From assembly GCA_003963305.1 (NCBI GenBank), contig RXJR01000009.1, positions 62,001-126,000 of the forward strand: a stretch of 64,000 nt of DNA, written 5' to 3'. Shown piece after piece: positions 1 through 64,000 of the stretch (within the stretch, counting starts at the first letter, position 1; each line of letters begins with the position of its first letter). Under the pieces are notes generated by a model. That model saw only the letters and a program-made list of their open reading frames with translations. It made no database searches and was not told the DNA's origin. The position numbers and the translations under genes were made by a program. Source of the stretch: Candidatus Melainabacteria bacterium. Its GTDB lineage: Bacteria > Cyanobacteriota > Vampirovibrionia > Obscuribacterales > Obscuribacteraceae.

Positions 1-2769
1 ATAACTGACACTACGGCCGGTGCCATCTGTCACCGAAGTCAACCTGCCACTGGTATAGTTGAGGGTCAGCGTGCGCCCCATTCCGTTGGTGACGCTGGTC
101 AGTACCCCTGCGGTGTAGTTGAGAGTGACCGTGACTCCGAACGGATAGACAATAGTCGAAACGTCACCTGCACTATTGAAATTGTAGGTCACCTGATCGG
201 GCGTCTTGTATGAATAGAGACCACCACTCAACGTCAGGGAACCCGTCAATCCAAGTGGAGAATGATAGGAACCATCTGGCAGCTTGTAGAAGATCTCTTC
301 GGTTGTCGGCGTCTTTAAGACCACAGTATTCTGGGCCATTTGTCCAATCAGCCAGTATTCAGACAGTGCTATGGCAGCCGCTGCCACAGTTGTATATCCG
401 CCCGAGAACGTTGCTGCAATGTCAGTGGTTGCAAGCACTGAAACAATCGCGGCTGCAGCTTCAATAGGCGAGTCATCTCCAAGCCCTTTATTTCCGTCAC
501 TGCTGACTGCAACATTCCATTTGTAATTGTGGGTCCACCCCAACCCTAGTACTCCATCGTTGAACCGGTTTGAGGAGTCATAGAGCGAATCGAAAGCTAG
601 CGTGTATGGGAAGTCACCACTGCCCAACGAAAGGTCAGTCTTGTTCAAGCTGAACGCGCCGGAAAATACATCAATTGGATCGCCAATCTTTTCACCCTGC
701 CCAGGCTTCGGCTTCCGCGGTCCACCAAGGATGCCATTAATGATACTGGTAATGGTATCAAGCTGGGTGTTGTAGCCACCACGCAGTCCACCTGAAATAA
801 ATCCGGCGCCGTTGCCAGGGTAAAGTTGCATCCATGCATCGCCCTGCCAGTGATCGAAAGTCAAATCACCGTGTTGTGACAGGAGCTGTTGCGGATTAAG
901 CAATCCAACTGCATATTGGTTCCACAGAACCAATTGACTCTTAACGTTGGCAAGGTTAGCCTGAGTCGTATAGAAGATTTTGTAGCCCAACTGGCTCGCC
1001 GCAGGCACGTACGTATTAGCGGAAAGTCCCGAGTTAATGTCCTGGCGTAAAACAAGAGCTTCCAGGCTAGAGTTGTGAACACCGGCAAAACTCAGGCCTG
1101 GCTGGGCAGAAGGCAAACTGTTGTTCATCAACAGATTGCTTAAAACTAGAGATCCCAGGTCGAAGCTAAAGTCTGGATAGTTCGGATCGTAATGAATCAA
1201 TCCCACAAAATTGTGGAAAATTGCAGAATAACCGCCACCAGTGTTCATCGTTGCTAGAGCAAGAAGAATACCTTTGCAACTCTGCGCATAATAATCCGCC
1301 CCCGCAACAGCTTTTGCCTCACCATAAACGGCCTCAGCGGTCAGAGGCAGTCCACTGGCAATAGCCTGTTGCATCAGGCTTCGATGATGATCTGCCATTC
1401 CACGTCCTGGTTTACCGAATCCAAGCTCGATATAACCAAAGGAACCGGCGTTGTAGAACGCGTTGTTACTGGCGCCGTTGGGATATGCGTTATGCACAAT
1501 AGAAATGTTCGTCCCATTAAACTGATTTGTCGCCGTTGCAAGAATCACTCCGTCCAGAGCTAGCTGGGCAAAACCACTTGCTTCCGCATAAATGTGTAAG
1601 CGACGTCCATAAACCTGGTCCGATGTAAAAGTCAAACCAAAAACGTTGGCAAAACTCAACGTAATTGAAATCTTGTAGCTGTCCGGAATATCACCCGTCC
1701 AGATCGTCGGCACATCCCCCACGGTCTCGTAAGGTAGCGCTGTTTGGAACAGCGGAATGGTCGCCGGCACAATCTGCCTACCACCTACGACATCGTCCAT
1801 GGTGGCATCAGGAATGTTGGTCTTGATGTAATTGACCAGATTGGACGCATACGTTGCGAGCTTAGTGTTCATCGCCGCGTGATTGAGGTTCTGAACGAAA
1901 TCGCCATTCGGATCGATGGTCGCACCGGTCGTCATGGCGTTGATCAGGTCGGCCTGCACGTAGCCGGTAGCAGTCTGCAGGTTAATACCTGTTTTGTAGG
2001 TGTGAGCCTTAAAGGCCGGGTCATAAACATACAAGGTGCCGCCGATGTCCACCTGCACCCAGCAGTGCAAGAGCGTGATCGTGTTGAGGCTGCCATCACC
2101 ATTGATATTGTAGGTGGTGGGCTGACCTCCGTTCCAGAAGATATCGTTAGCACGATTCGCATTCGCTGCATCAGTGGCGCAGCCGAGCCAGGAAGCCACC
2201 TGCGCTGCACTTAATGTGATCTGTCCAAGCACGTAGTTTGCCGTATAGCCAGCCTGCCGCAACAAAGCGACCATGAGCATTGCCTGGTCGAATGCAGAGC
2301 CCGCACCGTCAAGCAGGGCGCCAAATGGACCTTTCGACACGCCAAAGGCCGGATAGTAGCTGATGTTGTCGTGAACGAACTGGTAAATCAGGTTCGGATC
2401 ATTGTTGAGAGCCCGAGCAAGTTCGGCAATTGAATCAGGTCCTTGCACCACTCCTGAATCAAGGAAAGCAGGAGCAATAGCGCTGCGACCGTTCAGTTGT
2501 TCTGTGGTGAAAGTCGTACGCGGCACAGGACGAGTGCTGAGGATACGCTTCGCCTCCTCGGGAGTCCAACCCGGCATGGACACTTCACGGACCTGGCTGA
2601 AGGGCGCAGAAGCCCCCCCTGAAACCACCGCGGTTTGATCTCCAGCAGCTTCTACTTGATCTGGCATTGCGGTATCCTCAGTGGTTTGATGAATGTCAGA
2701 CAAGAGCGGCACGTTCGTACCTGCCTCAATCTCTTTGCTCTCCGGGTTTTCATTGTTATCCGGTATCAT
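1..2769 (-). CDS. Rhs/YD-repeat protein with degenerate transglutaminase-like domain (3' end outside window)
   Basis: An uninterrupted 923-codon frame enters from the left edge. Start ATG at 2769 follows AAAGGA with 6-base spacing; an in-frame ATG at 2784 is the alternative. There is no signal peptide. Around residues 120-260 lies a transglutaminase-like region: QFVHDNISYYP, then SAFDQAMLMVALLRQAGY, then LHCWVQV and YDPAFK. The His and Asp positions are kept, but the usual catalytic Cys position appears to be Ala. A DUF6531-like Rhs entry segment follows (GDPIDVFSGAF ... GLGWTHNY), then YD repeats of the form LTSVTNGMGRTLTLNY continuing past the edge. Known Rhs proteins build a beta-cocoon around a C-terminal toxin, which cannot be seen here. 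It is last in a minus-strand run with the two genes upstream. Confidence 0.85.
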   Translation of the reverse strand, partial: MIPDNNENPESKEIEAGTNVPLLSDIHQTTEDTAMPDQVEAAGDQTAVVSGGASAPFSQVREVSMPGWTPEEAKRILSTRPVPRTTFTTEQLNGRSAIAPAFLDSGVVQGPDSIAELARALNNDPNLIYQFVHDNISYYPAFGVSKGPFGALLDGAGSAFDQAMLMVALLRQAGYTANYVLGQITLSAAQVASWLGCATDAANANRANDIFWNGGQPTTYNINGDGSLNTITLLHCWVQVDIGGTLYVYDPAFKAHTYKTGINLQTATGYVQADLINAMTTGATIDPNGDFVQNLNHAAMNTKLATYASNLVNYIKTNIPDATMDDVVGGRQIVPATIPLFQTALPYETVGDVPTIWTGDIPDSYKISITLSFANVFGLTFTSDQVYGRRLHIYAEASGFAQLALDGVILATATNQFNGTNISIVHNAYPNGASNNAFYNAGSFGYIELGFGKPGRGMADHHRSLMQQAIASGLPLTAEAVYGEAKAVAGADYYAQSCKGILLALATMNTGGGYSAIFHNFVGLIHYDPNYPDFSFDLGSLVLSNLLMNNSLPSAQPGLSFAGVHNSSLEALVLRQDINSGLSANTYVPAASQLGYKIFYTTQANLANVKSQLVLWNQYAVGLLNPQQLLSQHGDLTFDHWQGDAWMQLYPGNGAGFISGGLRGGYNTQLDTITSIINGILGGPRKPKPGQGEKIGDPIDVFSGAFSLNKTDLSLGSGDFPYTLAFDSLYDSSNRFNDGVLGLGWTHNYKWNVAVSSDGNKGLGDDSPIEAAAAIVSVLATTDIAATFSGGYTTVAAAAIALSEYWLIGQMAQNTVVLKTPTTEEIFYKLPDGSYHSPLGLTGSLTLSGGLYSYKTPDQVTYNFNSAGDVSTIVYPFGVTVTLNYTAGVLTSVTNGMGRTLTLNYTSGRLTSVTDGTGRSVSY

Positions 2770-2869
2770 TTTTAGTCCTTTCATGTTCAGTTGATGTGTG
2801 TAGCTAGGGCGAGGCTCGTATCCTGTACTTAAGGAACTAGCCTCACTTAACTGCTGTCTGAATTGGCTT

Positions 2870-3145
2870 CTACAGCCCGCCCAGACCTTGCGTTGTCACC
2901 ACGGACTTCCTGTTGCCCGCCGCATCGTATACGGTGGCAACATTCGTGCCGCTTGGCACGAAGGAAGTCTGAGTCAGACGACCAAGCTTGTCGTAGCTGT
3001 ACTGCACCGAAGCAGGAGGCTCGTTCTTGGTCAGGAACGGTGCGCCCTGATAATTGAAGGCCAGGACTGTCGTGTCCTGCACCGAGCCCCAGATAAATGG
3101 CGCGCCCTGGTAGGCCTGCCACAAGTCGAATGTTGCTGTAGTCAT
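2870..3145 (-). CDS. YD-repeat mini-protein
   Basis: A 91-residue protein starts at ATG 3145 after AAAGGAAG. The N-terminal half holds two copies of a YQGAPF motif (AYQGAPFIW and NYQGAPFLT). Such a motif occurs in phage- and surface-structural proteins as far as I recall. The C-terminal half is a single YD repeat (YSYDKLGRLTQTSF ... VYDAAGNRKSVV). It has no signal peptide and no toxin domain, and is far shorter than any normal Rhs protein. It sits between the beta-helix-like gene (27 bases upstream) and the Rhs gene (100 bases downstream), all on one strand, so co-transcription is likely. It may be an accessory structural subunit or the remnant of a longer YD protein. Coding status is well supported; function is unknown. 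Confidence 0.7.
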   Translation of the reverse strand: MTTATFDLWQAYQGAPFIWGSVQDTTVLAFNYQGAPFLTKNEPPASVQYSYDKLGRLTQTSFVPSGTNVATVYDAAGNRKSVVTTQGLGGL

Positions 3146-3172
3146 TGTTTTCTTCCTTTCTATGCCAGGGGT

Positions 3173-5335
3173 TTACTGAGTGATCGTCACCGGACCACTG
3201 ACACTCGCCGTCAGGCTCGAGCTGCCCCAGGCCTCGAAGAAAACGTCGACCACACAGTTTTCAGTCGGCGTAAAGGTGAGCGAATACTGCGTCCACGCCG
3301 TACCGGCAACTGCAGCCACAATATCCGTACCGGGCGAACCGACACCCGGATAGCGGCCGCCTGCGATCTTCAGCTGCGCACTGATACCAGACGCCGCACT
3401 GAGCTGCGCATAGTATTTGATCGTCGTCGGCACACCGGCAGCACAGGGCACCTTGCCCACATTCAGCCGCAAAGGCGAACTGGCAAAAGCATTCGCGTTC
3501 GGCGAGAGCTTCCAGCCACTGCCACCACTCTGACCGGTGACGCCAGTCGTCGTGATCGTGCCGTAGTCGCTGTAGATGCTGTTGTTCGCCACGAGCCCGC
3601 CTTCACGATGAGCGATGACCACATTGCCCGAAGTCTCCCCGGTCGCAGGATCACCAAGAGCCACCTTCGGCGCCGTGCCATTCTGCGTCCAGCTGTAGAT
3701 GATCGCTTCACCTTCGCTGCCGCTCGTGAACTTCACCTGAGTGCCCAGGTTGAAGTTGGTATCGAGCGTGAAGATCTCCACGTAAGCATTGTTCAACTGC
3801 ACCTGCGCGCCCGAGTTGTTCCGAGCCTGCAGGTTATAGCCCACGAAACCATTCATGTTCTGGAAAAGGAAGCCGACCGCAGCACTGCCCGAAGCGTTAT
3901 CATTGGCAGTGTTGTTATAGAAGATGCAGGGGCTGGAGATGTTGAAGCCATTGGTGTTGCCTGTGGTCGAGCCGATCACCGAGCAATCGTGGATGCTGAT
4001 TGCAGGCGATCCCACGTTGGCAGGGACAACGATACCGTCACCGCTAGTATTGCCGATCATCTTCACGAAAGCCAGGCTGTAAGCCACGGCATCAGTGTTG
4101 TAGTTGGTGGTCTGAGGAATGCTCAGACTGCCCGGCGAGTTGAGCACATTCACCGCATTGAACGTGACTGCATGCGCAGGCATTGTGAAAAGACCGCCAC
4201 AATCCGAAATAGTAAAGTTGGAAAGGGTGTAACCCTTCTTCGTCGAACCGTTCAAATTGATAGGCGTGGTAAACCTGGTGAAACCAATACGATCGAGCGT
4301 GACATAGTCACACCCAACCACCAGACCAGCCGTTGCCCCGGCAGCCACACCGTCGAACACAGACAGACCGTTCTGGGTGGTCATGCCGGTCGTATCCCAG
4401 CCGCCCGAAATAATGATCGGGCTGCCGGCCGTGCCGCTCGTTGCACTGTTGAAAGTGTCGGTGATGGCAAGACCACCAACGCCTGCCGCGCTCCTGCTCA
4501 GAGGCTGCAGAATCGAGAGTGCCACCGAACCGGTCGTGCCCGACCAGATACCCTTGGCAGTCACCGCCGACCCCGCACCACCCGTATCGAGTACGACAGC
4601 AGTGCCGTTGATCGACTTGATACCATACCAGGTGGCATTGTCAGACGAGATCAGGCTGTTCAGGGTGAGACAGTTCACCGCCGAAGACGCCTTACAGGCG
4701 ACGATGTCATCAAGGGTGAGAGTCACCGCGCCCGGATCGCTGATGGCGAAGAGCCGGATGCTCTGGATGCTGGCGCCGAAGTTGGCACCGCTGTCGATAG
4801 TGACCAGGTTCCACTGCCCGGCAGCAAGCGCAGGCAGAGTCAGCTGGTTGACAGGCGTCGCACCGGCCGTGTCACTGCACAGGTCGAGCCGAAGCACCCC
4901 GGTCGCCACTGCCACACTCGGCTTCACCCAGAAGGACAGCTGCTGGTAGGTGCTCAGGTTGAGCGCACCGGTGGCGAAGAAAGCCGCCACACCGGTCGTG
5001 AAAGCAGCCGCTATGACCACGTTGACCGCACTGGTGGCGCTCAACTTGCCTGACTGGCTGCCCGTACTGGTGACATTGGTCTTGGGCGACCAGGCTGCAC
5101 CACTGGTGTAGACACTCTGCGTCAGAGCACTGGCCAGCGTCACCGCACTGGACAGATTGGTGAACGTGGCATTGATGCCCGAAGCGGTAGGCGCCCGGCC
5201 CATCACTCGGATCGTGTCGCCAGCGGCCACACCGGCACTGGCAATACCAGCCAGGGTTTTCTTCCGCAGCGCGAAAGTCAAACCGGAGTTGGCATCGTTT
5301 CCGCCGACCTCGTCGACGTATCTTGTAGTTGGCAT
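3173..5335 (-). CDS. Large beta-rich surface or phage-tail-like protein (beta-helix type)
   Basis: The 720-residue protein starts at ATG 5335 behind AAAGGAA; an upstream ATG at 5404 in frame has no ribosome site. The N-terminus (YVDEVGGNDANSGLTFA followed by AAGDTIRVMG) is the opening typical of right-handed parallel beta-helix proteins of pectate-lyase or phage-tail type. Residues about 120-220 look like a jelly-roll carbohydrate-binding segment (LSFWVKPS ... WNLVTIDSG ... LTLDDIVACK). A long Gly/Ser/Thr/Asn-rich repeat region follows, with a further beta-sandwich at the C-terminus. There is no signal peptide, so any export would need a non-Sec route. It heads the run leading into the mini YD protein and Rhs gene. 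Catalytic residues were not identified. Confidence 0.75.
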   Translation of the reverse strand: MPTTRYVDEVGGNDANSGLTFALRKKTLAGIASAGVAAGDTIRVMGRAPTASGINATFTNLSSAVTLASALTQSVYTSGAAWSPKTNVTSTGSQSGKLSATSAVNVVIAAAFTTGVAAFFATGALNLSTYQQLSFWVKPSVAVATGVLRLDLCSDTAGATPVNQLTLPALAAGQWNLVTIDSGANFGASIQSIRLFAISDPGAVTLTLDDIVACKASSAVNCLTLNSLISSDNATWYGIKSINGTAVVLDTGGAGSAVTAKGIWSGTTGSVALSILQPLSRSAAGVGGLAITDTFNSATSGTAGSPIIISGGWDTTGMTTQNGLSVFDGVAAGATAGLVVGCDYVTLDRIGFTRFTTPINLNGSTKKGYTLSNFTISDCGGLFTMPAHAVTFNAVNVLNSPGSLSIPQTTNYNTDAVAYSLAFVKMIGNTSGDGIVVPANVGSPAISIHDCSVIGSTTGNTNGFNISSPCIFYNNTANDNASGSAAVGFLFQNMNGFVGYNLQARNNSGAQVQLNNAYVEIFTLDTNFNLGTQVKFTSGSEGEAIIYSWTQNGTAPKVALGDPATGETSGNVVIAHREGGLVANNSIYSDYGTITTTGVTGQSGGSGWKLSPNANAFASSPLRLNVGKVPCAAGVPTTIKYYAQLSAASGISAQLKIAGGRYPGVGSPGTDIVAAVAGTAWTQYSLTFTPTENCVVDVFFEAWGSSSLTASVSGPVTITQ

Positions 5336-5421
5336 GTTCTGATTTCCTTTTGCATTCGGGAACATCGCCCGAAGGTTTTCGATGGAAAGGAATTCCTGAC
5401 ACACGAACAGTTAGCTGCCTG

Positions 5422-5600
5422 TCATATAAATGCGACAGCTCTCTCTGAGAACTGCCTCACTTACGCAATCAGCTTTTCTTGCCATATAAATGCGACAGCC
5501 CTCTCTGAGAACTGCCTCACTTACGCAATCAGCTCTTCTTGCCATAAATGCAACAGCCCCCTCTGAGAACTGCATCATCTATGCAATCAGCTTGTTCTTG
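5422..5600. repeat. 60-bp tandem direct repeat, three copies
   Basis: Three consecutive units of 60, 60 and about 59 bases share CATATAAATGCGACAG and GAGAACTGCCTCACTTACG. The first two are nearly identical; the third has several changes and one small deletion. They lie directly upstream of the minus-strand gene starting at 5335, so they could be a regulatory array or a slippage product. Confidence 0.85.
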
Positions 5601-6103
5601 TGTCGGGCACATTCCTTAAAAGTGAGACTGAAAATTTGTCTTCTAGCCGCAGTCTACTAAGACCGTCCTATGGGCATACGCACTCACTATCCCGTCTGCG
5701 TACTTACTATGCCCATATGCGTTCTCACTGTCCGTCTGCATAATTACAATCCTGCCTATCAACTATCTTCTGGTCCAGAAAGCAGCAACTAAGCCGCAAC
5801 CGAGGAACAATAGATCGAACCAACCTCCCGAAAGAGATTGGTTTGCAATGAAAGAGTTCGCACAGGACTTGGTAAGAAGGAACAGACTCGGTGAAACGTA
5901 CGGACATAAAAGACCCTGTAAGTATCAACATCTAGCCGAAGTTACGCAAGGTTGACGCAAGCTGCGCGATACCGTATACAATACCAGACAATTTCTTGTT
6001 AGGCATCATATACAGTGGCATTGCAGCCTTTGTTAAGAAACACCGCTTGTCAATATTTCGCAGATGTTACACCAGTTTTGCCCTATCGCAGATATCACAG
6101 AGC

Positions 6104-6131
6104 GAGGGAGCGCAATCTACCGCGCTCCCTC
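6104..6131 (-). terminator. Perfect 10-bp hairpin downstream of the S1-domain gene
   Basis: GAGGGAGCGC (6104-6113) pairs with GCGCTCCCTC (6122-6131) around an 8-base loop. It lies about 50 bases past the stop of the minus-strand S1 gene. No T-run follows on that strand, so it may be a transcript end stabiliser rather than a classical intrinsic terminator. Confidence 0.45.
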
Positions 6132-6179
6132 TACTTAGTGATTGACTGCTCTTCGCTACCTGGCACTAACGAAGCAAAC

Positions 6180-6767
6180 TCAGGCGCGCACCGAAGGCGC
6201 CAGGTCGATACGAAGACCGCCCTTGTCGTCGACCAGAGCACCCAACACATCAACCTCAATCTCTGCTCCGGGAACGAATGAGGTGAACGCGCCCAGAGAA
6301 GGCGACCCACCCCGGCACAGATTCCGGGAGTGGATCAAACCACGCCGTCCCGCCGCCATGCCACACTGCAACTCCACGAAGACACCATAGTCCGTGGCAT
6401 TGACCACCTTCCCGAAGAGCCCCTTCGGCTTGTCCGCGCTCAGACGCTCCACGATAACCGTGTCGTCGATACCGACTTCACTGGCCCAGGTGCGACGGTT
6501 CGGACGCTCGCCACTTACCAGCAACTTGACCGTCAGCACATCCCCCAGCTTGAAGTTGGCCAGCCGATCGTTCTTGTTGCCGCCCAACATCTGCTTCCGA
6601 TGCAAGAGCGCAGTCTCGCCGCGCCCCTCAAAAGAAAGGATCGCACCCATCAGCTTTCCATCCTGAATGAACGGCTTTTTCACCGTCCCGGACAGGATCT
6701 CTCCATCAACCAGAAGTCCATCAACCAGAAGTCCATTGACGTCGGCAGTGCTGATCACGTTTTCCAT
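6180..6767 (-). CDS. S1-domain RNA-binding protein
   Basis: The 195-residue protein starts at ATG 6767 with GGAG 8 bases upstream; a longer in-frame start at 6797 lacks a site. Two S1-like OB folds are visible. The first is about residues 28-95 (SGTVKKPFIQDGKLMGAIL ... FKLGDVLTVKLL). The second is about 118-190 (GLFGKVVNATDYGVFVEL ... GRRGLIHSRN ... GAEIEVDVLGA). S1 domains bind single-stranded RNA in ribosomal S1, PNPase and similar proteins, so an RNA-binding role is expected. The N-terminus carries the small tandem duplication GLLVDGLLVDG, matched by a 15-base DNA repeat, which looks like recent slippage. It sits upstream of the structural/Rhs genes after a long gap, so a functional link is uncertain. 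Confidence 0.8.
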   Translation of the reverse strand: MENVISTADVNGLLVDGLLVDGEILSGTVKKPFIQDGKLMGAILSFEGRGETALLHRKQMLGGNKNDRLANFKLGDVLTVKLLVSGERPNRRTWASEVGIDDTVIVERLSADKPKGLFGKVVNATDYGVFVELQCGMAAGRRGLIHSRNLCRGGSPSLGAFTSFVPGAEIEVDVLGALVDDKGGLRIDLAPSVRA

Positions 6768-6866
6768 ATTCGTTCTCCATCTTTCAATCTTTGGCATTTA
6801 AGCCAGTTTCATCTAAGGCACGCAGGACTGCGCACCCACTTTGATCTTTGATCTCACATCAAGACA

Positions 6867-7160
6867 TCAAGCGCAGGCAGGAAACACAGAGTCGAGTTCC
6901 AGAACAAGCACCCCGAACTCCACTTCCAGCCCCTGCTCTTCCAGCTCGACTAACAAATCATTAGCCACAGAAAATGCATCGAAGTCCTCCTTGAGGATCT
7001 CGCTTGCACCGAACAGCGAGCACAGTTCTTTTTCACGGGGAAGGTTGCCGTTGTTGCCATCAAACAGGTTCTCGATGGCATGCACTTCCCGCACACGATA
7101 CTCGAAAGCACCGTTAGTAGCCTTGGTCTTGAGAATGTAGATTCCATTGTTGGCAGACAT
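6867..7160 (-). CDS. Small acidic protein of unknown function
   Basis: Ninety-seven residues start at ATG 7160 with GAGGA 6 bases upstream, which rules out the longer frame starting at 7268. The N-terminus has beta-strand character (NGIYILKTKATNGAFEYRVREVHAIENL). The C-terminus is helical and acidic (DFDAFSVANDLLVELEEQGLEVEFG) and ends in a hydrophobic strand (VLVLELDSVF). There is no signal peptide or membrane segment. It is co-oriented with the S1 gene about 100 bases downstream and the lipoprotein gene upstream. I do not recognise the family. Confidence 0.65.
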   Translation of the reverse strand: MSANNGIYILKTKATNGAFEYRVREVHAIENLFDGNNGNLPREKELCSLFGASEILKEDFDAFSVANDLLVELEEQGLEVEFGVLVLELDSVFPACA

Positions 7161-7308
7161 CTTCTCGTCCTCTTTTGTACCGTTCGGCGAAGCACCAGAA
7201 ACAGTGCTAGCCCTTAGTGTCCTCTTTAACAGGAAGGTCCACATTGAACATTGGACATTTCTATCCAACCAGGGTGGTCATCTCCACCCGTAATACTAAG
7301 GTCGCCTG

Positions 7309-7872
7309 CTACCTGGATCCGGCAGTCATCTCACTCCACATCTTGCGCACGGCCGGATCTGCCAGCAAGCGTGACAGGTCCGCCTGCTGTTTGACCAACT
7401 GCCCCTGCTGTTTTGCCAGCTCGCTCTGCGCCATCACGAGCGCCGTCTTAACAGCCAACTCATAAAGCTGCATCACCTGGTCAGACGAAAGATTGTTATT
7501 GAGAGACTGCTCACAAAGACGGAACAGAGTCTCCCTCAAGAACTGCAGCGTCTGCGAACGCTTGCTCAAATCGATAACTGCAGTGGAAAACTCGAGCTGC
7601 GTCTTAGCATCCACCTGCGGATTGCTTAGAGAAACCTGCGCCATGAGCTGCGTCACAGTCTGGAGCGCAACATCGGGCGACGGCTCCGAACAAACCTGCA
7701 TACCTTTGCCATCGGCGCGCGGCAAAACAACGATGCCACGCCTGGTCGCATCAGTGTCGATCCAGTAAGCCTTGCCGACCGTCAGCTCGTGGGTATTGGC
7801 CGGCGGGTTGAAGCTGGCACATCCAGACAACAGCGTCGAAGCCACCAGCGCGACTACTAGTAGACGTTTCAT
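7309..7872 (-). CDS. Secreted lipoprotein with helical C-terminus
   Basis: The 187-residue protein starts at ATG 7872 behind AAAGGAACGG. A classical lipoprotein signal ends in the lipobox LLSGC, so the mature protein begins at Cys18 and is probably membrane-anchored. The mature part has a short beta region (KAYWIDTDATRRGIVVLPR) and then long amphipathic helices (residues about 70-187) rich in Gln and Ala (SELAKQQGQLVKQQADLSRLL), likely a coiled coil. It is co-oriented with the four-helix membrane protein gene ending 38 bases upstream, so the two may form one envelope unit. Function is unknown. Confidence 0.75.
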   Translation of the reverse strand: MKRLLVVALVASTLLSGCASFNPPANTHELTVGKAYWIDTDATRRGIVVLPRADGKGMQVCSEPSPDVALQTVTQLMAQVSLSNPQVDAKTQLEFSTAVIDLSKRSQTLQFLRETLFRLCEQSLNNNLSSDQVMQLYELAVKTALVMAQSELAKQQGQLVKQQADLSRLLADPAVRKMWSEMTAGSR

Positions 7873-7909
7873 TTTTCCGTTCCTTTCTATTGGACGAATG
7901 CGAACTATT

Positions 7910-8368
7910 CTATTCGCTGCCCCCCGCTCGCTTAGCAGGGGAATTCTTGTAACACGAACCTTCGATAACAGGAATTATCAAAGTTACGAGGATCAGACAG
8001 ACTGATCCAAGGTACGGCTGGTACCAGGTGAAGGTGGCGGCGAACGGACCCCCGAGCGCAAACACCCATGCCGTGAAGGCCAGACACGCAGTCAGCCAGT
8101 GGAACATTTTGCTCGGCGCAAAACCCGGCGGGTCAGTCTTTATGAAACACACATAAAGAGGTGTCATGGCCAGAAGCGCACCAAAAACGCCCCAGGTCAG
8201 CCAGAGAGGTTGATTGTTGTGCTCACTGAGCAAGCCGGCGATCGTCACATACGCTGCCACGATATCAGCAGGAATATACTTCACCAGCTTCTCAAAATAC
8301 GAATCAGTCGTCTTACTATCAGGCGATGGATCCTGAGGAGCCAGCCGCCACCTGAATGGATTGATCAT
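7910..8368 (-). CDS. Integral membrane protein
   Basis: A 152-residue protein starts at ATG 8368 with GAAAGGA upstream. A hydrophilic N-terminus (about 30 residues) ends in the sequence EKLVKYIPADIVAAYVTIAGLL, a pattern I have seen in small conserved membrane proteins of unknown function. Four hydrophobic segments follow: residues about 32-48, 55-75, 88-110 and 118-138. The tail is short and charged (KNSPAKRAGGSE). It lies immediately upstream of the lipoprotein gene on the same strand. The role is unknown; a scaffold or channel is possible but not supported by motifs. Confidence 0.7.
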   Translation of the reverse strand: MINPFRWRLAPQDPSPDSKTTDSYFEKLVKYIPADIVAAYVTIAGLLSEHNNQPLWLTWGVFGALLAMTPLYVCFIKTDPPGFAPSKMFHWLTACLAFTAWVFALGGPFAATFTWYQPYLGSVCLILVTLIIPVIEGSCYKNSPAKRAGGSE

Positions 8369-9501
8369 GTGTAGATCCTTTCTTCATTTCATTGATTTGG
8401 TTGACGTACTTCTCTCCGTACTTCGCCCCGCACATCGCTTCCCGGATCCTCCGCGCACACCTGCAAGAGTCCAGCGCAAGAATTCCGAGTAGTCCAGTGT
8501 AAGAACTCTAAGGAGTCCACCGCAAGCAGTGCGAAGTTAGTGCGAGAAGACACGAAGACACGAAGATACGACGAACATACTTCTACTTTCTACTTTCTAC
8601 TTTCGGGTCCTTCAATTTTTGAGCCGTTCAATTCGAGTAACAGCTGCGACGCACAACCTCGTAGCCATCCTGATCAACCAGGTTGACTGAATGTATTCAT
8701 GTTGTTGATTTCGAAAGGTCGCTGTGCGCCGAAGTCCAAGAAATGTTCGTGTTACTGAATTGAGACTCAAAGATACTGCAATAGACGCCTCCATTGATAG
8801 AGACCAAAAGGCTCCTGTGCCTGCTAAGCCAACTCCGCTAACATACCTCAAAACTAAAACCGGGCACGAACTCATAAAAACCATCAGCGGTGCCGCAACA
8901 AAACAACAAGGTGTTACGAAAATACGTTACAAGACTGGAAGCGCAGAGTCCGCACTAGCATTTAAGAATGCACAAATATTTGCTCATGACATTCAGATTC
9001 TACAAATCCTAATTCTCGAATGATGCCTGCAATAGAACCAGGAACCGCAAACCCTGCCTGATACCAGAGAAACAAGTTGCCGGAAAAAAGTCACACCTTG
9101 CATTTAAGTGTCGTGAAGCACATTCAGCTAGCCAGGCATATCTCACGTGAACCCAATATGCTCAAACAATCAAAACTCACGCGTCGGATATAATCTACAA
9201 GCCCAAACCGCACGTCAATGAAGAGTTTACGCAAAATGTGTTGAAAGTTGAATGTCCACGAAATACAAAACCCGCACGATATCGCAGTTGTCTCATACAA
9301 AAGTCTGAAGAATTGCCTTAGTCCCATCCCTAGCGCTAACAAGAAGAAGAACAACAACAACAACAACAACAACAACTGCTGAAAGCGGATTTGTGCAATT
9401 CACTTAGACCACCTGAAGTTGATTTGCTTGATTCACCAACCACGTCGACTTTATCCAACATCGAATTCTCCATGTAGAATGACATGATTCACCAATGAAA
9501 T
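8369..9501. other. Gene-poor stretch with simple repeats
   Basis: I see no reliable gene in these 1.1 kb. There are degenerate 20-bp repeats around AGTCCAGCGCAAGAA (8465-8540), a TACTTTC heptamer repeated about four times (8582-8605), and an AAC triplet run (about 9349-9376). From about 9393 onward the sequence matches the leader of the TonB-C gene at 12.2 kb. Confidence 0.55.
9349..9376. repeat. AAC trinucleotide microsatellite
   Basis: About nine consecutive AAC units follow an AAGAAG stretch. Read on the minus strand it would give a poly-leucine open frame, which I consider spurious. Confidence 0.85.
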
Positions 9502-9668
9502 ATGAAATACCGTAAAACATTGATCACGGCACGAGTCAAACCAAAGCTTCTTCTCTCCAGCCTGCCGCTCTGGTTGCCGCCTCTGGTAGCTGCCACATTT
9601 TTAATGTGGTCTCCTCAGATATCGAGCAGCCAGCAATCAACCTCGAACAATGTCTCGGTAGCCAATTT
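9393..9668. repeat. Direct repeat, copy 1 of the TonB-C gene leader and 5' end
   Basis: This segment matches 12046-12405 in the same orientation. The match covers a shortened version of the TTCACTTAGACCAC tandem units, the stretch CCACGTCGACTTTATCC and the first 55 or so codons of the downstream gene. Identity stops abruptly after CCAATTT in both copies, marking a recombination or insertion junction. Confidence 0.85.
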
Positions 9669-9786
9669 CATACGTGAATTACCACGCTCACCCGTAAGAA
9701 TTCTGGCTCCCTTAAAGAGAGCGGAAACCGTAACTCTCGCATCGCCAATCTGCAGAAAGTTAACCATGACACTAGAGTTTCATTGA
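9502..9786 (+). pseudogene. Truncated copy of the TonB-C secreted protein
   Basis: The first 55 or so residues (MKYRKTLITARVKPKLLL ... SSSQQSTSNN) are almost identical to the protein starting at 12240. They include the hydrophobic export or anchor segment. After residue 56 the sequence becomes unrelated (ANFIRELPRSPV ...) and the TonB-C domain is missing. The frame stays open for 94 codons, so a short membrane-targeted peptide could still be made. It looks like the broken left copy of a direct duplication, with the intervening genes at 9.8-12.0 kb. Confidence 0.75.
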
Positions 9787-9794
9787 GGTTTGAG

Positions 9795-10577
9795 ATGACT
9801 TCTAAGCAAAGATTCTTGATAGACATGCGATTTTATGGTGATGAGACTATATTTGAACCGTCAAGTTCAATGTACATCAAGATAATTCAATATTTCGAGA
9901 TGTGGACCCTGAAACTTCGAGAGCTTGGACTCCACTTAACCAACTTTAGTCACATTTATATTGACTGCCGGAAGCGCAATTCTAAGAGTGATTCGAGAGA
10001 CAATTTGATAGTTGAGCAAATACGACCCATAACGGACTTTTACCGGTACGTTGACGTGACGTTTGGAGAATTGCCACAAAACATTAACGAGCTCTTGAAG
10101 GCATTTAATAGAATAATCTACGATAGCGTCTGGTCCGTCAGTGATCAGTCATCAGCGACTAAAACTATTTTGGATGAGGCTAACAAGTACATTCGAGATA
10201 ATTATGATTCTTACTTTGCTGTTTACCGAAAAATTTCTAGCATTCAGACGACCGCAGAATTTCTAGCTCAACCGGGTGGCATTTATCCTGGCGGCGGAAA
10301 AATATTCCTGAAAGTTACTACTTCAGGCAAAACGACTTGCAAATTCTTTTTCGATTACACAAATTTTTCAAACGTGTATCGTTTTCTGGGCAAGATTGAA
10401 TTGAAAAATTCATCGCTCGTTATATCACCGCGCGCAGATTTTCTTAGACAGAATCCGCCGGTACCGAAGCGTCTATCCATCAACCTTGAACCACTTCTGA
10501 TAAACAACATTATTGAAATTAACGAGACCACAATCGAATCGCTTCAATCAGCCTTTAAACGTAAATCAGAGTTGTGA
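9795..10577 (+). CDS. Hypothetical soluble protein in the duplicated region
   Basis: The protein is 260 residues from ATG 9795; GAGG lies about 10 bases upstream. An in-frame ATG at 9783 is also possible. No signal peptide or membrane helix is seen. Residues about 25-130 mix helices and strands (EMWTLKLRELGLHLTNFSHIYIDCR ... YRYVDVTFGELPQNINELL), and the C-terminal half is beta-rich (GGGKIFLKVTTSGKTTCKFFFDYTNF). Base composition is clearly more AT-rich than the flanks, which suggests recent acquisition. It sits between the two direct TonB-C copies. I do not recognise the family. Confidence 0.65.
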   Translation: MTSKQRFLIDMRFYGDETIFEPSSSMYIKIIQYFEMWTLKLRELGLHLTNFSHIYIDCRKRNSKSDSRDNLIVEQIRPITDFYRYVDVTFGELPQNINELLKAFNRIIYDSVWSVSDQSSATKTILDEANKYIRDNYDSYFAVYRKISSIQTTAEFLAQPGGIYPGGGKIFLKVTTSGKTTCKFFFDYTNFSNVYRFLGKIELKNSSLVISPRADFLRQNPPVPKRLSINLEPLLINNIIEINETTIESLQSAFKRKSEL

Positions 10578-10658
10578 ACTTTCAAAGGAGAGGGAGATTT
10601 TGTGCGCCCTCACCAAATCGTAGTGACGCTATGACCTGCACCAAAAAGTTGTACCACG

Positions 10659-10944
10659 TCAAGCAGAAACTTCCTTCTTGTTGAGGAAACGTGCAAACTC
10701 CTTGAGTGTTAAATTACCGAGTAATTCGTGGGGTCGAAAACGATTGTAGACATCGCGCCAATCCTCAATGGTGGCACGAGCGTAATCAAGATTTAGAAGC
10801 CAATTTTCGTTGAGATTCGTTGAGACATTCGTCACGAAAACGTCCACCGAAAGACTCGCAAATTGCGTTCTCCATTGGCTTTCCAGGTGATATGAAATCG
10901 AGAAAAACATTATTTCGAGTCGACCAGGATAGCAATGCAATGTC
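10659..10944 (-). pseudogene. IS3-family transposase (OrfB) remnant, frameshifted
   Basis: The C-terminal end of an IS3-type DDE integrase core can be read on the minus strand in two frames. The first part gives LDFISPGKPMENAICESFGG then RFRDECLNE. After a frameshift the second part gives NENWLLNLDYARATIEDW then RDVYNRFRPHELLGNLT. These match the conserved FIxPGKPxxNAxxESFNG, DECLN and YNxxRPHxxLG motifs of IS3 OrfB. The catalytic Glu motif is visible, but the rest of the element is missing. The fragment abuts the 3' end of the SRPBCC gene, whose last codons may derive from it. Confidence 0.75.
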
Positions 10945-10953
10945 ACGTACAAA

Positions 10954-11403
10954 TTATATCGGCTCCGCCTTACTTCGCGAAGCCAATTCGTTCTCAACTT
11001 TCCTCTTTAAACAGGTAAGCCATACAGAATTGAATACAAGAACAGAATTTCGATCATTTAGAAAGATAAGTGGAAACAATCCAGTCTGTACTTCTTCCAA
11101 AATCAGTTTGGTTTGCTCTGAATTGACGGCTTCTAAAGTCCAGTGCATATATGAAGTGCCCAAACCAAACAGAGAAGTCTTCCAAACAATACCGTTACCA
11201 TCCTGAAACTCTATAACTTTAGATTTCAGTCTAAGTGACGCTCGGTACCATTTAAATGAGGCTGATTCAGAAAGGACTTCCTTTCCCCCACTTATTTGAG
11301 CGGGTGGATCGTTCATGTTTATCCATGTATGCCACTGGCTAGCTCTGATTAAGCAGTCCCAAACAATTTGAGGCTTGGCATTTACGATTATTTGGTTGGT
11401 CAT
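10954..11403 (-). CDS. SRPBCC/START-like small-molecule-binding protein
   Basis: From ATG 11403 (GGAA 5 bases upstream) the protein has 149 residues; a TTG at 11469 would extend it and overlap the gene upstream by 7 bases. The opening NQIIVNAKPQIVWDCLIRA then WHTWINMNDP is the usual start of the polyketide-cyclase/SRPBCC fold. Further on come YRASLRLKSKVIEF and the C-terminal helix expected for the fold. SRPBCC proteins bind hydrophobic ligands; the ligand here is unknown. The C-terminus runs into the transposase remnant and may be altered. The overlap with the upstream gene suggests an operon of two. Confidence 0.65.
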   Translation of the reverse strand: MTNQIIVNAKPQIVWDCLIRASQWHTWINMNDPPAQISGGKEVLSESASFKWYRASLRLKSKVIEFQDGNGIVWKTSLFGLGTSYMHWTLEAVNSEQTKLILEEVQTGLFPLIFLNDRNSVLVFNSVWLTCLKRKVENELASRSKAEPI

Positions 11404-11462
11404 TAATTTCCGAACCATGTTGCCTGTCAAATGTTGAGTGCAAATTTTAGTCATATTAAGGT

Positions 11463-11987
11463 CTAGCAAATATTCATTTGATTCAAAGCCTCTACTACCT
11501 TAGAGAATTCCTCAGGATATGGCGGTTCATTTGATTCACCGTAACGACGCCTTACCACACTCGGATCCGTTTGCCGTTTTACCACCTGCAGTGCCGCTTT
11601 CTTAAGTTGAGATTCAACACATCCTTCTGCCATGAATTGCGCAAACGTAACCGCAAGTAAGTAGTCGTCGTATAAATTTGAATCGTATTCAAGTTGCTCA
11701 GGAAACGGCATTGAAACTTCGTTTGAAATCTGATCAATTCGTTCCCTACTCAATCCGTAAGATTCGTGCAACTGAAGACGGACAAAATCAAGCACTGATT
11801 GATTCAAGTTATTTGGTCTCCATTCCCAAAAATCGTGCAATCCATCAAAACCCGTATCGCCGCGGGTCGGACCATTCTCAAGACCAGGTTGCCAAAATAT
11901 TTTGTCGTTCAGTAGCTCTTTCGCTCTCGGATGGCTCTCAAAGTAGTAATTTTCAGCTGAAGCGTTGTCTGGAATCAATGGACCCAA
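11463..11987 (-). CDS. Orphan family protein (paralog of the gene at 46949)
   Basis: The 174-residue protein starts at TTG 11987 with GAGG 8 bases upstream. This start aligns with the paralog's first methionine (MGPLIPDN against MPPLLPSG). Shared features include ENYYFESHPRAKELL, FWQPG, FWEWR and the following SVLDF segment, so residues 1-95 are clearly homologous. The C-terminal part here (residues 100-174) is helical with a small charged tail. It has no signal peptide. The context of small unique genes suggests an accessory or immunity-like role, but no known family was recognised. Confidence 0.65.
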   Translation of the reverse strand: MGPLIPDNASAENYYFESHPRAKELLNDKIFWQPGLENGPTRGDTGFDGLHDFWEWRPNNLNQSVLDFVRLQLHESYGLSRERIDQISNEVSMPFPEQLEYDSNLYDDYLLAVTFAQFMAEGCVESQLKKAALQVVKRQTDPSVVRRRYGESNEPPYPEEFSKVVEALNQMNIC

Positions 11988-12045
11988 TGATAGTACCTCG
12001 TATGTTGAACGTCAGATTGTAGCAAAAACAAGCTCTGAAACGCTG

Positions 12046-12165
12046 CGCAATTCACTTAGACCACAAGAACCTGAAGCTGATTTGTTCAATTCACTTGAAC
12101 CATAAAGAACCTAAAGCTGTTTTGATTGATTCACTTGAACCACACGAAACTAAAACATTCCGGTT
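12046..12165. repeat. Degenerate 40-bp tandem repeats upstream of the TonB-C gene
   Basis: About three units begin with CAATTCACTT(A/G)GACC or GATTCACTTGAACC and are spaced 39-41 bases apart. A shortened version with one and a half units is found at 9393-9435. They precede the duplicated gene leader in both places and may be part of its control region. Confidence 0.7.
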
Positions 12166-12239
12166 ACTCTCAAGGAACCACGTCGACTTTATCCAACATC
12201 GAATTCTCCATGTAGAATGACATGATTCACCAATGAAAT

Positions 12240-12938
12240 ATGAAATACCCTAAAACATTGATCACGGCACGAGTCAAACCAAAGCTTCTTCTCTCCAGCC
12301 TGCCGCTCTGGTTGCCGCCTCTGGTAGCTGCCACATTTTTACTGTGGTCTCCTCAGATATCGAGCAGCCAGCAATCAACCTCGAACAATGACTCGGTAAC
12401 CAATTTGCAAAGTCAGATCAAGAACGAAATTTCACAGGCTAAAAATCATGGCGTCGGTACTAAGCCCTACGAAGACGCACTGGCAGCAATCGAAGCGGAC
12501 CAACAAATAAGTCAGCACTCAGAAAAGATTCACCAACGCTACCAGTCTTTGTTGGACAAGTTACGGCACCAGAATCATGAAGCAACACTTCTGAAACGAG
12601 GAGTCTACAAAAGGCTTCTCAGTGCAGAGGAGCGCAATTTGGGAGAATATGCGCCATTAATGTACGCCATAAAAAACAAAGTAAAGTCCAGATGGCATGT
12701 TGTTCACAGTCACAAGTCAAACTCTGTGGAAGTCACTTTTGAACTGAAACAGAATGGTCAAATCCAAAATCTCAAGCTCACCAAAAGTTCGAGCAATCAA
12801 GAAGTGGACGATGCAGCACTAGAGGCTATCCGCAAATCCGTTCCGTTTTTGCCGATGCCAGCCAACCTCAAATTCCCAGATGGAACCATATGGATCGCAT
12901 TCAGGCTCGACTACAACTCAGACAGAAGTGACAATTGA
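12240..12938 (+). CDS. Membrane-anchored or secreted TonB C-terminal-domain protein
   Basis: The 232-residue protein starts at ATG 12240; no clear Shine-Dalgarno site precedes it. Residues 17-40 form a hydrophobic export or anchor segment. A Gln-rich coiled-coil-like spacer follows (residues about 55-120). The last 90 residues match the TonB C-terminal domain pattern: AIKNKVKSRWHVV, VEVTFELKQNGQIQNLKL, SSSNQEVDDAALEAIRKSVPF, WIAFRLDYN. TonB itself transduces energy to outer-membrane receptors. Proteins like this one, without a partner ExbBD nearby, are common in some lineages and their role is unclear. A truncated copy lies at 9502. Confidence 0.75.
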   Translation: MKYPKTLITARVKPKLLLSSLPLWLPPLVAATFLLWSPQISSSQQSTSNNDSVTNLQSQIKNEISQAKNHGVGTKPYEDALAAIEADQQISQHSEKIHQRYQSLLDKLRHQNHEATLLKRGVYKRLLSAEERNLGEYAPLMYAIKNKVKSRWHVVHSHKSNSVEVTFELKQNGQIQNLKLTKSSSNQEVDDAALEAIRKSVPFLPMPANLKFPDGTIWIAFRLDYNSDRSDN

Positions 12939-14042
12939 CATTCAAGGATCACAGACATTCCGCGATAGCTCTCTGAATCGTCTCTCAATATAATGATGAC
13001 AGTCCTCACCAAAAGGTTTTAAGCATCAGCTCCAATCGTGGTCACACTGACAATAGCGCAGGCTCATGGAAAAATTTCCTATTTAAGAAGATTCGACCAA
13101 TGGAAATAAATACCAAGTTCACCTCAATAAACAATACTCTGGCGTTATTAATACCAGTCTCGAAGCCCCTCAAAACGTAACTGTTCCAGGAGTGCTCCGA
13201 ACACTGCTCATAGCAAAACACTTTCATCACAAGCACAACATGCAATTTCCTGATCTTTTTTCCGGGAAAACAATAGTGTTAATGCCATGTTAAACCCGTG
13301 TACTGATGCGGTTATAAGTGTCGCGAGTAAAATCTTCTCTGGTAGAGCACGCTTCCGATTCGGCTCATGTATACAAAAGGCTACATGCTTATCCCCGTGC
13401 CCATAACGGTTTTCACTGATCCTATGACTTTCTTAGGCAAATCACCAGTCGATCCTAAACAGTAATTTCTTCAAAGCAAAGCCCCAAAAGGCAGGACGCA
13501 CAAGGGATTAAGCGGCGCTAATCTGAGTGTCAAAATTCAACAAGGCACCATATACGATTCCATTTTATTACTGGAAAACCCATAAACTCATATAGCGATA
13601 CACTATAATCCCCTCCCCAAGCCAGATCCTCTATTGCGCGGTTGTAACGATTCTGTTATGTTGATTTCATGCAATTAGGCTTGATTGCATTTCAACTGAA
13701 ATATCGACTTGTTTCAGTTTGAAGTCTGATCCTTTCCGTATCCGTTAGTCAGGCTGGGATACAAAGGAGTGGCTATGAGACCATCTATCAATTTTTTCGT
13801 TCCATAGGCTGATTCATTAGAACAGCCACCGTCAAAATTCCATTACATCAAGCTATGAAGTGAACGCTGAATGGCTCGTGTTAATGCGCATTGATTCTCG
13901 ATCTTGTCGATTGTCTGCAACATCACTGTTGCAGTACAAGCAACAGTCAATTGGTATCAACGTAGCCTTGCCGCGTCCCCACTGTAATCTTCTCATAGCT
14001 TGAACAAACCAATCCTGGAGGTTGGCAACTTGCTTAAGTGAT
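12939..14042. other. 1.1-kb intergenic stretch
   Basis: No gene could be supported. Short frames on the minus strand have no ribosome site and no protein-like composition. A TATAAT hexamer occurs near 13606, and a tRNA-like TGGTAGAGC at about 13351 was considered and rejected. The promoter for the patatin gene should lie in the last few hundred bases. Confidence 0.5.
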
Positions 14043-15131
14043 ATGTCGAAGACCTGGAGAATACTTTCCATAGACGGCGGTGGCATCCGCGGCATCATTC
14101 CAGCAGTGTTACTGGAACAGATTGAGTATGGCACCGGCAAACATATATCAGATCTTTTCGATTTCATCGCAGGCACCTCCAGCGGTGCAATCACGGCGCT
14201 GGCCCTGGGCACGCCTGAAACAACTACAGACGGCAAATCTACTCCACGTTACCGCGCCGACGACATCATCGACCTCTACTTCCATGAAGGTCCAAAGATA
14301 TTTGCAAAAAGACCTTTCCAGGAGATCGAAGAATGGGCTTTCGGCGGCGCAAAGCACGATGCACAAGCTATCGAACGCAGCCTGGCCAAATACTTCGGCG
14401 TCACGAAACTCGGTCAATCCCTGACAAACGTTATGGTGCCAGCTTACTGCCTGGAGCAAAGAACAACAGTGTTCTTTAAAAGCTGGGACAAAAATAACTG
14501 CGGGCAATATCTTATGAAAGACATCGCCCGCGCCACATCTGCTGCACCAACGTATTTCATCCCTGCCAGATTAAACACCCCCGAGGGTCCGCTGGGCTTT
14601 ATTGACGGCGGACTTGTCTCCAATAATCCAACTATGACTGCACTGGTTGAATGCCTTCGCTACGCTGCACCGGGTGACAAATTCTGGGTGTTGTCACTGG
14701 GGACAGGACGGTGCGAGCAACCCTACAAGTATACTAGTGCCATACACTGGCGGCCCGTAGACTGGATCAAACCGACTATCGACATTTGTATGGACGGCTC
14801 TGACGCCAAAACGGACTATGAACTGCTGCAGCTGTCGCGATCGCCCGAGCTTACATACTATCGATTTGATACCATCCTGCCATCTCAGAATGCATTACTC
14901 GATAAAGCCTCGCCCAATAACATGAAGATGTTGCGTCAACTCGGCGAGAGAATGATAAAAGTTGAAATGCCCAACAAATTCGAGCAGATGCTCTCTGATT
15001 TACTTCACACAGATGCTCATACAAAGACACTGATTGAATGGCAAGCACTGTCACCGCGCTATCAGCCATTCACAAACCTTTCAAATACTCAATCCACAAA
15101 TCAAAACATTGCAGAAAGCGGTCAGAGGTAA
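14043..15131 (+). CDS. Patatin-like phospholipase
   Basis: The protein has 362 residues from ATG 14043; a TTG at 14022 in frame sits too close to its GGAGG. The oxyanion motif DGGGIRG is at residues about 9-15. The nucleophile elbow G-T-S-S-G gives Ser46, and the catalytic Asp is Asp188 in FIDGGLVSNNP. Together these form the Ser-Asp dyad of patatin lipid acyl hydrolases. The pattern RILSIDGGGIRGIIPAVLL and the absence of a signal peptide resemble cytosolic bacterial patatins, including CapV-type CBASS effectors. No cyclase lies next to it, so a defence role is not supported. The expected reaction is hydrolysis of phospholipid acyl esters. A sedolisin gene follows 83 bases downstream. Confidence 0.9.
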   Translation: MSKTWRILSIDGGGIRGIIPAVLLEQIEYGTGKHISDLFDFIAGTSSGAITALALGTPETTTDGKSTPRYRADDIIDLYFHEGPKIFAKRPFQEIEEWAFGGAKHDAQAIERSLAKYFGVTKLGQSLTNVMVPAYCLEQRTTVFFKSWDKNNCGQYLMKDIARATSAAPTYFIPARLNTPEGPLGFIDGGLVSNNPTMTALVECLRYAAPGDKFWVLSLGTGRCEQPYKYTSAIHWRPVDWIKPTIDICMDGSDAKTDYELLQLSRSPELTYYRFDTILPSQNALLDKASPNNMKMLRQLGERMIKVEMPNKFEQMLSDLLHTDAHTKTLIEWQALSPRYQPFTNLSNTQSTNQNIAESGQR

Positions 15132-15180
15132 ACGCATGATTTATCCAGCAACTGCGGTGATGCACCGAACAATTTTTTCA

Positions 15181-15214
15181 GGAGGCGAGCAAGCTTTTTG
15201 CTCGAAAACAGAAT
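15181..15214 (+). promoter_or_regulatory. Ribosome site separated from the start codon by a hairpin
   Basis: GGAGG (15181-15185) is 29 bases before the sedolisin ATG, too far for normal initiation. A 7-bp stem, CGAGCAA with TTGCTCG (15186-15192 and 15198-15204), loops out 19 bases and leaves about 10 bases of effective spacing. This arrangement would make initiation depend on the hairpin folding. Confidence 0.5.
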
Positions 15215-16771
15215 ATGCCATTTCAAGAATTCACAATACTACCAGGAAGCGTTCGCAGACTCTTCTTCGGCACCAGAATGAACGCCGTCGAAATGATACG
15301 GGACATCGAAATTACCGTACAGATCCGGCGCAAGAAAAAGCTCGACGCTCTCAGTTTGATCAAGCAAAACCAGGTTCTGCCACTTCTGGAGTTTGAAGAA
15401 GAGTATGGAGCCTCTCCAAAAGACCTGAATACAGTTCTGTCCTTTGCCGAACATTTTGGGCTCGAAGTGACAGAGATTGAATCAGGAAAACGCACAGTGG
15501 GACTGAAAGGAAGCTCCGATGCTCTCTTTAATGCCTTCAAAGTGCAGGTCTTCGAGACACAAAGACATGGAGAAGTGAGTCGTTGCAGAGTCGGTCCAAT
15601 TTTTATTCCAACCGAACTGTCAGAGATTATCACAGGCGTGTTTGGACTGGACAATCGCCCCCAGGCTATCTCTCATCTGCGTTATGCAGGTATAGTCAAT
15701 CCCCTGTCAAAACCTGATGCCTTTGATGGCGAACAATTGGCTGCAATCTACGACTTTCCTGTGTCGGATGGACGAGGGCAGACAATCGCTTTGATTGAAC
15801 TGGGAGGCGGCTATCTAAAATCAGATATCAAAAAATTCTTCTCCTCATTGAACTTACCGGTGCCCCAGGTCTCCAGCGTCTCGGTCAATGGCGGCAAAAA
15901 TCTGCCTTTCATAAATAGAGGTGCAGACACGGAAGTTGCCCTCGATATTCAAGTAGCTGGAGCAGTGGCCCCAGGCTCCAAGATCGTGGTTTACTTCGCC
16001 CCCAACGACGATCAAAGTTTTCTCAAAGCTGTGCTCGCAGCCATCCACGACGAGATCAACAAACCTTCCATCATCTCAATTAGCTGGGGAGCAGCTGAGA
16101 GACAGTGGACCGAACAGCAAATGCTTGCCATGAACGAAGCTTTCAAGTCGGCCGCGGCCATGGGCATCTCCGTTTTTTGTGCTGCCGGTGACGACGGCGC
16201 CAACGATAACGTCTATGACGGAAAAGCGCATGTGGACTTCCCTGCCTCCAGCCCATTTGCCATCGCCTGCGGTGGTACATCGCTGACTGTAACTGCCGGT
16301 GTCAGATCTGAAAAGGTCTGGAACGATGGAGATGGAAGCGCCACTGGTGGTGGCATCAGCAATTTCTTCCCGCGCCCGGACTATCAAGCGAACCTGAATC
16401 TTCCACCTGGTCCAGAACCTGGTTTCAACGGCCGAGGTCTCCCGGACGTCTCTGCTGTCGCAGATCCATACACAGGTTATGCCGTAGTCGTTCATGGTTC
16501 GTGGACTGTCGTTGGAGGTACGAGCGCAGTGTCACCACTTTATGCCGGTCTGGCAGCTAGAATAAATGCGCGATTGAACAAGTCTATTGGTTTTCTCAAT
16601 GTTCCCGTTTACACAAAACCGAACAACAGGCTGTTTAACGACATCACCTCCGGCAACAACTCAGTCGATAAAGTCTCTGGCTATGAATCAACTCTCGGAT
16701 GGGATGCGGTTACGGGCTGGGGAACTCCTATTGGAGTCAACATACTTGAATTCTTCTCCAGTCTGACGTGA
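15215..16771 (+). CDS. Sedolisin-type serine carboxyl peptidase (S53 family)
   Basis: The 518-residue protein contains an activation prodomain (about residues 25-155) followed by the catalytic domain. The predicted triad is Glu240 and Asp244 in DTEVALDIQ and Ser437 in GGTSAVSP. The oxyanion Asp sits in FCAAGDDGAND. The C-terminal FNDITSGNN and DAVTGWGTP segments fit the calcium-binding site. Family members are acid-active endopeptidases that process their own prodomain. There is no Sec signal peptide at the N-terminus (MPFQEFTILPGS), which is also seen in other prokaryotic sedolisins, so the export route is unclear. It follows the patatin gene on the same strand and ends in a strong terminator. 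Confidence 0.92.
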   Translation: MPFQEFTILPGSVRRLFFGTRMNAVEMIRDIEITVQIRRKKKLDALSLIKQNQVLPLLEFEEEYGASPKDLNTVLSFAEHFGLEVTEIESGKRTVGLKGSSDALFNAFKVQVFETQRHGEVSRCRVGPIFIPTELSEIITGVFGLDNRPQAISHLRYAGIVNPLSKPDAFDGEQLAAIYDFPVSDGRGQTIALIELGGGYLKSDIKKFFSSLNLPVPQVSSVSVNGGKNLPFINRGADTEVALDIQVAGAVAPGSKIVVYFAPNDDQSFLKAVLAAIHDEINKPSIISISWGAAERQWTEQQMLAMNEAFKSAAAMGISVFCAAGDDGANDNVYDGKAHVDFPASSPFAIACGGTSLTVTAGVRSEKVWNDGDGSATGGGISNFFPRPDYQANLNLPPGPEPGFNGRGLPDVSAVADPYTGYAVVVHGSWTVVGGTSAVSPLYAGLAARINARLNKSIGFLNVPVYTKPNNRLFNDITSGNNSVDKVSGYESTLGWDAVTGWGTPIGVNILEFFSSLT

Positions 16772-16816
16772 AATAATCTAGAGCAATATCGATTCTGGTA
16801 GCAGCGAATAAATTAA

Positions 16817-16851
16817 GATGCCTCGTTACGCGACGAGGCATCGTTTTATTT
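16817..16851 (+). terminator. Intrinsic terminator after the sedolisin gene
   Basis: GATGCCTCGT (16817-16826) pairs perfectly with ACGAGGCATC (16833-16842) around a 6-base loop and is followed by GTTTTATTT. It closes the patatin-sedolisin unit. Confidence 0.85.
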
Positions 16852-17063
16852 GGATTTTTTTGAACGCACCATCTTCGGTGGCGCAACATTAATGCTGATA
16901 TAAGTCTCCATATAATTTCGTATAGGTTTTTCCAATCGCAAGGTTGAAGTGTACGCACCAAAACCAGCATGGGTACACGCTCTACGGCCGTAATCAAAAG
17001 AAGCAACTTTTGACAAACGTTGCTCAACCCGCTTCTAATCAGTGTTTTCTCTTGTCAGGACTA

Positions 17064-17093
17064 TTGCGCAAACAAACATAGTTATGCTAGGAT
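17064..17093 (+). promoter_or_regulatory. Possible sigma70-type promoter for the large surface protein gene
   Basis: TTGCGC (17064-17069) and TAGGAT (17088-17093) are separated by 18 bases. The match is moderate. If used, it would give a 5' leader of about 375 bases. Confidence 0.3.
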
Positions 17094-17128
17094 AAAAGTG
17101 TGCAATAGAGATCAAGTTTGTTGCATAC

Positions 17129-17270
17129 GAGCTGACCGGGCGAATGAATTTCGCTATAAGGCAGCTCAGGAATCCCAGAAAGGCTCAGTGTAAGGGAGGG
17201 CAGTCAGTGCATCCCGGCAAAATACACAACTCTCGGCCTGGCGACTCATAACCTACAAGTTTACTTGTGG
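17129..17270 (+). promoter_or_regulatory. Structured 5' leader, candidate regulatory RNA
   Basis: GAGCTG (17129-17134) pairs with CAGCTC (17162-17167) and encloses a second stem GCGAA/TTCGC (17140-17144 and 17150-17154). A further hairpin, ACAAGT-TT-ACTTGT, lies near 17252-17265. The region lies between a likely promoter and the ATG at 17476. It did not match any riboswitch consensus I know. Confidence 0.35.
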
Positions 17271-17475
17271 GCGCACTAGCTTCATTTGCGTAGTCTTATG
17301 AATTGACGGGTAACTCAACTCCAAAGCCAATTCGCTGGCATTGGCTACGACCCTGTGCGGCCGTCAACGCCGAGAGTCCGAGCCTTCACACCAAAACAGT
17401 GGCATTCATTTTTTCCGTGTCTTTGTCGGAGTTTTGAACGTTTCCATAATATTCCAATTTTCAAGGAGAAGCGCA

Positions 17476-20400
17476 ATGGCTTCCGACAGAGCACTGCGTA
17501 TGCAGGCAATCTTTGGTCATCAATTCGAACAGCTCATTAGCAGAATCAATTTACTGATTCCTGCTGTGCTGGCGTTACTTTTAACACTGTTTGTCCAATC
17601 AAGTGCTAGTGCTCAAGCCGTTACCTGGACGAAGACCGACCTTGGCAGCACCGGAGCCACAGGCACATACAGCTTCAGCTCCGGTACATTCACCATCGCT
17701 GGTGCCGGTAATGGCATCGGCGGCACCGCCGACAATTTCACCTTTGTGAGCACCCCGACCAGCGGCAATGTTGAGCTGATTGCGAAAGTGTCATCGCAAA
17801 CAAATACCAGCAATTACGCCAATGCCGGTCTGATGATCAAGGACACACTGACCTCGAATGGTGCTATGGCGATGGTCGGTGTAACACCCGGTAATGGTGT
17901 TAACTTCACATATCGCACCGCCGATGGAGCAAGCAGCACAACCACACTGGGACCGTCTATTGCCGCGCCTATATATCTTCGGCTGGTGAGAAGTCAAGGA
18001 TCAATTGCCGGATATCAATCCAGCGATGGCATAAATTGGTCTGAGGTTGGCACTTGCCAGTTCAGCCTGCCTGGTGCCTTTTATATTGGTTTCGGCGTCA
18101 CCAGTGCAGTCTCTGGCACACTTAGCACTGCCGTTTTTACTAACGAGAATTTCATGGTGAACGTGCCGCAGCGCAGCGCCAACCTAGCGGCATGGTTTAG
18201 AGCCGACAGCGGTGTCACATACAGTGGCACCAGTGTTTCGCAGATTGTCGACCAGTCAGGCAATGGCAATAATGCCTCACAGTCTACGAGTGCTAAGCAG
18301 CCTACCCTGGTCACATCTGCACTGAATGGCTTACCTGCGATTAATTTCAATGGATCATCACAGTTTCTCGCGCTTGGACCGGGCTTTGCCAATTTCAACT
18401 CAGGCGCAAGTATATTCATCGTCACCAAGCCGACCAGCGTAACAACCAACGTCCGTATCTTCGATTTTGGTAATGGTGCCACCAGCAATAATGTAGCCAT
18501 ATCTGAGACTGCCTCAACAACGGCAAACTTGCTTGTCTACAACGGCAGCACCTCTAGCAGCCTGCCTGCTTCCGGAGCTCTCAGTGCCGGTACATTCTCT
18601 TTGCTCGAAGCTGTGCACAGTGGTTCGGCCACAGCTACGATCTATTCAAACGGGGTGCAAAAAGCTACCGGCGCGATCAACAATATCACCAACATTAATC
18701 GCAGCGGCAATTTCATCGGCACAAACTTCGCTAACAATACTTTTTTCAACGGGCAAATCTGCGAGATGCTCGTTTATTCCGCACCTCTTACGACCACTCA
18801 ACGCATTGCACTGGAAAGCTACTTCCTGAGCAAATACGGGATAGGCAGCGCACCCACACTTAGCGCACCAACCATTACCCCGGGTACAGGAGTTTACTCG
18901 ACCACGACTCCCGTTACGCTCACTGCTGATCCCGGCGCTGCCATTTATTACACCACCAACGGAACCACTCCAACAACATCGTCGAATCTATACAGTGGAC
19001 CATTCAACATCAGCAGCACCTCTACCGTTCAAGCAATTGCCTGGATGACACCTCAGTTTTTCACCAGCAGCAGCGTCTCTTCTGCGATTATTCAGATCGA
19101 TCCGGCCTCAAGTAACGTCAAGAAAACCAACCTCCAGCTCTGGTTAAAGTCAGACCTGGCTGTATCGACCAGTGGCTCAAACGTCACGCAATGGACGGAC
19201 GTCTCTGGCAATAACATGAATGCAACACAGAGCGTATCTGCAAATCGTCCTACACTTGCCGCGAGTGCAATCAACGGACTGCCTGCCATCAACTTTAGTG
19301 GTTCGTCGCAGTTTCTTAACCTGCCCTCGGGATTCTCAAATTTCTCATCTGGTGCCACAATTTTCTTAGTCACTCAACCCAATACGGTTACGGCTAGCGA
19401 TGTTTTCTTCGATTTTGCTACAACAGCTTCCAGCAATAACAACATTATCGCCGCGACCGTTGCTGCCGCTGCCGGAAGCGTCTCTTACAACGCCTTCAAC
19501 GGTAGCACCGGAGGCACCATCACCTCACCGACGGGAGTTTTGGTAGCCAACACTCCCTCGCTTCTGGAATTTACGCAGAACACTTCTACGACCGCAACGA
19601 TATACAACAATGGCGTGCAAGTCGTCCAGGGCAGCGTACAGACCATACCTAACATCACACGCGGCTTTAACGCTATTGGTGAAAATTCTACATTCTCCAC
19701 TGGTTTTCTACACGGCAAAGTTGCTGAAATCCTGGTGTACAACACTCAGCTATCAGCGTCCGATCGCGCAGATGTCGAAGGCTACCTTTTTGCCCGCTAC
19801 GGTCTGAAAGTCGCAGCACCACGTTTCACTCCAGGCACAGGAGTCTACTCCTTGGGCCCGACGGTAGGAATCGTAGCAGACCCAGGCGCAAGTATCTATT
19901 ACACCACAGACGGTAGCACCCCAACAACGGGCTCCACGCCATATACAGGTCCCTTCACAATATCAAGCGCCACTACTCTCAAGGCGATTGCAGTACAATC
20001 ATTTGGCACAAGTGCAGTCTCCAGTATATATATCCAGGTCGACTCAAAGGCAGCTGCAGTACCACGTAGTGGTATCAACCTGTGGCTAATGGGGGACGCC
20101 GGAGTTCTGACCAGTAGTTCAAATGTGACTCAATGGTCTGACTTTTCCGCTAATGACAATCATGCCACACAGAATACCGGCGCGAACAGACCGTCGCTCG
20201 TCACGAACGCAGTCAACAGCCTGCCTGCCGTCGCTTTCAGCGGCTCGTCACAATACCTGCAGCTACCTACGGGTCTAGCCGACTTTACTGCCGGCTCAAC
20301 TGCTTTTGTTGTCACCAAGCCATCCTCTATCGTTAACAACGCTCGCTTTTTCGACTTCGGCAACGGTACAGCCAGCAACAATGTTTATCTGTCAGAGTCT

Positions 20401-23400
20401 ACTTCACCAGCATCTTCAGCAAATTTCTTTGTCTACAGCGGAGCTTCTTCAAGCTCGCTCAATTCGACCGCAAATAAGATCACGGCCGGCTCATATCAAC
20501 TTCTGGAAGTAGTCTCCGGCTCCGGAAGCGCAAGCATTTTTACAAACAATGCACTTGATGCCTCAGGCACCGTATTCAATATTGCCAATACTTCACGCAC
20601 AACAAATTACATTGGCATAGATGCTGCAAAGACGGCTGCGAATTCATACAACGGGCAGATGGCAGAAGTAATTTTGTACAACCGACAGCTCACTGGTTAC
20701 GAACGCGCCGCCGTCGAATCCTATCTACATGCAAAATACAACGTCAACCCATCTCCGACGCTAGATGCGCCAACCTTCTCGCTTCCTGCCGGAGTCTACG
20801 GTAGCACTCAGACGATGGTGCTGAGCCAGGATCTCAACCAGCCGATATATTACACCACAGACGGAACCACTCCCACTACTTCCTCGACCCTTTACGATCC
20901 AAACTCGGGAGGATTCCCAATCTATGGCACCACAACAGTTAAAGCCATATCGGCGGGCTCAAACTACACAACAAGTACCGTATCCAGCGTCACAATCCAG
21001 ATCGATACAAGTACAGCCACTGTCCCCAAATCGGGACTGATCACCTGGCTTAAGGCCGATTTTGGGGTCATAACAAGTGGTTCTAGCGTCACCAACTGGA
21101 CTGATTTCTCCGGAGCTGGCAATAGCGCGAGCCAGGCTACATCTACCAAACAGCCAAGCTTCGTCACCAATGCTGTCAACGGTTTTCCCGCTATAAGCTT
21201 CGATGGCTCATCCGACTACGTACAGTTACCGTCCGGCATGGCTAACTTTACAGGCGGTGCGACCATCTACATCGTGGCAAATCCGTCGTCAATTGTTAAT
21301 GCCAAGAGACTGTTAGATTTTGGCTCGGGCGTCGCAAACAATAACAACCTCACAGTCAGCGAATTTGTGAGCGGGCCCAATAAAGGCACTTCCTTTATCT
21401 CATATAACGGCAGCACTTCCAGCGGTGTATCGTCATCATCAGGGCTTACCGCAAACACCTTCCAGGTGCTTGAGTATTTGCAAAGTTCCAATGGTGGAAC
21501 CCTTTTCACGAACGGTACTGTGACTGCCGCCGGAACAGTGACAAATCCAAATAACGTCACTCGTACAACAAATATTATTGGCGCCGCCTCCTCCGGTACG
21601 GACTGGTTCACAGGCAGTATCGCAGAAATTCTAGTCTACAACACTGCCCTTGATGCAAATGGTCGTGCAGCTGTTGAAACATACCTTCTGAATAAATACG
21701 GCATTAACTCTGCCCCCACCGCCCCTACAATCAGCCCGAACAACCAGGTATTTTCATCCGGTCCACAAACCGTCACGATCACAATCCCGACCGGCAGCCA
21801 GGTGTACTACACCACCAACGGTACCACACCAACAACCAGTTCGACACCGTATTATATCCCGTTCACTGTCAGCAGCTCTGCTCAGGTCCAGGCAATCGCA
21901 GCCTACGGAGCACAAAGCAGCACGGTCGCATCCTCCTTCATTCAAATTGACTCGAGCACTGCCAACGTATCTCGCACGAACATGGCTGTCTGGTTGAAAT
22001 CGGACTTCGGCGTCCGCACCTCAGGCTCAAATGTCACAGACTGGACCGATATGTCCGGTAGTGGCAACACAGCCAGCCAGAGCAATAATGCTAAACGCCC
22101 CACGCTCGTCACTAACGTAGTTAACAGTCTGCCGGCCCTGGCATTCGATGGCGCCACACAGTTCTTGCAATCACCTGCGGGACTGGCTGACTTCACCGCC
22201 GGTGCAACCGCATTCATCGTCACCAAGCCCACTTCAATTGTGAACAACGCTCGCTTCTTCGACTTTGGCAACGGCTCAACCAGCAATAACCTTTATTTCT
22301 CAGAAACGACAGCAAATGGCACAAACCTGTATTCATACAACGGTTCCAGCGCGAGCCATGTCACTTCCGCGAGCGGCGTAACGGCCGGGCAATACCAGAT
22401 CCTTGAGGCATTGCATGACGGCACCGGCGCAGCCTTCCTCTATACAAACGGGGTGCTTGGCGGACAGGGTCTCTTAAATAACATCACCAATATTTCCCGA
22501 TCAGGCAACTTCTTCGGAACGGACTTCGCCAAGGCCCTCTTTTTTAGCGGACAGATGGCTGAAGTAATCATCTACAAATCAGCTATCACACCTGCACAAA
22601 GAGCGACAGTTGAATCGTATCTAGCCGCCAAGTATGCCATTACTTCCATGCCACCGCAGTTCAGCCCTGGTACAGGCGCTTACGCAGCCTCACAGGTTGT
22701 GACAATCACAGCCGACCCTGGTGCAACTATCTATTACACCACAGACGGTAGCACCCCAACGACCGGCTCCACTGTCTACTCAACTCCACTCACTTTGAAC
22801 TCAAACACTATCTTGAAGGCTATTGCCGTACTGAGTTATTCAACCAGCCCGGTCGCAACAGCTTACTTCAACATTGATGCCAACACGAAATCTGTTCCTC
22901 AGACAGGTCTGCAACTGTGGCTGAAGAGTGACTACGGTGTGCAAACCACGGGCTCCTCGCCATTTAACTATCTCTCTCAATGGACGGACTTCTCAGGAAA
23001 CAACAATCACGCTCTGCCAGGCAGCAGCGCACCATTCTTGTCAGCCAATGCCATAAATGGTTTACCTGCAATATTCAATCACGACCTTGTCTCACCACCA
23101 CCTGCTACAGGCACACTCACTCTGCCCTTTGGATTCAGGAACTTTTCGACCGGCGCAAACATTTTCCTTGTCACGAAGTCCCTGAATAGCTCGGTTCCTG
23201 CATACATTTTAGACCTGGGCAACGGTGCCACCAGTGACAATATCAGCGTTCTCTCCACCACCGCTGCCACAACCGCTACGTTCAACTTGTACACAGGCAG
23301 CACAAATCACACACTCAGTGCGACAAACGCACTCCCTGCCAGCGTATTTGAAATCCTCGAAGCGCAGCAGGGAGGAACGACCGGATACATTCAGGGCAAT

Positions 23401-23922
23401 GGTGTCACTGCCTCAGGCGCACTGCCGAATGCCAACAACCTAACTCGCTCGATAAACAGCATATTTACGAACTACAACGCCAGCTCAAGCTTCAAAGGCG
23501 GTCTTGCGGAGGTCCTCGTTTACGACCATGCCCTGTCGAGCGCGGACCGGGCCGCTTTGCTCGCCTACTTGAACACCAAGTATCAGTCCTCAACTCTGAC
23601 CAGCGCACTTGCACCAACAATCGTTCCGGCGACGGGATCTTTCCCGGCCCCCCTGCAAGTGGCAATAAGCGCTCAAGACGATACGAAAATCTATTACACC
23701 ACAGACGGTACTACACCAACCACCGCCTCCACGCTCTACACAGGACCAGTTAGCGTCTACTTCACACAAACTGTCAAGGCCCTGGCTGTCCAGAACAGCA
23801 CTGGTGCTCAAAGCAGCGTCACGTCAAATACCTACACTCTCGATGCCAACCAGTGGCCCGCGCCTTCCGCTGGCGGACCACCACTGCAGCTGAATCTGCA
23901 ACTGCCTACGACTACTCAATAA
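17476..23922 (+). CDS. Giant secreted protein with six LamG-like and six chitobiase-C-type modules
   Basis: The protein has 2148 residues from ATG 17476, which follows AAGGAG; the frame upstream to 17341 has no site. A signal peptide with a long charged N-region ends near VQSSASAQA (residue about 47). Residues 48-230 resemble a DUF1349/concanavalin-like domain. Then six modules of about 280 residues follow. Each has a LamG-like lectin fold (openings such as LWLKSDFGV, middles such as GLPAINFNGSSQF, ends such as AEVLVYNRQL) and a CHB_HEX_C_1 domain carrying YYTTDGTTPTTSS. The C-terminus is short and proline-rich. It is probably a surface adhesin or glycan-binding protein. The Rhs gene starts 15 bases after its stop, so the two are likely one operon. 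Confidence 0.85.
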   Translation: MASDRALRMQAIFGHQFEQLISRINLLIPAVLALLLTLFVQSSASAQAVTWTKTDLGSTGATGTYSFSSGTFTIAGAGNGIGGTADNFTFVSTPTSGNVELIAKVSSQTNTSNYANAGLMIKDTLTSNGAMAMVGVTPGNGVNFTYRTADGASSTTTLGPSIAAPIYLRLVRSQGSIAGYQSSDGINWSEVGTCQFSLPGAFYIGFGVTSAVSGTLSTAVFTNENFMVNVPQRSANLAAWFRADSGVTYSGTSVSQIVDQSGNGNNASQSTSAKQPTLVTSALNGLPAINFNGSSQFLALGPGFANFNSGASIFIVTKPTSVTTNVRIFDFGNGATSNNVAISETASTTANLLVYNGSTSSSLPASGALSAGTFSLLEAVHSGSATATIYSNGVQKATGAINNITNINRSGNFIGTNFANNTFFNGQICEMLVYSAPLTTTQRIALESYFLSKYGIGSAPTLSAPTITPGTGVYSTTTPVTLTADPGAAIYYTTNGTTPTTSSNLYSGPFNISSTSTVQAIAWMTPQFFTSSSVSSAIIQIDPASSNVKKTNLQLWLKSDLAVSTSGSNVTQWTDVSGNNMNATQSVSANRPTLAASAINGLPAINFSGSSQFLNLPSGFSNFSSGATIFLVTQPNTVTASDVFFDFATTASSNNNIIAATVAAAAGSVSYNAFNGSTGGTITSPTGVLVANTPSLLEFTQNTSTTATIYNNGVQVVQGSVQTIPNITRGFNAIGENSTFSTGFLHGKVAEILVYNTQLSASDRADVEGYLFARYGLKVAAPRFTPGTGVYSLGPTVGIVADPGASIYYTTDGSTPTTGSTPYTGPFTISSATTLKAIAVQSFGTSAVSSIYIQVDSKAAAVPRSGINLWLMGDAGVLTSSSNVTQWSDFSANDNHATQNTGANRPSLVTNAVNSLPAVAFSGSSQYLQLPTGLADFTAGSTAFVVTKPSSIVNNARFFDFGNGTASNNVYLSESTSPASSANFFVYSGASSSSLNSTANKITAGSYQLLEVVSGSGSASIFTNNALDASGTVFNIANTSRTTNYIGIDAAKTAANSYNGQMAEVILYNRQLTGYERAAVESYLHAKYNVNPSPTLDAPTFSLPAGVYGSTQTMVLSQDLNQPIYYTTDGTTPTTSSTLYDPNSGGFPIYGTTTVKAISAGSNYTTSTVSSVTIQIDTSTATVPKSGLITWLKADFGVITSGSSVTNWTDFSGAGNSASQATSTKQPSFVTNAVNGFPAISFDGSSDYVQLPSGMANFTGGATIYIVANPSSIVNAKRLLDFGSGVANNNNLTVSEFVSGPNKGTSFISYNGSTSSGVSSSSGLTANTFQVLEYLQSSNGGTLFTNGTVTAAGTVTNPNNVTRTTNIIGAASSGTDWFTGSIAEILVYNTALDANGRAAVETYLLNKYGINSAPTAPTISPNNQVFSSGPQTVTITIPTGSQVYYTTNGTTPTTSSTPYYIPFTVSSSAQVQAIAAYGAQSSTVASSFIQIDSSTANVSRTNMAVWLKSDFGVRTSGSNVTDWTDMSGSGNTASQSNNAKRPTLVTNVVNSLPALAFDGATQFLQSPAGLADFTAGATAFIVTKPTSIVNNARFFDFGNGSTSNNLYFSETTANGTNLYSYNGSSASHVTSASGVTAGQYQILEALHDGTGAAFLYTNGVLGGQGLLNNITNISRSGNFFGTDFAKALFFSGQMAEVIIYKSAITPAQRATVESYLAAKYAITSMPPQFSPGTGAYAASQVVTITADPGATIYYTTDGSTPTTGSTVYSTPLTLNSNTILKAIAVLSYSTSPVATAYFNIDANTKSVPQTGLQLWLKSDYGVQTTGSSPFNYLSQWTDFSGNNNHALPGSSAPFLSANAINGLPAIFNHDLVSPPPATGTLTLPFGFRNFSTGANIFLVTKSLNSSVPAYILDLGNGATSDNISVLSTTAATTATFNLYTGSTNHTLSATNALPASVFEILEAQQGGTTGYIQGNGVTASGALPNANNLTRSINSIFTNYNASSSFKGGLAEVLVYDHALSSADRAALLAYLNTKYQSSTLTSALAPTIVPATGSFPAPLQVAISAQDDTKIYYTTDGTTPTTASTLYTGPVSVYFTQTVKALAVQNSTGAQSSVTSNTYTLDANQWPAPSAGGPPLQLNLQLPTTTQ

Positions 23923-23937
23923 CCAGAGACTCACATC

Positions 23938-26900
23938 ATGCAAGCTCGATACTCTTTATTCACACAACAAATCCGCCGCGCCACAAGCTGGCTAATGCTG
24001 ACTTTGCTGACTTTCACAAGTCCCTTGCAGACGGCGGTTGCAGGCACGCTCGTCCACCACGACTTGCCAATACCGCCAGCGGTGCAGGCAATTCTCGATC
24101 AACAAGCAAAGGAGAACAAGCCGAGCCGTTCGGTATCAGTGCATAAAGGTAGTCGCAAGATCACTATAGTAAAACCAACACTGGGGTTTTCCAGTGCACC
24201 GTCTGACCTCGAACTTTCGACGGCGCGAATCTTTGCAGAACCACTGATACCACTCGAGATTCAACCTGTGGAAGGTGAAAATACTGCACTGGCAAAGGCG
24301 CTGACTGATTTTTTGCATAAGGAAAGCAGAGAAGACATCTCTGACCTGACCAGCTTCATCTCGAAGTTCCCTGAATCGCGCTGGCTCGCTGCGCTCGAAT
24401 TAAACATGGGATTGAACCGTTTTGAGACCGGTTATTTGAAAGATGCGCTCAGGTTTTTCAACTCGGCCTGGGAATTATCCAAAACACAAAAACGTCAGCA
24501 GCAAAAACTCATGGCTGATCGCGCGGTTGCCGAGCTGCTTCAGCTTGACGCGCGTCTGGGTCGTATGGACGAACTGAAGGAACTGTTTGCTGCGATCAAG
24601 GGACGCGGTATGCAGGGCTCAAACGAGCAGAAAGTAACCGCTGCGCGCGAGGGTCTCATGAAAATGACCTACGACCCAGGCAACGCATTTTTGTGCGGAC
24701 CTTCTGCCGTGAACGCACTCCTGTACAGGGGAAAACAGCTCGGCCAGAGCCCTATTGTTAAGGCAACAAAATCTACCATTCGCGGAACGAACCTTCAGCA
24801 GTGCAAAGAGCTTGCTGACAAAGTCGGTCTGCACCTGCAAGCAGCAAAGAGAACTGCAGGAGCTGAATTTATTGTCCCGGCTGTTATGCACTGGAACACA
24901 GACCATTTTTGCGCAATCACATCCTTGAATAGACGGCGATATCAACTACAAGATTCAACGTTCGATATCAACTCAAATGCCTGGGTGTCGGCCCAGGCTC
25001 TGGAAGCGGGCTCAGATGGCTACTTCCTCGTACCGGCAGGCCAGCTTCCGAAAGGATGGCAGCCAGTTTCCGAAGACGAGGCAAAGAATGTCTGGGGCAA
25101 AGGAAATTCGGGAGGACGCAATCCTGAGCAAGGCCCTTGCTGCCCTGCCACTACCCCTGGAGCAGTTTGCCCCAAACTGCCACCATGCAAAGGCATGCCT
25201 CAACCATATGCTCAAACGCTCAACGCCACGCTGAACATGGTTGATACTCCCATGAGCTACAATCCGCCCGTCGGACCGGTCATGGATACAACATTAGTCT
25301 ACAAATACCTGGAGATAAACCAGCCCGCTAATTTTACTTTTGCCAATTTCGGTCCGGACTGGGCATACAACTGGATTTCTTATCTAACTGTAGATGCCTC
25401 TCAAAATGCCACAGTAATGGTGCGCGGCGGTGGCGCCGAACGTTTCCCTTACACTTTACCTGACAACGTTAGCAACCCATACCCACCTAACGTCAGCTCC
25501 CAGGCGATTTTGACGATCGCTGATGACGGCGTATACAGGCGCCTTCTTCCAAGCGGCGAAGTTGAAGTCTTCAACCAACCAGATGGCACCGGGCGAATCT
25601 TCATGACTCAGGTCATTGACCGGCATGGAAATTCGACTGTCATCCAATATGATGCGAATTTCCGCCTCACCTCTGTCACGGACGCCCTCAGTCAAGTCAC
25701 ATCATTCACGTACGTATCAAATACGATCGGCAATGTCGGCTATTACAAAATTTCTCGCATAACAGATCCGTTCAGTCGCTTCGTTTCATTTGCCTATGAC
25801 TCAACCGCCTCCGTGATGACTTCGATCACCGATGTCGTCTCAAACCTTTCCACGTTCACAACCGACAGCGGAACGTCGTTTATAAGCGCGCTCACAACTC
25901 CTTATGGCACAACTTCCTTCTATCAGTACGTGCCACCACAAGATATTTTGCAACCACCTGCTGTCGGACTGCGATTCACATTCCCAGACGGCAGCAGCGC
26001 TGTTTTAGAAAATTGGGCATCCGAGACCAAGTCTAGTTATTACTGGGATCGTGAGGCGACTGCATTGTATCCAAATGACCCCGACAATAAAGTCTACAGT
26101 CACTGCACTACTACCAAGTTTCTATTGGACCCGGCAACCGGTCTGACCAGCCCGGTCATAAGTTTCATCAAGCCTCCGCTTGAAAGCGGGATCGACTATT
26201 TAACCGAGGGACAGAGCGGCAACTTTGTCGGCACAAGCAATAACCCTATTCAAATCTCTCGTCAAATGGACGACGGCAACACGCAGAATTATTTCTATAC
26301 ATATAACAAATTCGGCAAGGTGACTAAGTCAACAGACCCTGTTGGAAGAACCTTCTCCTATCTATATGCCGCAAACAGCATTGATCTGTTGGAAATACGG
26401 CAAACACGCTCTGGTAACAACGACCTGATTGGAAAGTGGGAGTTCAACAACGACAAACATCTGCCCAATTTGTATATTGACGGCTCAGGACAGCATACTC
26501 AGTACGCATACAACAGCTTCGGCGAATTGACTCAAGTCACTGATGCAAATAGCAACGTCTGGACACGCGCTTACGATGGCAACGGTTATTTAACACAAAC
26601 TGACGGTCCATTATCTGGAAACAAGGACGTAAGCAGCTTTACTTACGATTCATATGGGAGATTGCTTACGAGCACGGACTCTGAAGGTTATACGCTTACC
26701 TTTAGCTACGATGCGCTCAACCGCCCCACTCTCACAGCTTATCCAGACGGCACAACTGAACAGACGGTCTGGAATAAGCTGGATGCGATTTTGAGAAAAG
26801 ACCGCATCGGACGTTGGACGCAAGACTCATACAACTCTATGGGTCAAATCGCGTTTGAAATGGATGCACTCGGCCGTAAAACAAAGTATGCCTGGTGCAA

Positions 26901-29900
26901 TTGTGGCTCGCTAGCTACACTGACCGATCCGACAGGCAACATCACCACATGGCACCACGATTTAGAGGGGCGCCAGATCGAAAAGGTGTATCAGGACAGC
27001 ACCACCGTCGACTACGTCTATGAAAATAACACCAGTCGCCTCAAATCAAAGACTGATGCACTCAATCAAACAACGAATTATAGTTACAACCTGGATAATT
27101 CACTCGCGCAGAAGAGCTACACCAACGCAGTTAACCCCACATCGACAGTTAACTACACATATGACGCCAACTACAATCGTCTTTCAACAATTCAAAACGG
27201 CTGGGGAACATATAGCTACAGCTACAATGCTTATGTTACAGACCCTTACGCGGCGCCCACTACAGGTGGTGGCAGATTGTCCACGGTCACTAACAATGTC
27301 ATTCCAAATTCAGCAGTTTCTTATTCATATGACGCCCTGGGAAGAACAACAAATCGCTCAATAGACGGCGCGAACAATTCAATCACTTGGTCTTATGATG
27401 CCATGAACCGTATTACATCCGAGGCAAATGCTCTCGGAACGTTCAACTACACGTATGTGGACGACCAGAGCGGTAGCTCAAAAGGCACCACAAGGCTCTC
27501 TGCAATCGCCTACCCGAATAGCCAGGTGACTAATTTTAGCTATTACGACAACCTGGGTGACCAGCGTTTGCAACAAATATGTAACTTGAAAAGCGATGGC
27601 ACTGCTCTTTCTCAATTCAGCTACGGCTATGACCCGGCTGGTCAGATCACACAATGGCAACAACAACAGGCTGGAAACAATCAAAACGGACATTATGCCT
27701 ATGATTTAGCCGGACAACTTATCACTGCGCAATCCGGCAATACAAACCTGCCTCCTGCATATTGCAGTCAGAATTATTATGCTTACGATAGCGCCGCAAA
27801 CAGAACTGCCAGTCAGCAAAGCACTAGTAAAACCGTGCGACTCGGCGGCAGTATCACTGCCAGTGATGTCCTCACCCTGACCGTGACCGACTCAGGTCTA
27901 TCCAGTCCTGAAAACGTGTCGTACACAGTCCAACCAGGGGACACACTCACATCGGCTGCTGCTCAACTGGCCGCTGCCATAACGCTGAACACAAATTTGC
28001 AGACACTTGGTGTCAATGCCACGTCAAACGGAAGCAATTTGTTCGTCAAGTCAGTCTCACCCAATATCACAACCTACTCATCGTCACTCAGTGGCGGAGC
28101 AACAGAAACCATTGCAATCGGTATCAATACAAACACGCTCGAATTAGCCTCCATCGGCGGCACTAAAACGACCGGGGACGTGTTGACGATAACAGTGCAC
28201 GATCCAGCGCTCAGTGGTGGAAGCTCATCAGCATCCTATACGGTACTGGTGGGTGATAATTTGAGCACTATCGCCTCGGGTCTGGCGTCGGCAATTAACG
28301 CCAATTCAAACCTATCCACTCTTGGTATGACGGCAACTTCGTCAGGTCAAGTAATTCGTGTCGCGTCCACATCAGCGAACACAACCACATACACTCAGAG
28401 CGAAAACACTGGTGCTACAGAAACAATCGTATTTGGCATCAGCCCAAATGCCCCGGCTCATGTAATGATCGCTGGCAGTAAAACTACGGGCGATGTCCTT
28501 ACTGTCACGGTCTACGACCCAGGTTTGAGCGGTGGCTCCCAGGCAGTTTCATACACAGTCTTATCAGGCGACACACTTGCATCGATGACAGCAGGACTGA
28601 GCGCGGCCATAAATGGTAATTCTAACCTCCAGACTCTGGGAGTCAGTTCAACCAGTGCGAATCAAATAATTACGATTAACTCCGTTTCTACAAAGTCGAC
28701 TTCGTTTAGAGGCACAGCAAACGTTGGTGCGTCTGAAACCATAACCGTCGGCATCAATGCTAATGGTGCTCAAACAGCGGCCCTGTCCGGCGCGGTAACC
28801 GTCGGAGATACTGTCTCTGTCATCGTCAACGATGCTGCTCTGCCTGGCGGCTCTAAAACCAAAACATATACAGCTGCGTCCGGCAACACACTTTCCAGCA
28901 TCAGCAGCGGTCTGGCATCAGCAATCAATGCCGACACTGATTTATCCGCTGCCGGTATTACGGCAACTGCAGTCGGCGCTGTTCTAAACATCACCTCGCA
29001 ATCGGTAAACACCACTACTTATTCCACTTCAACCAGCGGTGGTGCGACTGAAACTATTTCTCTCGCCAAAAGCACTAGTGTCACTCAATTCGGCTACAAC
29101 AACGTCAATGAGCTTACCTCCACATCTGGGGGCGGCGCCACGCGTTTTGAAGGCTATACGAACAAAGCAATCAAATCAGCAACTGTCAACGCCAATCCAG
29201 TTACGTTAGATTCCAGCCTGCACTTTAATGGCAATGCAACATTATCCTCCGGCAACAACACGGCAACAGTTGCAGGTACAGATGGCAACAACAACACAAC
29301 TTCCAACAATTATGCCGTTTCAGTTAAGGGCGGAGCAAACTCATCGCTCACTTATGACCTGAATGGCAACCTAACCAATGATGGCACCAACACTTACTCC
29401 TGGGACGCCGAAAACAGGATGATCAAGATAACTTATCCGGGGGTGAATAATTATTCGACTTTCGGATATGACGGACTGAGCAGAAACATTTCGATTGTTG
29501 AGACTACGGCTGGGTCTGTGACTTCGACAAAACAATTCGTTCGAGCCGGTCTAAAGGCACATCGCCTTCAGCCTATGGAAGAAAGAGATGCAAGTGGCAC
29601 ATTGATTAAGAAATTTTTCCAGCTAGGACAAATCAACAGTGCAACCAAGTATTTCTATGCACACGACCATCACCTATCTGTTGTAGAGTTGACAGATAAC
29701 AGTGGCAGTATACTCGCCGATTATGCTTTCGATCCCTTTGGTCAGTCAACGAAGACCAATGCTGCCGTGGATTCAGATTTTGGATACGCAGCCTATTATG
29801 TTCATGCCCGTAGTGGCTTAAACCTCGCTCTCTTTCGAGCATATAAAGCTGCTGTCGCCCGATGGATAAATCGAGATCCTATAATGGAAAAAGGTGGCAT

Positions 29901-30168
29901 CAACCTTTACAGCTATGTGGGAAATATTCCTATCAAGTGGACTGATCCATTGGGATTGTTGATTTGCCATGATGACGAATGGCATGATTGTGCAAGAAGA
30001 TGCAATAAGTTCGGACCGGGCACTCCAGAATATAAGCGATGTATGTTCGTATGTCTAAAACAAGGGTCCCCAGGCTGGAACGACTGTGCATTTGAGTGCG
30101 AAGGGTTAGGACGTTGGACCCCTGAGTGGATTAATTGTATGTATGAATGCCTAGGCGGAGAAGATTAG
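23938..30168 (+). CDS. Secreted Rhs/YD-repeat protein with papain-like domain, inserted 4-fold repeats and Cys-rich tip
   Basis: The 2076-residue protein starts at ATG 23938 without a clear ribosome site, 15 bases after the preceding gene, suggesting coupled translation. A Sec signal ends near residue 36. Residues about 60-240 are helical, and residues 245-380 form a C39/papain-like peptidase domain with candidate triad Cys253 (LCGPSA), His323 (DHFCAI) and Asp339 (QDSTF). YD repeats run from about 430. They are interrupted at about 1300-1715 by four tandem repeats of about 100 residues, each containing VTVxDxxLSGGS and SYTVxxGDTL. The Rhs core ends with RDPIMEKGGINLYSYVGN then DPLGL. The last 65 residues carry four CxxxC pairs and are the position of a variable toxin in this family; no known toxin motif is visible. 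Confidence 0.9.
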   Translation: MQARYSLFTQQIRRATSWLMLTLLTFTSPLQTAVAGTLVHHDLPIPPAVQAILDQQAKENKPSRSVSVHKGSRKITIVKPTLGFSSAPSDLELSTARIFAEPLIPLEIQPVEGENTALAKALTDFLHKESREDISDLTSFISKFPESRWLAALELNMGLNRFETGYLKDALRFFNSAWELSKTQKRQQQKLMADRAVAELLQLDARLGRMDELKELFAAIKGRGMQGSNEQKVTAAREGLMKMTYDPGNAFLCGPSAVNALLYRGKQLGQSPIVKATKSTIRGTNLQQCKELADKVGLHLQAAKRTAGAEFIVPAVMHWNTDHFCAITSLNRRRYQLQDSTFDINSNAWVSAQALEAGSDGYFLVPAGQLPKGWQPVSEDEAKNVWGKGNSGGRNPEQGPCCPATTPGAVCPKLPPCKGMPQPYAQTLNATLNMVDTPMSYNPPVGPVMDTTLVYKYLEINQPANFTFANFGPDWAYNWISYLTVDASQNATVMVRGGGAERFPYTLPDNVSNPYPPNVSSQAILTIADDGVYRRLLPSGEVEVFNQPDGTGRIFMTQVIDRHGNSTVIQYDANFRLTSVTDALSQVTSFTYVSNTIGNVGYYKISRITDPFSRFVSFAYDSTASVMTSITDVVSNLSTFTTDSGTSFISALTTPYGTTSFYQYVPPQDILQPPAVGLRFTFPDGSSAVLENWASETKSSYYWDREATALYPNDPDNKVYSHCTTTKFLLDPATGLTSPVISFIKPPLESGIDYLTEGQSGNFVGTSNNPIQISRQMDDGNTQNYFYTYNKFGKVTKSTDPVGRTFSYLYAANSIDLLEIRQTRSGNNDLIGKWEFNNDKHLPNLYIDGSGQHTQYAYNSFGELTQVTDANSNVWTRAYDGNGYLTQTDGPLSGNKDVSSFTYDSYGRLLTSTDSEGYTLTFSYDALNRPTLTAYPDGTTEQTVWNKLDAILRKDRIGRWTQDSYNSMGQIAFEMDALGRKTKYAWCNCGSLATLTDPTGNITTWHHDLEGRQIEKVYQDSTTVDYVYENNTSRLKSKTDALNQTTNYSYNLDNSLAQKSYTNAVNPTSTVNYTYDANYNRLSTIQNGWGTYSYSYNAYVTDPYAAPTTGGGRLSTVTNNVIPNSAVSYSYDALGRTTNRSIDGANNSITWSYDAMNRITSEANALGTFNYTYVDDQSGSSKGTTRLSAIAYPNSQVTNFSYYDNLGDQRLQQICNLKSDGTALSQFSYGYDPAGQITQWQQQQAGNNQNGHYAYDLAGQLITAQSGNTNLPPAYCSQNYYAYDSAANRTASQQSTSKTVRLGGSITASDVLTLTVTDSGLSSPENVSYTVQPGDTLTSAAAQLAAAITLNTNLQTLGVNATSNGSNLFVKSVSPNITTYSSSLSGGATETIAIGINTNTLELASIGGTKTTGDVLTITVHDPALSGGSSSASYTVLVGDNLSTIASGLASAINANSNLSTLGMTATSSGQVIRVASTSANTTTYTQSENTGATETIVFGISPNAPAHVMIAGSKTTGDVLTVTVYDPGLSGGSQAVSYTVLSGDTLASMTAGLSAAINGNSNLQTLGVSSTSANQIITINSVSTKSTSFRGTANVGASETITVGINANGAQTAALSGAVTVGDTVSVIVNDAALPGGSKTKTYTAASGNTLSSISSGLASAINADTDLSAAGITATAVGAVLNITSQSVNTTTYSTSTSGGATETISLAKSTSVTQFGYNNVNELTSTSGGGATRFEGYTNKAIKSATVNANPVTLDSSLHFNGNATLSSGNNTATVAGTDGNNNTTSNNYAVSVKGGANSSLTYDLNGNLTNDGTNTYSWDAENRMIKITYPGVNNYSTFGYDGLSRNISIVETTAGSVTSTKQFVRAGLKAHRLQPMEERDASGTLIKKFFQLGQINSATKYFYAHDHHLSVVELTDNSGSILADYAFDPFGQSTKTNAAVDSDFGYAAYYVHARSGLNLALFRAYKAAVARWINRDPIMEKGGINLYSYVGNIPIKWTDPLGLLICHDDEWHDCARRCNKFGPGTPEYKRCMFVCLKQGSPGWNDCAFECEGLGRWTPEWINCMYECLGGED

Positions 30169-30228
30169 ACGTATTGATTGGAAGCGTAAGGACTAACATA
30201 GAAGAGTGGCTCTGGAAGGATCAAAGTT

Positions 30229-30846
30229 ATGTTTGAGCAATTTACCGAACCGGCAATCAACTCTATAGAATTCGCTCATGAAGAAGCGTACTTCTTAGGT
30301 CTGGATCTAATCGACACCGAACATGTGCTTTTGGGATTGGTTTCTGAAGACGAAGAACGAATAGGGCTGCTTCTAGGTGACCAGAAAATTTTGGCAGCAG
30401 CCGTTCAGGCGTTGGTGTTGGACCGAGCACAACGAAAAAGAACGCAGACCAATCAAACCAAGAGATTTGAGGAAGTAGTGTTTAACAAAGAGGTGAACGA
30501 AATCCTAAAGCTCGCAGCTAAAACAGCTGTTGGTTTGGAACACGTTGGCACTGAACATTTGCTAATAAGCCTTATAACACATGGTGAAAGCAAGCCGCTA
30601 TTTAAAGAACTTGGCTTAAGCACAAACGATTTGCCTCATGAAATAGAATCTAGATTGAGTGTAATTTCGAAAGCGAATACCAAGAAATCGGCAATCGACA
30701 AAATCAATGTGATCGAGAGGCGCATCGCGACGTGGACGCGTCGGGTTGAACAGTGCCGCCAATTAGGCTTGCTCGAGCTTGAGCAAGAAACAAACAAAAT
30801 CAAATCGACATGGGAATCAGAATTCTCCAAACGGAATAAGGGGTAA
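30229..30846 (+). CDS. Stand-alone ClpC-type N-domain protein
   Basis: The 205-residue protein starts at ATG 30229 with GGAAGGA upstream, 61 bases after the Rhs stop. It carries both halves of the Clp N-terminal double repeat. Residues 1-48 show MFEQFTEPAINSIEFAHEEA and IDTEHVLLGLV, and residues about 85-145 show NEILKLAAKTA and GTEHLLISLI. The C-terminal 60 residues are helical and resemble a UVR-type hairpin. No AAA+ module is present. In ClpC the N-domain binds adaptors and substrates, so a free copy could act as an adaptor or competitor. Its place directly behind the Rhs tip makes it a candidate immunity or handling partner, which is inference only. Confidence 0.8.
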   Translation: MFEQFTEPAINSIEFAHEEAYFLGLDLIDTEHVLLGLVSEDEERIGLLLGDQKILAAAVQALVLDRAQRKRTQTNQTKRFEEVVFNKEVNEILKLAAKTAVGLEHVGTEHLLISLITHGESKPLFKELGLSTNDLPHEIESRLSVISKANTKKSAIDKINVIERRIATWTRRVEQCRQLGLLELEQETNKIKSTWESEFSKRNKG

Positions 30847-30858
30847 GGACTCAGGGCT

Positions 30859-30886
30859 TAGATTCTGCACCCTTGATTCAGAATCT
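30859..30886 (+). terminator. Hairpin after the ClpN gene
   Basis: AGATTCTG and CAGAATCT pair perfectly over 8 bases shortly after the ClpN stop codon. No T-run follows, so termination is uncertain. Confidence 0.35.
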
Positions 30887-31088
30887 GCAGCTCTCACAAC
30901 ACGCCTTTTCCAGCTATGCGTTGTCGACTCTAATTTTCGATCTGCTCCCGCGGGTGTAGAATCGTTGAAAGCCGCATAATAACTGCATTTTAGGCAGCGC
31001 GAAAACGTGACGATTTACCACAAAATTTAAAAACTGCAATCAATTAGACACCTCATTCCACCAATGCCATGATCGAATCAAGAGCGTC

Positions 31089-32429
31089 ATGGATAGTACT
31101 GTTGATGGCATTATCCTTTCGTTCTTCAAAACGATACACACAGTCTACATTAGTGGGGTAGTTTTCTTGCCACGTCTGACAGCAAAATTCATCGACGAAA
31201 ATGTGCGTCGTCCATGCCAGGGACAAAAGATAATACGAGATGACGATTTGAAGGGATTTGGATTGCGTGTGACCAAGGGGTCGATGTCCTGGATTGCCGA
31301 GGTTAGGGTTGATGGCAAGCTCAAGCGACTGACGCTGGGCAAGTACGAGCTGATGGCACCTGAACAAGCCCGAAACGATTGCAGGAAGCTCTTGCAGCGC
31401 CATGCTTTGAATGAGCAAATACAAGCCATTCCAACTCTGAGTCAGGTACAGTCAAGGTATCTGGAGGTTCGCAGTCTCAGCAAAAACACACTGAGAAACT
31501 ACATCAATCTGACGAAGAGATGCCTTGGAGATTGGTATGAGCTGCCAATCACCAGCATCACGAAAGACATGGTGTTAGCTCGCCATCGAGAATTAACACG
31601 AACGACGCAGCAGAAATCATCTGGAAAAACTCAGGCTAATATGGCTATGAGTAACTTGAATAGCCTTTTCCGATTTGCGATTCACCACTACGAAAGCGAA
31701 GATGGAACACCGTTGATCGTGTCCAATCCTGTAGTGACTCTTTCGCAGAACAGAGTCTGGCATCGAACCGGCGTCAGGCGAGTTATCATCCCCGACCACA
31801 AGTTGTCTGATTGGTATCAGGCGGTTTTATCGCTGAGACAGAAAATGATTCGAGATTACCTTCTGGTCCTGATTCTGACTGGTCTGAGAAAAAATGAAGC
31901 GGCAAGTCTTAGATGGACCGATATCGACTTTGAGTGCAAGACTCTGACGATTCGTGCCGAGAACACGAAGAATCAAAACGAATACAGCTTGCCCATGAGC
32001 GAGTTTCTCGTGGCGATTATGCGTCGTCGAAAGCTCGATCCGCGCAAGTCGGATTTCGTCTTTCCTGGACGTGAGGGGCATCTCGTTGATCCCAAGCATT
32101 GCCTTGAACACGTCATTGACCGGAGTGAATGTGATTTTGTCTTGCATGACTTGAGAAGAACGTTTATAACCGCTGCTGCAAAACTGGGCATCCCTCACAA
32201 TTTGATCAAGAAACTTGTAAACCATGTGTCTGTGGCAGACGTGACCGACGGCTACATCAGTCTGCAAGTTGAGCATCTGCGCGCCCCAATGGAGCAGATT
32301 ACCAATCACTTCTTGAATCTATTTGGATACGACGAAAAGCAGTGGGATGAAGCTCTTCTTCGGACAGGGAAAGAAGTAATTGATTTGAATAGCCTTTTCG
32401 AGGACCTTCTCCATGCGATTAGCTTTTAG
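31089..32429 (+). CDS. Tyrosine recombinase / integrase
   Basis: The protein has 446 residues from ATG 31089. A TTG at 31167 behind GGGGTAG would give the more usual family start (PRLTAKFIDENVRR). The N-terminal arm-binding domain shows GFGLRVTKGSMSWIAEVRVDGK. Next is a SAM-like core-binding domain (residues about 140-230). The catalytic residues, counted from 31089, are Arg267 (GLRKNEAASLRW), His353 and Arg356 (HDLRRT), His379 (VNHVS) and Tyr389 (DGYI), so the enzyme looks intact. It probably drives integration and excision of the element to its right. A damaged piece of the same gene lies at 33219-33318. Confidence 0.92.
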   Translation: MDSTVDGIILSFFKTIHTVYISGVVFLPRLTAKFIDENVRRPCQGQKIIRDDDLKGFGLRVTKGSMSWIAEVRVDGKLKRLTLGKYELMAPEQARNDCRKLLQRHALNEQIQAIPTLSQVQSRYLEVRSLSKNTLRNYINLTKRCLGDWYELPITSITKDMVLARHRELTRTTQQKSSGKTQANMAMSNLNSLFRFAIHHYESEDGTPLIVSNPVVTLSQNRVWHRTGVRRVIIPDHKLSDWYQAVLSLRQKMIRDYLLVLILTGLRKNEAASLRWTDIDFECKTLTIRAENTKNQNEYSLPMSEFLVAIMRRRKLDPRKSDFVFPGREGHLVDPKHCLEHVIDRSECDFVLHDLRRTFITAAAKLGIPHNLIKKLVNHVSVADVTDGYISLQVEHLRAPMEQITNHFLNLFGYDEKQWDEALLRTGKEVIDLNSLFEDLLHAISF

Positions 32430-32856
32430 GCGCTACGACGAACTTCCAAACGACTATGCTTATCCACTCGACAAACTCGATATATCAAAATTTGCCGATT
32501 CATTCCTTCAAGAATGTGCCGCTGTTGTAGATTTCGAGTACTTTGAAAATACATCTGATGTGCTTCTCGTCAGTACTCGATGGGATTCAGCAACGAATTT
32601 ATGGTCATTGAGGGTAATAGCGGCGCTCAAGGACGAAGTGGCTCAAATTCACCAAACCTTCATACAAAGCATCTTTCCTGAGCTGCAAGAATGGATGTGC
32701 GCTATCACGACTGAGCTGAATAGAAATCCAGAGCTTTGGACGAACTATGACTGCATTTATAAGTTTGAGAATTTCGAGCTCATCTCAACCAAATATAAAG
32801 CCGAGAGAAAATTCAGACGTCCACCACCTCGTAGCTCCATCGATTTTATGTTTTGA
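32413..32856 (+). CDS. Hypothetical protein overlapping the integrase 3' end
   Basis: A 147-residue protein starts at ATG 32413, inside the last 17 bases of the integrase gene, which implies translational coupling. Composition is protein-like and acidic in the first part (LDKLDISKFADSFLQEC then VVDFEYFENTSDVLLVSTRW), ending in a basic tail (KAERKFRRPPPRSSID). There is no signal peptide or membrane segment. It may be a small regulator or an accessory protein carried with the integrase. I do not recognise the family. Confidence 0.6.
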   Translation: MRLAFRRYDELPNDYAYPLDKLDISKFADSFLQECAAVVDFEYFENTSDVLLVSTRWDSATNLWSLRVIAALKDEVAQIHQTFIQSIFPELQEWMCAITTELNRNPELWTNYDCIYKFENFELISTKYKAERKFRRPPPRSSIDFMF

Positions 32857-32971
32857 CGTGTGTGCTACTTTGGACTTAGCCACAGTTACAAATTTGTCCT
32901 TTACGCTTGCCTTCCCCAAATTGAGAATTTTCGGAATACAAATAAATCGATTAATTCCGTCAACAGCAATA

Positions 32972-33318
32972 TACCTGGCATCAGCAGTCAATGCTGACAC
33001 TGACTTATCCGCTGCCGGTATTGCAGCCACTGCAGTCCGCGCTGTTCTAAACATTGGCTCTCAATCGGTAAACGCTACGACCTTTTCCACTTCAACCAGT
33101 GGCGGCGCGTCAGAAACCATTTCTCTCGCCAAAAGCACTAGCGTCACTCAATTCGGCTACAACAACGTCAACGAGCTTACCTCCACTTCCGGAGGAGGCG
33201 CCGCGCGTTTTGAAGGGCGGTTCGCACTCTCAGCAAAAACACACTGAGAACTACATCAATCTGACAAAGTGATACCTTGGAGATTGGTATGAGCTGCCGA
33301 TGATCAGCATCACTAAAT
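32972..33318 (+). pseudogene. Chimeric scar: Rhs repeat fragment fused to an integrase fragment
   Basis: Bases 32972-33217 closely match 28912-29150 of the Rhs gene, covering the end of its fourth inserted repeat and the start of the next YD repeat. At 33219 the sequence switches without a gap to a diverged copy of the integrase gene (31467-31562), with a one-base deletion and an in-frame stop. Both parts are non-functional. The scar marks the left boundary of the mobile element genes. Confidence 0.85.
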
Positions 33319-33334
33319 ATTACGTAGGGCCAAT

Positions 33335-34597
33335 TCAACGCCCCCGCTCATTCCAATCACTTCGCTCAACTTGCAAATCGTCCTCTCTCATTTGTTCAGC
33401 ATCGTGATTACCCTCCAAACCGTTTGCTCGATTAATCTGATCGAAACTGATCGCATCGTCAAACAAAAGCCGGTTGATATCATGCTCAGTGGATCCAGTG
33501 CTCAAATCACCACCATGCTCTAACAATGCAATATTATGCTCCTTGAACTCAGCACCATCTATGAAGAATTCCAATTCCAACTCTTGATCAAAATCTTCAG
33601 TCCATCTATTCCAGTCATCGCTTCTTGGATAATCAACAACATAAACTTCCGTTCCAAACAGCGCTTTGCCGTGCTCTCTGTTCCACCAGTTCGCCACACG
33701 TTCCTGTATGTCAGTCAATCTCTGACTGGACTCCGCCTGGCTGCTAGTCACACCGGAGCCAGATGCCGCTTCTCTTTCTACCGTATAACTGCGGTCGCTG
33801 TGTTCTCTAACTGTCGACTCCTGAAAAGTGCGACTGTTGATTACTTGACTGTCTACGCCTTCATGCCGGTCATTTTGTACCTCTGCATGTTCACTATCGA
33901 ACGGCTCCCTGGAGCCAGCATCAGCTGTCCGTGCGCCATCATCTAACTCACTCAGCGCTGCATCATCCGTTCGGTCGATATCAATCTCCTGCTCTCTCAG
34001 CTTGGACATTTCGTACTGCCACTCTTCTAATAGTTTGTCTCGATGCTCCTGTTTTATATCCGCGTACCGATAATGGTGTCCAGCAAATACTCTGTAAGCT
34101 CGCGATTCAACCCACTTGTGATACGCTTCTTGTAGGTAATCCAGGTCTGTCTCCCAGTAGTGCTTCTTCAGAACAGCAGGAAGATATGCCATGTCCTCCT
34201 CACAAACTTTCTTCACTTCAGCATCATGAAACCTCTCTTGCCGAGCTTGCGCTTCCGCAGTCAAACAATAGGTTTTATAAGTGTCAAAACTGGTTACATT
34301 CTCCCAGGCAACTTTTGCATGTTCTGCTTCTTGCAGCCGGTCTCCGGAAGTACCACCGCTTGCACTTAACTTTTCAAATTCGCCCTGCGCTTTTTGTTTA
34401 TCGCTGCACATCAGCCTGATCTCTCGATCGAGCGCCTGTCTGATTGCCGCTCGACCTTCGTAAGAAACACTCTCGTAAAAATCCTTCGGTAGATCGCCTA
34501 ACAACTTGCGCCAGGCGGCCGCTGCAATCTCACTCTCCGAGACACCATCGCTACCCTGCCGCCCTAAAATACTGTCTTGCAATGAATCATATTCCAT
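33335..34597 (-). CDS. Element-specific hydrophilic protein A (shared AW-x-x-L module)
   Basis: The 420-residue acidic protein begins at 34597. Residues about 27-65 (AAWRKLLGDLPKDFYESV ... EIRLM) resemble a module seen once in the protein at 42901 and twice in the one at 56922. Residues about 330-355 contain LFGTEVYVVDYPRSDDW followed by EDFDQE, matching LFG-x-E/D...W..DF motifs in the same two proteins. The middle part is Ser/Glu/Asp-rich and likely disordered. There is no signal peptide, membrane helix or enzymatic motif. It lies at the left end of the element, separated from the integrase by the scar. A structural or DNA-processing accessory role is only a guess. Confidence 0.65.
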   Translation of the reverse strand: MEYDSLQDSILGRQGSDGVSESEIAAAAWRKLLGDLPKDFYESVSYEGRAAIRQALDREIRLMCSDKQKAQGEFEKLSASGGTSGDRLQEAEHAKVAWENVTSFDTYKTYCLTAEAQARQERFHDAEVKKVCEEDMAYLPAVLKKHYWETDLDYLQEAYHKWVESRAYRVFAGHHYRYADIKQEHRDKLLEEWQYEMSKLREQEIDIDRTDDAALSELDDGARTADAGSREPFDSEHAEVQNDRHEGVDSQVINSRTFQESTVREHSDRSYTVEREAASGSGVTSSQAESSQRLTDIQERVANWWNREHGKALFGTEVYVVDYPRSDDWNRWTEDFDQELELEFFIDGAEFKEHNIALLEHGGDLSTGSTEHDINRLLFDDAISFDQINRANGLEGNHDAEQMREDDLQVERSDWNERGR

Positions 34598-34709
34598 ATC
34601 CCTGCACCCTTACCGTTTTCAAATTTTTCATGCATCGAAATTTCTTTCGAGATTACCGTTACGCAACGCACACGCTGCAAAAGAAAACAGAGATTCCGAC
34701 GCGCTCGAT

Positions 34710-35165
34710 CTAAATTTCCTGCGCTAGGCCCTTTGTAATAGAAGCCCGCAGCTCATCAAGATCAGCCCAGCAAGTCTGCCTGATTATGGCTGGCAGTCCA
34801 TATTTGATGAACTGCTCGCGCGCCCTGGCACGGCTTGCCGCATCTCCACAAAGATGCACAATTTCCGGCTTGTACCAGATGTCCGGCCTATCATCATGAC
34901 TGTACTCCGTCACTTGAATCGTCAGTAAACGCTCACTCAAACTCAAACCCGCACTCAAACCCTCGCGCTCACTCGCGTCCTCGGGCTTCCCAGCGCCATC
35001 ACACTCACTCGCACCCTCTGGCTTAATATCACTCAAACACCTGCGCTTACACTCACTCTCATGAGCCTCATTCATGAGAGCGCCATTCGCCAAAGACCGC
35101 TCTGACACCTGCTGCCATCCGCCATCGGTCAACTCATACTGAAAGTAATTTTTCTGCAATTCCAT
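34710..35165 (-). CDS. Hypothetical element protein with acidic low-complexity centre
   Basis: It is 151 residues from ATG 35165 (AAGGTG 6 bases upstream); a GTG three codons earlier is also possible. The N-terminus is YFQYELTDGGWQQVSE, the middle (residues about 35-80) is a repetitive Ser/Glu/Gly/Cys tract encoded by repetitive CACTC-rich DNA, and the C-terminal 65 residues look folded (ERLLTIQVTEYS ... AREQFIKYGLPAIIRQTCWADL). It lies 110 bases upstream of protein A on the same strand. No known family was recognised. Confidence 0.6.
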   Translation of the reverse strand: MELQKNYFQYELTDGGWQQVSERSLANGALMNEAHESECKRRCLSDIKPEGASECDGAGKPEDASEREGLSAGLSLSERLLTIQVTEYSHDDRPDIWYKPEIVHLCGDAASRARAREQFIKYGLPAIIRQTCWADLDELRASITKGLAQEI

Positions 35166-35223
35166 TCTCTTCACCTTGACTCCTCGATGTCTTCTTGATT
35201 GACCCGTTTTCTGCCAATCTCGC

Positions 35224-35703
35224 TCAAGCCTTTCGACTGAGATTTTTCAATAACTTTTTTGCATTCACATCTGGATGCTCCTTGTGCAGCTCATCCAGCA
35301 GGTACCAGGCATCATCCATGAGTTGACTCTTTACTTGCACAGATTCATACAACAAATACACCAACCTGCAACACGCCATCATCGCCTCGTGCAAATACCC
35401 CTGCTCGCGCATTTTTTCTACGGCGAGAAGCAAACGCTCAATATCGTCCATGTAACAGTTCATCTCCAGCACTAGATAATATGCCGGTAGAAGACGCACC
35501 ACTTTGTCATATTCACCAAGGTCATGGTGCAATTCAATCAATTTCTCGTAAGGATAAATTAGCTCTGGCGCTACCCTGCCAAGCTCATTTTCAATTGCAT
35601 CCAGCGCATCAGACAACACATCCAGTCTTTGATGCGCATCAGCGACGCTCTGACTTCTCTCTTGAATCCTGCGCCAGTTAGATTTCTTGCTGTTCTCTTC
35701 CAT
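35224..35703 (-). CDS. TPR-like helical protein
   Basis: The protein has 159 residues from ATG 35703; the longer frame to 35742 lacks a ribosome site. After a basic N-terminus (NSKKSNWRRIQERSQS) come repeated helix pairs with TPR spacing: ELIYPYEKLIELHHDLGEY then DKVVRLLPAYYLVLEMN then LHEAMMACCRLVYLLYES. TPR arrays mediate protein-protein contacts. A second TPR-like protein of similar length is encoded at the other end of the element (61419), so both may serve the same machinery. It is co-oriented with the two genes downstream. Confidence 0.65.
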   Translation of the reverse strand: MEENSKKSNWRRIQERSQSVADAHQRLDVLSDALDAIENELGRVAPELIYPYEKLIELHHDLGEYDKVVRLLPAYYLVLEMNCYMDDIERLLLAVEKMREQGYLHEAMMACCRLVYLLYESVQVKSQLMDDAWYLLDELHKEHPDVNAKKLLKNLSRKA

Positions 35704-35779
35704 ATCACTCACACCAGTCCTCTGTTTGCCTGCGCAAACCAAGCTCGCTTCTCTTCACCCTTTTCATTCTGGATAGCAC

Positions 35780-35830
35780 AAGCATCTGCAAGCACAATTC
35801 AGCATCTGCAAGCACAATTCAGCATCTGCA
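35780..35830. repeat. 20-bp tandem repeat, two and a half copies
   Basis: AGCATCTGCAAGCACAATTC is repeated in direct tandem between the TPR gene and the excisionase-like gene. It could be a binding-site array for the HTH protein encoded next to it, though it may be simple slippage. Confidence 0.75.
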
Positions 35831-35898
35831 CGCGCATGTCCAGCTTCCGCAGAAGTATTCACGGCATTAGCCGCACAAACGTCTGCCCAAGCCACGAT

Positions 35899-36180
35899 TT
35901 ACTCGCTTGAAACAAGACCTTTTGTTCTTCTCTCTATGAACTTATCGAGATCGCTTTTCTTGTATCGAACCAGTCGCCCAATCTTTACGATCGGTAGTTC
36001 ATAGCGTTGCGTGCATGTCCACACGGCCAGTGTTTGCTCTTTAATCTGCAAATATTCTGCGGCAGCTTTGCGACTGAGAAGTTCCGACTGGGGCTTTGCA
36101 AAAGGAACTACCCTGCCATCGGAACCTTTATTGCTGTCGCTTGTGTTTTTATCGTTTGTATTTTTGTTGAAACGCTGCAT
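35899..36180 (-). CDS. Excisionase-like / MerR-type HTH DNA-binding protein
   Basis: The protein has 93 residues from ATG 36180 behind AAGGAG. Residues about 33-83 form a helix-turn-helix of the HTH_17/excisionase class: LLSRKAAAEYLQIKEQTLAVW, then LPIVKIGRLVRYKKSDLDKFI. Such proteins bend DNA as recombination directionality factors or act as small regulators. It probably partners the tyrosine integrase at 31 kb or controls the minus-strand genes it heads. The N-terminal 30 residues are a polar, Asn/Asp/Lys-rich tail. Confidence 0.8.
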   Translation of the reverse strand: MQRFNKNTNDKNTSDSNKGSDGRVVPFAKPQSELLSRKAAAEYLQIKEQTLAVWTCTQRYELPIVKIGRLVRYKKSDLDKFIERRTKGLVSSE

Positions 36181-36488
36181 TTGACTTCTCCTTGCCTGTC
36201 CTTATCACTCCGGTGCCTCGCTCTGCAAGAACACATCGTTTGATAATTCGGAGAATCGCTTCTTTCAACTAAACCTACAGACGCCCCCCGACCAGGAATG
36301 TTTCCTGAAAAATTTCTCTTTGCATTTCCTGCTCAATCCATACCTTATGCCTTGCCCCCAGGCGAACTCGCCTCCGTGCCTGGAGAAGCGCGCTTCCGCC
36401 GTCAACCTGATGCCCTCCACTTAACTGCAATGACTCTGTCCCGCGCCTCTCCGTTTGGCCGGCGTAGTTCGCCAGAAGGAGGCAACAT
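36181..36488. other. Divergent intergenic region
   Basis: The 308 bases separate the excisionase-like gene from the sigma-factor gene and should hold both promoters. I saw no strong hexamer pair, no repeats and no additional gene. Confidence 0.5.
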
Positions 36489-37013
36489 ATGCAGAGTGTA
36501 TGGACCAGGCAAGATACGCAATCAATGAAAAATACAGTTACAGGTATTTTGAGAAACAGATTCGGCACTCATCCAGACTTCGAAGATTATTTGCAGGAAG
36601 CGATGATGCATGTCTATGCTCAGAGAAACAAAATTCCAACCGGGTACACCCGCAATGCATACATTGGAAAAATGGTGATCCACTGTTGTTATTCTCTTTC
36701 TCGAAAGCAAGTCAAACAGACGTTAAACGCACATCAGTTAGTCGAACACGATAGCGATGAAATGCTGATGACCATTTGCGAAGAGCTCACCACGTATCAA
36801 CCAGAAATGTCGGACCCAGGGACCACACGACTGCTCTGCGAAACTCTTCAAAGCCTCTCGCTCAATCACAGACAGATACTTTTATTGACAGCCGAAGGCT
36901 TCGATTACAAAAGCATAGCGGCAATTCTCAAAATTTCGATGGGCACCGTCCGCTCACGATTACATTATGCTAGAAAGATCTGCGCTAAGCGATTAGCACC
37001 ACATCTAACTTAA
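36489..37013 (+). CDS. ECF-like sigma-70 factor
   Basis: The 174-residue protein starts at ATG 36489 with a strong AAGGAGG 7 bases upstream. Region 2-like sequence covers about residues 15-65 (ILRNRFGTHPDFEDYLQEAMMHVY). Region 4 lies at about 115-165 (LQSLSLNHRQILLLTAEGFDYKSIAAIL then MGTVRSRLHYARK), with a clear HTH. Extracytoplasmic-function-type factors direct RNA polymerase to a small regulon, and element-borne ones often control transfer genes. No anti-sigma factor is adjacent. It is divergent from the excisionase-like gene, with about 310 bases between them. Confidence 0.82.
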   Translation: MQSVWTRQDTQSMKNTVTGILRNRFGTHPDFEDYLQEAMMHVYAQRNKIPTGYTRNAYIGKMVIHCCYSLSRKQVKQTLNAHQLVEHDSDEMLMTICEELTTYQPEMSDPGTTRLLCETLQSLSLNHRQILLLTAEGFDYKSIAAILKISMGTVRSRLHYARKICAKRLAPHLT

Positions 37014-37020
37014 AACAATC

Positions 37021-37056
37021 GGGGAAGCTGGTGATAAGCTGGCTTCCCTTTTAACT
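37021..37056 (+). terminator. Likely terminator after the sigma-factor gene
   Basis: GGGAAGC and GCTTCCC pair around a 13-base loop and are followed by TTTTAA. The second arm is part of a 30-bp direct repeat (AGCTGGCTTCCCTTTTA...) present twice between 37038 and 37093. Confidence 0.55.
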
Positions 37057-37111
37057 TCCACTTCAGCTGGCTTCCCTTTTACCTCCACTTCACAGTTTGG
37101 TTTTGGAGACT

Positions 37112-37285
37112 CCATCGGTGCGGTCTCACCGCGTAAGAAATAAGCGCCAAACGTGTGCCCTTGTTTTAAAACTACTCTCCCACCGATGCGGTCTCACCGC
37201 ATAAGAAATACGAACCAAACGTGTGCCCCAGTTTTAGAACTACTCTCCCACCGATGCGGTCTCATCGCGTAAGAAATACGAACGC
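37112..37285. repeat. 68-bp tandem repeats each carrying a TGCGGT-CTC-ACCGCA palindrome
   Basis: Units start at 37112, 37180 and 37248, giving two full and one partial copy. Each contains an inverted repeat TGCGGT-CTC-ACCGC(A/G) followed by AAGAAATA and AACGTGTGCCC. The third differs at one base of the palindrome. The array lies between the sigma-factor terminator and ssb, a typical place for a replication or transfer origin, or for a regulator-binding array. Confidence 0.8.
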
Positions 37286-37414
37286 CGAACCACCAAATCA
37301 CACCACAGCATCACCACACCTGGTACTGGTATCAGATCCCGGCAGTACGCGTGAATTCGCAGCATATCTTTGCTCGATACACCTGAAGACCTGTCCGCCC
37401 CCGAGATCTCGCCG

Positions 37415-37575
37415 CCCTGACGCCTTCGGCGTTTAGAACAAAGGTAGCCAGTCCGACATTAATCACAATTCATTGGTCAGATTCACTCTTCCCAGTTTGT
37501 TTGCGACATGAGGTCAACAGACCACCTAGCAAGCAAGGGAGTATCAAGCAATGACAAATGACATCAAATTCGAAA
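37415..37575 (+). repeat. Inverted repeat, copy A (ssb leader)
   Basis: About 160 bases ending just inside ssb match the reverse complement of 39551-39713. Shared blocks are CCCTGACGCC-xxx-GGCGTTT, GCCAGTCCGACATTA, AATTCATTG(G/A)TCAGAT and a nearly identical stretch from GACATGAGGTC through the ssb start codon. The first block is itself a small hairpin. Confidence 0.85.
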
Positions 37576-38087
37576 ATAGCGTACACATGACTGGCTACGT
37601 CGGCAAAAATCCTGAATTCACAGTTTTCGAAAGCAAGAATAGACGCGCCAGGTTCTCTATTGCTGTCAGTCAACCGGTTGGACGCGGTCAACAGCCAAAG
37701 AAACCAATGTGGCTCGACATCGAAGCCTGGAATGAAGTTGCAGACAAAGTCCAATCGGCTACATTCGGCAAAGGATCTCTGGTCACTGTATTTGGTTCAC
37801 TGGCGCCAAATTATTGGGAGCAGACGATCGGTGAAGTAACAATTGAGAGGCAAAAGGTCAAGGTTAAATTGAATCACTTAGAAATAATTGCGCCCAAGTC
37901 CTCAGCTGCCGAAACCTCACCACCGCAATCAACATCAGTGCCGGAATCGGACCCCGTGCACGAATCAGCTCCAGCGCACGAAACGGCTCCCGTGCACGAA
38001 TCAGCTCCAGTGCACGAAACGGCTCCCGTGGAAGAAGCGGCTCAATTTCGAACGACACGCGCCCGCCGAACCGCGAAAACTGCATAA
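37551..38087 (+). CDS. ssb: Single-stranded DNA-binding protein
   Basis: The 178-residue protein starts at ATG 37551 with GGGAG upstream. Residues 1-115 are an OB fold of the SSB type: NSVHMTGYVGKNPEFTVFES, ARFSIAVSQP, MWLDIEAWNEVADKV, KGSLVTVFGSL. The C-terminal third is a low-complexity linker of HESAP/HETAP units encoded by a 36-base tandem repeat. The usual acidic DDxxPF tip is absent, and the protein instead ends with a basic segment (TTRARRTAKTA). SSB proteins coat single strands during transfer or replication. The missing acidic tip suggests it does not recruit the normal host partners. A terminator follows. Confidence 0.88.
   Translation: MTNDIKFENSVHMTGYVGKNPEFTVFESKNRRARFSIAVSQPVGRGQQPKKPMWLDIEAWNEVADKVQSATFGKGSLVTVFGSLAPNYWEQTIGEVTIERQKVKVKLNHLEIIAPKSSAAETSPPQSTSVPESDPVHESAPAHETAPVHESAPVHETAPVEEAAQFRTTRARRTAKTA
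37955..38030 (+). repeat. 36-bp coding tandem repeat in the ssb C-terminal linker
   Basis: Two near-identical 36-base units encode alternating HESAP and HETAP peptides. Confidence 0.8.
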
Positions 38088-38110
38088 CAGACGCTAATCG
38101 AAAAACAAGT

Positions 38111-38147
38111 GCGAGAGGTGGCTTAGGTCACCTTTCGTCGCTTTTTT
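38111..38147 (+). terminator. Intrinsic terminator after ssb
   Basis: GCGAGAGGTG and CACCTTTCGTCGC can pair with one internal mismatch across a short loop, followed directly by TTTTTT. It is 24 bases past the ssb stop. Confidence 0.7.
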
Positions 38148-38362
38148 CACCTTACAGCACTCTGACTGGCTGGCTCAAAGTGCAAATCAGATTTCGAACA
38201 CGCGCCAAGCAGATCATGCGGTATCTTACCGTCGTTAAGAACCTGCCACACTACAATTTGAATGCCATGATAGCTGGTAGCAGTTGACCAGCCAACCACA
38301 ATCCCGTCGATTGAATAAACCATAGGGAAATACCTGTCCTCTGGATTATAAATAACACTCAA
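38147..38362 (-). CDS. Possible small protein downstream of the secreted TonB-like gene
   Basis: A 71-codon frame starts at TTG 38362, 20 bases after the stop of the gene upstream. The sequence looks protein-like (MVYSIDGIVVGWSTATSYHG then IQIVVWQVLNDGKIPHDLL), but there is no ribosome site and no ATG near the start. It may be a C-terminal fragment of a once longer gene. Confidence 0.35.
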   Translation of the reverse strand: MSVIYNPEDRYFPMVYSIDGIVVGWSTATSYHGIQIVVWQVLNDGKIPHDLLGACSKSDLHFEPASQSAVR

Positions 38363-38381
38363 CGCTGGACGAGATGAGCAT

Positions 38382-38810
38382 TTATCCCTTCGAATCTACT
38401 CTCATGTCCAGTTTTGGATACTGCTCAAATTTCAATTGTACGAATGCTTTTTTACTCGTAGGTAGCTGCAAGGAAGGGAGGCTAAGAAGACTCAAAGAAT
38501 CCAGTTTGTTTTGGGGAGAGTCATCATAGATTCGCTCAATATCGCTCACATGACCAGATGAGTCAACCCTAAAGGTGTACATGGCGTGATCGCTAGATTT
38601 TGTTTCACAGTGCCGACGTTGCACATTGATTCTCTTCATAGACAACTTGAGCCAATGCTTCTCACGCGGAGTGATAGTCTTTAAATATTGCGCCCAGGGG
38701 TACAAACCCATGTTTCTAGACAATCCAGGACAATTTGTGACAGCGATAGCCATTCCTGGAATGAGCAAGCTCACCATGGTCATAAGAAAAGCGAACGGCA
38801 GCTTTTTCAT
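38382..38810 (-). CDS. Small secreted protein with TonB-C-like domain
   Basis: The 142-residue protein starts at ATG 38810 with GGAG upstream. A Sec signal peptide ends near residue 23 (LLIPGMAIAV). The mature part contains MYTFRVDSSGHVSDIERIYDDS, then LDSLSLLSLPSLQLPTSKKAFVQLKF, which follows the strand-helix-strand order of the TonB C-terminal domain. Three similar secreted proteins occur elsewhere (12240, 63453 and the truncated 9502). It lies between the two inverted ssb-leader repeats, so it is cargo between ssb and the relaxase genes. Confidence 0.65.
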   Translation of the reverse strand: MKKLPFAFLMTMVSLLIPGMAIAVTNCPGLSRNMGLYPWAQYLKTITPREKHWLKLSMKRINVQRRHCETKSSDHAMYTFRVDSSGHVSDIERIYDDSPQNKLDSLSLLSLPSLQLPTSKKAFVQLKFEQYPKLDMRVDSKG

Positions 38811-39550
38811 TGAAAATTCTCCTTTATCCTAGATTCTTACAGCATATCCTGACTGAAGTAGTGAGAGCGAGCAATCGCTCTCACTACCAATCATTGAGAT
38901 GAACACGAATCCGGCAACTCATAATTCTGCTGCTGCTGCTAACTGTTCAATCCAAACAGATAAAACAACGCCTGTGCTTCACTTCAAAACACTTTGTCGA
39001 CTGCCTGGTTACACTTAACGCCCACACTCTCTGCCCGGCTCTACCCCTCGCCCAATCCCTTTCGGTACTCCAGGAGCACCAAATCCCGCCCTTGTCCTTC
39101 CTACTGCACCCGCACCTCTCGTCCTTTTCTTGACTTGACACCTATCCGCCTTCGACTACGCAACTCCTTCCACTCACACCCCCCTACGCCCGAATCCACT
39201 TCCCGATACTCCCCCGCACCTCCCCCTCCCGGCTAAGGTGATGCTTCCGCACCTGGTCTAGGCACCAAGATTCTATGTCATCAATTTTGATTACCTTTGC
39301 TCTCTATTGATCTGCTTGAACCTCTGCTCTTTTACATTGCCCCTGCTGCACCATATTCAGTGCCCGCTCTTTAGCCGAACGTTGCCGATACATTTCAGCA
39401 ACTCTGACTTCTACTGATCCGTCGCCACATGGCTTCTCGCTAGACCGCCGCAATAGGCTGCCTGATAGCAATGAGCTGAATCGCCATCACTCGCTTAGAA
39501 AACAGATCGAATTCGGAATATCTGCCGAACGCAGCGAAGAGATCGGAACG

Positions 39551-39713
39551 CTATTGGAATTTGACGCCATTTGTCATTGCTTGATACTCCCTTGCTTGCT
39601 AGGTGGTCTGTTGACCTCATGTCTGCACCATACTGGTAAGACTGGATCTGATCAATGAATTCTGAGTAATGTCGGACTGGCAATTTTTTATACAAACGCC
39701 TGCGGCGTCAGGG
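39551..39713 (-). repeat. Inverted repeat, copy B (ssb leader remnant)
   Basis: This is the reverse-strand partner of 37415-37575. On the minus strand it contains the ssb ribosome site and an ATG at 39577 followed by MTNGVKFQ and a stop, so the coding part is dead while the leader is well conserved. It includes its own GACGCC-GCA-GGCGT hairpin. Confidence 0.85.
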
Positions 39714-39857
39714 CTTTCAAGACGGGTTTGTTGCCCCGGGGTTTATATTCATCGCTCACTGATTCTCAATATTTCTAACCATTGATTGTCTTTGCTCTTG
39801 TTCTTTTGCCGTTGATTGAATCAAGACTCATGGAACTTCTTCACTGTTTTTCTTTTC

Positions 39858-39915
39858 ACGAAAGTGCGACTCGATTCGATCCCGAAAACTGGATAACACG
39901 AAGTGCCAGTTGTAG
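39858..39915. other. Candidate transfer origin (oriT)
   Basis: AACTGG (39887-39892) and CCAGTT (39906-39911) form an inverted repeat with a 13-base spacer. CACGAAAGTGCGAC (about 39858) and CACGAAGTGCC (about 39898) form a nearby direct repeat. Inverted repeats just upstream of the accessory protein and relaxase genes are typical of oriT sites. No nick-site consensus could be assigned. Confidence 0.3.
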
Positions 39916-40068
39916 GGCAGGATAAAGGAAAATACGATGAGGCTCTGAAACCCGCCACCCTGCTTGTTTTTCGCTACTATCATTTTTCCACTTGGAATTT
40001 AATCACCACTATCACCGCCGGTAGTGCTATGCTGGATTAAGCTAATCGACACTATCAGGAGAACGAAA

Positions 40069-40539
40069 ATGCCTCCAAGCAAAAAATTCCAAGCATCGTC
40101 GGTAGCGTTGGCGGAATCAGATCGAATCGCTCTTGCGAAACTAGCCAACGAACTCGGCAAATCAAAGGGTCAGGTCGCCCGGGACGCTGTTAGATGGTAC
40201 GTCCAGAACCATGAACTAATTTCATCAAACGAGAAAGAAGATCAGTTAGTCAGAGTAATCTTGAAGTCGACAGACAGAATAATTGGCGTCATCAAAAATT
40301 GCACCAATCGAATCTGCAGCCTGCAAGTGCGTACCATTATTGATACCAATTTGACCATGATGCTCTTCTACCGCATGTTGCCTGCCTCTGAGGCAGACAA
40401 AGTAATGTCCCACATGTATCGCATGGCAGTCTCACGAGTTATGCGTAAGATCCCGCCGGACGAACTCAAGATCGCCAACATGATCCGGGAAGGACTGGAA
40501 GAAGAACTACTGGATGAAGAGCTTCCTCGAGCCAGTTAA
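40069..40539 (+). CDS. Ribbon-helix-helix relaxosome accessory protein (MobC-like)
   Basis: The protein has 156 residues from ATG 40069, which follows AGGAG; the longer frame to 40024 is less likely. Residues about 8-45 (ALAESDRIALAKLANELGKSKGQVARDAV) have the pattern of an RHH/CopG DNA-binding fold. The rest is helical and Met-rich (DTNLTMMLFYRMLPASEADKV). Proteins of this kind bind oriT and help the relaxase nick it. The relaxase gene starts about 70 bases downstream on the same strand, supporting this role. Confidence 0.7.
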   Translation: MPPSKKFQASSVALAESDRIALAKLANELGKSKGQVARDAVRWYVQNHELISSNEKEDQLVRVILKSTDRIIGVIKNCTNRICSLQVRTIIDTNLTMMLFYRMLPASEADKVMSHMYRMAVSRVMRKIPPDELKIANMIREGLEEELLDEELPRAS

Positions 40540-40610
40540 CTCAGGAGCCAAAAACTCAAACGCCACCCATGAACCGGTGACACAACAGAAAAATCTGAGG
40601 CATGATCCAC

Positions 40611-42815
40611 ATGCGCTCTGTAGTTAAGGGCAACTATATTAAAGGAAAGGGCGGTATCAAACATGCTATCGCCCACGTCCGCTACTTGCAATTAAGAGGC
40701 GGCGAAGACCGCGACTCTACGCTCGGCAAAAAACGACTCTTCTTCTCCGATACACACGAGAACGTCAGCGGTACCGAAGTTGTAGACCAGCTCAATAAAC
40801 AAAGTGAAAACGGCGTGGTTGCATTTCGCCTGGTGTTATCACCTGGGCTGGAAGGCGTGGACATGCAGGCTTACACACGATATATGATGCGCGAGCTGCA
40901 GAGCCTTAAAGGACAGGATCTGATTTACTATGGCATTGAACACAAAAACACTGACCACACTCACAACCACGTCATTATCATGGGACGGGACCAGAATGAT
41001 CGCTCCGTCCGCATTACACGGGGACACTATAAAGCATTGCGCCAGGCCGGCGACCGTTACCTGGAGCGCTATCACACTTATGAGCGCTATCTCGATAAAG
41101 AACTGCATTATCTGATGCGCTACGGCTACCAGTACGGGCGCGTCCTCGACAAAGAAATGTACACCACGATGCACGATGGTTACAAAAGGGACCAGGGTGA
41201 TCAACTTTATGAATTGCTTCTGGACGATCTCAAGAATCCACTCACATCCGAGCAGTGCGACCAGCAACGAGTGGAAATGGCTGCATTAAAGAAAGAGCTC
41301 CAGATCAATGCACTTCCTGATTCAGAGCGCATCGTACGCAACAAAACAGTCTACACAAAGTACAGCTCTCTGCAAGATTTGCTCGCGCTGGATGCTGCAT
41401 TGCAGTCAGGACAATGCAAAAGACTGCCGCAAGAACAGTACAAAAAAATGTGGACCTGGATCGGCAACAAAAAGCAATTCGGCAACGACTATTATGAAAG
41501 GACCGCTGAGGCAGATCGTCTACAGAAACAGTTTGACGAAGACCTGAAGCAATCTCTGATAACAGATAACAGTCCGCCTAAGAGTTTTAAGCAGCACGTT
41601 TTCGAAACTGGAGGACGACTGCTTGAGTGGCACGAAAGATACTTACTCGATACCGAACACTATCAAGTTCAAAAAACAATCACTTGTCTAGATCAAAGTG
41701 GAGAAGAGGACCCTGAACAACGCAAACGTCTGATTGACCAGCTTGAATGGCTCGACACGCTTATCCGCGAACGTTGCGAATCACAAATAAAACGCCCCGT
41801 GATTCGCCGTTTTAAGGAGCCAAAGACAATGAACACTCAAACTGAGTCCGTCCGCTCAGACGGCAATCTCGCCCTCCCCGAGCGCGAGAACAGAATCCTT
41901 GCTGTCCAGTCTCAGCTCCAGGAGCAGCTGAGACAAGCCCAGCAGGATCAAGAAAACCTCGAAAAACATCTCGAACAATATCAAGACCTTACCTCCCAAA
42001 CACATGGTCTGGACCAGCAAAACCTACTGAACAGCCTGATTTACTCTCCCCAGCTAGATCCTGCTAGTTCTACTCAAACTCAGACTCCCAGTCATGATGC
42101 TTCATCTATTGCCGCTGCTGCTGCTTCTCCTATCAATGCTTCTGCTTCTCATGCTTCTGCTTCTCATTCCTCTGAAGCAGCCCCTGCTGACCATCCCGAT
42201 TTCACTTCCTTTGTCACTGTCGCCTTACCGACCACATCTTCCCCTGCGGAGCTGCCACCAGATGCAGGCACCGTAATTCAAAATCACCTGGACCACGATC
42301 AACATATTCGAGAAGAACAGCACGACCGAAACTCGGAAGCAGAAAGACACCAGACCGAACGCGACCGGTCTACCGAACGAGTCAGGTTCGACGCAGAGAA
42401 TACATTCAAACGCCAAAAAGAATGGCGCCGCTTGCAACTTCTGTTCGACAAAGACGACTCAAAATACCCGGAAAGCTTTACCTCTCGCTTCCAGCAATTG
42501 CTGGACAACCTCGTTCACGAATTCACTCACAAACACCGCGACCACCGCGAACCAGGCGAACACCAGGAAACCGGGGATCACCCGCTTCACCCGATACACC
42601 CGATACATCCGAAACACCCGGAACACCCGCTACACCCGCTACACCCGGAACACTTCTTGGACATTCCGTTGAACACGGACCGCGGCAATCAAACTCAGTT
42701 ACCCACTACAAAGCGCGATGCCGCGCACGAACATAAAAACGCTCCCGCGCACGAACATGAAAAAACTTCCGAGCATGAGCATGAACATAGCCGCGAAGAC
42801 GAACGCGAACGCTAA
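40611..42815 (+). CDS. Relaxase / mobilization protein
   Basis: The protein has 734 residues from ATG 40611, 10 bases after GAGG; the ATG at 40602 is too close to it. The metal-binding three-His motif is clear: His116, His118 and His120 in DHTHNHVIIMG. The N-terminal VVKGNYIKGKGG and HVRYLQLRGG segments are likely to carry the catalytic Tyr. The architecture fits MOBP/VirD2-like relaxases that nick oriT and stay bound to the strand. After residue 410 the chain is low-complexity: Gln-rich coil, Ser/Ala tract, Glu/Arg coil, then about nine His-Pro-x tripeptides (42577-42660) and a HEHE tail. It is probably co-transcribed with the RHH gene. Confidence 0.88.
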   Translation: MRSVVKGNYIKGKGGIKHAIAHVRYLQLRGGEDRDSTLGKKRLFFSDTHENVSGTEVVDQLNKQSENGVVAFRLVLSPGLEGVDMQAYTRYMMRELQSLKGQDLIYYGIEHKNTDHTHNHVIIMGRDQNDRSVRITRGHYKALRQAGDRYLERYHTYERYLDKELHYLMRYGYQYGRVLDKEMYTTMHDGYKRDQGDQLYELLLDDLKNPLTSEQCDQQRVEMAALKKELQINALPDSERIVRNKTVYTKYSSLQDLLALDAALQSGQCKRLPQEQYKKMWTWIGNKKQFGNDYYERTAEADRLQKQFDEDLKQSLITDNSPPKSFKQHVFETGGRLLEWHERYLLDTEHYQVQKTITCLDQSGEEDPEQRKRLIDQLEWLDTLIRERCESQIKRPVIRRFKEPKTMNTQTESVRSDGNLALPERENRILAVQSQLQEQLRQAQQDQENLEKHLEQYQDLTSQTHGLDQQNLLNSLIYSPQLDPASSTQTQTPSHDASSIAAAAASPINASASHASASHSSEAAPADHPDFTSFVTVALPTTSSPAELPPDAGTVIQNHLDHDQHIREEQHDRNSEAERHQTERDRSTERVRFDAENTFKRQKEWRRLQLLFDKDDSKYPESFTSRFQQLLDNLVHEFTHKHRDHREPGEHQETGDHPLHPIHPIHPKHPEHPLHPLHPEHFLDIPLNTDRGNQTQLPTTKRDAAHEHKNAPAHEHEKTSEHEHEHSREDERER

Positions 42816-42900
42816 GTACTGACCAAAGCTTTTTAAAAGACATCACAACGAGTCTTTCGCAAACCAACAAATTTTTCAACCAATTAGGAGCTTGAAGACT

Positions 42901-44421
42901 ATGGACTTCAAAGACCTGACATCGCACTTCGCCCGCACTGCCTGGGAACCGGATAGCGCCGATGCAGCCTGGAAACGACTCTACGGCGACAGACCGCTCG
43001 ATCTCGACCACTTGCCTTTCAAGGAACGTCTGGAAACAGCCAGCGCCTGGCGCCAGGAAACTATCAAGCTCGCCAGAGAAAACACAAATGAATTTCAATC
43101 GCTTTCGAAAGGAGAGCAAGACATGCAAAACACAGTTTCAAATTTCAACCCGTCACAAACTAGCGGCTCGGCTCACTTACACAAACCCGACGAAGAACAA
43201 TCAAGAGTCGACGAACAGACCAGACTAGACGAACAAACTCGCCAGGAAGACCAGGCTCGTGCAGATCAATCAAGACTCGACGCACAAACCAGAGTCAACG
43301 AACAAATTCGCCTTGAAGAACAATCTCGTGCAGAACAATCAAGACTCGAAGAGCAAACAAGACTGGATGAACAAAACCGGCTTGACGACCAGATTCGTCA
43401 AGAAGAGCAATCCAGAACGGAGCAATCTGGACTCGATGAACAAACCAGACTGGACGAACAAATTCGTCAAGAAGAGCAATCGCGAGAAGAACAATTAAGA
43501 CTGGACGAAGAGGCTTATAAAGCCGCAGAGGAAAAATTCAAAGAATTAGAAGCACTGGAGCGCCAGAGACAAGACGAAGGTCGCATGGGCACTAACTCCG
43601 CGGGCAGCCTTCTTTCAAAGTTCTTCGAATTAATTGAAAGAGTGAAACAGGAACGCGAGCGGGAGCAGGAACAGGATCGCGAGCCAGAACGAGAGCAGAA
43701 ATCTGAGCAAGAACAGAAACCCGAACAAGAACAGAACCACGAAACACCCGAACCTATTCTCGACTCCCCTTCAGTATCAGACTTTTACCGTCAGAATATC
43801 GACGACCTGCTCAACAGCTTTGACAAAAGCCTCGACGTAGAAAAAGACATCGATCTGAACATCCAGGGTCCTATGCTGATTGACGAACTGGATCACTATT
43901 TCGATCTGGATAAAGACGTCGATGAACACTGGAATCTTGATGTGTGGGCAGAGAAGCAGTTCTCTCTGGACGATGCACCCCAGGAACCCGGAAATAACAT
44001 CAACACTCACTCATCAAGCCTGGATAACATCAACAACGTCCTCTTCGGAGCCGAAGTGCCACCACAGGGAATTAACTGGGAAAAGGATTTTGGCGACCTG
44101 AATATTGATTCGTGGGAGCGAAACGCATACGATCCAGAACTGCTTAGAGAACAAAGTGAACTCAGTGCATTCGCCGTTCGCGAAAATAACAGCCCTGAAT
44201 ACGACTATGACAGCAGAACTCTACAAACTGAAAACGAACGTGTCTCTCTCGATCAAATTCTTCAGCGCGAAGTGCAACAGATCATGCAAACACAGATCCA
44301 ACAAACATTCACCGCCGGCGCCCAGCGTAATTTCTTTCAGCAGGAGACCTCTCGTCCAGATAAGGACCAACACCAGCAAGAACAAAACCGCGATGACGAC
44401 AGCTTAAATCACAGCCGTTAG
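42901..44421 (+). CDS. Element-specific hydrophilic protein B with long coiled-coil repeats
   Basis: It is 506 residues from ATG 42901, with AGGAG 10 bases upstream. Residues about 20-60 (AAWKRLYGDRPLDLDHLP ... WRQETIKLAREN) form the module shared with the proteins at 33335 and 56922. Residues about 95-220 are a Glu/Gln/Arg coiled coil built from RLDEQTR and RQEEQSR units. Next is an E-x-E-Q tract, then LLNSFDKSLDVEKDIDLNI and LFGAEVPPQGINWEKDFGDL, the second shared motif. The last 70 residues (LDQILQREVQQIMQTQIQQT ...) are duplicated at 45711-45924. It follows the relaxase gene by 85 bases. The role in transfer is unknown. Confidence 0.72.
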   Translation: MDFKDLTSHFARTAWEPDSADAAWKRLYGDRPLDLDHLPFKERLETASAWRQETIKLARENTNEFQSLSKGEQDMQNTVSNFNPSQTSGSAHLHKPDEEQSRVDEQTRLDEQTRQEDQARADQSRLDAQTRVNEQIRLEEQSRAEQSRLEEQTRLDEQNRLDDQIRQEEQSRTEQSGLDEQTRLDEQIRQEEQSREEQLRLDEEAYKAAEEKFKELEALERQRQDEGRMGTNSAGSLLSKFFELIERVKQEREREQEQDREPEREQKSEQEQKPEQEQNHETPEPILDSPSVSDFYRQNIDDLLNSFDKSLDVEKDIDLNIQGPMLIDELDHYFDLDKDVDEHWNLDVWAEKQFSLDDAPQEPGNNINTHSSSLDNINNVLFGAEVPPQGINWEKDFGDLNIDSWERNAYDPELLREQSELSAFAVRENNSPEYDYDSRTLQTENERVSLDQILQREVQQIMQTQIQQTFTAGAQRNFFQQETSRPDKDQHQQEQNRDDDSLNHSR

Positions 44422-44544
44422 GATCTGGAAATCGAAACACATGCCTACCCACACACCGACTGTACCGTTTGCTCGAATTTGCTTATAATTGACAGCATAG
44501 AACAGTACTTGAGCGTCATTCAATCCGTTCAGAAGGTTGGTTGA
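44422..44544 (+). pseudogene. 5'-truncated copy of the 61-residue cassette protein
   Basis: Immediately after the stop of the gene upstream, 40 codons (DLEIETHAYPHTDCTVCSN ... IQSVQKVG) match residues 22-61 of the intact gene at 48476. The first 21 codons and start are missing. The stop TGA still overlaps the TTG start of the next gene, as in the intact copy. Confidence 0.85.
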
Positions 44545-44798
44545 ATTTGCGATTCAGATGGATTGTTGCCGTTGCCTTTCTTCTCAATCTCGCCCCATTG
44601 AGGATGCACAGTGCCATCGCTCAAGATCACAAACACGGTTTGTCTACACCATCTACCGTTACCGAGGCCGAAGAGAGAGCAGAATTGCGCAGAGAAATTG
44701 AACGCTTTATTCAAGAAGACGACTGCAAAGATATGCGCAATATCAGTAAACTCGAATCCATGCAAACTCTCAGACGTCAGCGCCTGCCATTTTGGTAA
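44541..44798 (+). CDS. Small secreted protein, cassette copy 1
   Basis: The 85-residue protein starts at TTG 44541, overlapping the preceding stop (TTGA). A signal peptide spans residues 1-27 (VAVAFLLNLAPLRMHSAIAQ). The mature part is short and charged (EAEERAELRREIERFIQEDD then MQTLRRQRLPFW) and probably helical. It is about 90% identical to the protein at 48658. Because the upstream coupled gene is truncated here, expression of this copy is doubtful. Function is unknown. Confidence 0.6.
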   Translation: MNLRFRWIVAVAFLLNLAPLRMHSAIAQDHKHGLSTPSTVTEAEERAELRREIERFIQEDDCKDMRNISKLESMQTLRRQRLPFW

Positions 44799-44992
44799 TG
44801 CCACTCCACATACTGTACTGCGAATTTACAACTCAAATCTCCTCACTCACTACCTTGAAGAGGCAGCCGCCAACTGATCTGCAACTTTAGACACCATTGG
44901 TTCGAAACCGATTGGCGCATCGGCGAAACGGCTCTTCTTCAGTTGATCGACGCTAGCGGTCTACCGGGGTAAAATGGATCAGAGCCTGTCTT

Positions 44993-45322
44993 ATGAACAA
45001 AAGCGAATCAAAACTGATCAGTATATTCGTGATGTGTGGAGCATTCGCTGGACTTCTATGTTCAACTATCTTCGCCCTTAACCCGATTTTGCAGCTCGGG
45101 CTCTACAAAATTCATCACTTCGACTTGCTCGGAACCACGGCAGCATCGCAACAGCTGGCATCAGAATTGGTGGGCAAAGCACAGTTTTTGGTAGTTCTGC
45201 AAGCCGTACTCGACCATGGTCTTTTGTGCATGATGAGCGGCGGCTTTTTGTCATTGACGTTGTTCCTTGCAGTCAGATGGTTTAACAAATATTTGATTGA
45301 AGGGTCTACAGGAGCTGGTTAG
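44993..45322 (+). CDS. Small two-helix membrane protein
   Basis: The 109-residue protein starts at ATG 44993 with no strong ribosome site. Hydrophobic segments lie at residues about 10-30 (IFVMCGAFAGLLCSTIFAL) and 75-97 (LCMMSGGFLSLTLFLAV), joined by a loop. The pattern fits two transmembrane helices with a basic C-terminus. I do not recognise the family. It is in the accessory island, where small membrane proteins recur. Confidence 0.55.
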   Translation: MNKSESKLISIFVMCGAFAGLLCSTIFALNPILQLGLYKIHHFDLLGTTAASQQLASELVGKAQFLVVLQAVLDHGLLCMMSGGFLSLTLFLAVRWFNKYLIEGSTGAG

Positions 45323-45447
45323 TCTGGAAATATTCGCATTTATTCGAGCTAACCTCTGCCGTTAATCGTAGTAACCGTCTATCATCCATTCGTAGGGTGC
45401 GAGAGTATTCGGGCAAACTAAAGTTTCGTCAAACTGACCCTGGGTGA

Positions 45448-45638
45448 ATGAATGTTCTTTGTATAGTGGCTGCAATCAACCTGGCTTGCGCGGTCCTCGG
45501 CTTGTTCACACCGGCTCACCCAGGTTGGAAAACGACGGACAGATCAACACAATCGTAGTATCCACAGTCATCCTGGTTATCTTGTTAGCCGTTTGGCGGA
45601 TTACAAAGACTAAGAACAGCAATACTTCGGAAAAATGA
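45448..45638 (+). pseudogene. Frameshifted small two-helix membrane protein
   Basis: The first reading frame from ATG 45448 gives NVLCIVAAINLACAVLGLF then TPAHPGWK. After a shift near 45530, a second frame gives DGQINTIVVSTVILVILLAVW then RITKTKNSNTSEK. Each half is a plausible membrane helix, and together they make one small protein of about 63 residues. Sequencing error is an alternative explanation. Confidence 0.35.
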
Positions 45639-45924
45639 CTTCACCTCAACAAAATACGCCAGTGCCTGAGCTCGCTAATGTTTTTAGAGATGCATGCGCG
45701 TACCTGAACCTGACAGCAGAACTCTACAACCCGAAAACGAACGTATCTCCCTCGATCAAGTTCTTCAACGCGAAGTGCAACAGATCATGCAAACACAGAT
45801 CCAACAAACATTCACCGCCGGCGCCCAGCGTAATTTCTTCCAGCAGAACACTTCTCGTCCAGACAAAGATCAACACCAACAAGAACAAAACCGGGACGAC
45901 GACAGCTTAAATCACAGCCGCTAA
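45635..45924 (+). pseudogene. Gene start fused to a duplicated C-terminus of protein B
   Basis: An ATG at 45635 overlaps the preceding stop (ATGA) and opens with MTSPQQNTPVPELANVFRDA, unlike anything else here. At about 45711 the DNA switches to a copy of 44208-44421, the last 70 codons of protein B, in another frame. That frame is open from 45694 and ends at the same stop as the original. The junction therefore destroyed the first gene. Confidence 0.75.
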
Positions 45925-46044
45925 ATCGAATGCCTCCTACTCTCAAAATAGGGCGGCGCTACCCTACACAACGAATTCAATCTGTGATGTATAGTCCACC
46001 AGAGTGCATCGATCCCGTGATGGCGAATAGAGTTCACTCTTAAC

Positions 46045-46887
46045 TTATAGCCGCCTCAGAAGCCTTGAGCATACACCTTTTACTTTTTCCATATCCAGGT
46101 CATCTCGCTCACAAATTTGACTGAGTATGTTAGTTATAGACTGTACAAAAAAATGATTCCTGTCACGCTCGGATGCAAAGACATACCACTTAGGATCTAT
46201 TTCTACGGGATAGATTTCGGTATCGTCATTTATAGTTGCAGTACTAGGAGTATCGTTACTATCGACGTGAAAATGCAAAACCAAATGCCTCAGATTTTTA
46301 GTGGCAAATGTAAGCTTATCTAGCTCTCGTGTATAGAGTGCTCCGACTTCATCAGCAGTCAGAGCAAGGGACGCAAGGCAGTGTAGCTCACGTAGCGGCT
46401 TGTTAAGGGCTTGCGAGTCTCGGAAGGTTATTGTTCTTAGCTTGCAAATCTGTAACCAACCGTCTGGATTGCTTCCCGATGCAACACTTGTTTTTGGAGC
46501 GTAGTTCCAATCATCTTGATCAGTACCTTCAGCCATTGACCAAGCTTTTTCGGGCGCTTGAAGTAGTAATTCAAACCCTTTAGCTGAAGTTGGCATTTTG
46601 GATGGTGATTTTAGTACAGATGTATAGAACTTTTCTCCCATTCCTACCGCAAAGCATCTTGAGTAAAGAAAACTGTCTGGGCTCGCACCCGCGCTGTATG
46701 AAAAATGTTTGGAAGTATCCAAATCACGAAGAGCTTCGGCCAAATGATCAGCGAATGACTCTATTTCCGCTGTTGACTCAGTTGATAATCTCGCGCAAAT
46801 ACTTTTTAACGCTGATTCTTCATCATCGTTCAAAAGATCATTCTGATTTACAGCGGAGATAATGCTCCAAAAACGCTGCCGATCCAT
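46045..46887 (-). CDS. DUF4240-like protein
   Basis: The protein has 280 residues from ATG 46887; the upstream bases AAGGAGATG give a clear site. Residues 1-100 follow the DUF4240 pattern: MDRQRFWSIISAVNQ, LSTESTAEIESFADHL, DSFLYSRCFAVGMGEKFYTSVL. Proteins of this family often sit among immunity genes and near WGR/MolR-like proteins, but no biochemical function is established as far as I know. The C-terminal 180 residues are of unknown fold (LRELHCLASLALTADEVG ... HLVLHFHVDSN). It is divergent from the gene at 46949, with a palindrome between them. Confidence 0.75.
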   Translation of the reverse strand: MDRQRFWSIISAVNQNDLLNDDEESALKSICARLSTESTAEIESFADHLAEALRDLDTSKHFSYSAGASPDSFLYSRCFAVGMGEKFYTSVLKSPSKMPTSAKGFELLLQAPEKAWSMAEGTDQDDWNYAPKTSVASGSNPDGWLQICKLRTITFRDSQALNKPLRELHCLASLALTADEVGALYTRELDKLTFATKNLRHLVLHFHVDSNDTPSTATINDDTEIYPVEIDPKWYVFASERDRNHFFVQSITNILSQICERDDLDMEKVKGVCSRLLRRL

Positions 46888-46910
46888 CCAACATCTCCTT
46901 TTCTCGTTTA

Positions 46911-46927
46911 ATTCTATCTGATAGAAT
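46911..46927. promoter_or_regulatory. Perfect palindrome between divergent genes
   Basis: ATTCTAT-CTG-ATAGAAT lies in the 61-base gap between the DUF4240 gene and the orphan-family gene. Its position and symmetry suggest an operator controlling both directions. Confidence 0.45.
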
Positions 46928-46948
46928 CTGTACCTTATGGAGATTTTT

Positions 46949-47248
46949 ATGCCGCCGTTGTTACCCTCCGGTTTGCCTGAGAATAACTATTTCGCTGAGG
47001 GTCACCCAAAATCAAAACGAGTTCTGAAGGACGAACTTTTTTGGGAACCGGGTGATGATCTAAGTCCGCTAGGCGGCGGTGGTGAATCCGATACCATAAC
47101 AGAATTTTGGAGTTGGCGCCGTGAGAATCCAAATGATTCAGTCTATGACTTTTTCCAAAAGTGGCTGGCGAAAACAAAGCACAATCTTAATCCAGAAGAC
47201 TTTGCCTATAGTCCGAATGGCGTTGTATGTTGCTGTCATGCCAAATAA
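46949..47248 (+). CDS. Orphan family protein, short form
   Basis: The 99-residue protein starts at ATG 46949 with GGAG upstream; an ATG at 46937 is possible. The sequence PENNYFAEGHPKSKRVL, then LFWEPGDD and FWSWRRENPNDSVYDFF, is homologous to residues 1-95 of the 174-residue protein at 11463. The C-terminal 75 residues found there are missing, and the chain ends with an unrelated VVCCCHAK. It overlaps the next gene by 11 bases. It is probably a truncated copy, but it may still fold. Confidence 0.6.
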   Translation: MPPLLPSGLPENNYFAEGHPKSKRVLKDELFWEPGDDLSPLGGGGESDTITEFWSWRRENPNDSVYDFFQKWLAKTKHNLNPEDFAYSPNGVVCCCHAK

Positions 47249-47849
47249 ATTCTACAAGTTTATTAGTTCATTGCGGCAGTCAGCCATATTCGTTTTGTTG
47301 CTTTTAGCCTTCACTCAATTTTGTAATTTTGCCTCCGCCTCGAGTTTGAACCAGATCTATATAGTTGACTTATGGCATAAAAAGCATTCGAAAAATATTC
47401 CTGCCAGTGGTCTTCTGTCAATTGGCTTTGCGAACCAGGGTGCCATTAGCTCTACCATTAGACTGGTGGCCCCCAAACTATGGGACTATGGGTTGAAACA
47501 TGTCACTAAGAATCTAAAAAACGATCCTACTCAAATCGATGCATTGATTTGCAATAATGAGGTGGCAACTGCCAAACTAAATTACCGATGGAAAGACAAA
47601 AATGGATCTACAGTAATTTCTGATTCTGCCGAATTTGACCAGCGGGAATTAGTATTGCTACCTGGGAAAAGCCTCATCGAATCAATTTCTATCAGAATTC
47701 CCGAACAGCCAGGCCTATATAATCTGGAAATTCAATTTGACAATACAAATGTCCAAGCTTTTTCCGAAACCAGCGCTCATCGAGCAAAGAACGAAGTCTT
47801 TCTAACTGCAGACACTCATAAACAAATCCTGATTCCTGACAAAGACTAA
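47238..47849 (+). CDS. Secreted beta-sandwich-like protein
   Basis: The 203-residue protein starts at ATG 47238, overlapping the gene upstream by 11 bases. A signal peptide spans residues about 1-35 (IFVLLLLAFTQFCNFASAS). The mature part is strand-rich: KLNYRWKDKNGSTVISDS, ELVLLPGKSLIESISIRIP, GLYNLEIQFDN. This resembles Ig-like or CARDB-type periplasmic domains. It is encoded among immunity-like genes, so an extracytoplasmic immunity role is possible. No family could be named. Confidence 0.65.
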   Translation: MPNKFYKFISSLRQSAIFVLLLLAFTQFCNFASASSLNQIYIVDLWHKKHSKNIPASGLLSIGFANQGAISSTIRLVAPKLWDYGLKHVTKNLKNDPTQIDALICNNEVATAKLNYRWKDKNGSTVISDSAEFDQRELVLLPGKSLIESISIRIPEQPGLYNLEIQFDNTNVQAFSETSAHRAKNEVFLTADTHKQILIPDKD

Positions 47850-47945
47850 CTTTGTCACTGGTTAGAATGCCCCAAAAGCTGTCCTAGCCACCAGGTGCCT
47901 TCATCCACGGAAATACCTCTCTGAACGATAACCGGGTAGACTCAG

Positions 47946-48289
47946 ATGTCCTTGCTACAAGTTGTTGACAATGAGTTGGGTAAATGCAGCCCGGTCGTAT
48001 CAATACTCATACTTTCAAGCTCTGCGATTACAACGTGGATTGGCTTGTTGTTATGCTGGAAGGCGCAATGTTTACAGGCTGCGTCAAAATTCGTTCACTA
48101 AACGATAATGCTCGCTCTGCAATAATATTAAAGAGGGGTCGAATAATCACGGCGGTGTATGAAAGTCATGTTGATTGCTCTGAGACTTCACTTGTAAGGA
48201 TCTGGCAGAATTTAGAAGCACCCGGCACCGTTGTCGAAATTATCGATTTGCCAGAATTGAATACCGACGAATTGTTGGCGAAACTCTGA
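47946..48289 (+). pseudogene. Frameshifted PATAN/DUF4388-like protein, copy 1
   Basis: From ATG 47946 the frame opens as MSLLQVVDNELGKCSP, like copy 2 at 52213. A one-base deletion near 48006 then shifts it. The second frame continues as TFKLCDYNVDWLVVMLEGAM ... AIILKRGRIITAVYES ... VVEIIDLPELNTDELL. The order of a binding-loop strand, ILKRGRI and a helix is reminiscent of DUF4388/PATAN domains, but this is weak. Copy 2 is intact where this one is broken and is broken further on. Confidence 0.6.
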
Positions 48290-48475
48290 ACCCGGTATTC
48301 TGACGACCATCCTTGCTCAAGAGCGCTGCCTCAAACTCGTACCCGGGCCCGATAGATTAAGGCAAACATACCCCAACAGGTCCTTTCCGAACTTATGATG
48401 CGTCTGTCTAATTGCACATTCCAGTTCGGCGCCATGCTGCATATAGTTATGTAGTAAACCGCAAAGAAGGTGGCT

Positions 48476-48661
48476 ATGCAGAACATCAATCCCATCGAAC
48501 GCAGCTTACTCAACGAAATAAGAGCCCTTTATAAGAGCGATTTGGAAATCGAAACACATTCCTACCCTCACACCGACTGTGCCGTTTGCTCGAAATTGCT
48601 TATAATTGACAGCATAGAACAGTACTTGAGCGTCATTCAATCCGTTCAGAAGGTTGGTTGA
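48476..48661 (+). CDS. 61-residue cassette protein with CxxC motif
   Basis: The protein begins at ATG 48476 behind GAAGGTGG. It reads MQNINPIERSLLNEIRALYK, then HTDCAVCSKLLIIDSIEQYL. A single CxxC motif sits in the middle of an otherwise helical chain, so a metal site would need dimerisation. Its stop overlaps the next gene's TTG start (TTGA). A truncated copy lies at 44422. No family was recognised. Confidence 0.6.
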   Translation: MQNINPIERSLLNEIRALYKSDLEIETHSYPHTDCAVCSKLLIIDSIEQYLSVIQSVQKVG

Positions 48662-48925
48662 ATTTGCGATTCAAATGGATTGGTGCCGTTGCCCTTCTTC
48701 TCATTGTCGCCCCATTGAGGATGCACAGTGCCATCGCTCAAGATCACAAACACCGTTTGTCTACACCATCTATCGTTACCGAGGCCGAAGAGAGAGCAGA
48801 ATTGCGCAGAGAAATTGAACGCTTTATTCAAGAAGAATACTGCAAAGATATGCGCAATATCAGTAAACTCGAATCCATGCAAACTCTCAGACGTCAGCGC
48901 CTGCCATTTTGGTAATGCCACTCCC
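48539..48925 (+). repeat. Duplicated two-gene cassette, copy 2
   Basis: This is the complete partner of 44422-44810. Here the 61-residue gene has its own start and ribosome site, so this copy is likely the source. Confidence 0.85.
48658..48915 (+). CDS. Small secreted protein, cassette copy 2
   Basis: The 85-residue protein starts at TTG 48658, coupled to the CxxC protein gene by a 4-base overlap. The signal peptide covers residues 1-27 and ends near HSAIAQ. The mature 58 residues are charged and helical and end in RQRLPFW. Compared with the copy at 44541 it differs at about ten positions, mostly in the signal peptide. The conserved mature part in both copies argues that the protein is or was functional. 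Confidence 0.65.
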   Translation: MNLRFKWIGAVALLLIVAPLRMHSAIAQDHKHRLSTPSIVTEAEERAELRREIERFIQEEYCKDMRNISKLESMQTLRRQRLPFW

Positions 48926-48987
48926 ATACCTGAAGCTGCGGTATTGCCCATTCCCACAATCACTTCAACTTCTTTTCTGGCTTCCAT

Positions 48988-49389
48988 CTAGTCTTGACAT
49001 ATTTTTGCGTCGATAACGATATCGTCCTTGAATTTGATACAGAGCCATTCTGAATCAATGCTGATAAAACTTCGTTCGGGACCCAGCCAGTAAACATAAT
49101 CATAGCTAGCAAAATATCCCGTTGGGGGTGGCTTACCGAGTAATGCTTCCAAATCCGTTCGGGTCATTCCAACTAATTTGTACCGCCGCAGCAGATCGTC
49201 AACCATGTTCAAACGTACGGACTCGCCTCCATTTAGCAACCAAACAATTGATTTTTCGTTGTTAACAGCGTTCAACGACTTTTTCCATTTCTCTGAAACA
49301 AAAATAGATCCCGCCCAGTGCCAGGCAATTAGTAGCACAAGGCTAATCGATACGATCAGTTTGATTGTTTTGCTGAGTTTCATTTGCAT
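48988..49389 (-). CDS. Membrane-anchored BamE/SmpA-like small protein
   Basis: The 133-residue protein has a single N-terminal membrane segment (residues about 8-27, KLIVSISLVLLIAWHWAG). The rest includes MVDDLLRRYKLVGMTRTDLEALLG, then YVYWLGPERSFISIDSEWL and CIKFKDDIVID. The order of GMTRxDLxxLLGxP, YxLG and wLxIxF segments matches the BamE/SmpA fold seen in many small envelope proteins. There is no lipobox. Its place in an island of accessory genes suggests an immunity-like protein rather than true BamE. Confidence 0.65.
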   Translation of the reverse strand: MQMKLSKTIKLIVSISLVLLIAWHWAGSIFVSEKWKKSLNAVNNEKSIVWLLNGGESVRLNMVDDLLRRYKLVGMTRTDLEALLGKPPPTGYFASYDYVYWLGPERSFISIDSEWLCIKFKDDIVIDAKICQD

Positions 49390-49476
49390 TGACTTGCCAC
49401 AGTCTCTTTGAATATTTCAACACGCTCTGTCCAGGTGGCAACTTGTACATCACTGGGGTTAGTTTCAGCAGCGAAT

Positions 49477-49605
49477 CTAATTAGTGATACTCGGATACCA
49501 ATCTCTCAACCGTTGCTCTCCGTACCACCAATGAACAGCTGTGGCTCCCGCAAAGAGTACACCTATAACCAAAATGTACAGCAGCCATGCAGGAACTTTT
49601 TTCAA
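49477..49605 (-). pseudogene. Membrane protein fragment
   Basis: Forty-two codons on the minus strand read LKKVPAWLLYILVIGVLFAG, then ATAVHWWYGEQRLRDWYPSITN and a stop. This is a convincing membrane helix with a polar tail. The only starts are a TTG at 49605 or non-standard codons, and a stop lies about ten codons further upstream. It is probably the C-terminal end of a lost gene, or a very small membrane protein. Confidence 0.35.
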
Positions 49606-49629
49606 ATCACGAAGGCCCGTCAGTGGAGT

Positions 49630-49997
49630 CCATATTCAATTCGAATTGCGGTCGATTGTTCCTTCATTATAGAGCCACAGCTAAACTCAAAAATCACCTT
49701 CCAAACGGGACCAAGTTCTGGATGGTGTGGTCCAGGACATTCATGGATTCAGTGGACTCCTGACAATGGAGAGAAATCTACTACTTGTCTAATTTGGAGC
49801 AGTAAGCCTGGTGTCTCAGAGAATAGTGATTGGGGTTTTACTATGGAAGCCCTGGTGCCAACCCCTTATTTAGATGCTATTCACGGCACATTGACGACGA
49901 TCAAGAAAAGCATATGAATGAAGCAATAGCAAAAGCAAGAAAGAAAAAATACGATGCCTGCAAGCACAACTGTACGCATTTTGCAGAGGAGGTATGA
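49630..49997 (+). pseudogene. Remnant of a cysteine-peptidase-like toxin domain
   Basis: One frame reads TFQTGPSSGWCGPGHSWIQW, then TPDNGEKSTTCLIWSSKPG. After a shift near 49893 the next frame reads DQEKHMNEAIAKARKKKYDA then CKHNCTHFAEEV. The G-H-x-W, tyGxW-like and HNCTHFA blocks resemble the His and Cys motifs of LRAT/NlpC-like domains found at the tips of Rhs-type toxins. The piece lacks an upstream start and carries the frameshift, so it is decayed. The family assignment is by eye only. Confidence 0.45.
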
Positions 49998-50056
49998 GCT
50001 AACTGGCCTAATCCTGGATATTTTCCAGCTCGACTCTAAATTGTGCAGGTGCTCTG

Positions 50057-50356
50057 TCACAGAATTGGCAAAATCCTGTCAAACAGTGAAGCTAAATTGA
50101 ACACGACAAAAGCCTGCCAGAGCATGCAGCAGATAAGAAAAGTCATTAAAGTCTTCCGCCGCTTTGCGAATGACCAAAAGAAAAGTATCAACAAAGACAT
50201 ATTAATTGCGTAGCAGCCGGTCAGTATACAAGACTCAAATACGTTCAGTGGAGGACTCGTAAACTCCCGAACAAGTACACCGTAACGTATCCCTGCGTAC
50301 ACACAAAATGCCGCACAAACTAAACCAAGTTTTGACCAACTGCTGTGAGATAGCAT
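50057..50356 (-). CDS. Small membrane protein with three helices
   Basis: The protein has 99 residues from ATG 50356; an adjacent ATG makes it one longer. Hydrophobic segments are at residues about 8-25 (LGLVCAAFCVYAGIRYGVL), 44-62 (GCYAINMSLLILFFWSF) and 70-90 (MTFLICCMLWQAFVVFNLA). There is no recognised motif. It is another small membrane protein in the accessory island and may act as an envelope-located immunity protein. Confidence 0.55.
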   Translation of the reverse strand: MLSHSSWSKLGLVCAAFCVYAGIRYGVLVREFTSPPLNVFESCILTGCYAINMSLLILFFWSFAKRRKTLMTFLICCMLWQAFVVFNLASLFDRILPIL

Positions 50357-50401
50357 CAATTCACATATTCACAAGATTTTCTCGAATGTTGCCTTTTCAT
50401 C

Positions 50402-50635
50402 TCAATCAAGCGGACTCTTCTTATTAGATTCAATCAGCAAACTTTGGTTCCCTTGAATGGGCTCTTCAAGCCGCTTTGAACGGTCAGTCGACGCCAACAT
50501 TTTTAAGCAGACATTGAAATTTTGAATACCATCGTCAACACTGTAACTGTGGATTACATACCACATGCTCCCATGAGGCGCCGAAAAGTCAATACCCGAA
50601 AAGCTGCAAATCCAGGTGTTTTTTTGTATAAGCAA
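50402..50635 (-). CDS. Possible small soluble protein
   Basis: A 77-codon frame reads GIDFSAPHGSMWYVIHSYS, then VDDGIQNFNVCLKMLASTD and a polar tail. Composition is protein-like, but no ribosome site is clear and the N-terminus (MLIQKNTWICSF) may not belong. It could be the C-terminal half of a truncated gene. Confidence 0.35.
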   Translation of the reverse strand: MLIQKNTWICSFSGIDFSAPHGSMWYVIHSYSVDDGIQNFNVCLKMLASTDRSKRLEEPIQGNQSLLIESNKKSPLD

Positions 50636-50702
50636 GAACAGCAGACAGTTCCATCGGCGGCGCTAGGCGTCGCAACAGTGGTTAATTGGTACCGATAAAG
50701 AC

Positions 50703-50731
50703 TTGCGGAGAGGTTTTCACGATAGTATAAA
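50703..50731 (+). promoter_or_regulatory. Sigma70-type promoter
   Basis: TTGCGG (50703-50708) and TATAAA (50726-50731) are separated by exactly 17 bases. The ATG at 50749 would lie only about 10 bases after the expected transcription start, without a Shine-Dalgarno sequence. Confidence 0.55.
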
Positions 50732-50748
50732 GGGCGCGGGTTATCTAA

Positions 50749-51294
50749 ATGAACAACTGTGCGAACGGGCCCTCAAATATCTTGAACAAGATTGAAACTA
50801 CTGATATATACGAAGATCCGATCACTGTTGCGCTGGAGCCCCTAATAGGTCTTCGACTTTCGAAGGCAAGTAGAATCGAGACTATGATAATGCTCTCTTT
50901 TGGTGACTTGATTCCAGTCGAGTGGGAGGGGGCGACCAGAATCGTTGGAGCTTACTCTTTGCATATTCAATGTCCTTGGAGGATTCGAACAACTGAGCGG
51001 ATATTGGTTGCATCCGGCGATATGCTGGAGGAGTCTAGATTCAACTCAGAAAGTAACATCAGCACCTTATCAAATAACTTGTGTGACCAGCGCTTCAACG
51101 AACTGTTCAGTTCGTTTGATGTTCAAAACCTATTTGTTGACAGAATAGAAATTGATTATGCAGGAGCTTTCAAACTTCATTTTTCTGATTCACTCACATT
51201 GGAAGTGATACCAATAACTTCTTTTGACGTAGAACACTGGCGACTCTTTAAGCCCGGCTCTACGTATCACTTTGTTTATAAGGAAGTCGATTAG
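50749..51294 (+). CDS. Immunity-like protein with conserved ALHIQCPWR-type motif
   Basis: The 181-residue protein starts at ATG 50749. The segments LEPLIGLRLSKASRIETMIM, FGDLIPVEW, AYSLHIQCPWRI, LTLEVIPITS and EHWRLFKPGS form a pattern I have seen in small bacterial proteins encoded near polymorphic toxins. It has no signal peptide. The near-leaderless arrangement behind a good promoter suggests independent expression. Biochemical function is unknown; immunity or toxin neutralisation is inferred from the family setting. Confidence 0.7.
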   Translation: MNNCANGPSNILNKIETTDIYEDPITVALEPLIGLRLSKASRIETMIMLSFGDLIPVEWEGATRIVGAYSLHIQCPWRIRTTERILVASGDMLEESRFNSESNISTLSNNLCDQRFNELFSSFDVQNLFVDRIEIDYAGAFKLHFSDSLTLEVIPITSFDVEHWRLFKPGSTYHFVYKEVD

Positions 51295-51380
51295 GCGAGG
51301 TACCGCAATTTTGTCACTCCGCAATCTTCGCCTAAAGCCGGATTACTGGCATGTGAAGGAATTTTTTTTGTATGCGGCTG

Positions 51381-51386
51381 TATAAT
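51381..51386 (+). promoter_or_regulatory. TATAAT -10 element
   Basis: A consensus -10 hexamer lies 41 bases before the ATG at 51427; the -35 is not clear because of a preceding T-run. Confidence 0.4.
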
Positions 51387-51426
51387 CAGAACTGAAGCTG
51401 CTGTTCAATTTAGTGGAGGAAGGAAC

Positions 51427-51627
51427 ATGAAAACAGCGGTGGGGAGCGCCGATGATAGTAGTGATCAAACCCGAACACCAGTATCTGCGAACGCTAGGCT
51501 CAAAAACTCTCGCGAGCGCAGTCCCAGAGTTAAGGTATTTTGCGAATTTGAAATTGATCCTTACCATAAGCAACAACTTGAGCAAAAGTTACTAAGGAGC
51601 TGGTTTTTTCCACAGAATGCCTCCTGA
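51427..51627 (+). CDS. Small basic protein of unknown function
   Basis: A 66-residue protein follows a strong GGAGGAAGG ribosome site and a TATAAT element. The N-terminal half is polar and probably disordered (DDSSDQTRTPVSANARLKNS). The C-terminal half has FCEFEIDPYHKQQLEQKLLR, a strand and helix. It precedes the DUF6869-like gene by 66 bases on the same strand. No family was recognised. Confidence 0.5.
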   Translation: MKTAVGSADDSSDQTRTPVSANARLKNSRERSPRVKVFCEFEIDPYHKQQLEQKLLRSWFFPQNAS

Positions 51628-51693
51628 CTTTATTAAAGAACAATCGAAAGAACCGTTTCCGAATTAACAATTCACCTGAGTTTGGGATTGATT

Positions 51694-52110
51694 ATGCCAC
51701 CAAGCAAACTTGTCAGAGCCTTTTTTGATCATTATCAACAACAGAAATCTAGCGATGATCACTTCTGGGCATTTGAGGATGTGATGGATACGGTCGCATC
51801 CAATCCTGTTGAAGCTTGGAATCTGGTCGTAGAATTGATTAACGAAGCTCCCTCGCTATCGGCGCTTACATTCGTTGCGGCGGGACCTCTTGAATCTCTA
51901 ATTGATAAGCACGGTAAGTTAGTCATTGACTCACTAGAACAATCTCTTTGCAATAATAAGAGATTGCAGTTCGCTATTGTCGGCGTTTGGTTGGACGAGG
52001 ACGATGAAATGTACGCAAAACTTGAATCTTTAAAGCAGACGTACAATTTAAACGAGATCAATCCTTTAAATAATTCGCCCTGGTCTGAAACAAATCCCAT
52101 GCCCGGATGA
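51694..52110 (+). CDS. DUF6869-like immunity protein
   Basis: The protein has 138 residues from ATG 51694; the frame extends to 51682 without a better site. The core HFWAFEDVMDTVASNPVEAW, then ELINEAPSLSALTFVAAGPL and ESLIDKHGKLVIDSLE, follows the DUF6869 pattern of paired helices with an AGPLE turn. Members are small cytosolic proteins often found in toxin-immunity clusters. The tail is acidic. It is plus-strand like its neighbours. Confidence 0.7.
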   Translation: MPPSKLVRAFFDHYQQQKSSDDHFWAFEDVMDTVASNPVEAWNLVVELINEAPSLSALTFVAAGPLESLIDKHGKLVIDSLEQSLCNNKRLQFAIVGVWLDEDDEMYAKLESLKQTYNLNEINPLNNSPWSETNPMPG

Positions 52111-52212
52111 GTTTTATTCGTCTCAGAATTGAGTATGATCTGACCTGCATCATTTTGTTGTACCACGTAAGAAACACCTCTCTGAACGATATTCCGATTC
52201 GAGTTGACTCAG

Positions 52213-52548
52213 ATGTCCTTACTAAAAATTGTTGACGATGAGTTGGCTAAATGCAGCCCGGTCCTATCAACTACTGATACATTCAAGCTCTGCGACCGCG
52301 GCGTGGATTGGCTTGTTGTTAGACTGGAGGGCGGCATGTTTACAGGCTTCGTCAAAATTCATTCATTAAGCGATAATGCTCGCTCTGCAATAATTCTCAA
52401 AAGGGGTCGAATGATAACGGCTGTGTATGATAGTCATGTTGATCACACAGTGCGACCTCATATGCAAGGATACTAAGCCCGTACCACCGTTGTAGAAATT
52501 ATCGATTTGCCAGAATTTAATACCGACGAATCACCGGCTAAATTCTGA
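52213..52548 (+). pseudogene. Frameshifted PATAN/DUF4388-like protein, copy 2
   Basis: From ATG 52213 the frame reads MSLLKIVDDELAKCSPVLST, then FKLCDRGVDWLVVRLEGGM and IILKRGRMITAVYDSHVD. It then runs into a stop at 52474 after a small deletion. The lost tail (VVEIIDLPEFNTDE) continues in another frame to 52548. It is homologous to 47946-48289, which is broken at a different place, so neither copy is whole. The shared leader stretch ACCTCTCTGAACGATA precedes both. Confidence 0.6.
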
Positions 52549-52818
52549 ACACCGTATTCTAACGACCATCCTGACTCAAGCACGCTGCCTCACACTAATA
52601 TCAATTGGACTGAGAGAAGTACGAGTTCTTTTGCACCACTCTCAGTATCACACGGCTGTTAGGACAACATTTATTTTGATATAGGGTGCGGATATTCGTA
52701 TACAGCCCGAGACCAGCCAGGCAAGCGCATTTCAGGTGCTCATGCCGACCTTCAGTCAAGGACCAACTGAGACTGATATAGCAAACATTATTAAACTAAA
52801 TTGCAAAAAATAACGAAC

Positions 52819-53238
52819 TTAATTTTCAAGCAAAGCATGCTTTTGATTGAATCTAAAATACCTAGCTAAGCAAATGGTTCCTAATAAAAACATCAAAATT
52901 TCAAAGGCTGGTACCAAGTTCAGACATACATTTCGTATGTGAATCTGATGCGCAAGGAGCATTGCCACATCCTGTTCATATGAGTTTGCCGAGTGAACTA
53001 CAAATCGAACTTGCGGTCTGTCTTTCAAACACACCTTGATAAAACGTCTTCCCCAAAAGTCAGCGCCATCTTTTTCAACCTCCACATAGGCGACTCGTTC
53101 ATTGTGTGAGACTACAATTTGCTCAAACTCAGATTTGCTGAGCTCAACAGCCTGCAAAGTCGGATCAAAAGCACCCCTTACAATTACTGCCAAGGTCACT
53201 AGAGTCAGGCTAAATGTCTTGAAATGTAGATTGCGCAT
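52819..53238 (-). CDS. Membrane protein with FtsH-extracellular-like domain
   Basis: The protein has 139 residues from ATG 53238. A hydrophobic N-terminal segment (residues 8-24) and a C-terminal helix (about 108-128, PAFEILMFLLGTICLARYF) flank a loop. The loop reads VELSKSEFEQIVVSHNERVA, then KVCLKDRPQVRFVV. SxSEFxxxV followed by a strand is the pattern of the periplasmic FtsH_ext domain. No AAA+ or protease part is present. It may be a decoy or immunity-type protein; the similarity is modest. Confidence 0.55.
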   Translation of the reverse strand: MRNLHFKTFSLTLVTLAVIVRGAFDPTLQAVELSKSEFEQIVVSHNERVAYVEVEKDGADFWGRRFIKVCLKDRPQVRFVVHSANSYEQDVAMLLAHQIHIRNVCLNLVPAFEILMFLLGTICLARYFRFNQKHALLEN

Positions 53239-53411
53239 GAATGAACAGTATCCCTTTTTCCATTCTGCCAGAAATCTAGCAGTTCTACAATACGGTTATC
53301 CGCATCAACACGCTCTTTCAAGTCTTTTATCACTTCATCATAGATCTTCCCATTCCCTCTGAGCGATAAAAATTGCTCCTCTGCCCTTTTAGGCTCTGGC
53401 CGCCCACGTTG
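53205..53411 (-). pseudogene. Coding remnant overlapping the gene start downstream
   Basis: Sixty-eight codons on the minus strand read RGRPEPKRAEEQFLSLRGNG, then IYDEVIKDLKERVDADNRIV and ELLDFWQNGKRDTVHSC. The composition is strongly protein-like, but there is no start codon and a TAG precedes it. It looks like the 3' end of a lost gene. Confidence 0.35.
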
Positions 53412-53586
53412 CTATTCCTCCTAAGCTTTCCAAACTGGCGGAAACTATTGAGGCTCCATAGGATCACATTCATAACCCGTTCATAGCACCACTTCGCTTT
53501 CGTGATTGCTTTTCAGAATAACAATTGAAGAAAGCTCATCGAGAAGTGGTGGTGGAAACGACGATTCCGGTAGATGTGAAGAACCC

Positions 53587-53901
53587 ATGACTATTGACGA
53601 AATCGAGGCCATGCGCGAAAAATGTTTGGAAGATGCGGAAGAAACAGCAGAACGAATAGCTTAGGTATTAAGACGACCAGACAATCAAAAACAGAACAGA
53701 AAATCTAAAAAATGTAAGAGAATTCAGTGGCAAGATTTGAATGATTGGCTAAAAGGTCGGATCAAGGACTGCAATCGGGATTATGCTAGAAGAATGAAAA
53801 ACAGGGCGCTAGATGCGGATTTTCAGGAATTCCTGCGTAAACTTTGGGAAGATATTGACAAAAAAGGCACAGAACAGAGGGGTATCCGTTATGAGCAGTG
53901 A
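53587..53901 (+). pseudogene. Small helical protein gene interrupted by an in-frame TAG
   Basis: ATG 53587 opens a frame MTIDEIEAMREKCLEDAEET that meets TAG at 53662. The same frame then continues for 79 codons (CKRIQWQDLNDWLKGRIKDC then FQEFLRKLWEDIDKKG) to TGA at 53901, overlapping the next start. Both parts have the same charged helical character, so the TAG looks like a point mutation. Readthrough, or two separate small proteins, cannot be excluded. Confidence 0.4.
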
Positions 53902-54241
53902 GGCCAATGCTGATACTGTAATCGCAGAAACTAAGGTGGTATTCGTTACTGATACTGGACGTAAGTTCCCCGTCACGCTTGGTATCGGAAAACCATACTT
54001 GGCAAATCAAACAGCTTGTTGTGTTTATTACATGGATGGTTACAAGAAACCTTTTCAGGCCTATGGTGAAGACACATTCCAGGCACTATGTGGAGCAATA
54101 GGAATGATTCGCAGCCACCTCAATAGTTTAGTAGAGCATTCAGGATATAAAATTTACGAAGGTGATGTAGACTTTGAATCTGAAAATTATGAGGAAAACT
54201 ATGCCTTTTCTGTTGAACTAGTATTCGCAATGAACTTGTAA
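53891..54241 (+). CDS. DUF6968-like protein
   Basis: The protein has 116 residues from ATG 53891 with GAGGGG upstream. Residues about 15-80 (VFVTDTGRKFPVTLGIGKPY then FQAYGEDTFQALCGAIGMIR) fit the DUF6968 pattern, a small alpha/beta domain common near polymorphic toxins. The C-terminus is acidic with a final hydrophobic strand (FSVELVFAMNL). It overlaps the interrupted gene upstream by 11 bases. The likely role is immunity, by family setting only. Confidence 0.7.
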   Translation: MSSEANADTVIAETKVVFVTDTGRKFPVTLGIGKPYLANQTACCVYYMDGYKKPFQAYGEDTFQALCGAIGMIRSHLNSLVEHSGYKIYEGDVDFESENYEENYAFSVELVFAMNL

Positions 54242-54280
54242 TTACCAGTCGAAGCACAGAACGGTAGAGCAGGTTTCAGA

Positions 54281-54643
54281 TTGGAACGAGGTTCTTCAAC
54301 GGAAGAATACTTTGCTCCACAGCTTCAACCGGAATTCTATCTTGCATTTCATTCTAAAGATGGGATAGTGAAAGTAGAAACTTTTACTTTCAAGCACATC
54401 GAAGATCCGTCATTAGATAGGTCAGATCAGCGTTCTGCACTGGTGCCCTTAAAAGAACTAAAAGAGTCGGCAAATAAATATCTCAGTAGCGTTGTAGCCT
54501 TTTGTTCGAAATCAATTCCTGAGATTGCGACGCATCCTGGGATTCAAATATGGTTGAACGATTTTTCCATACCAGATTTTCAAGGACTACTCGGCACCGA
54601 CGAACAAAACGAAATGATCAGTCATGAAGAGACTCAATCCTAA
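54281..54643 (+). CDS. Hypothetical protein after the DUF6968-like gene
   Basis: The 120-codon frame starts at TTG 54281. It is the same frame as the gene upstream, whose TAA stop lies 13 codons before it. Sequence includes PEFYLAFHSKDGIVKVETFTF, then LVPLKELKESANKYLSSVVA. The composition is protein-like but the start is weak. It could be a separate small gene or the second half of a gene split by a stop. Confidence 0.5.
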   Translation: MERGSSTEEYFAPQLQPEFYLAFHSKDGIVKVETFTFKHIEDPSLDRSDQRSALVPLKELKESANKYLSSVVAFCSKSIPEIATHPGIQIWLNDFSIPDFQGLLGTDEQNEMISHEETQS

Positions 54644-54687
54644 GTAGTTTCTGTATCTGTTTATGCTTAGAGCAAAAATTCCACCCC

Positions 54688-56847
54688 CTATACCCGCGGA
54701 ATGCGATCCCCGTGCTCGTTAAGCAAAGGACCACGTCCAGGCGCATTTTGTTTTTTCTGCTCTCCAGCAGCAAATTCTTCTGTTCCACCACTCCCTTCTG
54801 CAACTGTACTGGTTGAATTCATATCATCCGAAGTGCCTGTGTTCGGCTCATTAGCTTGTGCAGAACCGCCCTGAATCGGAACAACTCGATCACCAATCAC
54901 TCTGCTCGTTCCGCGCCGTATGCTCGCCTGCAGGTCTTGCGCCGCACGATGCAAACGCTGCTCTATCTCAGCTTTAAAACCAGCCTCGGCTTGTCGCTGA
55001 TGCTCTCGCCACTCCTCACACTGCCTGATTAACGAGTCATCTACACTCAAAACACGCCTCGGCGGCGGCACAATGCTCGACTTCTCACTGTATGTACCCG
55101 GCTCGAAGCGCACCAGGTTGATCGGATTCGTATTGGGGGTGAAAACTATTGCCCTGCCCTTTTTCAACATCTGCACCGCGCCCGGTGTCATCAGATCCCT
55201 GCCGAACTCCTTTTCATTGATCTGACAGTTCGAACTGACAGATCGCTCATAAACGTTCTCGGTGCCCAGCGACTCACTGATGATTTTTGCTTGCGCCAGA
55301 GTCTGCGGCTTGAAGAATATGCGCGTGGCAGGCTGACTGAAAAGAGTCGCTGCCGTCGATTTGTATATCTCTTCCGCCTGGTTGTAGTCTTGCAAACCAA
55401 GCATGGCTGGTATGTGCCTGTGCCTGATAATAGACAATTTGTTAGGAAAGTCTGTTATATAACCGAAGTTCGTAAACTCATCCAAATAAAGCGAAAGCCT
55501 GTGCTTCAGCGGCTTCACAGCTATGAAATTCAAGAGATAGGTAAATATAATCGCCGCACAGGGCTTCAACTCAGGCTTATCTGCAGGCACCGACAGGTAA
55601 AACGTAAAGAGCTCATTTTGCAGCTCCTCAAAATCAACATCATTTGTTTCAGTCAATGCCACTATACTCGGTTGCGTCCACAGCTCCAGCCGCTGCATCA
55701 AACCAATCACGATGCTGTTACGCGTATTCTCAGTACTCCAATGCAGAAACTCTTCATACCGCGCTTGCGCCTCCGCCACAATACTGTTTTGCAACTGGCT
55801 CGCCAGCGACTTCGGACCATCACGCAGCAGATTACGCACATCGCCCAGATTACCTTTATTGCCAGCTGCATACATAATCAACGACGTCAGCAGAGCCGTC
55901 TCCGCCGTCTCCCAGAAAGGATCAGCAGTCGTATCGATCCGAGTACTGGTATTTTTGATCAGCAAAGTCGCCAGACGGCTCGATTGCTTGATTGTAGTAA
56001 TACCCTGAATCGGATTGATTCTGTGCGAAGACAGGTCATCTGGATTGAAGTAATAGATTTTGTGACCCATCTTGGCTCGATAACCAGCCGTCTTGCGAAA
56101 CAGGTCAGGACCTTCCGTCGGCACCTCCTCCGGATTTTTCGATTCCACCGTGCCAGCCGTCGCCTCACTGACTATGGCACTCCACTCCGTCCGCTCAAGC
56201 AAATTCGGCACAAAAAGCGTACTCGTTTTGCCACAACCCGTCGGACCACAAACGAGCGCATGCCGCTCCGTCTCATCCGCCGGCAAAGCAACAAATTTGT
56301 TATCACCGTAAGGCCCAAGCAACAACTGACTGGAATGTACCGAAGTGCCAAGGTAATTCGCTCCAGCCAGGTCTTCTGTAGTCGCCCAGCGCGCATCACC
56401 ATATGTAGTGCGATGCTTAGTTTGCTCAACAAGCTCCGTAAAACCCGAAGCTCGCTTATCAATACCCTCAATGATCTTAAAACACTCTCTCTGACACTCA
56501 CGCGCAGTCAGGTGCCCCTCCCTCTCTACAACCGATACACTCAGCCTGGTTTTGTTTTTGGTTCTGCTTTTGGTTTTGCTTTCACCCTCACTCTCTCTCT
56601 TACACTCTCTCGTACACACTCTCTCACTCTCACCCTCAGGCTGCCAGGACAACTTGACCGAAAAGTCCAGGTCGTAACCTATCCCGCTAGCCTTCTGACT
56701 TTTTCTCTTACCCGTCGTTATCTCATCAAGCAAATTAAACAACCCCGGCGGATAACCATTATCTGCCAGCGACATGATGGCAATCTGCGCCACCAAATCA
56801 TGCGGCGCATCTATCACAGCACTAAGTCGCCCTTGAACAGCTTTCAT
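54688..56847 (-). CDS. Type IV coupling protein (VirD4/TraG family)
   Basis: The 719-residue ATPase starts at ATG 56847 behind GGAG. Walker A is GPTGCGKT at residues 201-208 and Walker B is LSLYLDEF with Asp456-Glu457. Other family marks are YFNPDDLSSHRINP, DPFWETAETALL, HIPAMLGLQDYNQAEEIY and the TAATLFSQ region. Coupling proteins are hexameric motors that feed the relaxase-DNA complex into a type IV channel. Usually two N-terminal membrane helices are present; here none is obvious and the first 130 residues are polar, with a Ser/Glu/Lys/Arg tract. This suggests a soluble form or recruitment through a membrane partner. Genes on both sides share its strand. Confidence 0.92.
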   Translation of the reverse strand: MKAVQGRLSAVIDAPHDLVAQIAIMSLADNGYPPGLFNLLDEITTGKRKSQKASGIGYDLDFSVKLSWQPEGESERVCTRECKRESEGESKTKSRTKNKTRLSVSVVEREGHLTARECQRECFKIIEGIDKRASGFTELVEQTKHRTTYGDARWATTEDLAGANYLGTSVHSSQLLLGPYGDNKFVALPADETERHALVCGPTGCGKTSTLFVPNLLERTEWSAIVSEATAGTVESKNPEEVPTEGPDLFRKTAGYRAKMGHKIYYFNPDDLSSHRINPIQGITTIKQSSRLATLLIKNTSTRIDTTADPFWETAETALLTSLIMYAAGNKGNLGDVRNLLRDGPKSLASQLQNSIVAEAQARYEEFLHWSTENTRNSIVIGLMQRLELWTQPSIVALTETNDVDFEELQNELFTFYLSVPADKPELKPCAAIIFTYLLNFIAVKPLKHRLSLYLDEFTNFGYITDFPNKLSIIRHRHIPAMLGLQDYNQAEEIYKSTAATLFSQPATRIFFKPQTLAQAKIISESLGTENVYERSVSSNCQINEKEFGRDLMTPGAVQMLKKGRAIVFTPNTNPINLVRFEPGTYSEKSSIVPPPRRVLSVDDSLIRQCEEWREHQRQAEAGFKAEIEQRLHRAAQDLQASIRRGTSRVIGDRVVPIQGGSAQANEPNTGTSDDMNSTSTVAEGSGGTEEFAAGEQKKQNAPGRGPLLNEHGDRIPRV

Positions 56848-56921
56848 ATCTCTTCTCCCTTGCGCTTACCCTTGTCCCTCATCCCTTGTCCGTTTCCCTT
56901 AGCCTTCTTCTCACCCTTGAA

Positions 56922-57926
56922 TCACCTGTCGCGCTCCCCATCGCTTCTGCGCTCCTGCTCCTGTCCTTGTTCTTGTTCGTGTTCTTTTTCCCGCTCTCTG
57001 CCACTCTGCTCCAGACCACTCTGCTGATCCTTACCGCTTTGCTCCATACCGCTCTGCTCCCTAGCGATCTGCTCCCATCCATCCAATCGAATCTTGAAAT
57101 CAGCTGTCGGCTCAATGCCTTGAAGAAGAAAAGGCGAGTCATCTCCGAAAAGTATTTTGTTAAAGTCAGTCTGCTCGTTCTCGGTGCGCTCAACCCTCTG
57201 CTCCAGCCCCAACTCTTGCCCCTGCTCGATACCAGGTTCTAAATCCAGCCGCAAAGCCTTCTCCAATTGGTCCACCAGACTGTTGCGCTCATTGACATTC
57301 TCAAGCCTGGAGTTAAGGTGATCTTCTTTGTTTAAACGAACAATCTCTGCCCGCCACCTCGCCAACTCCTGCACTTGCATCTCAGGTCGCAATTCGTCGA
57401 TTCTGAATTCTCGACCACCAAATAGTGTCTGCCAGGCTCTGTCCTCAGCGGTACTTTCGAACTGACCGCTCCAGTTCATCTCCGGCTCTAACTCGTCCCG
57501 TTCAAAACCATCTACTAACAGACCATCAACGAACTCATCGACCTTGCGCTCTTCCGCAATTTCCACTTTCCAGTCTTCTAATGTCTTCTCTAGTACTTCC
57601 GCCTTCAACCCATGCAAACTGAACTCACGATTGGCAAACAACTTCTCATAAGCACGTGCAGCCAACTCAATCTCATACTCAGAAGCAAACAGCGCGCGCT
57701 CGCTCTCGCCGCTTCTGCCGTCGAACTTGTAAGATTCCACACCCTCAATTACCACCCCCAGCCTCTCAGCTTCAATGTTCATGGGAGAAATCAAAATTTG
57801 CTCTTTTGGCATCGGGATATATCCCGGTGGCGGATACAAACGCGTGGGATCGTTTGAGTATTGAATAAACATTGAATCTTCAACAAACAAGTCGTATTCA
57901 TACTTCCGAAAAATTTCCGCGTCCAT
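56922..57926 (-). CDS. Element-specific hydrophilic protein C (two AW-x-x-L modules)
   Basis: The 334-residue protein starts at ATG 57926. The N-terminus has PTRLYPPPGYIPMPKEQILI. Module 1 (residues about 90-125) is AYEKLFANREFSLHGL then LEDWKVEIAEE. Module 2 (about 165-200) is AWQTLFGGREFRIDELRP then LARWRAEIVRL. Near residue 255 is LFGDDSPFLLQGIEPTADF, the second motif shared with proteins A and B. The last 45 residues are an E-Q-S-G and EQEQ tract. It lies directly upstream of the coupling protein gene (75 bases), so an interaction with it is plausible. No known domain was recognised. Confidence 0.7.
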   Translation of the reverse strand: MDAEIFRKYEYDLFVEDSMFIQYSNDPTRLYPPPGYIPMPKEQILISPMNIEAERLGVVIEGVESYKFDGRSGESERALFASEYEIELAARAYEKLFANREFSLHGLKAEVLEKTLEDWKVEIAEERKVDEFVDGLLVDGFERDELEPEMNWSGQFESTAEDRAWQTLFGGREFRIDELRPEMQVQELARWRAEIVRLNKEDHLNSRLENVNERNSLVDQLEKALRLDLEPGIEQGQELGLEQRVERTENEQTDFNKILFGDDSPFLLQGIEPTADFKIRLDGWEQIAREQSGMEQSGKDQQSGLEQSGREREKEHEQEQGQEQERRSDGERDR

Positions 57927-57952
57927 TCTTCACCAGCTCCACTCACGCAGAC

Positions 57953-57972
57953 CGACACACACACACACACAT
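57953..57972. repeat. AC dinucleotide run
   Basis: About ten CA units (ACACACACAC) lie just before the start of the hydrophilic protein C gene on the minus strand. Confidence 0.8.
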
Positions 57973-58067
57973 AGCCCGCCTCGCACAGTGCCATTCACAA
58001 ACCTCACATCACACTGCTCGCGTCCACACTCTGGGTTCACAACAAACTTTCAATCCAGCCGACCGAC

Positions 58068-58637
58068 TCACGCAAAAACGACTTCCTGCGCCGCCATCAA
58101 CTCGGACTCGAGAAATGCCGTCGTCTGCGCACAAAACTCCGCTGGTTGAACTCTTTCCAACGGCCCGATATTCACGGGCTCGTACACAAACCGAACACTG
58201 ACAGCATCCTCTACACGACGCACCTGCACGCTCAACTGTATCTTTCTCTCAAGAACAACCTTTTCGTTTGGCTTGTCTACGTACTTACATACGAACAACG
58301 CCGTACCCAGCTCAGCATCAATGTTTTCCTGACGCCACTGCCTGTCGTCAAAGTGCTTTGTCATCAATGCATTTTTGACGACCGCCAGCGCATTGACCGC
58401 CGTCAACTTATACAACCCGGCATGCGGATAAAAGTATTCTGCTGTCGCGCCCTGCCCCTTTGAACAAACATACGCGAATGTCGCAACACCCACCACCAAT
58501 GCACCCAACAAACCACCTTCAGCACTGCCGGACAACACCGCCAACACCTGATTAGCTATCGTTAGCGAACCCAAGCCAAGAACAACAGCTATCAACCGCA
58601 ACTTACTGTTGGTGGATAACTTTATTCCGTTACTCAT
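58068..58637 (-). CDS. Two-helix membrane protein of the element
   Basis: The protein has 189 residues from ATG 58637, 9 bases after GAGG. Two adjacent membrane helices lie at residues about 15-32 (LRLIAVVLGLGSLTIANQV) and 38-58 (SAEGGLLGALVVGVATFAYV). The C-terminal 125 residues are soluble with alternating strands and helices (FVCKYVDKPNEKVVLERKIQ then EDAVSVRFVYEPVNIGP). The layout resembles small inner-membrane proteins of secretion channels, but no family match is known to me. It is in a run of five co-oriented genes. Confidence 0.62.
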   Translation of the reverse strand: MSNGIKLSTNSKLRLIAVVLGLGSLTIANQVLAVLSGSAEGGLLGALVVGVATFAYVCSKGQGATAEYFYPHAGLYKLTAVNALAVVKNALMTKHFDDRQWRQENIDAELGTALFVCKYVDKPNEKVVLERKIQLSVQVRRVEDAVSVRFVYEPVNIGPLERVQPAEFCAQTTAFLESELMAAQEVVFA

Positions 58638-58670
58638 ACTCTTCACCTCATTCTCAGATCAATTTCATTC

Positions 58671-59498
58671 TCAGGCTGCAACACTCGCCTCACCCTGAAG
58701 CGCACCCTGTTCACTCAAGGACCCAGTCTCTATCCAGTTGGCAATCAATCGTTTCGGCTTCGGAAACAGACTCACGTAGCTCATTCCCAGCAGCATAGTA
58801 ACCAGCACAACCATGCTGCCATTGTTCTTTTCAGCATCCACATTCCAACGGTCTTTCGACTGATTCAGCCGCTCCACATCGCCTGTGGTGGCTGTTCCCA
58901 TCTGTATTTTGTAGGCGAGAGCATCCTTAAAGTATTCAACCCTCGACATATCCGTGTAACGATGTTCTACGCCGGTGCCATAATGTCCTATCCACATCAA
59001 CCCCAGCACGAGCCAGGCACCAATCATGCCAAAATTCACACAGTGCTTACGCTGCGTTCTCTCCTCATCAAGCTTTACTGCGGCTCTGCGCTCCTGCTCT
59101 TCCGCCTGCCACTCTTCAATTGCACCAGCCGCCCTGGTCTCCTGTTGACTCTGCCAGGCCTGCCAGTCCATTTCTTCTCCGCCATCCGCGCCCGCTTCTT
59201 CATCTCCATATCTATCTCTATGCCGATCCCCAACTCCATTCAGCCCATCACGACCAGCGGATTTTCTCTTATAACCCTCAGGATTCTCCTCAAAGAAATT
59301 CTTCAACCGCTCATAGGCGTCGTTGAGCTCAATCATTTTTTCTTTCGCCTTAGCACGCATCGGCGAATCAGCCGGATATTTATCCTCATGGAACGTCTGC
59401 ACAAGAAAGCGATGTGCTGACTTTACATCATCAAGACTCGCACTCAACTCCAGCCCCAGTATCTGAAAACACTTTTCAATTGATTTCTTCTCTGCCAT
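58671..59498 (-). CDS. J-domain-like membrane protein with HPD replaced by HED
   Basis: The protein has 275 residues from ATG 59498, about 9 bases after GAGGAAAG. Residues about 6-65 fold like a J domain: CFQILGLELSASLDDVKSAH, RFLVQTFHEDKYPADS, KEKMIELNDAYERLKNFF. The essential HPD tripeptide is HED, so Hsp70 stimulation is unlikely. A polar Glu/Asp/Arg linker follows, then a membrane helix (about 155-172, NFGMIGAWLVLGLMWIGHY), a 60-residue loop and a second helix (about 235-252). The helix-loop-helix half resembles that of the polyQ protein at 60127. It is probably an inner-membrane component of the transfer machinery. Confidence 0.68.
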   Translation of the reverse strand: MAEKKSIEKCFQILGLELSASLDDVKSAHRFLVQTFHEDKYPADSPMRAKAKEKMIELNDAYERLKNFFEENPEGYKRKSAGRDGLNGVGDRHRDRYGDEEAGADGGEEMDWQAWQSQQETRAAGAIEEWQAEEQERRAAVKLDEERTQRKHCVNFGMIGAWLVLGLMWIGHYGTGVEHRYTDMSRVEYFKDALAYKIQMGTATTGDVERLNQSKDRWNVDAEKNNGSMVVLVTMLLGMSYVSLFPKPKRLIANWIETGSLSEQGALQGEASVAA

Positions 59499-59583
59499 AA
59501 CTACTTTCCTCTGTTTTCTATCCTCTTGTAAATGAATCAAGAGGAATCAGCCTGCACAGCCAATTCCTCTATCTTCTCTTCGC

Positions 59584-59967
59584 TTAAAGCGATACTCCTG
59601 ACTCGCGCAATGAACGTTGAACTGAATTCTGGATCAAGTCAGACGTCCTCTTGAAACTCTGAGAGACATCGTCATCCCCCCAGAATTCTTTTTTGTTCTT
59701 GGTAGCTATCGGCTTACCCAACTCACCCAGGTCACACGAATAACCACTATTCATGCCCGGCACAATTACATTGCTTCCCGGCACCATCACCCCACTGCCC
59801 GATACACCCGAAGAGCCCAGCGTCCCCGGATTACCGTACGCCGTCACACCACGCTCCACCCCGCCATGCTCTCCCGTATCACTGTGCACTCCAGGCAGTG
59901 CTCCAGTCACTTTTGCCACACCCAGTACGATAACGGCTGCTATAGCCACTTTCTGCCAAGCTTTCAT
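59584..59967 (-). CDS. Secreted or anchored Gly-rich protein
   Basis: The protein has 127 residues from ATG 59967, 8 bases after AGGAG; an ATG at 59973 is also possible. A hydrophobic N-terminal segment (residues 4-22, WQKVAIAAVIVLGVAKVTG) acts as signal or anchor. A Gly/Ser/Val-rich stretch follows (GTLGSSGVSGSGVMVPGSNV), then a C-terminal helix (DDVSQSFKRTSDLIQNSVQR). No lipobox is present. It lies between the two helix-loop-helix membrane protein genes and may be an envelope part of the same machine. Confidence 0.6.
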   Translation of the reverse strand: MKAWQKVAIAAVIVLGVAKVTGALPGVHSDTGEHGGVERGVTAYGNPGTLGSSGVSGSGVMVPGSNVIVPGMNSGYSCDLGELGKPIATKNKKEFWGDDDVSQSFKRTSDLIQNSVQRSLRESGVSL

Positions 59968-60126
59968 TTTCATCTCTCCTCTTTCCTTGCCAATCTCTTA
60001 GCGAGTCAATTTCCGCCCGCGTTAAATCCACCTGAACGAAACTTCGTTCCGCTCTGTTCTCCGACGTACTTCTGTTTGTCTGTCTCTGTTACCTGTATTT
60101 ATTCGCTGCGATATAACTACCCGAAG

Positions 60127-60687
<561 letters not shown>

Positions 60688-61347
60688 CTAAATCCTCATT
60701 TAATGCAGGCTTCACCAACACCAGTGGCACACTGTTCAGTCGCACACGTGGTGCAGAGATGTTTAGCTCTGCTTGAGTTACTCTTCCTGCCAACTCCGCC
60801 TCATCTGCAAACTTTTCACAGAGAAGATAGAGCGCGGTAATGTCTCTAATCCAGTCGCCCTCTCGCCCGGTCTCTATCTGATGCCGGGAGGCGATTTTTA
60901 AGGTCAACGGCCACACATCGAACGTAAATAGGTTCATCCCAGTACGCACACGATCGTGCTGCATCAAATGAACCAGATGATGCAACCTCTCGCTCTGCGC
61001 GTCCAGGTCTTTGATCAATCGACTCCAGCGATATTTCGCCGGAAGCGTAGTAGCTGGAAAACTCTCCACATCCAGCAAGTTTATTTGCTCTTCTAACTTG
61101 CTAACAAGAAGATCGTTTTTCCGCACAATTTCGTCAACTGACTTGCTCAACTGCGCTGCGGAATGTTGCTTGTTGAAAGTCTGCTTCAATGACAACAGCT
61201 TTCGAAATATAGAATTTGAACTCTTCTCCGACATCGGACCTCCTTTTGAGGCTTATCACGGTCGTCGCGCAAAAAATCTCTGATTCTTTCCCGCGTCCGA
61301 CATCGCATTCCCGATGTACTTGAGTAACCCCATCTTCCCGAAAATTA

Positions 61348-61402
61348 GTGGGGAATTCGTGAACTATAACAAATATTTTGTTTTGCCCACGAATTCACCC
61401 AC
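61348..61402 (-). terminator. Long inverted repeat downstream of the TPR gene
   Basis: GTGGGGAATTCGTG and CACGAATTCACCCAC pair over about 14 bases with one mismatch around a 26-base AT-rich loop. On the minus strand it follows the TPR gene stop by 17 bases and is followed by TAATTTT. It may be a terminator or an operator for the genes downstream. Confidence 0.5.
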
Positions 61403-61418
61403 ATCGGTCTCTAATCAC

Positions 61419-61880
61419 TCATGCCACTGCCTTTCGCTCCCCAAGCAGCGCCCTGTAATTCTGAAGTACAACACGCTTATCCGGATGATCATCCCCGAAG
61501 CCCCCGAGTAACTTCAAAGTCAACTCATACCACTGCTGCGCATCGTCGAAGAGCCCACACATGTGGTGCGCATTAGCGAGCAGATGATAAAGCTCGATCA
61601 TACGCCAGTGATTGCTGACGTAGTATTTCCTGTAGATAGGCAGCACATCTACAAGAAAGTAGAGCGCTGTTTCACTGTCTTCTGAAATCAAGGACACAGC
61701 CGCAAACGCCACTTGCGTCTGCGCATAGAGTATAGGCGCCGTGTCTCTCAACTCCAGCGCCGCATTCAACGCATCTATATAATGTTCTCTTGCAGCGTCG
61801 ATATTGTCTCTCGACATTTCTTGATACGCAAGAAATGTCGCCCTGGACCAATTTTGTACTGCAACTTCGTTATCCGCCAT
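61419..61880 (-). CDS. TPR-repeat protein
   Basis: The 153-residue protein starts at ATG 61880 with GGGGAGG upstream. TPR-like helix pairs are clear: NWSRATFLAYQEMSRDNIDA then AREHYIDALNAALEL, APILYAQTQVAFAAVSLI, and HLLANAHHMCGLFDDAQQWY. The size and layout are similar to the TPR-like protein at 35224. It is the most upstream gene of the right-hand element block. It probably acts as a protein-interaction scaffold. Confidence 0.72.
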   Translation of the reverse strand: MADNEVAVQNWSRATFLAYQEMSRDNIDAAREHYIDALNAALELRDTAPILYAQTQVAFAAVSLISEDSETALYFLVDVLPIYRKYYVSNHWRMIELYHLLANAHHMCGLFDDAQQWYELTLKLLGGFGDDHPDKRVVLQNYRALLGERKAVA

Positions 61881-62163
61881 CGGACACCTCCCCGAGGTTC
61901 ACGGCCCTGCGACAATCAAAGCACTCGCTTTATTCGCACCAGGCAACGCGCCGATGTACCTTCACTGTAACACCAAACTTTCTTTCACGCCCAATCTAAA
62001 CGATCCCTTTATCTATCTGTGGCATCTGTGTCTTATACGTTCAATTGGTTCTAAAATGTGCAGGCTACTGAGCGACATAACGGCTGGCGTTTAGCGTAGG
62101 GAAAACCGTATGTTCATTCACTCCTTGTTATGGCAAACTTGATCTCAATGGAGTGCATTGCGC

Positions 62164-62460
62164 ATGAAGAAACAATCTGCAGGTTACACAGCGGTTTCTG
62201 CTGTGACGGCATTAGTAAGCGTTTTGCTGGGCGTCGCCTACGCCTACTGTTTGTCTACCAATTTCTGCTGGAAATGCCGGTCCGCTGATCGCGTGTACGT
62301 TCAAGCTGTCGATTTTGACACAGTAGTAGTAACAAGATACAGATGCGAGAGCTGCGGAAAAGCTTGGGAGCCAGTCATAAAACCTCATTGGAAAGGTGGG
62401 CGACTAGGTTGCCTCACTTGGATTATTCCGGGCCCTGGGCAAAAGCCGATACCTTTTTGA
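62164..62460 (+). CDS. Membrane-anchored zinc-ribbon protein
   Basis: The 98-residue protein starts at ATG 62164; GGAG lies 11 bases upstream. One membrane helix spans residues about 10-28 (VSAVTALVSVLLGVAYAY). Two Cys pairs, CWKC and CESC, about 27 residues apart, form a zinc-ribbon-like site. The tail is Gly/Pro-rich (WIIPGPGQKPIPF). It is on the opposite strand to the element genes and so is probably chromosomal. The ligand or partner is unknown. Confidence 0.6.
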   Translation: MKKQSAGYTAVSAVTALVSVLLGVAYAYCLSTNFCWKCRSADRVYVQAVDFDTVVVTRYRCESCGKAWEPVIKPHWKGGRLGCLTWIIPGPGQKPIPF

Positions 62461-62581
62461 TCACTTTTGTTCCTGAGTATGCGGCGCTATCATCACCCGT
62501 GAGTTCAATTCACCATGGCTGTGCTTACCTCAACAGCACAACACTTCTCTATTTCATTTATTTGTGCGACGATGATTTCAT

Positions 62582-63316
62582 ATGACTATCATCGCGCTCT
62601 TGCTAGCCTTGTCTCCGATTCTGACTACTTCCAGCGCCGGCCTCCCAATTTCAGCTGGGCAAACGGCAGAGTTGGCGGACCCGATCTTTCTTACCAGTCG
62701 CAAATCCGATCAACCGAGCTCTATGGGAATTCCATTCTCGAATGCGCCGATCACTGGCTCGTATCCACGATACCCTGAGGTGCCCGCTTGGTCAGAAGGT
62801 GTATCGAATCCAAACGCCTGGGAGATCGAGAAGTTGTGTGACTCTGTATCGCAAAACATGCATGACCGCCAATTCGATAAAGCCGAAAGCACACTCAACC
62901 AGGCCATCAGTTTGAATGAACCATACTTCAATTCTGGGATATATTCATATTTGACTGACCAACTTTCGATCATTTACCAGCAACAGCACCGATTCTCTGA
63001 ACTAGAGAGTCTCTATCAAACCAAGTCAAAAAGGCTCAGTTTATGGGATTCTCAAGCCTTTCAAGATAGGGTCGCATCTTTATTTATTGAAGAAGAGCGA
63101 TTTGGCGAGGCGCGAGCTATCTTGAGGCAATACGTGCCTAAAATGAAGCCGCCACCTCCTGGAGGATTTTGTGGCAATCCATATCGCGATTACGCTGTCG
63201 CGCAAAATAGATATAAGTACTGCGTTAATAAAACTGCAAAAATGACCGATGAGCAACTCGATCGTATCTATCGTGAACTGGAAAAACAATTTACAGCCGA
63301 AACGATGAAACACTGA
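62582..63316 (+). CDS. Secreted TPR-like protein
   Basis: The 244-residue protein starts at ATG 62582. A short signal peptide covers residues 1-18 (IIALLLALSPILTTSSAG). A Ser/Pro-rich linker follows to about residue 75. Then helical repeats appear: DSVSQNMHDRQFDKAESTLN, YLTDQLSIIYQQQHRFSEL and VASLFIEEERFGEARAIL, with TPR spacing. The C-terminus contains Cys residues (GGFCGNPYRDYAVAQN). It is probably periplasmic or on the surface. A strong terminator follows. Confidence 0.68.
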   Translation: MTIIALLLALSPILTTSSAGLPISAGQTAELADPIFLTSRKSDQPSSMGIPFSNAPITGSYPRYPEVPAWSEGVSNPNAWEIEKLCDSVSQNMHDRQFDKAESTLNQAISLNEPYFNSGIYSYLTDQLSIIYQQQHRFSELESLYQTKSKRLSLWDSQAFQDRVASLFIEEERFGEARAILRQYVPKMKPPPPGGFCGNPYRDYAVAQNRYKYCVNKTAKMTDEQLDRIYRELEKQFTAETMKH

Positions 63317-63387
63317 GTCTAAGCCACAAACTACATTGCGCCCGGCTGTGCCGTGGCTCCGTAACCTTTTGCTAGCTGACACGTAGG

Positions 63388-63423
63388 GAGGCAGCCGTTT
63401 GTAAATACGGCTGCCTCCTTTTA
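63388..63423 (+). terminator. Strong intrinsic terminator
   Basis: GGAGGCAGCCGT and ACGGCTGCCTCC form a perfect 12-bp stem with an 8-base loop, followed by TTTTAG. It separates the secreted TPR gene from the next gene. Confidence 0.9.
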
Positions 63424-63452
63424 GAATAGGTCTGAATACCGGAGCAATCGTT

Positions 63453-63884
63453 ATGAAGAACAAGCGCACAATCGCAGCAATTTTCTCAATTATTCTCGTA
63501 TCCACCTGTCAACAATTGGATGCCAAAGCTCATAATAACGGCTCGTCAAAAGTTAGTGTAGTCGACCGTCATCCCGACAGCAGTTTTACTAAAGCAGTAA
63601 AAAAACACTGGCATTTAACACGAAGTGGCACTCCAATGAAGATTTCCGTCGACTTTCGACTCCATAACGGCATTTTCCAATGTATTTCCATGCAGGATTT
63701 AGCTCGTGAAAATCACGAGGTTGACGAATTGGTTGAACTATCAGTAGTCAAAGCCTTGGAAGCAGGGTGTCATGATTATTCAGCGCCCTCTACACAGAAC
63801 GCAGGAGAATATAATGCGCTGTTTGTTTTTGGCCCGAAGAGAAATTCTACGATAAAAATCGAATCGATCAAACGTGGCACCTAA
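63453..63884 (+). CDS. Small secreted TonB-C-like protein
   Basis: The 143-residue protein starts at ATG 63453. A signal peptide spans residues 1-24 (IAAIFSIILVSTCQQLDAKA). The mature part contains VKKHWHLTRSGTPMKISVDF, RLHNGIFQCISMQDL and ELSVVKALEAGCHDYS. This is the order expected for a TonB C-terminal domain: a helix, a strand with 'xxG', then a helix of paired Val/Ala. It is similar in layout to the proteins at 38382 and 12240. Its role is not known. Confidence 0.62.
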   Translation: MKNKRTIAAIFSIILVSTCQQLDAKAHNNGSSKVSVVDRHPDSSFTKAVKKHWHLTRSGTPMKISVDFRLHNGIFQCISMQDLARENHEVDELVELSVVKALEAGCHDYSAPSTQNAGEYNALFVFGPKRNSTIKIESIKRGT

Positions 63885-64000
63885 ACGTGCAAAGCAAATC
63901 GATTTTGTGTTTCAAAGATTGGACATTTTTGAACGTGAGTCAATTCGGTGAGCACCGTATGCAGTACCATAGGCGGCTTCGTTTTCGATTATTTGGTTAG

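Follow-up and report, generated by a model that had tools for sequence, protein, structure and literature searches.

An integrase-linked Rhs locus with a Cys-rich tip and a candidate site for cassette exchange inside rhs in Obscuribacterales

The Rhs gene, its tip and the partner gene

The stretch of DNA analysed here (the window) comprises 64 kb of a 7.5 Mb genome. Its sequence presents, in order, an att-like site within an rhs gene, the Rhs core, a Cys-rich tip, a partner gene and an integrase of the clade that accompanies Rhs genes in relatives (Table 1). The Rhs protein is matched by PF05593 (E=6e-35) and TIGR03696 (E=4e-18), and its RHS/YD repeats, with an Rhs_assc_core ending in DPxGL (here DPLGL) ahead of a variable tip, are those of the Rhs polymorphic toxins. 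The gene directly upstream (17341-23922) encodes a 2193-aa protein, probably at the cell surface, in which lectin-like (LamG-type) segments and TTDGSTPT segments recur.

Table 1. Features of the Rhs locus in the window
Feature	Position	Strand	Description
Full-length Rhs gene	23938..30168	+	Intact, 2076 aa; signal-peptide-like start, YD/RHS repeats, variable tip
Rhs_assc_core	aa 1931-2007 of the Rhs protein		
Putative att site in the rhs reading frame	29426..29441	+	AGATAACTTATCCGGG; start point of orphan Rhs 3' fragments in relatives
Cys-rich tip	29959..30165	+	69 aa after DPLGL; LICHDDEWHDCARRCNKFGPGTPEYKRCMFVCLKQGSPGWNDCAFECEGLGRWTPEWINCMYECLGGED
Partner gene	30229..30846	+	205 aa; double Clp_N region (aa 1-140), C-terminal helical hairpin (aa 152-205)
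Tyrosine integrase	31089..32429	+	Carries Arm-DNA-bind_3; true start probably TTG 31167
147-aa ORF	32413..32856	+	Overlaps integrase end; no family match
Remnant or scar	32975..33317	+	88% copy of Rhs 28912-29153 joined to 90% copy of integrase 31463-31565

The four CxxxC pairs reported by an earlier, sequence-only reading are present in the tip, where CARRC, CMFVC, CAFEC and CMYEC begin at residues 11, 28, 43 and 60. The tip comprises two copies of W-x2-CX3C-X12-CM-x2-C, with the first W replaced by Y in one inner helix. Of 200,000 shuffled versions of the tip, 48 contain four CxxxC pairs; none of 3,321 other 69-residue stretches does. Single-sequence AlphaFold2 modelling returns four helices, one per CxxxC, with a pLDDT of 88.9 reached by two of five models and lower values in the rest. 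Searched by itself, the tip gave no significant match in Pfam, NCBIfam, PDB sequences or plasmids and fell into no toxin family, and a search of 382 genomes of the class returned weak chance matches only, in unrelated frames. A fold search of the model against the PDB and viral models was likewise without a significant match, the rows for Luffin P1 and VP35 being weak; because all fold matches are weak, the tip is assigned to no fold family. An alpha-hairpinin is a helical hairpin of the form CX3C-Xn-CX3C with two disulfides; the tip has the spacing CX3C-X12-CX3C twice and a four-helix model, with weak fold matches and putative disulfides. In the favored model the tip would form a pair of disulfide-stapled helical hairpins resembling alpha-hairpinins, and it would be a small effector acting outside the cytosol.

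The partner gene follows the Rhs gene after 60 bp. As the same reading had proposed, it encodes only a double Clp N-domain and a helical hairpin: Pfam Clp_N matches two stretches (E=3.5e-10), forming a tandem repeat; residues 1-138 match solved ClpC N-domains (E~1e-11); and the last ~50 residues are a predicted hairpin. The 205-aa protein lacks the AAA+ ATPase domains of ClpC/ClpB chaperones. Neither is a full-length PspA or Snf7 domain found in it, the similarity to PspA/ESCRT-III proteins being confined to the hairpin stretch. That likeness is detected only in the proteins of relatives, at E values from 5e-6 to 2e-3 that all fall below curated cut-offs (L289 hairpin, 5e-6 against Snf7 and 2e-4 against PspA/IM30; L056 hairpin, 0.0015). 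Acidic residues E32 and E106 of the window protein align with both phosphoarginine-site glutamates, which are missing from most Rhs-linked Clp_N genes. PADLOC reported nothing relevant.

Pairing of tips and partner genes among relatives

The survey of Rhs tips covered 100 Rhs 3' regions taken from the family's genomes, together with locus L056, 101 in all. The tips are highly diverse, and from locus to locus a different tip comes with a different gene directly behind it, the position and co-variation that characterize Rhs immunity genes. A Clp_N gene directly follows the tip at five of the 101 (the window, L056, L123, L108 and L102) against 0.14 expected, a figure derived from 334 Clp_N matches in 281 Mb with 1.15 kb per gene assumed; the excess has P=4e-7, or 1e-5 when two homologous loci are merged. 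Clp_N genes also lie slightly further from the tip at L114, L113 and L138. Between L108 and L102 the tips are 54% and the Clp_N proteins 73% identical; both members are homologous, and such pairs therefore move or are inherited together.

A profile built from three rows of the CX3C hairpin unit was searched over 50 genomes of the family and rose above noise at exactly three Rhs tips: the window, L056 and G033:C164 (L289), the last of which also follows an Rhs junction (DPSGL|GGDWAWCKSYCDQYANSSALAWLICMMWCMDN). Each of these tips is followed by a hairpin gene, for which the chance rate is ~4e-4 per gene. At L289 this gene (3594-3872) encodes the hairpin alone, without Clp_N, and is 48% identical to the C-terminus of the L056 partner. 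Since the hairpin is found in all three partners and Clp_N in two, the hairpin is the constant part and Clp_N the variable one. Clp_N also follows unrelated tips (L102, L108 and L123), and it accompanies other tip types without the hairpin. Partner genes thus look, from their sequences, like mixtures of modules.

These results modify the sequence-only reading, which had paired the Cys-rich tip with a ClpN gene as a putative partner of proteolysis-adaptor type. That the tip and the next gene travel together, with Clp_N after tips well above expectation, is upheld; Clp_N as the defining partner is rejected, given the same-type tip of L289 with a hairpin-only partner and the unrelated tips that Clp_N follows. 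The observations that would have spoken against that reading are seen in part: free Clp_N paralogs away from Rhs occur in nearly every relative, but no close ortholog of the window Clp_N gene was found in GTDB contigs. The hairpin could not be treated as a purely Rhs-linked module either: hairpin-only proteins occur widely away from Rhs, and for this reason the hairpin alone is not diagnostic.

Several further observations concern these modules. One hairpin-only protein of the source genome (L293 6784-6987; G000:C9 about 137.8 kb) has no Rhs gene nearby and is possibly an orphan antidote. Small proteins at L289 3594-3872, L297 3776-4075 and L300 3365-4240 share the C-terminal tail RVPxxPxPxxGxGxxALPLP, and most of them have the hairpin. 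Clp_N is hugely expanded in the family, with giant 1640-aa proteins of many Clp_N repeats at L063 and G031:C11:14496-21425. Other Rhs tips (L084 114-1163, L146 1765-2799 and L167 3723-4898) contain the phospholipase A2-like motif CCxxHDxC or one related to it, an assignment by motif only, and an integrase of the same clade lies downstream of two of these.

The linked integrase and a fixed junction within rhs

The integrase downstream of the partner gene, which lay outside the earlier reading, is matched by Pfam Phage_integrase (E=6e-19). Its likely catalytic residues R267, K294, H353, R356, H379 and Y389 occupy invariant alignment columns and complete the R-K-H-R-H-Y set of tyrosine recombinases. 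When Rhs-linked integrases were aligned and the alignment scanned against GTDB, 80 loci were returned. The integrase adjoins Rhs 3' ends in 13/13 of the closest relatives (46-50% identical, all Melainabacteria/Obscuribacterales MAGs) and in 0/67 of the more distant ones, from Legionella, Colwellia, Geobacter and others. The integrases of the Snodgrassella and Gilliamella Rhs arrays were not among the loci returned. In arrays, an Rhs 3' part is followed by tip, partner and integrase, and then by a further Rhs 3' part.

In relatives, orphan Rhs 3' fragments have a common starting point in the gene. Their tblastn starts cluster at residues 1828-1830 of the window Rhs protein, and blastn alignments of window DNA to them start at 29405-29426. 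The motif at this point, which has a single match in the window, encodes [K/E]-I-x-YPG directly after WDAENR. Among the copies collected, 31 were intact and 24 had unrelated upstream DNA; 20 of these 24, from nine genomes and four genera, run on into Rhs code, and these 20 displaced fragments share one start nucleotide (window 29426). Identity to the intact consensus is 0.27 upstream of the motif in orphans vs 0.80 in intact rhs, and 0.61 vs 0.68 downstream, these averages including four chance matches (L071, L078, L131 and L178:12999). The upstream flanks of the orphans fall into several unrelated groups. The junction follows the integrase stop by 121 bp (L079), 122 bp (L174), 123 bp (L092) or 135 bp (L090), and at L178 a motif copy without Rhs code behind it lies ~122 bp after the stop.

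The conserved right end of the cassettes, GCAC-N8-GTGC (14 bp; AGATNGATTA), is matched exactly six times in 281 Mb, each time at a locus of this kind. Most right ends come from one genus (g23), and the cassettes of relatives lie in fragmented MAGs. A looser pattern allowing two mismatches gave noise only. Additional DNA separates the integrase from the right end at L108, L171 and L177; toxin-antitoxin-like gene pairs were seen in this interval at L171 5869-6578 and L108 2814-3460, as in large integrons. Orphan starts at residue 1836 (L087 and L104) were rejected as att sites, since by eye they look like 3' ends of group II introns; an intron of this type appears to lie within rhs here, with its 3' end ahead of the Rhs 3' fragment (L087 about 5520, minus strand; L104 about 230).

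The fixed junction is thus seen in relatives, and the window keeps only the rhs-side site. No conserved right end follows the window integrase, and the window cassette is therefore incomplete. The remnant at 32975-33317 has the composition of a scar that would be left by a deletion inside a former tandem Rhs-integrase unit. Neither an empty site nor a circular form was seen. One fixed junction, a linked integrase clade and a near-constant distance from stop to site together point to an att site inside rhs and to integrase-driven exchange of tip-immunity cassettes.

A model of cassette exchange, its alternatives and known systems

The locus is quite probably part of a toxin-tip recombination system, an integron-like arsenal of the Obscuribacterales in which the integrase carried by each cassette would exchange and stack Rhs core-tip-immunity units at an in-frame att site in rhs. 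Acting at this fixed site, the integrase would recombine cassettes, so that a new unit of core, tip, immunity gene and integrase would join the resident rhs 5' part in frame, at a junction that would lie at AGATNNNTTAYCC, and the previous rhs 3' part would be displaced downstream as an orphan. The partner is likely the immunity protein of the tip, as judged from synteny. It would neutralise the tip in the producer cell, most likely via the C-terminal hairpin, the only part common to all three partners of the tip type. Clp_N would serve as an accessory, perhaps contributing binding or dimerisation or a link to ClpC. The joint reading, in which a toxin-tip cassette exchanged by the integrase at the rhs site combines an effector tip with a partner that is its antidote via the hairpin, is favored with some confidence. 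A fusion of tip and partner folded as a single chain gave no usable model (pLDDT 41).

Other roles for the pair have been considered. Mycobacterial ClpC2 is a molecular sponge (PMC10030653), and antibacterial peptides kill through the ClpC N-domain (PMC12583610). The tip might similarly poison ClpC via its N-domain, with the free Clp_N as a decoy that soaks it up in the manner of ClpC2 and cyclomarin, and the two glutamates retained in the window protein would suit this; such a decoy is nevertheless improbable, given the L289 partner without Clp_N, the loss of both glutamates from most Rhs-linked Clp_N genes, and the expected reduction of a disulfide-type tip in the cytosol, the compartment of ClpC. 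Small helical proteins also act as Rhs chaperones in T6SS systems, where they serve conserved N-terminal parts. The partner, whose hairpin is a protein-binding type of element, could accordingly be a chaperone or an export or assembly factor of the Rhs protein and no antidote, a role made quite unlikely by a post-tip gene that changes with the tip. The tip itself may be no toxin but a tail for binding, adhesion or metal coordination, whose four CxxxC pairs could hold copper or zinc, beside an unrelated neighbor, as the tip's lack of a toxin family match and the abundance of free Clp_N and hairpin genes in the family would allow; yet pairing in three of three cases far exceeds chance and tips in the same position elsewhere include enzyme-like ones (by the phospholipase A2-like motif only), leaving this a doubtful reading.

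The origin of the orphans has been explained differently in other bacteria. C-terminal displacement and orphan tips in Rhs/T6SS arrays are ascribed to homologous or illegitimate recombination (PMC5361080), and integrase-like genes occur near Rhs in bee gut bacteria, where their role was left open (PMC5727410). XerC/D genes near polyimmunity loci are also noted in the literature. With such a mechanism proposed for other arrays (PMC5361080, PMC5727410), the integrase of the window could be a passenger among recombination fragments. Homologous exchange, however, predicts neither an exact junction with unrelated upstream DNA in nine genomes nor a nearly invariant spacing from the integrase stop, and a passenger integrase has little likelihood. 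An integrase that inserts cassettes at a fixed site in the gene of this giant surface protein would give bacteria a site-specific means of exchanging toxin tips, and with a fixed junction and a dedicated integrase the means by which Rhs toxins gain tips and leave orphans becomes directly testable.

Several known systems resemble parts of this locus. Alpha-hairpinins such as Luffin P1 (2l37) likewise consist of two helices with twin CX3C; the fold match to the tip is weak (E=8; Z 2.6) and is no evidence of homology, and in the tip two such units form the end of an Rhs protein. A tip-hairpin pair of this kind would be a very small effector-antidote pair. Mycobacterial ClpC2, which controls the expression of its own gene and sponges up cyclomarin (PMC10030653), is likewise a free Clp_N protein without an AAA+ domain. 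Unlike ClpC2, the Clp_N gene of the window lies in a toxin cassette and also encodes a hairpin, and a hairpin-only protein can take its place; this Clp_N add-on offers a way to test the recruitment of the ClpC N-domain fold into toxin immunity. Integrons and shufflons rely on a tyrosine recombinase that rearranges cassettes or the C-termini of proteins at short sites. The window integrase differs from theirs in its arm-DNA-binding domain and in being carried by each cassette, and its presumed site lies within the coding sequence of the toxin gene; no description of an att site inside rhs was found in the open-access literature. The Rhs arrays of S. alvi (PMC5727410), Salmonella (PMC3967940) and V. 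cholerae (PMC5361080) likewise consist of a full rhs gene followed by displaced core, tip and immunity units. Recombination in those arrays has been put to homology or left open, whereas the loci described here show a single fixed junction within rhs that goes with one integrase clade.
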